A DNA stretch of 36,753 bases from Planctomycetota bacterium (GTDB lineage Bacteria; Planctomycetota; Planctomycetia; Planctomycetales; Planctomycetaceae), in the NCBI GenBank assembly GCA_021781115.1, contig JAJXXL010000332.1:1-36753 (forward strand). The letters run 5' to 3'. The position numbers and the translations under genes are program-made. Numbering within the stretch: position 1 is the first letter of the stretch; each line of letters opens with the position of its first letter. Under the pieces are notes generated by a model, which worked only from the letters and a program-made list of their open reading frames with translations, was not told the DNA's origin and did no database searches. Below are positions 1 through 36,753 of this stretch, piece after piece.

Positions 1-27
1 CGATACTCTCACGATTGGGCCGTCACG

Positions 28-417
28 ATGACCAAGTGGCTCATTACAAAGGCGAGCCGCGGCGTAAAATGGCAACTCGTCGAGTTTCTCGGTCCAAATG
101 GCGGCGAGTCAGCAGGCATCGTTGACTTGATGGCAATTCGCAAGGACCACGGGCAAACGTCTGGCGGAATCAGGCGAGGCGACCTCTTCGAGATCATTCT
201 TCTGCAAGTGAAGGGTGGTAATGCGAGGTGGCCGACACAGTCAGACATTGAGCGGTTGCGGCGGGTCGCCAGGCACCATCGGGCAAAATGTGTCCTGCTT
301 GCAGAGTGGAAAAAGGGGAGTCAGCCGTGTTTTTACCGCCTGACAAATCGATCGAAGCCGCGGGTCGATCTCACGCGGGAATGGGTCGAAGCGCCCCCGA
401 CCGAGGTTTTTGGATAG
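28..417 (+). CDS. Hypothetical protein, possible PD-(D/E)xK-like nuclease fold
   Basis: 129-aa ATG ORF. 'GIVDLMAIRKD...LFEIILLQVKGGNARWP' resembles a D...(E/Q)xK core (QVK variant) with adjacent strands; weak family recognition only. Confidence 0.5.
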   Translation: MTKWLITKASRGVKWQLVEFLGPNGGESAGIVDLMAIRKDHGQTSGGIRRGDLFEIILLQVKGGNARWPTQSDIERLRRVARHHRAKCVLLAEWKKGSQPCFYRLTNRSKPRVDLTREWVEAPPTEVFG

Positions 418-439
418 TATCGGCGGCCGCAACTGACAC

Positions 440-488
440 ATCGTCAGCCGCGACGCAACTGGCTGGCGCGCAGCGGGTTGTACATGAC
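440..488 (+). repeat. Interspersed repeat copy 1 (core atcgtcagccgcgacgcaactggctggcgcgcagcgggttgtacatgac)
   Basis: Hand alignment: about 44/49 identity with copy 2. Confidence 0.75.
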
Positions 489-618
489 GGTGTTCCTGAC
501 TATGCCGCCGTCCGGGGGGAAGCACCAGAACCAGACATCCATTAACTGCGGCTGGTTCGTACCGGAACGGCCGCGTCGGCACCGCGTTTCGGCGTGTGCA
601 TCGAGTTGGCGCATCGGC

Positions 619-667
619 ATCGTCAGCCGCGGCGCAACTTGCTGGCGCATTGCGGGTTGTACATGAC
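619..667 (+). repeat. Interspersed repeat copy 2 (atcgtcagccgcggcgcaacttgctggcgcattgcgggttgtacatgac)
   Basis: Hand alignment with copies 1 and 3, no gaps over 49 bp. Confidence 0.75.
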
Positions 668-886
668 GATCCGCCCGGGTCTGACCAAAATGGTGGGCGC
701 AACGCCGCCGATTTGCAGCGTACGCGGGTGGGCTACGATGGGTGCCGATTTCGCATACTCCCTGCGCGGCTCTTCGCGACGAGCCGCGCACGAAGTAAGT
801 GGTCGAGCGAACAATAATAGTAGGGCCGACAACTCGGCGGGCACTCCCAACACCGCGTCAGGCCTCCTTGCGAGCCCGGCGTCAGG

Positions 887-935
887 ATCGTCGGACTCGG
901 CGCAACGTGTTGTTGCATTATGGGTTGTACATGAC
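887..935 (+). repeat. Interspersed repeat copy 3 (atcgtcggactcggcgcaacgtgttgttgcattatgggttgtacatgac)
   Basis: About 40/49 identity with copy 2 by hand; invariant gggttgtacatgac tail. Confidence 0.7.
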
Positions 936-1156
936 GCTGTCCCTGACGAAGCAGCCGCGTCAGGACGGGGCGGGCGGCGGCGACGTTTTCTTGGGGGGTG
1001 TCGGTTCGACGGTTGGCCATGGTGCGCAGGTGGGCGAATGGGGTATACAAATCTTGGGGCCGAAGCCGCGAAGGCGTCGAGAACCGAAATCGCACACAGC
1101 ACGACTGACCAGAAAACCAGGGTCTCTTTGTTTCGTTTCCTGTTCGGTTTTGAAAT

Positions 1157-2848
1157 TCATAGCCGGCCGCTACGGAACACACCGTAAATCAGCCAAATGC
1201 CCAACAGGCTCGACAGGGCGAACGTGGGAATGGTGATCCACCACGATGCACTGCCCGTGGTGCGAATGACCATGGCCGATGCGACGATCAGGGCCGACAT
1301 GACCAAGCCGATGACGATGCGGTTGCTGGATCGGTCGACTTCCGTCATGAGCTGTTCGAGGTGCCGGTGCTCCAGTTGAATTCGCAGGTCGTCGTGGCTC
1401 AGTTTTTGCAGTGTTCGCCCCAAATGGACTGGAAATTCGTGCAGCAGCCGGCCGAGTAGCCGGGCTTCGTCGAACAGTTTGCCCGCCATGCGCTGAGGGT
1501 TGTAGCGCTCGGTCACGAGGCGTTCGATGATTGGCGCCAGGTGTTCGGTCAGTTTGAACTCGGGATCGAGTTCGCGGCCCACGCCCTCGAGCGTGACAAT
1601 GGCGCGAATCAGCAGCATCAGGTCGGCGGGGTAGCGAATGCCGTGCACGGCCAGGATGTTGACAAAATCTCGCAGCAACTGGCCAACATCAATTTTTTCG
1701 AGCGGCAACCCATAATACCCGTCGATAAAATCCCGCAGGTCGCTGCGCAGCAGCGGGCGATCGATCGGGCGATAAGGCTTGCCCACCAGCAGCACCTGAT
1801 CGACCGCCCGGGCGACGTCGCCGCGAATCACGGCGGTGAGCAGGTCAATCAGTTCCTCGCGTTTTTCGTCATCAAGTCGGCCGACCATGCCGTAGTCGAT
1901 CAGGCCAATGACGCCGTCGGGCAGCACGCGGATGTTGCCGGGGTGTGGGTCGCCGTGAAACAGGCCGAATTCAAAAGCCATTTTGATAAAAATGCGAGCG
2001 CCGTTGGCAGCGACCTCGGCGGGATTCAAGCCGGCAGCGATCAGGGCGGCCCGGTCATTGACCCGCAAGCCGTCGACAAAATCCATCGTGACGACGGCTT
2101 CGGAAGTCAGTTCCCAGTAGACCTGCGGGACGAAGAGTGTGGCGTCATTGCGGAACAGTCGGCGAAATTCGTCGATCGTCCGCCCTTCGCGATAAAAATT
2201 GACTTCGCGATGGATTGAGCGGGAGAACTGACTCACCAGCCCAACGGGGTCGAATATTCCGGCTTCCGGAATATGCTTCTCGATCAACTGGGCCAATTCG
2301 GTCATCAGCGACAGATCGCGTTCCAGTTCACTCACCACGCCCGGCCGGCGGATTTTCACGGCCAGCGGCGTTCCACCAAGATGGCGTGCGCGGTGCACTT
2401 GCGCGAGCGAACCGGCGGCAAGTGGTTCGACCTCGAAACTGGCGAATAACCGTGCGGCGGGGGCTCCCAGTTCCTCTTCGAGAATGCGAACCGCCTCTGC
2501 GCCGGGAAATGGCGGCACCCGTTCCTGAAGGTGTTCGAGTTCATTGACGACGGCCGGGGGCACCAGATCGGGGCGCGTGCTGGCCAGTTGCCCGAATTTG
2601 ACAAACGTCGGCCCCAGCTCTTCCAGGGCCAGACGGATCCGCTGGGCCCGCGTCAACCGGGGGTGGGCGTCGGCCCGCCGCCGCAACACCACCCGCCGCC
2701 ACCATTGCAGGTATGGCATCAGCCGCAATTGCTCGACGACGTCGCCGAAGCCGTAGTTGAGCAGCACCGTCGCGATTTCGCGAAGGCGCCCCAGATTGCG
2801 CAGAAATCGCAACGGCGAAATGTCGAGCACGACCTGTCCTTGAGGCAA
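1157..2848 (-). CDS. ubiB: ABC1/AarF/UbiB family atypical protein kinase
   Basis: 563 aa with 'LGPTFVKFGQLASTRPDLVP', 'PLAAGSLAQVHRA', 'LAVKIRRPGV', 'FGLFHGDPHPGNIRVL', 'GLIDYGMVGRL' motifs and two C-terminal TM segments. Position 2848 is a TTG; the true start may be a nearby GTG. Confidence 0.93.
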   Translation of the reverse strand: MPQGQVVLDISPLRFLRNLGRLREIATVLLNYGFGDVVEQLRLMPYLQWWRRVVLRRRADAHPRLTRAQRIRLALEELGPTFVKFGQLASTRPDLVPPAVVNELEHLQERVPPFPGAEAVRILEEELGAPAARLFASFEVEPLAAGSLAQVHRARHLGGTPLAVKIRRPGVVSELERDLSLMTELAQLIEKHIPEAGIFDPVGLVSQFSRSIHREVNFYREGRTIDEFRRLFRNDATLFVPQVYWELTSEAVVTMDFVDGLRVNDRAALIAAGLNPAEVAANGARIFIKMAFEFGLFHGDPHPGNIRVLPDGVIGLIDYGMVGRLDDEKREELIDLLTAVIRGDVARAVDQVLLVGKPYRPIDRPLLRSDLRDFIDGYYGLPLEKIDVGQLLRDFVNILAVHGIRYPADLMLLIRAIVTLEGVGRELDPEFKLTEHLAPIIERLVTERYNPQRMAGKLFDEARLLGRLLHEFPVHLGRTLQKLSHDDLRIQLEHRHLEQLMTEVDRSSNRIVIGLVMSALIVASAMVIRTTGSASWWITIPTFALSSLLGIWLIYGVFRSGRL

Positions 2849-3207
2849 GGGTTACAAACGGGCTGGACCGATTGTATTGCGAATTCGGCCTGAACGCGAT
2901 TGACACAAAATACCCAGGTGACCGTCTCCCCGGGCGCAGCACCTGTGCCGGGAAAGCATGCGGCACGACAAACCGCCGCGCTGTTCTGTGGAAAGTGCAC
3001 GCTCGATTCCGCCGAATGCAGGGAAACACCTCCCGCCATGCGCTGCAAACAGAACCTAAGCTTTTCAGACTAACACGGCATCCCCCCGAAATCGTCCTGC
3101 CCAAATCGCTTCACGGCGACCAGTACCGCTCGTAAGCCCCCGTTGCGTTTCGCTTGTCACGAGCAGTTCCACCAATATCCTGCCAACGCATTGCCGCCCG
3201 GTAGTCC

Positions 3208-3822
3208 ATGAACCTCAAACTCCGAATCACCCCGCGCTGGCTGCCACTGACGTTTGCGTTGTGGGCGGGAGCTATTGCCGCAGGGCTGGTTCCGCTCGCA
3301 CAGCACCAGTTCACTGCGGGCGATGCGGCGACGCCACCGACGTACTGGCCGGGCGCCAGCAATATTCAGCGGACGCCGGGGCGGCCGACACTGGTGATGT
3401 TCACGCATGGCAATTGTCCCTGCACTCGCGCCAGCCTGGGCGAGCTCGACCAGATCCTGGCGCACCACCCGCACCAGCTTGATGCGTTCATCGTTGCGTT
3501 TCGCACCGAAACGACGCCCGACCCGGCTGCCGATCGAACCGGGCGTATTACGGCGACAGGTCTGGCGATGACCTTTGATGACGACGGGGCCCGCGAGGCC
3601 AACCTGTTTCAGGCACGCACGTCGGGCCAGGTCATGCTTTACGCCCACGACGGTCGATTGACGTTCAGCGGTGGAATTACCGGTTCGCGCGGTCATGCGG
3701 GTGAAAACGCGGGCCGCACGGCTGTGGAAATGCTGCTTGACGGCCAACGCGGCCCGGTCGTGACAACGCCAGTCTTCGGCTGCACGCTGCCCGCGTGTTC
3801 TGTTCGTACCAGAAGCCACTGA
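3208..3822 (+). CDS. RedB-like membrane-anchored thioredoxin-fold protein
   Basis: N-terminal TM segment, 'TLVMFTHGNCPCTRASLGEL' (CPC motif) as in RedB-type proteins. Confidence 0.65.
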   Translation: MNLKLRITPRWLPLTFALWAGAIAAGLVPLAQHQFTAGDAATPPTYWPGASNIQRTPGRPTLVMFTHGNCPCTRASLGELDQILAHHPHQLDAFIVAFRTETTPDPAADRTGRITATGLAMTFDDDGAREANLFQARTSGQVMLYAHDGRLTFSGGITGSRGHAGENAGRTAVEMLLDGQRGPVVTTPVFGCTLPACSVRTRSH

Positions 3823-3894
3823 TCAATCGGCAACGCTCGATGCGCGAATTGCAAAAAAGACGCTGATTTCCCCGGCACTCTCAGGATACTCCGC

Positions 3895-5529
3895 ATGTCG
3901 CCCACCACAGCCTCTCCCGAATACGACAAGTCCATTGCTGAACGGGCTGCGGTCATTTATTCGAGCAGCCTGCAGACGCTGTACCGGCAGATTGACCGCA
4001 TTTTTGCGGTGCTGATGCCGCTGCAATGGGTTGCCGGCATTGCCGCGGCGATCTGGATTTCGCCGCGTGCCTGGTCGGGTGTCGACAGCCAGATTCACCT
4101 GCACGTGTGGGCCGCCATCTTGCTCGGCGGCGTACTGTGCAGCCTGCCGATGTATCTCGTGGCGCGACTGCCGGGCCAGGCGGCGACGCGGCAGGTGATT
4201 GCGATCTCGCAGATGTTGTGGTCGGCGTTGTTGATTCACCTCACCGGGGGCCGCATCGAAACGCACTTTCACGTATTCGGCAGCCTTGCGATTCTGAGTT
4301 GTTATCGCGACTGGAGGGTGTTGGCGACAGCCACGGGCGTGATTGCGGCCGATCACCTGGTGCGCGGGTATTGGCTACCGGCATCAGTGTTTGGCGTCGA
4401 TGCGGCACCGATGTGGCGGGCGCTCGAACATGCCGGCTGGGTCGTGTTTGAAGATCTGTTTCTGGTTTGCAGCTTCCCCCAATGCCTGCGCGACGTGCGG
4501 GTGGGTGCACGGCAGCAGGCTGAACTCGAAGTCAGCCATCGCCTTGTCGAGTGCCGGGTGGAAGAGCGCACCCGCGAACTGGCGGAAACGAACGCATCGC
4601 TGGTGAGCGAAATTCGTGACCGGTGCCGGGCCGAGGAGGAATTGCGCAACCTGCAAGCCCGGCACCTCGAAACCGCCCGTCGCGCCGGCATGGCCGAAAT
4701 CGCCACGAGTGTGCTGCACAATGTGGGCAATGTGCTCAATAGCGTCAACGTGTCGGCGGGTGTCATTCGCAGCCGCCTGGAGGACTCGGGCGCGGCCGAC
4801 TTGCGGCAGGTTATCGAATGTGTCGAGCAGCACGCCGCCAACCTGGGAGAATATGTCACAAATGACCCGCGTGGCCAGCACCTGCCTGCTTTCCTGATCA
4901 CGCTGGGCCGGCAAATTGCCGACGAGACTGAGGCGACGACGGTCGAAACGGAATTGCTGATTCGCAACATCGAGCACATTAAGGGCATCGTGTCGCTGCA
5001 ACTCAGCTATGCCGGTGTATCGGGGGTGCTCGAGCAGACGTCTATCGGCGACCTCGTCGAGGATTCAATCCGAATCAACGCCGCATCGATGGACCGCCAC
5101 GACATTCAGACTGAACTCGACATCGCCGACATCCCGCCGCTGCTGGTCGAAAAGCAGAAGCTGATGCAAATCATTGTCAACCTGATCAGCAACGCGAAGT
5201 ACGCCCTGAAGGAAGGCCACCCCCCCGAAAAGCGCATGATTGTGCGGGCCGAGCGGTGCGGCGCGAACCGCATGCAGGTGCACGTCACTGACAACGGCGT
5301 AGGCATATTGCGGGAGAACCTGACGCGGATTTTTTCGCACGGGTTCACGACGCGGCAAGACGGGCATGGCTTCGGCCTGCACAGTGCCGCAAACCTGGCG
5401 CGGGAACTGGGTGGCACGCTGACTGTCAAAAGTGAGGGCTTTGGCCGCGGCGCGCAGTTCACGCTCGATATTCCACTCTCGGCAACGGCCGCCGCCGGTT
5501 ACGAGACGGCGTTAGCGCAGGGCGGTTAG
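3895..5529 (+). CDS. Membrane sensor histidine kinase
   Basis: Multi-TM N-terminus with 'LTGGRIETHFHVFGSLAILSCYRDW', coiled coil, H-box-like 'MAEIATSVLHNVGNVLNSVNVSAG', N/G boxes 'IIVNLISNAKYAL', 'VTDNGVGI', 'DGHGFGLHSAANLARELGG'. Confidence 0.9.
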   Translation: MSPTTASPEYDKSIAERAAVIYSSSLQTLYRQIDRIFAVLMPLQWVAGIAAAIWISPRAWSGVDSQIHLHVWAAILLGGVLCSLPMYLVARLPGQAATRQVIAISQMLWSALLIHLTGGRIETHFHVFGSLAILSCYRDWRVLATATGVIAADHLVRGYWLPASVFGVDAAPMWRALEHAGWVVFEDLFLVCSFPQCLRDVRVGARQQAELEVSHRLVECRVEERTRELAETNASLVSEIRDRCRAEEELRNLQARHLETARRAGMAEIATSVLHNVGNVLNSVNVSAGVIRSRLEDSGAADLRQVIECVEQHAANLGEYVTNDPRGQHLPAFLITLGRQIADETEATTVETELLIRNIEHIKGIVSLQLSYAGVSGVLEQTSIGDLVEDSIRINAASMDRHDIQTELDIADIPPLLVEKQKLMQIIVNLISNAKYALKEGHPPEKRMIVRAERCGANRMQVHVTDNGVGILRENLTRIFSHGFTTRQDGHGFGLHSAANLARELGGTLTVKSEGFGRGAQFTLDIPLSATAAAGYETALAQGG

Positions 5530-5727
5530 CAGCCCGCGGGTGTGAAAAGCCGCGTCGCAAGCCCTGCGTCAAAATCTTGACACCATCCGGGGCGCGGGGC
5601 AACCCGGCGTCTTACGGGGGAGCCAGCTTAAAGGGAAGTCGAATTGTTGCCACGCACGGCTTGCGGCTGACAGGAGCGTAAGGGCTGCGAAATCATTAAA
5701 TCAGTTTTTTTCAAAGGATGATTCACA

Positions 5728-7830
5728 ATGTCGTCTGGCATCACTGGCGTCACCGTCGAGCCGAACCTGCGGATTCTGGTCGTCGACGACAACGAGGCGA
5801 TTCACGCCGATTTTCGCAAGGTGCTCTGCGGTCCTTCGCGCACAGTAAGCAACCTCGCGGCGGCCCGCGCCGCGTTCCTGGGCGACGCGGTGCCGGTTGC
5901 GGCGCCGCGCTCGTTTGAAATTGATTCGGCGTTTCAAGGGCAGGAAGCGCTCGAGAAAGTGCGACAGGCGGTGCGGGAACAACGGCCCTATGCCATGGCG
6001 TTCGTCGATGTACGCATGCCGCCCGGCTGGGATGGCATTGAAACGGTCCGCAGAATCTGGCAGGAATACCCGCGGCTGCAAGTTGTGATTTGCACGGCGT
6101 ATTCGGATTATTCGTGGGACAAAACCGCTGAGGTGCTCACGCAGACTGATCGGCTGCTGTTTTTGAAAAAGCCGTTCGACAACATCGAAGTCAGGCAATT
6201 CGCCAGTGCGCTCACGGAAAAGTGGCGGCTGGAACGCGAAGCCGAATTTCGCGAGCAGGAACTCGAAAAGACCGTGGCCCAGCGGACTGACGAACTTCGT
6301 GAAACGTATGCCTGTTACGTCCAGTCGGAAGGGCGATATAACCTGGTCGCTGAGAATACCAGTGATATGATCAGCCGTCATGACCGCGACGGCGTGTTTC
6401 TATTCGCCTCGTCGGCCTCGCGCGTCTTGTTCGACTACGAGCCGGCGCAGCTCGTCGGGCGGAACCTGTTTGAATTCCTGAGCGCCGGCTCGGCAACCGA
6501 GCTTTGCCGTGAACAGGCCAGTACGCTTGCGGCCTGGTGCGAAGCACCGGCGACGTACCAGCTCACGCGAAAGAACGGCGGCACGGTGTGGGTTGAAACC
6601 AGCGTGCGGCAGGTATGCGACGAATCGGGCGAGCTCAGGGAGTATGTGTGCACGACACGCAATGTTTCCCGTCGCAAGCGGCTCGAACAGGAATTGGTGC
6701 ACTCGCAGAAACTCGAGGCGATGGGCCGGCTGGCCGGGGGGGTGGCGCACGATTTCAACAACCTGCTGACGATCATTCTTGGCAACACCGAACTGATTGT
6801 CGACGACGTGCCCCGCGACAGTCGGCTGCGCGAGCCGATTGATGAGATTCATGCGGCGGGGCAACGCGCCGTGGCACTCACCGAGCAATTGCTGACATTC
6901 GGCCGCGAACCACTGATTGAACACGAAGCCGTCGATCTGAACGAAGTGGTAGCACGCATGGAACGGCGGCTGCTGCCGCTGTTGGGCGACCAGATTCAGA
7001 TGGAATTCTGCCTTGATCCACGGCTACCCCGCGTGAACGCCAAGGCGTCGCAACTCGAGCAGATCCTGTTGAACCTGGCGCTCAATGCACGCGACGCCAT
7101 GCCCGATGGCGGGCGGCTGATCTGTTCGACGCACGTTGTCGAATTGCCAGACGAGTCGGCGTCTGCGCCGGCGGGCCTGCTGCCAGGGCGGTATGCTCTG
7201 CTGACGGTCGCTGATACAGGCCAAGGCATGGATGAAGCGACCAAATCGCGCGCGTTTGAACCGTTTTTCACGACAAAGCCACTGGGTGGCGGCATGGGCA
7301 TGGGCCTCGCGTTGGCGTTTGGAATCGTGCGGCAATTCGGAGGGCGGATTGACGTGGTCAGCGAACCCGATGCCGGCGCGATCTTCCGCATTGCATTGCC
7401 GCTCAGTGATCTGCCGTTGTTGGCCGAACACGCACCCAACCTGGCCTTTCGCCCGAACCGCGGCGCCGAAACCCTGCTGATTGTCGATGATCAGGACGCG
7501 GTGCGCGGCTTGGCCCGGCGGATTCTGGCCGGTCGCGGTTACCATGTGCTGGAGGCGTCGAACGGGGCCGAAGCGATGCGCATCAGCGACGAATACGAAC
7601 ACGCAATTCACCTGCTGGTCACGGATGTGATTATGCCCGAAATGAGTGGCCGACAGGTGGCAGAAAGCCTGTTGCCGCGCCGTCCGGAAATGAAGGTGCT
7701 CTTCGTGTCGGGTTATACGGCCGACGCCCTGGATGAATGCACGCTGCTCAACCCCGATGCCGACTACCTGCAAAAGCCGTATTCGCGCGATTCACTGGCC
7801 TGCCGCGTGCGTCAACTGCTGGATCGTTGA
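5728..7830 (+). CDS. Hybrid histidine kinase: REC-PAS-HisKA-HATPase-REC
   Basis: N-terminal receiver 'ILVVDDNEAIH...FVDVRMPPGWDGIE', PAS region, 'LEAMGRLAGGVAHDFNNLLTII', 'LLNLALNARDAMPDGG', C-terminal receiver 'LLIVDDQDAVR...LVTDVIMPEMSGRQ'. Confidence 0.93.
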   Translation: MSSGITGVTVEPNLRILVVDDNEAIHADFRKVLCGPSRTVSNLAAARAAFLGDAVPVAAPRSFEIDSAFQGQEALEKVRQAVREQRPYAMAFVDVRMPPGWDGIETVRRIWQEYPRLQVVICTAYSDYSWDKTAEVLTQTDRLLFLKKPFDNIEVRQFASALTEKWRLEREAEFREQELEKTVAQRTDELRETYACYVQSEGRYNLVAENTSDMISRHDRDGVFLFASSASRVLFDYEPAQLVGRNLFEFLSAGSATELCREQASTLAAWCEAPATYQLTRKNGGTVWVETSVRQVCDESGELREYVCTTRNVSRRKRLEQELVHSQKLEAMGRLAGGVAHDFNNLLTIILGNTELIVDDVPRDSRLREPIDEIHAAGQRAVALTEQLLTFGREPLIEHEAVDLNEVVARMERRLLPLLGDQIQMEFCLDPRLPRVNAKASQLEQILLNLALNARDAMPDGGRLICSTHVVELPDESASAPAGLLPGRYALLTVADTGQGMDEATKSRAFEPFFTTKPLGGGMGMGLALAFGIVRQFGGRIDVVSEPDAGAIFRIALPLSDLPLLAEHAPNLAFRPNRGAETLLIVDDQDAVRGLARRILAGRGYHVLEASNGAEAMRISDEYEHAIHLLVTDVIMPEMSGRQVAESLLPRRPEMKVLFVSGYTADALDECTLLNPDADYLQKPYSRDSLACRVRQLLDR

Positions 7831-8360
7831 ACGCCGCGGATGTGCCAGCCAGTGCAGGGCCTGTGCGGTTGTCGGCTTTGTGGCTTTTGCGTTCCGGGGT
7901 GTCCTGTCGCGCCTCATTACCGGGCGCACGGCGAGACCGCACGGCATGCCATGGGTGGCGAGCCGGCAAGTGCGTCGCGGGTGGGATTGCGGGGCGGGAC
8001 GATTCAGCGCGGGCTTTCGTCGTTTGCCGGTTTCTGGTAATTCGACGCCCAGGAATCGCGGCGTCAAAGAAAAACAGGCGAAACCTTTGGCGATCGCCGG
8101 GGTTTAATAGCAATCGGGTCATTTCCGCCCGGTCGCCCAGGCGGGGCGCCGCGCCGCTGGCGGCCGCTCTGGGTCTTCATAGGGTCGCCACCGTTTTGAA
8201 CCGGGCGAAGTCCATCCGTATTCGCGGTATCCGGCAAATTCACATCGGTCATTTCGTGCCGCGGGTTGCATGACACGCAGCCGCGACTGCGGTTCGCTGG
8301 AATTGGTTCGTTTTTCACTGGCAGGCGTGCGGGTTCGACCTGCACCTGAGACAGGGTTTC

Positions 8361-11300
8361 ATGAGCGCTCACGACGATTCGGCAGCCGTGTTGAAGTTCC
8401 CGCGTCTTGCCGCGCGGCGGCCGTTGGCACAGCCCGCTTGCGCCGCGGCTGAACCCGGCATGGAAGCCGTTTTAGCAGCAGACAAGTCGCGCGGGTTACT
8501 GTTGCATGAATTCTTTGAAGCTCAGGCCGATGCTCACCCCGACCGTACCGCTCTGGTATGCGGCGGCGTGCAGATCACGTACGCCGGGCTGGAGCGGGCC
8601 GCGAACCAGTTGGCCCGGCGGCTGCGTGCGGGGGGCGTGGGGCATGGCGATTGTGTGGCGTTTCAATTGCCACGATCGCTGGACGTACCGATTGCACTGT
8701 TGGCCATTTTGAAAACCGGCGCCGCCTACGTACCGCTCGACTTCGAATGGCCCCGCGATCGCGTCGCCTATATCCTGGCCGACTGCCACGTGCATACGTT
8801 CATCACGGTCGACGATCACACAGCGGGGGGAGTCGCGTGCCACGTGCATCGGCTCGAGCCGGCGGCCGGCCGCGCGTCGTCAGCCAGCCGACCGGCTGAA
8901 CGCTTGACGCGGGCCGAATCGGGCGCGACGCCCGACGACCCGTGCTATGTGATTTACACGTCAGGTTCGACGGGCCGGCCCAAAGGGGTCGAAATCCTGC
9001 ATCGGAACGCGTGCAACCTCGTCCTGGCCGAACGCGACCTGTTCGGCGTTCAGCCCGATGATCGCGTGTTTCAGGGGTTTTCTCCAGCGTTTGACGCATC
9101 AGTCGAGGAGTTCTGGCTGGCGTTTGCGACCGGTGCGGCGCTGGTCATTGGCACATCGGAAATCGTGCATTCCGGGCCTGGCCTGTCGCGCTGGCTCGAA
9201 GAACAGCGCGTGTCAGTGCTGTCGTGCGTACCGACCTTGTTGTCGATGATGGACGGCGACGCCACATCAGTACGGTTGCTGATCGTGGGGGGGGAGCAGT
9301 GCCCGATTGACCTGGTGCGGCGATGGTGCCGCCCTGGCCGGCGAATGTTCAATACCTACGGCCCGACCGAAGCCACCGTCATCGCGACCTGTACCGAATG
9401 CGACCCCGCGCGGCCCGTGACAATCGGCCGCCCGATTGCGAATTACTCGGTGCACATTCTCGACGAAGCACTGCAACCTGTCGCGCCCGGCGAAGCAGGT
9501 GAATTGCATATCGGCGGCGCTGGCCTGGCGCGAGGCTATGTCGGCTTGCCCGAATTGACGCGGCAGAAGTTCATCGAAAATGTCCTGCTGCCGGGCGGTG
9601 GTTTCGCGCCGCGATTGTACAAAACGGGCGATCTGGCCCGGTTTACCGAAGCGGGCGACATCGATTTTCTAGGGCGGATCGACGCGCAGGTCAAACTGCG
9701 CGGGTTTCGCATCGAACTGACGGAAATCGAGGCGGCGCTGGCCGAGCAGCCGGGTGTGCTCGCTGCCGCCGTGGCCCTTCGTGAAGATGTGCCGGGTGTG
9801 CAGTACCTGGTCGGCTACATAGTGCCGCGGTCCGACGCCAACCCGCCCAGCGATGATGAACTGAAGGCGGCGTTGCGGCAGCGATTGCCGGCGTACATGG
9901 TTCCCGCCGTGATTGACGCGATCGAGGAATTGCCCCGGCTGACGAGTGGCAAACTCGACCGAAAGGCGCTGCCCGCGCCCCGCCCCCGCGAGGCGCCCGC
10001 GGGAGCGGGCGTGACTCTGCCGCGAACCGACATTGAGAGAGCTCTGGCCGCGATCTGGAATGAACTGTTCGCACCCACTCCGGTATCGATTGGCGACAAT
10101 TTCTTTCTCGACCTCGGCGGGCATTCGCTGCTGGCGGCGCGCATGGTTTCGGCGATGCGCCGCGACCCGCGATTCGAACGCCTGTCGATGCTTGATTTGT
10201 ATAACTTCCCGACGATCGCCGCGCTGGCGCAGCGGCTCGAAGAGGCTCCGGCGAAGGCGGTTGCCGCGGCGGCAAAAGCGGCGGTGGTCGACACGGCGGC
10301 GGTCGTGCATCGCCCGTCGTCGCGAGCACATTATTTCTGCGGGTTGATGCAGCTCGGCACGCTGTATTTCGTGCTGGGCCTGTTTTCGCTGCAATGGCTC
10401 GCCCCCTACCTGACCTATAGCTGGATGATCGACGACGAGTACCCCGTGATTGAGGCGGTGCTGGGGTCGCTGGCCAGCTTGATCGTGGTATACCCCGTGA
10501 TGCTGGTGGCTTCGATCGTTGTCAAATGGACCGTCATCGGGCGGTATAAGCCGGGCGATTACCCGCTGTGGGGCGCGTATTACTTTCGCTGGTGGCTGGT
10601 CAACGCGTTTCAATCGGTCGTGCCGGTGAGCTACCTGGCGGGCACCCCGCTGTTGAACTGGTATTATCGCGTCATGGGGGCGCACATCGGCTCGAACGTG
10701 TACCTCGGCTCAGACAATGCATCTGTGTTCGACCTGCTGAGCATTGGCGATGACTCGGCCGTGGGCGTCGATTCCAGCCTGGCCTGTCACACCGTCGAAA
10801 ACGGCTGGCTGCGGCTGGGAACGGTGCGCATCGGACGGCGCTGCATTGTCGGTTCGCGGTGTGTCGTCCGCGAGAATGCAGTGCTTGAAGACGGCGCGCA
10901 GCTCGACGACCTGTCGCTGTTGCCCCGGGGTGGTCGCGTGGGCCTCGGCCAGCGATGGGCCGGGGCGCCCGCGCGGCTCGCGCCGGGTGCGAGCCACGCC
11001 GCGCCCTCCGCATTTCCACGCCCGAGTCGGCTGCGGCGGTGCATATACGGCGGCTTGTATGTCCTCGGTGTGCTGGCGGTGCCCATCTTTGTTCTCGCGG
11101 CGATCTTTCCCGGCATGATGGTCATGTCACATCTCAACGCGCACGACGATTATTACTGGTATCTCGCATTATCGCCGGTGGTCGCCGTGTCATTCGTCAG
11201 TTTGCTGTGCCTGGAAATCGCGCTGATCAAATGGCTGCTGCTGGGCCGGGTCAAGCCGGGCCGGTACCCGCTGTTCAGCGGGTTCGTGGCCCGAAAATGG

Positions 11301-12440
11301 TTCGTCGACAAGTTGATGGAACTGAGTCTCGACGTTGTCGGCACGCTGTACGCCACGTTGTATCTGGCGCCCTGGTACCGGCTGCTCGGTGCGCGGTTGG
11401 GCCGCCGCACCGAAATCTCGACCGCCTCGTTCATTTCGCCCGACCTGCTCGAACTGGGCGACGAGGCATTCATTGCTGACGCGGTTTCGCTGGGCGCTGC
11501 CCGCGTCGAGCGGGGCGGCGTGTCGATTGCCCCGGTGCGCGTCGGCAAGCGCACGTTCATTGGCAACAGTGCGCTGCTGCCGCCCGGCGCCGACATCGGC
11601 GACAATTGCCTCATCGGCTGCCTTTCGTCGCCGCCGGCTGCCGATGAGGCGCGCCGGCCGGGTTCGGCCTGGCTCGGATCGCCCGCGTTTCACCTGCCCC
11701 AGCGGCAGCAAAGCGCGCCGTTCGCCGAGGATTGCACCTATCGCCCCGCGCGTAAACTGTGGTGGCAGCGGGCCGCCATGGAATTCGTCCGGATCACGCT
11801 GCCCTCGACCTGCTTCATCATGCTGACCAGCGTGTTGCTGTCGGTGCTGGTCATGTTGCGCGGCGAAACTTACCCCGCGGTGATTGTGGCCGCCTTTCCG
11901 GTCTTGTATGCCGCATTCGGCTGCGCCGCGGCCCTGATCGTCATTGTCCTGAAATGGACGCTCATGGGCCGTTACCGACCCGGCGAGCGGCCGCTGTGGA
12001 GCCCGTTCGTTTGGCGCACGGAACTGGTGACGGCCATGCACGACAATCTGGCTCATGTTTTTCTGACCGGCATGTTGGCGGGAACGCCGTTCCTGGCCTG
12101 GTACTTGCGGCTCCTGGGCGCGAAGATTGGGCGGCGGGTGTATCTCGCGTCAGACGAGTTGACCGAATTCGATCTGGTGCAGATTGGCGACGACGCCTGC
12201 ATCAACCATGACGCCACACTGCAAACCCATCTGTTTGAAGACCGCGTCATGAAAATGGGCCCGGTCGAAGTCGGTGCCGGGTGCAATGTGGGCAGCCTGT
12301 CGCTCGTGTTGTACGGCGCCCGCATGGAGCCCGGTTCGACGCTGGGCGACCTGTCGCTGCTCATGAAAGGCGAGGTTTTGCCCGCGCATTCGCGGTGGGA
12401 AGGAATTCCAGCGCAACGCGCGCCGGCGACCGGCGGTTGA
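8361..12440 (+). CDS. Pls/PosA family single-module non-ribosomal peptide synthetase (A-T-[TM-LbH]x3)
   Basis: 1359 aa. A-domain motifs 'YVIYTSGSTGRPKGVEI', 'FDASVEEFW', 'NTYGPTEATV', 'YKTGDLARF', 'GRIDAQVKLRGFRIELTEIE', 'LTSGKLDRKAL'; T domain 'NFFLDLGGHSLLAARM'; no C or TE domain; C-terminal half has three TM-pair + hexapeptide-like units. Confidence 0.93.
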   Translation: MSAHDDSAAVLKFPRLAARRPLAQPACAAAEPGMEAVLAADKSRGLLLHEFFEAQADAHPDRTALVCGGVQITYAGLERAANQLARRLRAGGVGHGDCVAFQLPRSLDVPIALLAILKTGAAYVPLDFEWPRDRVAYILADCHVHTFITVDDHTAGGVACHVHRLEPAAGRASSASRPAERLTRAESGATPDDPCYVIYTSGSTGRPKGVEILHRNACNLVLAERDLFGVQPDDRVFQGFSPAFDASVEEFWLAFATGAALVIGTSEIVHSGPGLSRWLEEQRVSVLSCVPTLLSMMDGDATSVRLLIVGGEQCPIDLVRRWCRPGRRMFNTYGPTEATVIATCTECDPARPVTIGRPIANYSVHILDEALQPVAPGEAGELHIGGAGLARGYVGLPELTRQKFIENVLLPGGGFAPRLYKTGDLARFTEAGDIDFLGRIDAQVKLRGFRIELTEIEAALAEQPGVLAAAVALREDVPGVQYLVGYIVPRSDANPPSDDELKAALRQRLPAYMVPAVIDAIEELPRLTSGKLDRKALPAPRPREAPAGAGVTLPRTDIERALAAIWNELFAPTPVSIGDNFFLDLGGHSLLAARMVSAMRRDPRFERLSMLDLYNFPTIAALAQRLEEAPAKAVAAAAKAAVVDTAAVVHRPSSRAHYFCGLMQLGTLYFVLGLFSLQWLAPYLTYSWMIDDEYPVIEAVLGSLASLIVVYPVMLVASIVVKWTVIGRYKPGDYPLWGAYYFRWWLVNAFQSVVPVSYLAGTPLLNWYYRVMGAHIGSNVYLGSDNASVFDLLSIGDDSAVGVDSSLACHTVENGWLRLGTVRIGRRCIVGSRCVVRENAVLEDGAQLDDLSLLPRGGRVGLGQRWAGAPARLAPGASHAAPSAFPRPSRLRRCIYGGLYVLGVLAVPIFVLAAIFPGMMVMSHLNAHDDYYWYLALSPVVAVSFVSLLCLEIALIKWLLLGRVKPGRYPLFSGFVARKWFVDKLMELSLDVVGTLYATLYLAPWYRLLGARLGRRTEISTASFISPDLLELGDEAFIADAVSLGAARVERGGVSIAPVRVGKRTFIGNSALLPPGADIGDNCLIGCLSSPPAADEARRPGSAWLGSPAFHLPQRQQSAPFAEDCTYRPARKLWWQRAAMEFVRITLPSTCFIMLTSVLLSVLVMLRGETYPAVIVAAFPVLYAAFGCAAALIVIVLKWTLMGRYRPGERPLWSPFVWRTELVTAMHDNLAHVFLTGMLAGTPFLAWYLRLLGAKIGRRVYLASDELTEFDLVQIGDDACINHDATLQTHLFEDRVMKMGPVEVGAGCNVGSLSLVLYGARMEPGSTLGDLSLLMKGEVLPAHSRWEGIPAQRAPATGG
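9994..10011. repeat. Perfect short inverted repeat (cgcccgc-ggga-gcgggcg) in the A-T interdomain linker
   Basis: 7-bp perfect stem, 4-nt loop, read directly. Confidence 0.55.
10975..10995. repeat. Perfect short inverted repeat (ggctcgc-gccgggt-gcgagcc) in an interdomain linker of the NRPS
   Basis: 7-bp perfect stem, 7-nt loop, read directly. Confidence 0.5.
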
Positions 12441-12512
12441 CGCTGGCCCACGACGCCCGGCCACGGTGCGATTGGCGTTTTCGGCTTGAGCCCGCATGCG
12501 GCCGGAGGCATG

Positions 12513-13259
12513 TCACGTCAGCGCGCCGTTGGCGCGCACGACCTGCCCGCTGACCCACCGCGCCTCGTCAGAAGCAAGAAACGCCACGACTTCGGCGATA
12601 TCGGCCGGCTGACCCAGCCTTCCGAACGCCGATAGCCCGGCGAGAAACTGCAACGATTGAGGCGTTTCGGTGTGGAGCAACAGGTCGGTTTCGACAGGCC
12701 CCGGCGCCACGGCATTCACCGTGATTTTCCGCGCGCCGACTTCCCGAGACAACGACCGCACAAATTGCTCGACCGCCGCCTTTGTTCCCGAATAGGCGGC
12801 GTAGCCGGGAACCATCATCGCCGTAAGCGTGGTTGAGAACGCAATGATCCGCCCGCCGTCGGCAAGGTGGCGGGCGGCCTCCTGCATGACAAAAAAGGCG
12901 CCCTTGGCATTGATGTCGAAAATGCGGTCGAAATCTTCTTCGGTCGTATCGGTAAACGGCTTGTGAATCATGACCCCCGCCGTGGCGACGACGATATCGA
13001 CTTGGCCGAATGCGCCCAGGGTTTGCTCGAACAGCCGGCGGATTTCGGCCGGGCGGCCCACATCGGCCTGAAGCGCCACCGCTCGACCACCACGGTTTTC
13101 AATATCTGCGACAACCTCAGCGGCAGCCTCGCGCCCCTGGGAAAAGTTCACGCCAATGCTGGCGCCGGCGCGGGCGAGGCGTTCGGCCACGGCCCGCCCG
13201 ATTCCACGCGAGGCCCCAGTCACCAATGCCACTTTGCCCGTCAAGCTCGACTGAACCAT
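12513..13259 (-). CDS. SDR family NAD(P)-dependent oxidoreductase (3-oxoacyl-ACP reductase-like)
   Basis: 'KVALVTGASRGIGRAVAERLA', 'YAAYSGTKAAVEQFVRSLSRE', 'ITVNAVAPGPVETDL', 'WVSGQVVRANGALT'. Start set at the ATG of 'MVQSSLTGK'; the ORF-track extension to 13517 looks spurious. Confidence 0.92.
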   Translation of the reverse strand: MVQSSLTGKVALVTGASRGIGRAVAERLARAGASIGVNFSQGREAAAEVVADIENRGGRAVALQADVGRPAEIRRLFEQTLGAFGQVDIVVATAGVMIHKPFTDTTEEDFDRIFDINAKGAFFVMQEAARHLADGGRIIAFSTTLTAMMVPGYAAYSGTKAAVEQFVRSLSREVGARKITVNAVAPGPVETDLLLHTETPQSLQFLAGLSAFGRLGQPADIAEVVAFLASDEARWVSGQVVRANGALT

Positions 13260-13384
13260 ACTCACACCCTTCCTGATCCTGAGATATGCAGCTTCCGATG
13301 GCCGCATTATACCCTCATTGGAATTTGATGCAGCCGGGCCGGGCGTTTCGCTGTGCGGCGGCGCCACGGAATCGGGTCGATCTT

Positions 13385-14905
13385 TCAGCGCACGAGCGGA
13401 ACCAGCACGCGAACGAGCGTGATGATGACCACGATGCCCCCCAGATCGAGCAGCAGCCCATACCGAATCATGCGCGTGAGCGGCACGTAGCCTGAACCAT
13501 ACACGATGGCGTTGCACGGCGTTGAAACCGGCAGCATGAACCCCAGGCTCGACGCCATTGTGGCCGCAAGCGCCGGTTCGAGCGGGTCGACATGGGCGGC
13601 TTGCGACAGGGCAATGACGACGGGCACGACGATATTAGCCGATGCGGTGTTGGACGTCGCCTCAGAAACGACGGTCGCTACGATCGTTGCTGCCACGACG
13701 AGACCAAACCCGCCGCGCATCGGCAGCCAGGCGATCAGCGCTTGGCCGGCCGCTTCGGCGAGGCCGGTTTTGTTCGCGAGGATGCCAAACGCAAACCCGC
13801 CCCCATATAACAGCACGACGCCCCAGTCAATGTGCGCGGCTTCGTCCCAGGTAATCGCCTTGCGCCCCTGTTGGCCGGGCAGTAAAAACAGCAGCCCCGC
13901 GCCGACCAGGGCCGCAAACGCTTCAGGCATGCGGCGGCTGACCGCCTGATACGCGGGGCTGTCTTCACCGGCGGCAAAGCCGATGATTCCCGGCGTCAGC
14001 CACAGCACGACGGTCACGCCGAACGCGGCGAGCGTTGAACGCTGGGCGGTCGTCCAGGGCCCCAGGCTGGCCTTCTGGCGTGCGAGCATTTCGTCGCTGC
14101 CCTCGATCCGCCGCACGCCCGCGGGGCACAGCCAGTACAAATAGCTGAACAGAATCGCGAACAGGCACAGAACGACCGGCACGCCGATCAGCGACCAGCT
14201 AAAGAACGAGTATTCGACGTGCAACTGTTCGCGAATGTATCCCAAACCGATCAGGTTGGGCGGCGTGCCGACGGGGGTGGCCAGCCCACCAATCGAGGCG
14301 GCGAACGACGTCATGAGCATCAGCCCCGTGGCGTACCGGCGGTTGAACGGGCTGCCACCGTGCTGTTCGTTCTCGACCAGAAACCCGATAATTGACATGC
14401 CGATGGCGAACATCATGGCGGTCGTGGCGGTGTTGGAGATCCACGCGGAAATGAAGGCGGTCACGGCGCCGAATGCGAACAGAATCCTGCCGGGCCGCGG
14501 GCCAACCCATTTCAACGACAGCACGCCAAATGCAAACCGGCGGTCGAGTCCGTTCAAAAAGATGGCCCGTGCCAAAATGAACGAGCCGATAAACAGAAAC
14601 ATCAATTGATCGGCGAACGGGGCGAAGACCTCGCGGGCGGGCGCAACGCCCAAGGCCACGCACGCCGCCGCCCCCAGCAGGGCGGTCATGGGCATGGGCA
14701 GCGCCTCGGTGACCCAGAGCATGATTACGGCCGACATGACCGCTGCCAGGCGGTGGGCTTCGGTTGTCAAACCGGTCAGCGGCCGCCACAGCACCCACAG
14801 AAACAGCAGCGGGGCTGCGGCGAGCCCGATCTTGGCGCGAACAGACTCGAAGCGCCGCTCGAGGTGGCTGAGCGGTTCAACAATCGGAGTGCGCGTGGGG
14901 TCCAT
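13385..14905 (-). CDS. SLC13/DASS family anion (dicarboxylate/sulfate) symporter
   Basis: 506 aa polytopic protein; 'WVTEALPMPMTALLG', 'GGLATPVGTPPNLIGLGYI', 'TSNTASANIVVPVVIALSQ', 'SLGFMLPVSTPCNAIVYGSGYV'. Confidence 0.92.
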   Translation of the reverse strand: MDPTRTPIVEPLSHLERRFESVRAKIGLAAAPLLFLWVLWRPLTGLTTEAHRLAAVMSAVIMLWVTEALPMPMTALLGAAACVALGVAPAREVFAPFADQLMFLFIGSFILARAIFLNGLDRRFAFGVLSLKWVGPRPGRILFAFGAVTAFISAWISNTATTAMMFAIGMSIIGFLVENEQHGGSPFNRRYATGLMLMTSFAASIGGLATPVGTPPNLIGLGYIREQLHVEYSFFSWSLIGVPVVLCLFAILFSYLYWLCPAGVRRIEGSDEMLARQKASLGPWTTAQRSTLAAFGVTVVLWLTPGIIGFAAGEDSPAYQAVSRRMPEAFAALVGAGLLFLLPGQQGRKAITWDEAAHIDWGVVLLYGGGFAFGILANKTGLAEAAGQALIAWLPMRGGFGLVVAATIVATVVSEATSNTASANIVVPVVIALSQAAHVDPLEPALAATMASSLGFMLPVSTPCNAIVYGSGYVPLTRMIRYGLLLDLGGIVVIITLVRVLVPLVR

Positions 14906-14950
14906 GGTGACGGGGCGTATTTTCAGGCAGGATCACAGGTCAATTCTGAT

Positions 14951-16879
14951 TCAGCACGCGGGGCGATCGAGCGCGGGCCGTGACGGCGATTCGGCCAAGT
15001 GCCATTGATGGGCCAGGCTGGCCAGGCTCGATTCAACCTGCCGCATGGCTGCCGATTGCGGAATCTGCCCCACATGTTGCAGTTCGGCGAGCAAATCGCC
15101 CAGCAGATGGTCACGTAAAAAACTGGTGAACCAGTCGACGCGCCGTGCGGTCAGGGCGGCCTGCAATTGCCGGAATCGGATTTCGACGTAACGCAACCAA
15201 TCGGTGCCGCTGGTCACCACCGTTTCGCCCGCAACCACGGCACTCGCGCCGCCCGCTAAGTCGCTCACGATATGTATGACCGAGTGCGCGGCGGCGTTCG
15301 TAAAAACATGGCCAACGGGCCCGGCAAAAGCGAAAAACACGCCCATCGACGTGAGCGGGCGGGCCGCCGCGGCCGCCGAATCGAGCCGGTGCAGCCACCG
15401 AAAGTACAGCGGGCTTTCGGTGCGAAACCGCACCATTTCTTGGGCGACGACTTCGGTCAGTTCCAGATCGAAATCGCATTGGTCATGCGCCGTGTGCAAC
15501 GCATCCATCAACTGAACTCGCGCTTGCCCGGCGAGCAGCCGTTCCAGCCGCGGACGCAGCAGATCATTGCCAACTTCACTCAGTCGCTGCAGTTCGGCGA
15601 ACAGGCTGTCGACCGTTGTCAGGAGCACCTCCCACTCCTGGCGGCGGTAGGCTATGCGCGGTTCGGGCGGGGGGGAGGTGAGTTGGCGGCGGGCCCATTG
15701 AAACGGCCACAGCACGCCCTTGCCCACCGTGCCATAAAAGTCGTGAATCGTGCGGGTCATTCCCAGACGCTGGCCACGCCACCAGTCGCGAACCGCTGCC
15801 ACGATCATACTGCCGGGCGGGGTGGGCCACTGCACCGGCGACAGGTTGGGCAGCGTCAGGGCGGCGGCGGCCTTTTGAAACGCCGCGCTCTTCTCGCGGA
15901 TCTCGGCGATGAGTGCCGGTGCGCCGGCCACGGGCGACAACACTTGCCGCACCGCGCCGCGCAGGGTGCGGAGCTTGATTTCTTCGAAATGCAGCGCGGC
16001 CAGGTCGCGGTGCAGGTCGTGTGGTTCGCCGGAAATCGCGCGCGGGGCGGCGGACGCGGCCGTTACCGCTGTTGGCAACGCTCGCCAATAAAAGGGCAGG
16101 CGGTTTTCGACCGCGGCCCGCCGATCGTTGGGGACGACGTACACCTGCATCGGAGCCACCCCGGTTTCACGCATAAACGTGTCGAGCCACAGTGGCCAGT
16201 ACGCTTCATCTTCAGGCAGCAGGCACTGGTTAAAAACAATGATGACCGCCTTGTCTTCGGCGGCGGCGCAGCGAAAGAACCGCTTCACGGCCGCGTCGTT
16301 GTACTTTTGCTGCGTCAGAACGGCAATCAGCAGGTCGGCGGAATGCCGGATGCGATCGGCCCGCAGCCAGTTGACCGGGGCGTCGCTGTCGATATCGGGA
16401 GTGTCGAGTACCAGCAGGTTGTCGGGCAATGCCGAGTTGGCCTGCCAGTACAGCCGATGTTCGTCGTGCGGTTCGAGGGCCGCCGCTGGATCTGTCCAAG
16501 GGTGCAGCTCGAACTCGGCAAAGAGTTCCGCCAGATCGTGCTCATCGTCAAACCGGAGCGGCACAAGGCAAACCGGGTGTCGCGTACCCGACGCCAGAGG
16601 GCTGACGGAACTCGCCTGGCACTGAGCGAGGTGGTTGAAGATCACGCTCTTACCGATATTGGTGCCCCCGACCACGGCCACGACGAGATACGGCGCGTCT
16701 GTGAGTTGTGGCAGCAGTTTACGCGTCAGCAGTTCGAACCAATCGCGGCTCGCAAGCGGCGGCAGGTGCAGCTCTGCCGCAGTTTGTTCAAGCTCGACGA
16801 GCGCCGCGTGCAAATCACGGGCTTCGCGGGCGGCGGCGGCAAATCGCGACTGCGACGGGTGCGGCGCTGAGTTTGGCAT
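14951..16879 (-). CDS. Large GTPase-domain protein with C-terminal hydrophobic segment
   Basis: 'LVVAVVGGTNIGKSVIFNHL' (P-loop), 'LLVLDTPDIDSDAP' (G3-like), 'VIIVFNQCLLPED' (position of G4). ORF is open to 17092 with a TTG; the ATG at 16879 ('MPNSAPHPSQ') is the more likely start. Confidence 0.8.
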   Translation of the reverse strand: MPNSAPHPSQSRFAAAAREARDLHAALVELEQTAAELHLPPLASRDWFELLTRKLLPQLTDAPYLVVAVVGGTNIGKSVIFNHLAQCQASSVSPLASGTRHPVCLVPLRFDDEHDLAELFAEFELHPWTDPAAALEPHDEHRLYWQANSALPDNLLVLDTPDIDSDAPVNWLRADRIRHSADLLIAVLTQQKYNDAAVKRFFRCAAAEDKAVIIVFNQCLLPEDEAYWPLWLDTFMRETGVAPMQVYVVPNDRRAAVENRLPFYWRALPTAVTAASAAPRAISGEPHDLHRDLAALHFEEIKLRTLRGAVRQVLSPVAGAPALIAEIREKSAAFQKAAAALTLPNLSPVQWPTPPGSMIVAAVRDWWRGQRLGMTRTIHDFYGTVGKGVLWPFQWARRQLTSPPPEPRIAYRRQEWEVLLTTVDSLFAELQRLSEVGNDLLRPRLERLLAGQARVQLMDALHTAHDQCDFDLELTEVVAQEMVRFRTESPLYFRWLHRLDSAAAAARPLTSMGVFFAFAGPVGHVFTNAAAHSVIHIVSDLAGGASAVVAGETVVTSGTDWLRYVEIRFRQLQAALTARRVDWFTSFLRDHLLGDLLAELQHVGQIPQSAAMRQVESSLASLAHQWHLAESPSRPALDRPAC

Positions 16880-17099
16880 GGACGGCGGAGCACTTTCGTA
16901 CGGCGGCACGGGCCAATCGGCAGCAGCCAGCGCTGCCCCCTTGGGGCCTTGTCGCCTGTTGAAAAACAGCCCCCGGCTGATTTGTCCTGCTTTGCCATCA
17001 AGATGGCAATTGGCGGCGAATTTCTCAATATCTTCGTGAAACCGGGCGCCATCGCTGTTGCGCCGCGAAAGGCTCGCATGACAGTTTGTCAAAGGGCGG

Positions 17100-18587
17100 T
17101 CAAGCCGGGCTTCCGCCGGGTTCGGTCGGATCGACTTCTTCGGTTTCAGATCGCAACAATCGTTTCAGGGTTTTGCGCAAGTCGCGGAGCGTCACCGGCT
17201 GGATGAGGATTCGCGAACGCGGGGTTTCGGCAACATCCTGTTTCAGGGCGGCCTGGTTTTCGCCCAGTACGAGAATGCTGACATGCGGCGACGAGCGTTC
17301 GAGCGCCTGGACTTCACGAAACCCGTCGCAGGCCGATTCGCCGGCCGATTCGGCCATGACCACGATGCCGTCGGGCGGAGTCGAACGCAGGCGGTTCAGC
17401 CCGCGCTGCAGGTCGCCCAGAACCAGCACGCGAAACCCATGTTTTGAAAAATACTCACGGAGCATGTCCTGCTGCTTTACGCGGTTTTCAATGCACATGA
17501 TCGTGGGCAGCGCCGGGGTCGCCGGCGGGCGGGCATGGCCGCCCGCCGGCTGCCCGTTGGCCGGTTTGGCGCCGTCGAGTTCGGTGAGCGCCGCCCGCAA
17601 ATCGCGCAGCACCTCGCCCGTGTTCTGGTATCGCATGGCGGGGTTGAGTTGCATCAGCTTGTCGACAACGGCCGCCACGCAGTCGGGCAGGGCGGGTTCG
17701 AGCGAACGCAACGGAGGCACGAGCTGGTAGCGGCTAAACTGCTTGCGCTCCTGCCGGTCGCGCGTGCGTTCAAGCGGAGGCGACCCCGTCAGCAATTCGT
17801 AAAAGATCGTGCCCAGGAAATACAGGTCGCTGCGCGGGTCGTCGAGCGGCGCGCCGGTGCCGCGCTCGAGCGTGGCGTAGTCGAGCGCCCGTTGAAAACT
17901 TTCGCCCCCGCCGCGCAGGTTATCTGTCGGGCCACCCGACAGCCCGAAATCGACAAGCATCGCCACGCCCTGGCTGCTCATGAGCACGTTGGTCATTTTC
18001 AGGTCGCGATGCATGGCCCCGCGGCTGGCGGCGTAATGCAGCCCCTGCGTCATTTCCAGCACACATTTGGCGGCTTCTCGCGGCGACAGCTTCTTGCGAA
18101 TGTTGATAAAGTCGCGCAGGTTGCCGCCTTCGATGAATTCCATCGTGAAGTAGTGCAGGTCGCCATCTTGCCCGATCTCGTAAATCGGCACGATGTTATC
18201 GTGTTTCAAGCCGCGGCCCAACTCGGCCTCGCGGCGAAATTCGCGAACGACTTGCGGGTCCTTCGCCCAGCGTTGGCGGAGCACCTTGATCCCCACCATT
18301 TTGCCGTCTTGAACGCCGCACCCGCGATACACGCGGGCGAAACTGCCCGAGGCGTTGCGATAGAGCAGCTTGTACCGGCCCAGCACCAACCCGTCGGTTT
18401 CGCCTTTTTGCAATTTGCTGGCCTGGTACGAACTCAGTACCCCCCGCTGCTCAAGCAATTGAACAAACTCGGCGACCTGCGGGTCGCTCCGTCCGAATTG
18501 CATCAGGCCATCGTCGATCTGTTGTTGCGACGCCAGTTGCAAACGCACGAGCGCCCGGCAGAGATCGGTGGTTTTCGAAATAGACAT
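17100..18587 (-). CDS. Ser/Thr protein kinase with degenerate receiver-like C-terminal domain
   Basis: 'YKLLYRNASGSFARVYRG', 'VGIKVLRQRW', 'AMHRDLKMTNVLM', 'LVDFGLSGG'; C-terminus 'IMCIENRVKQQDMLREYFSKHGFRVLVL...' resembles a receiver. Start at the ATG of 'MSISKTTDL'. Confidence 0.88.
   Translation of the reverse strand: MSISKTTDLCRALVRLQLASQQQIDDGLMQFGRSDPQVAEFVQLLEQRGVLSSYQASKLQKGETDGLVLGRYKLLYRNASGSFARVYRGCGVQDGKMVGIKVLRQRWAKDPQVVREFRREAELGRGLKHDNIVPIYEIGQDGDLHYFTMEFIEGGNLRDFINIRKKLSPREAAKCVLEMTQGLHYAASRGAMHRDLKMTNVLMSSQGVAMLVDFGLSGGPTDNLRGGGESFQRALDYATLERGTGAPLDDPRSDLYFLGTIFYELLTGSPPLERTRDRQERKQFSRYQLVPPLRSLEPALPDCVAAVVDKLMQLNPAMRYQNTGEVLRDLRAALTELDGAKPANGQPAGGHARPPATPALPTIMCIENRVKQQDMLREYFSKHGFRVLVLGDLQRGLNRLRSTPPDGIVVMAESAGESACDGFREVQALERSSPHVSILVLGENQAALKQDVAETPRSRILIQPVTLRDLRKTLKRLLRSETEEVDPTEPGGSPA
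17521..17550. repeat. 30-nt near-perfect palindrome gccggcgggcgggcatggccgcccgccggc
   Basis: 12-bp perfect arms around a 6-nt centre; lies in the kinase/receiver-like linker ('NGQPAGGHARPPATP'). Confidence 0.7.
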
Positions 18588-18799
18588 TTCGCCGTTCGTG
18601 AGGAAAGAACTGAGAATTTGCCCCGAGGATTCGTCAGCCAGAAGCAACGTCGCACAAAATCGCGGCCCACAAGGCATTGATGGTATGCGGCCCGCCGTTG
18701 CCTTTCAAGGGGCGAAAGTTCCTTTGGCTAAAGAGACACATGATTTGCAGCTCTGCTCCCAGCGTTCGGCTCTCGCCGCCGCCTGCGGGGGGCAGCCCG

Positions 18800-20035
18800 T
18801 CAGGCGTCAACTTCGGGCAATTCGCCGTAGACGAGCCGTCCCGCGGCAACCGTCGCCCGGATCTTGAGTTCGCCCGCAGCAATGTCATCGTCATACACGA
18901 AAAAGTCTGCCAGGCCGCCGCGGCGCAGCATCGCTTCTTCAACGCCCAGGAACCGCGCGGGTTGGCCCGAAGCCATGTCAATCGCTGTGGCCAACGACAG
19001 CCCGGCCAGCCTTCTTGCGGCAGCCACGCACTGATCAGTGAACCGCCCCGAACCGGCCAGTAACTGGTGCTGGCCGAATACGACGATTCGCCCGTCGCCG
19101 AGCACCTCGACCTTGCCCAGTTCGTTTTCGTAAATACCGGGCGGGCAACCGGCCCAGCCCGATGCGTCGCAGGTGATGATCACTTGCCGCGCTGATTTGG
19201 CCCGAATGAGCGAGCGCAGCACGCTCGCGGGCAGGTGGTCGCCGTCGGAAATCACACTGGCATGCAGGCGTTCGTCGCCCAATTGGTCCCAGATGTAGTT
19301 CGGGTGTCTCTTGAGCTGGGGGTGTGCGCCGTTGCCCAGATGCGTGCTGAGCCGGGCGCCGGCCTCAACCGCCGCGTTAATCTGGGCAGCGCTCGCCGCA
19401 GTGTGGCCAATCGCCACGCGCACTCCGTTTGCGGTCGCCCGGCCGATGAAATCGACCGCCCCCGCGACTTCGGGCGCGATTGTCGTCAACCGGATCCGAT
19501 TGCCAGAGATTTCCTGCAAGTGGCAGAACTCATTCCAGTCGGCCGGGCGGATGTGCTGGCGTGGATGAGCGCCGCGCGGGCCGTCCTGATCTGAAAGCCA
19601 GGGCCCCTCCAAATGGCATCCGGCCACCTGCCGGTTCACTTGGGGATCCTGTTCGCAAGCGGCACGAATCGCCGCCAGCCCCGTCGCGAGCGCGTCGAAC
19701 GAATTGGTGATCAGCGTTGGGCACAACCGGGTGACGCCCCGCGCGTACCAGGGCCGAAGTGCGGCGACGGCCTGACTGTCGGAAAGCGTGCTGTTGCTGA
19801 ACCAGATGCCGCCGTAACCGTTGACCTGTAAATCGAACAAGCCCGGAGCGACAAAGGGCCACGTCGCAATGTCGCGGTCGGGCCAGGCCGGGTCAATCGA
19901 CGCAATGCGCTCGCCAACGACGGAAATGCGCACCGGTTCGCCGGTGTCGTACCGGCGGGCGGCAATGGCGGGCAACGCGGCCGAAGTGAACGGTGGGGCA
20001 TCGGGCATTGGACTTGTCCCAATCATAGGCCGCAT
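18800..20035 (-). CDS. nagA: N-acetylglucosamine-6-phosphate deacetylase-like amidohydrolase
   Basis: 'FVAPGLFDLQVNGYGG', 'GCHLEGPWLSDQDGPRGAHP', 'VRVAIGHTAAS', 'LSTHLGNGAHPQL', 'ISDGDHLP', 'IITCDASGWAG'. Confidence 0.85.
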   Translation of the reverse strand: MRPMIGTSPMPDAPPFTSAALPAIAARRYDTGEPVRISVVGERIASIDPAWPDRDIATWPFVAPGLFDLQVNGYGGIWFSNSTLSDSQAVAALRPWYARGVTRLCPTLITNSFDALATGLAAIRAACEQDPQVNRQVAGCHLEGPWLSDQDGPRGAHPRQHIRPADWNEFCHLQEISGNRIRLTTIAPEVAGAVDFIGRATANGVRVAIGHTAASAAQINAAVEAGARLSTHLGNGAHPQLKRHPNYIWDQLGDERLHASVISDGDHLPASVLRSLIRAKSARQVIITCDASGWAGCPPGIYENELGKVEVLGDGRIVVFGQHQLLAGSGRFTDQCVAAARRLAGLSLATAIDMASGQPARFLGVEEAMLRRGGLADFFVYDDDIAAGELKIRATVAAGRLVYGELPEVDA

Positions 20036-20608
20036 ATTGATCGATTCACGATTAGCCGCGGGTGACGGCCCGTCGCATTTTCGGCCGGTTGCGTTGTGGA
20101 ATCGCTGGCCTTGCCAGAGACCTGATCAAGGCAGGCATCAATGGACGGTTACATTCCGGCTATTGATTTTGCCGTGACCCGCGCGGCGAAACAACGCAAG
20201 TTTACAGCATTTGTGGCGTGGGGCGGTGGCGGGCGTTACGTTTCTTCAGCACGTTACGGATTGTGCAGCTTCTCCAATGCGTCGACCAGTACCTGTTTTC
20301 CCTGACGGGTTTTTGAACTCTCTTGCCAGTCCTGCCGGGGTGAGCTACGCTTACGGGGTTAAAGTGAATCGGGGTGCGTTGCGCGATCGTGGCGTCTGCC
20401 CTGGTGGGCTGTTACGTCGCCGCAACTCCTGATGTAAACGTCGGGTACCGGTTTGCCACCCGCAATGGTTGTGTGTGGCCCGGTTCCTCGGAGTTGCTCC
20501 ACGGCCGATGCTTCTTGGCTTTGGCAGGGGAGCGCAAAAACCGCCGGCCCGGTTCGTTGGTCGTTCATTTAGGCCGCCTTATCTCAGGGTACTTCTGGAA
20601 CCTGCGTT

Positions 20609-21529
20609 ATGCCCCGACTTGCGTGGCTGTTCATGTCGTCGCTGTTGTTGCTTGGAAGTGCGTCATTGCCGATTTCGCCGGCGGCCGGTCAGGAAAAGAG
20701 CAAACGTCCGAAAGCCAGCGCCGTGACGGTGGGGCGGTGCTATATCAAGCTCATTGATGAAGTGACGCTGGCCGGCGGACGGACGGGTATTCTGGCATTC
20801 GTCGAGCCGCGCGAGGGCGACGCGGTGCGCAAAGACCAGCAGGTGGCCGGCGTGGTCGATGACGTGGCGGTTGCCACCTTTAACGTGGCCGAAAAGGAAG
20901 CCACGAATGACGTGGAAATCCGGTTTGCCAAGGCCGCCCGCGACGTGGCCAAGGCCGAACTCGACAAGGCGGTGTTCACCAACGAAAAAGTCTCAGGCAC
21001 GGTACCCGACATTGAAGTCAAGAAGCTGGAGTTGGCTCATGTGCGGGCCGGTCTGCAAATTGAGCAGGCCGAAAACCAGTTCGAAATCAACAAGCTCAAA
21101 CGCGACGAAGCCCGCGAAAACCTGAAGTTGTTCAAGATTCTGGCCCCCTTTGACGGCGTCGTGACGCGCGTCTACAAAGCCAAGGGCGAAGCCGTGCGCG
21201 AAGGCGATCCGATTCTCGAACTGTCGAGCACCGCACGCGTTCGCGTCGAAGGTTACGTGGCCATCAAGGACGTCTGGAATATCGCCCAGGGTTCGCCCGT
21301 CAAGGTGCAACTCGAAGTCCCCGACGCCGACCTCGAAGTCGAGCGGCTCGTGTTTGAAGGCAAAATCGTCTTCCTCGATGTCAAGGTGCAGCCTGTCGAT
21401 CAAACCGTGCGCGTCTGGGCCGAAGTCGCTAACAAAGACAACGTGCTGCGGGCGGGCCTCACCGCAAAAATGACGATATTTCCCGGCCACTCTGGCAGCG
21501 AGCCGGCTGCGGCGCTCAACTCCAAATAA
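20609..21529 (+). CDS. HlyD/RND-type periplasmic adaptor (membrane fusion) protein
   Basis: Signal peptide, alpha-hairpin region, lipoyl half-motif 'ILAPFDGVVTRVYKAKGEAVREGDPILELSS', C-terminal barrel. Confidence 0.82.
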   Translation: MPRLAWLFMSSLLLLGSASLPISPAAGQEKSKRPKASAVTVGRCYIKLIDEVTLAGGRTGILAFVEPREGDAVRKDQQVAGVVDDVAVATFNVAEKEATNDVEIRFAKAARDVAKAELDKAVFTNEKVSGTVPDIEVKKLELAHVRAGLQIEQAENQFEINKLKRDEARENLKLFKILAPFDGVVTRVYKAKGEAVREGDPILELSSTARVRVEGYVAIKDVWNIAQGSPVKVQLEVPDADLEVERLVFEGKIVFLDVKVQPVDQTVRVWAEVANKDNVLRAGLTAKMTIFPGHSGSEPAAALNSK

Positions 21530-21647
21530 TGGCGCCGGCTGCTAAATCGTACATGGCGGGATAGAGCGGACGGCTCGGCATCGCCTCTGGGCGCTAACGA
21601 ACTGTCGGCTGGCCAGGTGCGCCTCGCTGACCTGCCGCCCGCAGAAG

Positions 21648-22637
21648 GTGAATCTCTTGCCGCTATCGCTTGTCATGATGGGAACCGGCGACTTTGCCGT
21701 ACCGACATTCAGGGCATTGTATGATGCTCCGCATCGCGTCGTGGCCTTGGTCACGCAGCCTGAACGACCCGCGCGAGGCCGCCAACCGCCTCCGGTCAAT
21801 CGCATCAAGGAGATCGCTCTCGGGCACCACACACCCGTACTTCAGCCGGAAAATGTGAATTCTCCCGAGTCGCTGGCTGCACTGCGCGGCTTGAATGCCG
21901 ATCTGTTCGTCATTGCCGCATACGGTCAGATATTGTCGGCCGAGTTGTTGGCCATTCCACCACGCGGGGCGATTAACGTCCACGCCTCGCTGTTGCCCCG
22001 GTATCGCGGCGCTTCGCCGGTGGCCTATGCCATTTTGCAGGGCGAGCAGGAAACGGGTGTGTCGATCATTGGCGTCGAGCCGCGGCTTGACGCTGGCCCG
22101 ATCTTCGGCATGGTCCGCACGCCGATCGGTCCGCAGGAAACGGCTGGTGACCTCGAAGATCGGCTGGCGCAACTTGGGGCGCCCCTGACCGTGCAGGTAA
22201 TAGAAGCCATTGCTGCTGGCTCAGCAACCGGCCTGCCGCAGGATTCCCGTCAGACAACTCGTGCGCCCAAGCTCAAAAAGGAAATGGGGGAAATCGACTG
22301 GGCCAGGCCCGCGGTGGCGATTGACTGCCACGTGCGCGGCATGCAGCCGTGGCCGGGTGCGTTTACGCACGCGCATTTTTCCAACCGGCCTCCGCTGCGC
22401 GTGCTCCTGTCGGCCGTGTTGCCGCGCGATGCCGCGACGCCCCCAAATTGCCCGCCGGGCCAGGTTGTGTGGTCCGACCAGACGTTGATTGTGAACACCG
22501 GCGGCGGCGTGCTCGAAATCGCCAGGATCCAACCCGAGGGCAAGCGAGTCATGAGCGCTGCCGAGTTCCTGCGCGGCTACCCCCTGCGCGCCGGCGACCA
22601 TTTCGGCCCCGCGCTGGCCGCTTCACACCCGGCCTGA
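21648..22637 (+). CDS. fmt: Methionyl-tRNA formyltransferase
   Basis: 'LVMMGTGDFAVPTFRAL', 'VIAAYGQILSAELLAIPPRGAINVHASLLPRYRGASPVAYAILQGEQETGVSII', 'MQPWPGAFT'. GTG start. Confidence 0.95.
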   Translation: MNLLPLSLVMMGTGDFAVPTFRALYDAPHRVVALVTQPERPARGRQPPPVNRIKEIALGHHTPVLQPENVNSPESLAALRGLNADLFVIAAYGQILSAELLAIPPRGAINVHASLLPRYRGASPVAYAILQGEQETGVSIIGVEPRLDAGPIFGMVRTPIGPQETAGDLEDRLAQLGAPLTVQVIEAIAAGSATGLPQDSRQTTRAPKLKKEMGEIDWARPAVAIDCHVRGMQPWPGAFTHAHFSNRPPLRVLLSAVLPRDAATPPNCPPGQVVWSDQTLIVNTGGGVLEIARIQPEGKRVMSAAEFLRGYPLRAGDHFGPALAASHPA

Positions 22638-22752
22638 CGCCGCCGCAAACGACGATTCTTCTGTGCCATGCTGGCGTTCGGATCGGTGGCCGTTTACGAT
22701 GGGCCACACAATGAGGTTGTCATTTCATGAACCTGTGGCGCGAGGGTTGGCG

Positions 22753-23445
22753 ATGAACGTACGACTGATGGCAATGAGCGTGGCGCTGACGATCGGCGTG
22801 GTGATTGCAGCCCGGGTTGGGGCGGCCGATCGGCCCGATAATACCCCACCCGCTGGGTTTACGGCGCTGTTCAACGGCAAGGATCTCGCCGGTTGGAAAG
22901 GCTTGGTCGCTGACCCGCCCAAGCGTGCGAAAATGTCGCCCGAAGAATTGGCGACCGCCCAGAAAAAAGCGGACGAGCGGATGCAGGCGCACTGGAAGGC
23001 GGAGGACGGGGTGCTCGTATTCGATGGCAAGGGCGATTCGTTGTGTACCGCTCGCGACTATGGTGACTTCGAACTTTACGTCGACTGGAAAATCCTGCCC
23101 AAGGGCGACAGCGGCATTTATCTGCGAGGTTCGCCCCAAGTGCAGATCTGGGACGCGGCTGTCAACCCCGTCGGTTCCGGCGGGCTGTTCAACAATAAAA
23201 AGTACCCGGCGAAGCCCGACAAGGTCGCCGACAAGCCGGTTGGCGAATGGAACACGTTTTTCATTCGCATGGTGGGCGAAAAAGTGACCGTGCACCTGAA
23301 CGGCGAACTCGTGGTGAACGAGGTTCCGCTCGAAAACTACTGGGAGCGTGACAAGCCGATTTACCCCACCGGCCAGATCGAACTCCAGAACCACGGCAAC
23401 ACGCTGTACTTCAAGAATGTCTACGTTCGCGAGCTCACCCGCTGA
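22753..23445 (+). CDS. DUF1080 (3-keto-disaccharide hydrolase-like / family 16-like fold) secreted protein
   Basis: 'GFTALFNGKDLAGWKGL', 'DFELYVDWKILPKGDSGIYLRGSPQVQIWD', 'PTGQIELQNHGNTLYFKNVYVREL' are hallmarks of the family; signal peptide. ORF open from 22663. Confidence 0.9.
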   Translation: MNVRLMAMSVALTIGVVIAARVGAADRPDNTPPAGFTALFNGKDLAGWKGLVADPPKRAKMSPEELATAQKKADERMQAHWKAEDGVLVFDGKGDSLCTARDYGDFELYVDWKILPKGDSGIYLRGSPQVQIWDAAVNPVGSGGLFNNKKYPAKPDKVADKPVGEWNTFFIRMVGEKVTVHLNGELVVNEVPLENYWERDKPIYPTGQIELQNHGNTLYFKNVYVRELTR

Positions 23446-23450
23446 CCGGT

Positions 23451-24080
23451 TCAGGCCGGCGGCTGTGCGAACAGCGCCACGAGTCGCGGAATGAATGCGG
23501 CAAAGGCCCGGGCCCGGTGGCTTAACTGGTGCTTGACGCGGGCGGAAAGTTCGCCAAACGTGCGGTGGTATTCAGGAACCAGAAAATACGGGTCATAGCC
23601 GAACCCGTTCGCGCCGCGCGGTTCCTCGATGATTACGCCCCGGCAGCGGCCTTCGGCCCGTAAGCGAATGGCCCCCGTGGGGTCGGCCAGCGCCACGCTG
23701 CACACGTAGCCAGCGCCGCGTTGCGCCAGGGGCGTGCCGGCAAGTTCCTGCTGCAGCTTCTGATTGTTCCGTTCGTCGGTCGCGCCGGCGCCGCTGAACC
23801 GGGCTGAATAAACGCCGGGCTGGCCACCGAGGGCATCGACCATCAGCCCGCTGTCTTCGCCAATGACCCACTGTGAGAGCAATCGCGCCGGCTCAGCCGC
23901 CTTCTTGGCCGCGTTTTCAGCAAACGTCGTCCCGTCTTCTTCGACCTCGCCCGCCTGCGGGAAGTTGGCAATGCTGACGACCTGAAACCCCCACGGGGCC
24001 AGAATCTCGGCAATTTCCTGGCTCTTTTTGAGGTTGCGGCTGCCGAGCACAAGGGGCGGTCTGGCGGAAGGCGTCGTCAT
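23451..24080 (-). CDS. rdgB: RdgB/HAM1 family non-canonical purine NTP pyrophosphatase
   Basis: 'LVLGSRNLKKSQEIAEIL', 'FAENAAKKA', 'VIGEDSGLMVDALGGQPGVYSARFSG', 'GANGFGYDPYFLVPEYHRTFGEL...SHRARAF'. Confidence 0.94.
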   Translation of the reverse strand: MTTPSARPPLVLGSRNLKKSQEIAEILAPWGFQVVSIANFPQAGEVEEDGTTFAENAAKKAAEPARLLSQWVIGEDSGLMVDALGGQPGVYSARFSGAGATDERNNQKLQQELAGTPLAQRGAGYVCSVALADPTGAIRLRAEGRCRGVIIEEPRGANGFGYDPYFLVPEYHRTFGELSARVKHQLSHRARAFAAFIPRLVALFAQPPA

Positions 24081-24128
24081 GCGAACGAGTGTCGCGATCG
24101 ACCGCCGACCTGTCAAGTTTTCGGCGGT

Positions 24129-24839
24129 TTACAGGAGCGCGCGGTACGGCACGTCATCGCCCGCGTAATGTTCGAAGAACAGCCAGCCGATCTGATCGCT
24201 CAACCGCGACAAATACAGTTTTTTAAATGTTTCGTAGGGGTATTCGTTGGCCGAGGCGGGGGTGCTGTCAGGGTACCGCGAGGTGATCGACTTGCTGTAA
24301 ATCGTCGAACCGTGCTTTTTCTTCTTGTTTTTCTTGCCGGTCATTTCGACGACGCTGACAATCATTTCGGCCCGCCCGCGGTACAGGTCGTGCGAGTGCT
24401 CTTCAAACAGGCTGTATTTGGCGAGGTCGACGTATATCACGTAATCGACCCCGAACGCGGCCCCGACTTCGTCTGGTTTATCCCAATTCGAGTGCTTGTC
24501 GAGCCAGTCATGGACGCGATCCGGGTCCATAACCGAAATCTGATGCGACCGCAATCGCAACGCAATCATCTTCGCGACTTCGTAATCGACCGCGTCGTTG
24601 TCCCACTTCAGTTCCTTGGGGGCGTAACACAGAACGAGCGTAGTTTTGCCCTTTTCGGTCAGCGACTTTTTGGTTTGCTTTTCAAAGTCGGGCTCAATCG
24701 AGGGGGGGCCGGCGATCAGGTAGCCCAGCAGCACCACCGCTTGGCAACCGGTCGAACTGGCAGCCAGCAGCAGCAGCGACAGCGCGAACAGCCGCCGCAA
24801 GACCGGTGCGGCAAACTGCGATTGACGAATTCCTCTCAT
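24129..24839 (-). CDS. Putative lipoprotein (paralogue A of tandem pair)
   Basis: Signal peptide with lipobox 'AASSTGC'; homologous to the next gene. Confidence 0.72.
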   Translation of the reverse strand: MRGIRQSQFAAPVLRRLFALSLLLLAASSTGCQAVVLLGYLIAGPPSIEPDFEKQTKKSLTEKGKTTLVLCYAPKELKWDNDAVDYEVAKMIALRLRSHQISVMDPDRVHDWLDKHSNWDKPDEVGAAFGVDYVIYVDLAKYSLFEEHSHDLYRGRAEMIVSVVEMTGKKNKKKKHGSTIYSKSITSRYPDSTPASANEYPYETFKKLYLSRLSDQIGWLFFEHYAGDDVPYRALL

Positions 24840-25021
24840 GAACTCAGGCCTTTCCAGACAGTTTGACACGGGCCGGGCTACGGCTGCGCGCCGCCGGAAA
24901 ATTTGCGTCGGTATTCGGGGCGAATCGGCTGGCATTCATTGCTGCAGGTCCGTGAATCGGTGTGCGGTGATTTGCTCGCAGCCGAAGGCGTGGGCCCTGG
25001 CCCGCGTTGCCGCCGCGCCGC

Positions 25022-25747
25022 TCAAAACGTCTCTCCCGGTCGATGATCGTAAAACAGGCGCGACAATTCGTCGGTCAGCCGATCAAAAAACTGCTTGCGA
25101 AACACAGGTACCGTCACTTGCTCAATTGTCGCAGGCTGGTGCACGGGGTAACTCGAATCAAACGGCTGGGTATAAACCATGTGGGCCGGCGGTTTGTATT
25201 TGCCGCTGCGGTCATATTCGAGCACTGTGACGAACACCTTGCCTTGTGCCTTGCCGCGCAGCAGCGTGGGGCTGCTTTCATCGCGAATCTGGAATTTGTC
25301 GAGTTGCACCTGAATAATGAAATCAGCCTTCATTTCGCGACCAAGGTTGACGAGATCGAACTCGTCGAGATCGCCCAGGTGTTCTTCGCGCCAGGCGACG
25401 ACCTTGTCGGGGTCAATCATTTCAATGTCATGCGCCCGCAACTGCCGGGTCAACTCGGTGATGATGTCCAGGTCGAGCGAACCCGAATCGCCCTTGACGG
25501 ATTCCGGCGCAGTGCACAGCACGAGGGTTTTTTTGCCCTTGTCGGTCATGCTGCGGCGGGTTTTCATTTTGAAGTCGGCGTCGATCATGGGCCGCCCCCG
25601 CACCGCCATAATCACCCCGATCAGAATCCGGCAGCCCGAGGCCGACCCCGCCATGAGCCACAGTAACATCAACTGCACGGCCAGCGTGCGCAGGCGTGCA
25701 CGGGGCGGCGGCGTGAAACGCGGTCTTGATAAACGCGGGCGATCCAT
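25022..25747 (-). CDS. Putative lipoprotein (paralogue B of tandem pair)
   Basis: Lipobox 'GSASGC'; shares 'I(D/E)xDFxxxTxxSxTxKGKxTLVLCxAP' and later segments with paralogue A. Confidence 0.72.
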   Translation of the reverse strand: MDRPRLSRPRFTPPPRARLRTLAVQLMLLWLMAGSASGCRILIGVIMAVRGRPMIDADFKMKTRRSMTDKGKKTLVLCTAPESVKGDSGSLDLDIITELTRQLRAHDIEMIDPDKVVAWREEHLGDLDEFDLVNLGREMKADFIIQVQLDKFQIRDESSPTLLRGKAQGKVFVTVLEYDRSGKYKPPAHMVYTQPFDSSYPVHQPATIEQVTVPVFRKQFFDRLTDELSRLFYDHRPGETF

Positions 25748-25795
25748 CGCCGTTCCTTCAATGATTCCGTTCTGAACGCAATCCAGTCGATTCGA

Positions 25796-25815
25796 CGCAG
25801 GCCGGTCGGCCTGCG
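25796..25815. repeat. Perfect hairpin cgcaggccg-gt-cggcctgcg upstream of paralogue B
   Basis: 9-bp perfect arms read directly; ~50 bp upstream of the start at 25747. Confidence 0.6.
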
Positions 25816-26046
25816 AAGGGCGTTTGCCGCAGAATGGGCCCTACACCCGACCTTCGCCATTGCCAGACAGCCGATGCGGCAATGCGAGTTCAGCCCGATG
25901 ATGAGTCACATCGAGCGATCGAATGGTGGCGACGTGCGGTGCAAGCGGCGCTGCACCAGCAACAGGGAATTTGAGAGACGTGTGAGGCGGCAATTGATAC
26001 AGGGTTTGTCAAAACGCTGCAAGAGCAGGTCGCCGAAAAGTAAGTC

Positions 26047-26170
26047 CGTTGTTGGCGGTCAGTTTTCAGTTTGGGCGTGCCAACTCCGAATTGTGGTTTT
26101 CTGACAACCGATCGGCGGAGGCCGAAGAATTGAAAACTGAATCGCCGGGACTGCGTCACCGACAACAACG
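26047..26170. mobile_element. Candidate MITE-like element bounded by imperfect terminal inverted repeats
   Basis: cgttgttggcggt (26047-26059) versus accgacaacaacg (26158-26170), 12/13 complementary; nested perfect IR tcagttttca (26059-26068) / tgaaaactga (26131-26140). Confidence 0.45.
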
Positions 26171-26221
26171 AACAGTCGTCTCTTAAAATGCTCGTTTCAT
26201 AACATGTTAATAAAAAACATG

Positions 26222-27763
26222 TTACGTCGCACCCGGTTCAGCAGGTACGCCGGGGTTTCCTGTTGACGGGGGCGAGGCGGGGGGAGCTGCGGCGGTGATG
26301 CGCCGCGGCAGGGCGGGCACCCGGTTGCGGTGGAACTCTGGGGGGCGGGGGGCGGTGGCTTTGGTCGAAATCGGCAGATACACGCTGATTGTCGTGCCGT
26401 GGTCGACGACGCTGTGCAGTTCAAGCCGGCCCTGATAGGCCTCGACGATCGCCTTGCAAATGCTCAACCCCAATCCCGAGCCGCGACGCAGGTTTTCGCG
26501 GTTCCGCGATTTGTCGGGCAGGTAGAACCGCTCGCAAATGTGGGGCAAATCTTCGGGCGATATGCCGACCCCGCTGTCGGCAACGCGAAACATGGCCAGG
26601 TTCGTGGTGCGGTCGGCCGTCAGTTCGACCGCAATTGTTCCGTGGGGCGGGGTGAACTTGATGGCGTTGTCGAGCAGGTTGTTGATGACCTGCCGAAATT
26701 TCACGCGGTCGCCGTCGATGACCACGGGGTCGAGCCGCACCATGCGCAGGTCAATGCCGGCTGTTTCGGCCACGCCCTGAAACATTTCAAAACCCTTGGT
26801 TGCCACCGCATCAAATTGCACCGGCTCGGTCTGGCTGTTGTACAGCCCGGCATCGACTTCGGCCAGCAACAACAACTGGTTGACGATCACCCCCAGCGTC
26901 GTGCATTCGTCGAGCAGATCGGCCAGCAGGTCTTTGTACTCGCCCACCGAGCGATCGCTGTACAAGGCGACGTCGAGCGAACTTTGAATCGCGGTCAGCG
27001 GCGAACGCAATTCGTGCGCCGCATTGGCGGTGAATTCACGATTCTGGCCGATATAGGCGGCAATCCGGTCGAGAAAGCCGTTGATCGTTTTCGACAACCG
27101 GTCGAGTTCGTCGTCGGTGCCACGAATGGTCAGCCGTTCGTGCAGGCCGCCCGGCGAGAGACGGGCCGTGGTGTCGATGATTTGCGCCAGGGGGCGCGTG
27201 GCCCGCCCCGCCAGCCAGTAACCACCGAGGGGCGAAATGACCAGCACGACGGCCCCCGCCGCCAGCATCAGCCGCGTGAGCTGGGCCACATCGGCTTCGA
27301 GCGGTTCAAAGGAAACACCCACGCGAATCGTCCACCCGCGCACGCGGCGGCGTTCGAGCACGAGGTGCACGAGCCGGTATTTTTCGGCGCTCACCGGCTT
27401 CAACCCCGACTTCATCAATTCGATCGGAAATGTGTCTTCGGGAGCATTCTGGCTGGCCCACCGCGACTGGTGCTTGTCGTCGAAAAAGCGGATGAAAAAC
27501 CCGCGGTTGCGGTGGCTAATCGCCTTGCGGTCGAGTTCGGGGTATATGGTATCGAGGTCGACGCCCGAGCGTTCGACTGTCAGGCGAATTTCCTGCGCGT
27601 CTTCCTGCAATTGTTTGTCGGCCTCGCGCCTGAGGGTAAACCGCAACCCTTCGCGCACGCCCCACAGAGTCAGTACGACAACTAACAGCACAACTACGGT
27701 ATTCCAGACGGTCAGTCGAAATCGCAGTGTGCGCACAAATTCAGGGAGTTGCGCGAATGGCAT
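26222..27763 (-). CDS. HAMP-containing sensor histidine kinase (CusS-like class)
   Basis: Two TM segments flanking a periplasmic region, 'FTANAAHELRSPLTAIQSSLDVAL', 'INNLLDNAIKFTPPHG', 'VADSGVGISPEDLPHICERFY', 'GSGLGLSICKAIVEAYQGRLEL'. Confidence 0.93.
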   Translation of the reverse strand: MPFAQLPEFVRTLRFRLTVWNTVVVLLVVVLTLWGVREGLRFTLRREADKQLQEDAQEIRLTVERSGVDLDTIYPELDRKAISHRNRGFFIRFFDDKHQSRWASQNAPEDTFPIELMKSGLKPVSAEKYRLVHLVLERRRVRGWTIRVGVSFEPLEADVAQLTRLMLAAGAVVLVISPLGGYWLAGRATRPLAQIIDTTARLSPGGLHERLTIRGTDDELDRLSKTINGFLDRIAAYIGQNREFTANAAHELRSPLTAIQSSLDVALYSDRSVGEYKDLLADLLDECTTLGVIVNQLLLLAEVDAGLYNSQTEPVQFDAVATKGFEMFQGVAETAGIDLRMVRLDPVVIDGDRVKFRQVINNLLDNAIKFTPPHGTIAVELTADRTTNLAMFRVADSGVGISPEDLPHICERFYLPDKSRNRENLRRGSGLGLSICKAIVEAYQGRLELHSVVDHGTTISVYLPISTKATAPRPPEFHRNRVPALPRRITAAAPPASPPSTGNPGVPAEPGAT

Positions 27764-28415
27764 ACCCTCGTCCCCGCACTGTTTGAATCAGCGATTTGCT
27801 CGATCCCTTGTCGAGCTTGCCCCGCAACCGGTTGATATGCACCTCGATGACGTTCGTGGCGCCCTCCCAGTCTGACTCCCACAGGTGTTCGCACAGCATT
27901 TTGCGGGTGACCAATTGCCCCGCATGGCGGGCCAGAAACTCCAGCACGCTGAACTCGGTGGGCGTCAGTTCGATTTCGACGCCCGAACGCACCACCCGCC
28001 GCGTTGCCAGGTCGAGCGACAGGTCACCGGTTTGCATCGTCGGGGCGGGACGGTTGCCGCTGCGGCGGCATACCGCGTCGAGCCGCGCCAGCAGTTCGGC
28101 GAACGCAAACGGCTTGACCAAGTAGTCGTCGGCCCCCGCCGTCAACCCGGCGACGCGTTCTTCGACCGAACCCAGGGCTGTCACGAGCACAACGGGGGTT
28201 TGAATGCCTTCGGCCCGCACCTCCTTCAACACGTCGAGGCCGGGCTTGCCGGGCAACATCAAATCGAGAATGATCGCATCGTATTGCTGCGAGCGAGCCA
28301 TTTCCAGGCCCTTCAGGCCGTCGCGCGTCCAGGTGCAGGCATGGGTCGCCTCCTGAAACCCCTGCTTGAGCGCCTTGCCGATCACCGGGTCGTCTTCAAC
28401 AATCAGAAGGTCCAT
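27741..28415 (-). CDS. OmpR/PhoB-family response regulator
   Basis: 'MDLLIVEDDPVIGKALKQGF', 'DAIILDLMLPGKPGLDVL', winged-helix 'ELTPTEFSVLEFLARHAGQLVTRKMLCEHLW...NVIEVHINRLRGKLDKG'. Start at ATG 28415 (or 28421); ORF-track extension to 28748 unlikely. Confidence 0.93.
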   Translation of the reverse strand: MDLLIVEDDPVIGKALKQGFQEATHACTWTRDGLKGLEMARSQQYDAIILDLMLPGKPGLDVLKEVRAEGIQTPVVLVTALGSVEERVAGLTAGADDYLVKPFAFAELLARLDAVCRRSGNRPAPTMQTGDLSLDLATRRVVRSGVEIELTPTEFSVLEFLARHAGQLVTRKMLCEHLWESDWEGATNVIEVHINRLRGKLDKGSSKSLIQTVRGRGYAIRATP

Positions 28416-28904
28416 CCTCATGCGTCTCCCGTTATGAATTTCCAGGCAAGCTCTTCGCCGCAGGCCGCTTTCGCCCGCTTGATTATAGGCCGCAGACCGC
28501 GATCGACGCAGGGGCAAATTCGCCCGGCCGCGCCGCTTTGACTCGGCACTGGCACGGCGCGGCGGCGTCGGCCAGCTTTTACGACAACGCCTCAGTATAC
28601 AAATTCGTCCGGGCGTTTTCGTCGGGAGAACGGGTTCTGCTGGCAACGCTTGCGAAATTTTAATGTATACGACCAGTGATTGACCACTGTAACTGCCGGT
28701 CGGGTAATCGCACGCACGAAGCGGTTGAACCAGCGCCGTTTGAAGCAACGTGCCTGGGCGACCGGCGCGGTTGGCATCTGACGGTTCGTTGGCGGGCGCG
28801 GGGCCGACTTCCTTGAATCGGTCTGGTGCGGGTGTTAGCCTGCAACCGCGCGGGCGGCTTGGTATGGCCGATCATTCGTAATGCGTTCGACGGGAGCGAA
28901 AAGC

Positions 28905-29726
28905 ATGAAACTCGGTCTCATCAATTCAGCCTGGGCTCAGGCGGGGCGCGACACGGTTTGGGGAATTCAAAAGACTCGAGAAATCGGGTTTGACTCGATC
29001 GACATTTTCGCCGACCCGTTGGACATGGACGTGCGCGAACGCCTGCGCGTCAAACGCGAATGCGACCGGGTCGGGTTGCCCATTGTTTCGATCGCCTGCG
29101 TCGCGTTGGGTCTGATCGATTTCAATCCGAGCGTGCAGAAGTTCAGCGTCGCACGCGTCAGGGCGTACCTCGATCTGGCGTACGAGTACGAGGCCCGCAA
29201 CGTGTTGCTCGTGCTGGGCGAATACGTGTGGAATCAGGAGGTCATTTCCCCCGCCGATCAATGGCAAACAGCCGTTCGCAATTGCCGGGATATTGCTGAG
29301 TACGCCGGCAATCTGGGCCTGCAAATTGCGCTCGAAATCGAGCCGTTTCGATTGTCGCTGCTGCATGATGTCGACACGATGGTGCGGTTTCTTGACGATG
29401 TGGGCCATCCTGCACTCTGCGCAAACATCGACGTTTCGCATTTGTGCCTGTCGCGAGTGCCGCCCGCGGAACTCCGGCGGCTCAAGGGCAGGGCGGTGCA
29501 CGTGCATATTTCCGATTGCGATGGCCGGAAACATGGCGATCTTCCCCCTGGCCGGGGCGTGGTCGAGTTCGCGCCCTATTTGCTTGAAATCCAGGCGCTC
29601 GGCATCGAGGGCAGCATTTCGCTGGAACTCGAGTATTCGCCCCAACCGGATCAGATCGAAGCCTGGGTGGCCGAGGCTTACCGCGAAACCGACAAACTGA
29701 TGCAGGCAATCGGCCTGCGCGGCTGA
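28905..29726 (+). CDS. Sugar phosphate isomerase/epimerase (AP endonuclease 2-like TIM barrel)
   Basis: 'MKLGLINSAWAQAGRDTVWGIQKTREIGFDSIDIFADP', 'IALEIEPFRLSLLHDVDTMVRFLDDVGHPALCANIDVSHL', 'VHVHISDCDGRKHGDLPPGRGVVEFAPYL'. Confidence 0.85.
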   Translation: MKLGLINSAWAQAGRDTVWGIQKTREIGFDSIDIFADPLDMDVRERLRVKRECDRVGLPIVSIACVALGLIDFNPSVQKFSVARVRAYLDLAYEYEARNVLLVLGEYVWNQEVISPADQWQTAVRNCRDIAEYAGNLGLQIALEIEPFRLSLLHDVDTMVRFLDDVGHPALCANIDVSHLCLSRVPPAELRRLKGRAVHVHISDCDGRKHGDLPPGRGVVEFAPYLLEIQALGIEGSISLELEYSPQPDQIEAWVAEAYRETDKLMQAIGLRG

Positions 29727-29781
29727 ATCGCCGCACGCGTTCGCATCGGCCCTTTCAGCATTCGCCCGGCATTGCCGGCAG

Positions 29782-31839
29782 TCATTGAACCTGTCGGAGC
29801 GCCTCGCTGGCAGCCTTGCGAACCTGCTCGTCGGCGTCTTTGGTCGCCTGCTCAAGGGCCGGCTTGGCGCTCGCCGCCTTGTGGCCAAGCTGCCCCAGCA
29901 ATGCAGCAGCTTCGAGCCGCTCGCCCGCATAAGGCGATTGCAGTGCGGCGGTCAGGTGCGGCAGTGCGGCGGCAACGGCGGCTGGCTGGGGGTCGATGCG
30001 AACCAGGGCGATCGTCGCCATCGAACGGTCAATCGGGTCGTTCAGGGTTTGCATCTGTTGCAAGGCCGGAATCGCCCCGCGGGCCGAGGCCCCCATCCGC
30101 CCGACTGCGTCGGCGGCAGATCGCCGCAGGTCGGGGTCGGTGTGATCGATGAGCACGCTCAACACCGGCGCTGCGTCTTTGGCGGCGACGGGGCCCATTT
30201 CGCCCAAGGCCCCGATGGCGGCCAACCTGACGGTGGGGTCCGGGTCGCGAGCCGCCTTGACCAGCGCAGGCACGGCCGCGTCGGCTCGGGGGCCGATGCG
30301 GCCCAGCGCATTGGCCGCCTCGGTGCGAACCAACGCCAATTCGTGGGTCAGCCCGGAGATCAATTGTGGCAGGGCAATGGCGACAAACTCGGCGTTTTGC
30401 GGTTCGAGGGTCACGAGCGCCCAGGCACTTGACATGGCCAACAGCCGGTCGCCGGTTTCTTTGACGGTTTGTTTGAGCGTGGGCACCGCCTGAACGGCCC
30501 CGATGCGAGCCAGGGCGTAAGCCGCCCCGGGCCGCAGCTTGGCCTGCTGGTTTTGCAGCATGGCGAGCAGTTTGTCGACCGCCGCATTCGCGCCCGGACC
30601 GATCGAACCCAGAGCCAGCATGACTTCACGGCGAATCGGGTCGTCGCTACTGTCAAGCAGTTTGATCAAGGCGGGTACGGCGTCCTTCGCTTCAGGCCCC
30701 AATTGCCCGATCACCATGATCATGATCGGTTGCATATTCTGGTCTTGCAACCTGGCGATTATGGCGGGCAGGGAGGCGGCGCCGATGTGCCCCAGGGCGT
30801 CGGCGGCTTCGAGTGTCACTGAACCGAGGGGGTCGTCGAGGGCTTTGGCCAAGGCGGGCACAGCCGCCGCCGCGCCCGGGCCTATACTGCCCAATGCCCG
30901 CGCTGCTGCGAGCCGCACATGCTCGTCGCGGTCGGCCAGGGCTGCGATGAGGGCGGGCACAGCCGGTTGGGCCGTCGCCGCGTACTGACCGATCGCGCCG
31001 GTGGCGTGCGCCCGCACAGACGCTGTGTCGTCTTTTAACAATTTTTCGAGCGCCGGAAGATCCTGTTGTGGATCAGCGTGAATCTCCCCTAATGCGTGGG
31101 CGGCGTGCGAGCGCGTTAACGCGTCCTTGGCGCCCAGCAGCGTACGCAGATCGCCGCTGGCCGCCCGCCCCGCCGGGCCGATTGCCGCCAGCGCCGCGCA
31201 CGCCTGCCGCCGCGCGGTTTCATCGCGGCCGGATGCGACCTTGACCAGCGCGGGTACGGCCGAGGCGCCTCGCGCGGCGAGGGCCGCAACCGCCTCGCCT
31301 TGCAGTTCATCGTTTGCGTCGCCCAGTGCGGCAATCAGCAAGTCGAGAACTTGAACCTGGGTTGCGCTGTCTTCGGGGGCAAGTTCGGCGAGTGCGTGGG
31401 CAGCGGCAACTCGCACGAACGGTTCTGGCGCGCGGAGCGACTCCTTGAGTTTTGCCGCCGCCGGTCGCGCCGCCGCGCCAATCCTGCGCAGCGCATCGAT
31501 GGCACTGTGCCGCAAGATCGGCGACGCCTGCGCGGTGATCAGCCGGGTCAGGGCGGGAACGGCCTCGCTGGCGGCCGGGCCGATGTGGCCCACGGCCTGA
31601 ATCGCCTCATGTGCGACCGCCAGGTCGCCGTCGGCAAACGTCTTGACCAGTTGCGGAACCGCATCGCGTGCCGCCGCACCCATTTCGCCTAATTGCTGCG
31701 CCGCCCGGATACGCTGGCTTGCGTCGGGGCCACTCAATGCCTGGGTCAACGATTTTAAATTCTCGTCGGCCGCCCAAACATTCGCAACGACGGCCAAACC
31801 CGCCAACGCGGTCAGTAACCGGCTCGCAATCACGCGCAT
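29782..31839 (-). CDS. Secreted HEAT / PBS-lyase-repeat protein
   Basis: Signal peptide then tandem ~37-40-aa units of type 'G..A..AVPALIKLL.D.D..VR..AA.ALG.IG' through almost the entire 685 aa. Confidence 0.92.
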   Translation of the reverse strand: MRVIASRLLTALAGLAVVANVWAADENLKSLTQALSGPDASQRIRAAQQLGEMGAAARDAVPQLVKTFADGDLAVAHEAIQAVGHIGPAASEAVPALTRLITAQASPILRHSAIDALRRIGAAARPAAAKLKESLRAPEPFVRVAAAHALAELAPEDSATQVQVLDLLIAALGDANDELQGEAVAALAARGASAVPALVKVASGRDETARRQACAALAAIGPAGRAASGDLRTLLGAKDALTRSHAAHALGEIHADPQQDLPALEKLLKDDTASVRAHATGAIGQYAATAQPAVPALIAALADRDEHVRLAAARALGSIGPGAAAAVPALAKALDDPLGSVTLEAADALGHIGAASLPAIIARLQDQNMQPIMIMVIGQLGPEAKDAVPALIKLLDSSDDPIRREVMLALGSIGPGANAAVDKLLAMLQNQQAKLRPGAAYALARIGAVQAVPTLKQTVKETGDRLLAMSSAWALVTLEPQNAEFVAIALPQLISGLTHELALVRTEAANALGRIGPRADAAVPALVKAARDPDPTVRLAAIGALGEMGPVAAKDAAPVLSVLIDHTDPDLRRSAADAVGRMGASARGAIPALQQMQTLNDPIDRSMATIALVRIDPQPAAVAAALPHLTAALQSPYAGERLEAAALLGQLGHKAASAKPALEQATKDADEQVRKAASEALRQVQ

Positions 31840-31934
31840 AATCGGCTCCGCTTGTTTGAAGATTCATGACATGCACACTGCGATGAACGCCTATCGCATC
31901 CAACGCAATCGCCCAGCATTTTGACGGGTTTCCA

Positions 31935-31970
31935 GAATTCCTGCAAACAGACTTTGCAGAACTGGAATTC
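31935..31970. promoter_or_regulatory. Bulged inverted repeat gaattcctgcaaa-cagac-tttgca(gaact)ggaattc, candidate operator
   Basis: 13 paired bases with a 5-nt bulge on one arm; immediately upstream of a perfect TATAAT in a divergent intergenic region. Confidence 0.45.
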
Positions 31971-31984
31971 GACTTGGACCTGAT

Positions 31985-31990
31985 TATAAT
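31985..31990 (+). promoter_or_regulatory. Candidate -10 box TATAAT
   Basis: Exact TATAAT in a locally AT-rich patch of high-GC DNA, ~150 bp upstream of the CDS at 32137; no good -35. Confidence 0.35.
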
Positions 31991-32136
31991 GAAGCTGGCC
32001 GGAAAAATCCTGCCACCAAGCCAGTTTTCAACCTGCACATGGTGGGGGGCGATGCCGCGTCGATTTTCGGCAGCGTTTGTCCAAACACATCGTATTCATC
32101 ATGGGTTGCATAACGAAACAGGGGAGGTCCGCGGCC

Positions 32137-32808
32137 ATGAACACAACGCGAACAATTTCGGTGGTGGTCATCGGGCTGATGCTGCCGTTGGTCGATCCCA
32201 TTGGCGTACAGGCTTACTACCGCGTTGGCTTTGGCTACGGCTTTGGCGGTGCTGGCGGTTACGGAGGGGGCACGCCCCAGTCGTACTACCTGAACGGCAT
32301 GTCGAACGTAATTCGCGCTCAGGGTCAGGCCGCAGTCGGTTATTCGCAAGCCGCCGTCAATGTAGAAGAAGCCCGCAGCCGCTACATCGACAATCAGAAA
32401 AAATGGTCGGAAACCTACCTCGAAATGAAGCGGAGCCACGATGCGGCAGTCGAAGAAAAGCAGGAACGCGACAAGGAACTGCTGCAAACCCATTTGGCGA
32501 ATCGCAAGCCGCAAACGCCCGCGCGGCTGAGTTTCGCCCAGCTCGACCCCGGCACCGGCCGCATCACGTGGCCCGTGGTTCTGCGAAGCGATGAGTACGC
32601 CACCGCACGTCAAAAAATCGAAGACCTGTTCGCCCTGCGCGCCCGCGTCAATGGTTCGGTGCCAACCAGTCACGAGATTTCAGTCGGCGTCGCCGATTTG
32701 CGAGCGCTTTTGCGAGCTCGCATTTCGGCCATGTCGCCCAATGAGTACATCGCGGCGCGAAAGTTTCTTGACAGCCTGGCCTATGAAGGAACACTGCTGG
32801 GCGAATGA
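32137..32808 (+). CDS. Hypothetical secreted protein, 'YIDNQKKW' family paralogue 1
   Basis: Signal peptide, Gly/Tyr-rich N-terminus, then 'TPQSYYLNGMSNVIRAQGQAAVGYSQAAVNVEEARSRYIDNQKKWSETYLE'; strongly similar to the next gene. ORF open from 32077. Confidence 0.75.
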   Translation: MNTTRTISVVVIGLMLPLVDPIGVQAYYRVGFGYGFGGAGGYGGGTPQSYYLNGMSNVIRAQGQAAVGYSQAAVNVEEARSRYIDNQKKWSETYLEMKRSHDAAVEEKQERDKELLQTHLANRKPQTPARLSFAQLDPGTGRITWPVVLRSDEYATARQKIEDLFALRARVNGSVPTSHEISVGVADLRALLRARISAMSPNEYIAARKFLDSLAYEGTLLGE

Positions 32809-32888
32809 ACCGCGCCTGGCTGGCCGACGCGCGCCCGGTTCATTGTCCTCGTCCGTCATAAACCTGACAAGGATTTTTGGAGCGGAAC

Positions 32889-33548
32889 ATGCAGCACAAA
32901 CGGGTGTTGTGGTCGATCGGCCTGGGGTTGGTGGCTTGGAGCATGCTCGACCAGTCGGCGACGGCCCGGTATTATCGACGCGGCGGCGGCTATGGCGGCG
33001 GTTATGGTGGAACTCCGCAGTCGTATTACATGAACGCGATGGCGAACGTCGTTCGCGCGCAGGGGCAGGCGGCAGTAGGCTATTCTCAAGCCGCCATCAA
33101 CATCGAGACCGCCCGCAGTCAATACATTGACAACCAGAAAAAGTGGGCCGAAACGTATTTTGAGCGTAAGCGAATTTACGCCGCCTATGCGCAGGAAAAG
33201 CACGATCGCGACATGCAGGTCGTGCATAATTACCTGGCGAACCGGCAGTCGCAGGCCCCGGCCCGGTTGAGCTTCAGCCAGTTGGACCCGGCGACGGGCA
33301 AGATCAACTGGCCTGATGCGCTGCGTAGCGGCGAATATGCCGCGGATTGCAGAAAGGTTGAAGAACTGTTCGCACTCCGCTCGCATGTCGATGCCACGCT
33401 CGACGCCACCCGTCAGATCCAGGCCGAAGTCGCCACGCTCCGCGATATTCTGGTCAAGAATATCAGTTCGACACCACCCTCCTATTACATTCCCGCCCGC
33501 AAGTTTCTCGACAGCCTGGCCTACGAAGCCACGTTTCCCACGGGGTGA
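32889..33548 (+). CDS. Hypothetical secreted protein, 'YIDNQKKW' family paralogue 2
   Basis: 'TPQSYYMNAMANVVRAQGQAAVGYSQAAINIETARSQYIDNQKKWAETYFE' and 'PARKFLDSLAYE' shared with paralogue 1. ORF open from 32877. Confidence 0.75.
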   Translation: MQHKRVLWSIGLGLVAWSMLDQSATARYYRRGGGYGGGYGGTPQSYYMNAMANVVRAQGQAAVGYSQAAINIETARSQYIDNQKKWAETYFERKRIYAAYAQEKHDRDMQVVHNYLANRQSQAPARLSFSQLDPATGKINWPDALRSGEYAADCRKVEELFALRSHVDATLDATRQIQAEVATLRDILVKNISSTPPSYYIPARKFLDSLAYEATFPTG

Positions 33549-33568
33549 CCGGCAGACATCGGAAGGGC

Positions 33569-34984
33569 TCAGTCGGCGGTGGCCAACTCGGCCGCCGAGG
33601 GTTGCATGCGGGTCATTCGCAATCGGCGGCGTTCGAGTAACCCTCCGCGCGATTGCGCGGCCAGCGCCCTGAGTCGCGTTTCCGCATCGATTGGCGCCCC
33701 CTCGCGCGAGGCGACCGCCCCGCGCACGCGACCGGTCTGCCAGAACAGCAGCCCGCCAACCACTGTGCCGCATACGCCGCCAGCCAGCAGATACCATGAC
33801 ATGCTGTGCGAGACGGGCGCTGATTGCAGTGTGGGCGGCTCAATTGCCGCCACCGCCGGGGCTTCGGGCCGATTGAGTATTTGTGCGCGTTCCCGCAACC
33901 CGGCTCGCAAGGCTTCGAGACGGGCCAGTTCGCGGCGGCTCGCGTCGAGCGATTCTTGCGTCGCGGCCTGCTGTTCAATGGCGGCGGTGGCTACGTCGAG
34001 CTGTTCCTGCAAGTCGCGTTCGCAGGCCTGCCGCTCGGCGAGTTCGCCTTGCAGCGCACGAAGCACCATGGCCGGATCCGGCTCGGCCACCCCCGCCGTT
34101 GTGGCCGATTCGAGCCGTGACTTCAGCTCGTCGATTCTGCCGGCCGCCTCGATCATTTTGGGGTGATTGCGGCCATAGACGCCGGCCAGCCGAGTCTGTT
34201 CGATTTGGGCCTGCTCAAGCTCGGCCGCAGTGCGCGCACGAGTCAATTGTTTTTCGAGCAAGGGGCGGGTTTCACCTTCGGGCAGCCGGGCCAGGAACAA
34301 TTCGACCGACACTCCTGCCGCGAAGTCCTGTTGCGCCTGGGCAAACCGGTTTTCCGATTCGAGCCGGCGGCGGCACGCCTCAGCCCGCGCTCCGCCGAGT
34401 AGTTTTGCCTGCTCAAGCCCTACGGTCCGCCGCGTTTCATCGGCGGCTTGCAACCCGATCTTTTGTTGCAGTTCGGCCAACACCTGTTGTTGTCGGGCAA
34501 TCGCCTGATCTGCTTCAGCGACTTCAGTCTGAATCGCGACCAGAGCCGGAGAAGGAATCGCCGGCGCCGCGGCCTGATGGAGTTTAGTGAACGCATCGAC
34601 AACAGCGGTCAGCACGGGAATGGCCTCGGCGGCCTGCTCAGTTGCATAGAAGATTGAGTACTCATCCTGCCCGGCTTGGCGTTCGACCACCATTCGCGTA
34701 TGGCTCGCCAACCGAACGGCGGGCGACTCGCCTGCGGCGAATTGCATTTGCCGCACCGTTGCAGATTCTGCCGCCGCCAGCAGCACGGTGTGCGGCACCG
34801 CGCTGGTTTCAGCCTCTGTTGTGCCGGTTGCCTCGTTTTCGGAGGGGCCGCTGCGGCGCACCTGAAGCTTAGCGTACGCTTCATAAATCGGGGGCGTGCG
34901 CGAAAATTGCATCCAGCCGGCAGCCACGCCCAGCGCCACCGGCGCCCCCAGCACGCCGACACGCAGAATTCGAGACCATTTCAT
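33569..34984 (-). CDS. Wzz-like chain-length determinant / exopolysaccharide transport coiled-coil protein
   Basis: TM near N-terminus, 'PPIYEAYAKLQVRRSG', long coiled coil, 'RLAGVYGRNHPKMIEAAGRIDELKSRLESA', C-terminal TM 'SMSWYLLAGGVCGTVVGGLLFW'; no Walker-kinase domain. Confidence 0.75.
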   Translation of the reverse strand: MKWSRILRVGVLGAPVALGVAAGWMQFSRTPPIYEAYAKLQVRRSGPSENEATGTTEAETSAVPHTVLLAAAESATVRQMQFAAGESPAVRLASHTRMVVERQAGQDEYSIFYATEQAAEAIPVLTAVVDAFTKLHQAAAPAIPSPALVAIQTEVAEADQAIARQQQVLAELQQKIGLQAADETRRTVGLEQAKLLGGARAEACRRRLESENRFAQAQQDFAAGVSVELFLARLPEGETRPLLEKQLTRARTAAELEQAQIEQTRLAGVYGRNHPKMIEAAGRIDELKSRLESATTAGVAEPDPAMVLRALQGELAERQACERDLQEQLDVATAAIEQQAATQESLDASRRELARLEALRAGLRERAQILNRPEAPAVAAIEPPTLQSAPVSHSMSWYLLAGGVCGTVVGGLLFWQTGRVRGAVASREGAPIDAETRLRALAAQSRGGLLERRRLRMTRMQPSAAELATAD

Positions 34985-35042
34985 TAAGGTGATTCTCCCG
35001 CAATCGTTGCGTGTGCCTCCCGCCTGTTGTGGGGGCTGTGGA

Positions 35043-36251
35043 TCATTTGTTCCACAAATCTCCCACGGCGCGGCGGATCTTTCCGCTTGTGGTTTGTTCG
35101 ACATGAATCAGATCGCCAGGTTGAACTGCCGGTGCGACCGCGGGGCGCGCGTCGATCTCTTCGATATTCACGAACCACCGCTGAGCGCCGCGGCCGTCAC
35201 GCGCCGGGCGCACGAGTGTGATGTTCAGCGGCACGCCATGCGTTTGAACATCGCCGGCGAGCAGCAACGCCTGCCAGACGTTAAGGAGTTTGTCGGTGGG
35301 CAGGGCGTAGGCGCCCGGGCGGGCGACTTCGCCGCTGATGCGGATGGGCGCTACAACCGCTTTGACCATTAAGCCGTCGCCGTCGCTGAGCAACAACGCT
35401 GTCAATTCGCGGGCTTCCGATTCGACCGACACATCGTACCAGTGCGTCTCAGGCAAGTCGGCCGGCGATGGTGCGCGATCGCCCTGCACTTCGCCCGAAT
35501 CATCGGCCGAGACCCCGGCTGCGTTGGCGTACAATTGCGATTGTGCGTTTGCGAGCACCGGCTCGCCTTCATTCTTTTTGTGCCGCGCCGGGGTGCCGCC
35601 GGTCGGCTTGTGGCTGACGGCAATTTGCGTCCCCGCAGCCGCCTTCAGCCCACCGGCCGAGACGAGCGCTGCGTAGACGCTGGCGTTGGTTCGCGGCAGG
35701 GCGACGGGGCCGGGCCGAATAACTGCCCCCGAGACGTGAATTGTCACTTGGGGAGCGTCGAGGCTGCGGACAAGCACCCGGGGCTGGTTCAGAAATTCAC
35801 CGGATTGAAGGGCATCGTGCAAGCCCTGCTCAATTTCAGGAATTGTTTTGCCTGCCACCGAAATTTCGCCGAGTAACGGCACGTCAATCGTTTGCGCCGC
35901 ACTGACCCGCACTGGAAACGTGTGCGGCGAACCAGGTTCAAGCAGATCCCAGACCGTAATTTCGAGCAGGCTGTCGGAGCCGACGCTCGCCGCGTGCGGC
36001 GGCGGTTTGATCGAATTGAGGTCGAACGCCTCCGAGGCGTCGAGCGGTTGACTGACAAAATGCGTCAGCCACGACAGGGGCCGCGGCGCGGTTGCTGCGG
36101 GCGGCGAAAAGATGGCGCAGCCCGGTGCCGCCAGGCACGTGGCAATGCCCGGCAAGATCAGCCCAGTGAGCCAAGCCCAAAATCGGTTTCGGGCCGTATC
36201 GGGCCGGCGCGAACTGAAACGCCAGAGAACTGCGTTACACATGACGCGCAT
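35043..36251 (-). CDS. Polysaccharide export lipoprotein (Wza-like, SLBB domain)
   Basis: Lipobox 'CLAAPGC', 'SLLEITVWDLLEPG', 'QTIDVPLLGEISVAGKTIPEIEQGLHDAL', SLBB 'VTIHVSGAVIRPGPVALPRTNASVYAALVSAGGL'. Confidence 0.82.
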   Translation of the reverse strand: MRVMCNAVLWRFSSRRPDTARNRFWAWLTGLILPGIATCLAAPGCAIFSPPAATAPRPLSWLTHFVSQPLDASEAFDLNSIKPPPHAASVGSDSLLEITVWDLLEPGSPHTFPVRVSAAQTIDVPLLGEISVAGKTIPEIEQGLHDALQSGEFLNQPRVLVRSLDAPQVTIHVSGAVIRPGPVALPRTNASVYAALVSAGGLKAAAGTQIAVSHKPTGGTPARHKKNEGEPVLANAQSQLYANAAGVSADDSGEVQGDRAPSPADLPETHWYDVSVESEARELTALLLSDGDGLMVKAVVAPIRISGEVARPGAYALPTDKLLNVWQALLLAGDVQTHGVPLNITLVRPARDGRGAQRWFVNIEEIDARPAVAPAVQPGDLIHVEQTTSGKIRRAVGDLWNK

Positions 36252-36496
36252 GAACTGTTCCGGGTGCACAGGTGCGGCCAACAGGCGCACACGCCGAACC
36301 CGATCCCGCCACGGGATGAGGTTGTGAGTTGTAGACGACGGTATCGTAGAGGGGGGGGAGAGGGGGCTCCAACTGCTGCGGCCAAGGTCAGCGATCAACC
36401 AGGACCATAATCGGCAGAGTTTGAGCGTGCGGTTGATACCGGAAACTCCAATCCCCGTCAATACCGCGAATTTAAATAAAAAGACACCCATTATTA

Positions 36497-36525
36497 TTGA
36501 CAGAACATCGACGGTTTGGTAAATA
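36497..36525 (+). promoter_or_regulatory. Candidate sigma70-type promoter TTGACA-N17-TAAATA
   Basis: Exact TTGACA, 17-bp spacer, weak -10; oriented toward the transposase at 36644. Confidence 0.3.
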
Positions 36526-36643
36526 TGGTGTCGTTGGCATCCTCGGTCAGTGTGACACACACGCCGAATTGCAACCCGATCTGTTGATATTGACGATTGT
36601 TTACGACGTGTTCGCCCAGTGGTCTTGTCTTTCGAGGTGCATC

Positions 36644-36753
36644 ATGCCTGCCTACCCCCGACGACAAATCGTGGCGACAGCCGAAGTGGGCGTGTATCAC
36701 TGTGTGGCGCGGTGCGTCCGCCGGGCGTTTCTGTGCGGCAAGGATGCGTTTAC
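36644..36753 (+). CDS. Truncated (window edge) IS200/REP-associated tyrosine transposase-like protein
   Basis: Manual translation from ATG 36644: MPAYPRRQIVATAEVGVYHCVARCVRRAFLCGKDAF; matches the N-terminal 'YH..(S/A)R...R..LF' pattern of Y1/RAYT-type transposases. Not in the ORF track because it runs off the end. Confidence 0.7.
   Translation, partial: MPAYPRRQIVATAEVGVYHCVARCVRRAFLCGKDAF

Follow-up and report, generated by a model that had tools for sequence, protein, structure and literature searches.

Short palindromic repeat families in bacteria mostly pair in opposite orientation, and the best understood of them are tied to a Y1 transposase. The described class nearest to the repeats reported here is that of the CGTC-tagged REPs, which are 20-40 bp long, consist of an unpaired CGTC tag, a stem of 8-9 bp and a loop of 4-5 nt, and occur mostly as head-to-head dimers, the head-to-tail arrangement being negligible (Di Nocera et al. 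2013, PMC3733652).

The window analyzed here is a stretch of 36,753 nucleotides that constitutes contig C97 of a 5.74-Mb draft genome of a Planctomycetota bacterium (591 contigs, 95% complete). The initial annotation of this DNA reported three same-orientation repeats, unevenly spaced by 179 and 268 bp, in a non-coding tract, and we find them where it placed them. We refer to the repeat family that they represent as element E. Like the CGTC-tagged REPs, element E is palindrome-like and intergenic, starts with CGTC, has a high copy number, lacks a dedicated transposase and has some copies within gene ends. Unlike the CGTC-tagged REPs, it is 48-60 bp long, with a CGTCA complementary to a TGACG at the far end and without a comparable stem, and its copies are arranged head-to-tail only (69 pairs versus 0 opposite). 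Element E likewise resembles the GTAG REPs, BIMEs and REPINs in being a high-copy extragenic repeat that forms composite clusters, but it differs from the GTAG REPs with their RAYT in having neither a GTAG tag nor an alternating orientation and in residing in a genome without a Y1 transposase.

Results

The three copies in the window are 73-75% identical across 71 bp (Table 1). While the initial annotation located them correctly, the conserved core, CGTCAG...TGACG, ends one base further 3' than it proposed. The weak similarity that it noted past the 3' end is real and corresponds to a second TGACG ending 11-12 bp beyond the core. Copy 1 has such an extended end, with a second TGAC at approximately position 501; copy 3, in which the second TGACG ends at position 948, is partly decayed and carries CGTCGG instead of CGTCAG. 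A search of the genome with GGGTTGTACATGAC yields 4 exact matches and 9 matches with no more than one mismatch, against 0 for the reversed pattern, which argues that the three copies did not arise by chance; upon inspection, about 5 or 6 of the 9 matches belong to the element E family and the remainder are apparently fortuitous. A second motif, motif F, sits between copies 2 and 3, with a genome-search match at 781-803. Elsewhere in the window, a 1359-amino acid ORF (8361-12440) looks, when its sequence is read by eye, like a Pls/PosA-type non-ribosomal peptide synthetase with an adenylation domain, a carrier motif, and membrane and hexapeptide-like repeats.

Table 1. Positions of the repeat copies, motif F and flanking features in the window.
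Feature	Position	Strand	Basis or remark
Intergenic tract holding the array	418..1156	.	Between ORF 28-417 (+) and UbiB/ABC1 gene 1157-2848 (-)
Element E copy 1, core CGTCAG...TGACG	442..489	+	Exact gapped-pattern match; model R1, 57.8 bits
Element E copy 2, core	621..668	+	Exact gapped-pattern match; model R1, 61.4 bits
Motif F, adjacent inverted pair TACTCCCTGCGCGGCTCTTCG / CGACGAGCCGCGCACGAAGTA + AGTGGT	756..803	.	Inverted repeat I1
Element E copy 3, core	889..936	+	Model R1, 47.1 bits; sequence
ABC1/UbiB atypical kinase gene (downstream flank, context only)	1157..2848	-	PF03109, E-value 1.4e-70

To define the family, iterated profile searches were run and a sequence-only covariance model, R1, was built from 53 copies. 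In the genome, they detect at least 151 matches (best E-value 1.6e-17). Likewise, a gapped pattern that specifies 19 bases has 105 exact matches genome-wide, compared with 0 for the reversed pattern used as a control. The initial annotation had looked to two signs of a genuine family, further copies in the genome and conservation among relatives; the three copies prove to be far from alone, whereas no conservation among relatives is seen. The consensus is CGTCAGNCG-N6-AAC-N17-GTT-NNNCN-TGACG, and the CGTC at the left end of the alignment is invariant. Array statistics were compiled for 61 fetched loci containing 131 copies, and among these the core is 48 bp long in 96 copies, with 49- and 50-bp variants also present, and the second TGACG is found in 60. 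The whole unit runs from CGTCAG to CTGACG, 6-bp inverted repeats of one another.

Across the 48 bp of element E, only CGTCA and TGACG can pair, and an inner stem is absent. Covariation tests on the family alignment revealed no nested covarying helix, the folding energy of the arrays resembles that of control DNA, and an Rfam search returned no match. The cgcaa...ttgcg hairpin that the initial annotation drew in copy 2 is not a family-wide feature, and the covarying RNA structure that it considered finds neither covariation nor a fold signal. The lack of covariation and of excess folding suggests that recognition of element E, if any, would be of double-stranded DNA.

In the 61 loci, 46 arrays contain 2-6 copies, and all 69 pairs of neighboring copies have the same orientation. 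The array period ranges from 116 to 493 bp with a median of 235 bp. Although this repeat-spacer layout is like that of a CRISPR array, the repeats are divergent, the spacers measure 65-442 bp (with one of 948 bp) and spacer families are shared, whereas CRISPR repeats are nearly identical and their spacers regular, unique and 25-50 bp in length; the initial annotation was right to exclude a CRISPR. At nearly all 61 loci, no predicted gene extends across element E, the exceptions being read-through ORFs at L071 and L118. Genes flanking the arrays encode domains typical of planctomycetes (PSCyt, PSD and DUF1501), and no transposase family recurs among them. Many arrays adjoin the end of a contig, which falls on their 3' side in 30 cases and on their 5' side in 9; the arrays may therefore be longer than the assembly shows, and they appear to add to the fragmentation of the draft genome. 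A short ORF, MENELKTDPADLIEQDP..., occurs at five places (L071:3368-4189 on C131, and C567, C485, C492 and C133), and there is similarity to its tail beside several further arrays. This ORF, which has an alanine-rich tail and no Pfam match, runs through element E in frame.

Spacer modules are shared among arrays. Similarity clusters include 42 of 70 spacers, the same units of a spacer plus a copy of element E recur across arrays, and locus L112 differs from L113 by one extra unit of this kind. Between arrays that have only one side of element E in common, the homology breaks off at CGTCAG on the left and 12 bp beyond the core on the right, the sharp right-hand breaks being those of three arrays, L089, L094 and L126. 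These array comparisons show no fixed crossover point within element E. At its variable positions (the loop and others), the similarity between copies is 0.64 within arrays and 0.48 between arrays (p = 1.5e-9), a greater within-array likeness that local duplication predicts. Paralogous units differ at 3.4% of box positions, 30% of other element E positions and 19% of aligned spacer positions; the box positions were picked from the same data and copies lacking boxes would go unrecognized, so this partly circular comparison supports, rather than proves, recognition of the element.

Motif F, GAGCCGCGNACGAAGTNNGCGG, is frequently present as an inverted pair, with longer inverted pairs formed in certain spacers. 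We counted 28 copies in 20.5 kb of array DNA, 13 within 250 bp of arrays, and 0 elsewhere in the approximately 1.5 kb of flank searched per array side. Genome-wide, there are 25 matches to motif F and 1 to the control. Another short palindrome, GTAGACGCGGCGTCCCGCCGCGT, is seen repeatedly in or near the spacers and 3' flanks of the arrays at L056, L058, L052 and L071, and cluster A spacers at L080 contain TTTTGCGTCTTTTGTGTTTTATTGTGGCCACTCC-type sequence.

Outside this genome, only two of 170 genomes of the order match element E at an E-value of 1e-4 or better, and they do so through one weak 26.6-bit sequence (G002:C264:21005-21069 and G133:C13:21005-21069). The two occurrences are identical, have the same coordinates in genomes of different genera and lie near the 3' end of a coding sequence; they may reflect a shared contig, contamination, a contig binned twice or a shared mobile element. 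A match in genome G013 falls within coding sequence and looks spurious. Nothing comparable to the family was found among 58 relatives searched, element E is not conserved in sister genera, and 400 kb sampled from each of two sister genomes contained no comparable arrays with shared families. An exact-pattern scan of 85,000 species genomes, which possibly left out the window's own genome, gave two single matches that we take as chance. Viral contigs yielded no match, and searches of plasmid and viral collections produced either chance-level matches or none.

We also searched for enzymes that could mobilize element E. No match to the Y1/RAYT transposase family (PF01797) was detected in this 95% complete genome, while 5 control genomes were positive. 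No integron integrase (TIGR02249) scored over the cut-off, and the best tyrosine recombinase of those scanned is XerD. Comparing the flanks of element E by eye revealed no consistent target-site duplication, and no parent transposon was found. An ISAZ013-type DDE transposase is present in two copies (C352:3280-4203 and C161:150-1073), one of them approximately 0.5 kb from an array; we rejected it as a parent since no more than two copies exist and the ends of the copy examined do not resemble element E or motif F.

Discussion

The initial annotation suggested REP/MITE-like repeats or a group of binding sites, and this class of explanation remains the best, although the known REP families provide no match. 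Element E differs from those families in orientation, structure and size, and its genome has no Y1 transposase, so we reject them; it is best read as REP/MITE-like in general kind, belonging to neither the GTAG REPs, the CGTC-tagged REPs nor another named family. Its inverted ends (CGTCAG/CTGACG) may make it like a MITE, a short, non-autonomous repeat with short terminal inverted repeats; a possible difference is that neither a target-site duplication nor a parent transposon was found. A limited search of the open-access literature found no earlier description, and one may exist elsewhere.

Element E is probably a repeat of this kind that spreads within this planctomycete lineage. On balance, we favor a lineage-specific, non-coding family that is recognized by a protein, spreads as modules and has its arrays reshaped by duplication and recombination. 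Some protein would bind element E as double-stranded DNA through the inverted TGACG half-sites and the inner AAC/GTT boxes, and the element would disperse in modules that include neighboring spacer DNA and, in many cases, motif F. Arrays would then enlarge, contract and swap modules via tandem duplication and recombination between copies, processes that would keep every copy in one orientation. Evidence against this reading is that no transposase or recombinase could be tied to element E and that no target-site duplication was seen.

It is possible, if rather unlikely, that element E instead serves as a site on the chromosome to which a nucleoid, segregation or regulatory protein binds, and that it is retained by host selection and not by mobility. 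The boxes are much more conserved than the spacers and the copies are nearly all intergenic, as such a site would have it, and array orientation correlates with local GC skew in short flanks (p = 2e-5) and with four-fold-site skew when gene strand is allowed for. However, the 21 longest contigs show no such agreement between orientation and contig skew (12 of 21, or 5 of 9 where the skew is significant), and the array in the window is opposite to the skew expectation. We therefore do not claim a link to replication orientation and have dropped the idea of replication-oriented sites. Array periods also lack clear helical phasing, and both the lack of conservation of element E in sister genera and the duplication and reshuffling of whole modules speak against a site under host selection.

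Element E could also be the recombination site of a cassette-like system that stacks spacer-plus-element units in one orientation at dozens of chromosomal loci, using neither an integron integrase nor an HUH transposase, which we consider unlikely. An integron-like site proper, at which modules are inserted in a fixed orientation next to a resident copy, is less likely still. The strict head-to-tail order, the shared modules, the gain or loss of single units and the inverted order of the AAC...GTT boxes are in keeping with such a site, and integron attC arrays, including CALIN, are likewise same-orientation arrays with differing spacers and a lineage-specific site sequence. Nevertheless, the genome yields no integron integrase over the cut-off, element E has neither the attC layout nor a nested covarying hairpin, homology never switches at a fixed point within it, the arrays occupy many loci, and the spacers are non-coding by the ORF scoring used.

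We regard it as very unlikely that the arrays represent genes for structured RNAs or RNA elements that are transcribed: the outer CGTCA/TGACG pairing is possible and arrays tend to be antisense to their 5' neighbor (36 versus 17, p = 0.013), but the Rfam, covariation and folding results all run the other way. Least probable of all, the repeats would be the degenerate 3' end of a multicopy gene such as the short MENELKTDP... ORF beside several arrays, since, although this ORF and one G002/G133 gene read through element E in the same frame, array periods have no multiple-of-three bias, the ORF occurs at only 5 places and is missing from most arrays.

As a probable REP/MITE-like repeat, element E combines a purely head-to-tail order, a companion motif and shuffled modules in a genome without a detectable Y1 transposase or integron integrase. 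The family would test how such repeats spread when the usual enzyme is lacking, and whether recombination between copies of element E drives the turnover of intergenic DNA.
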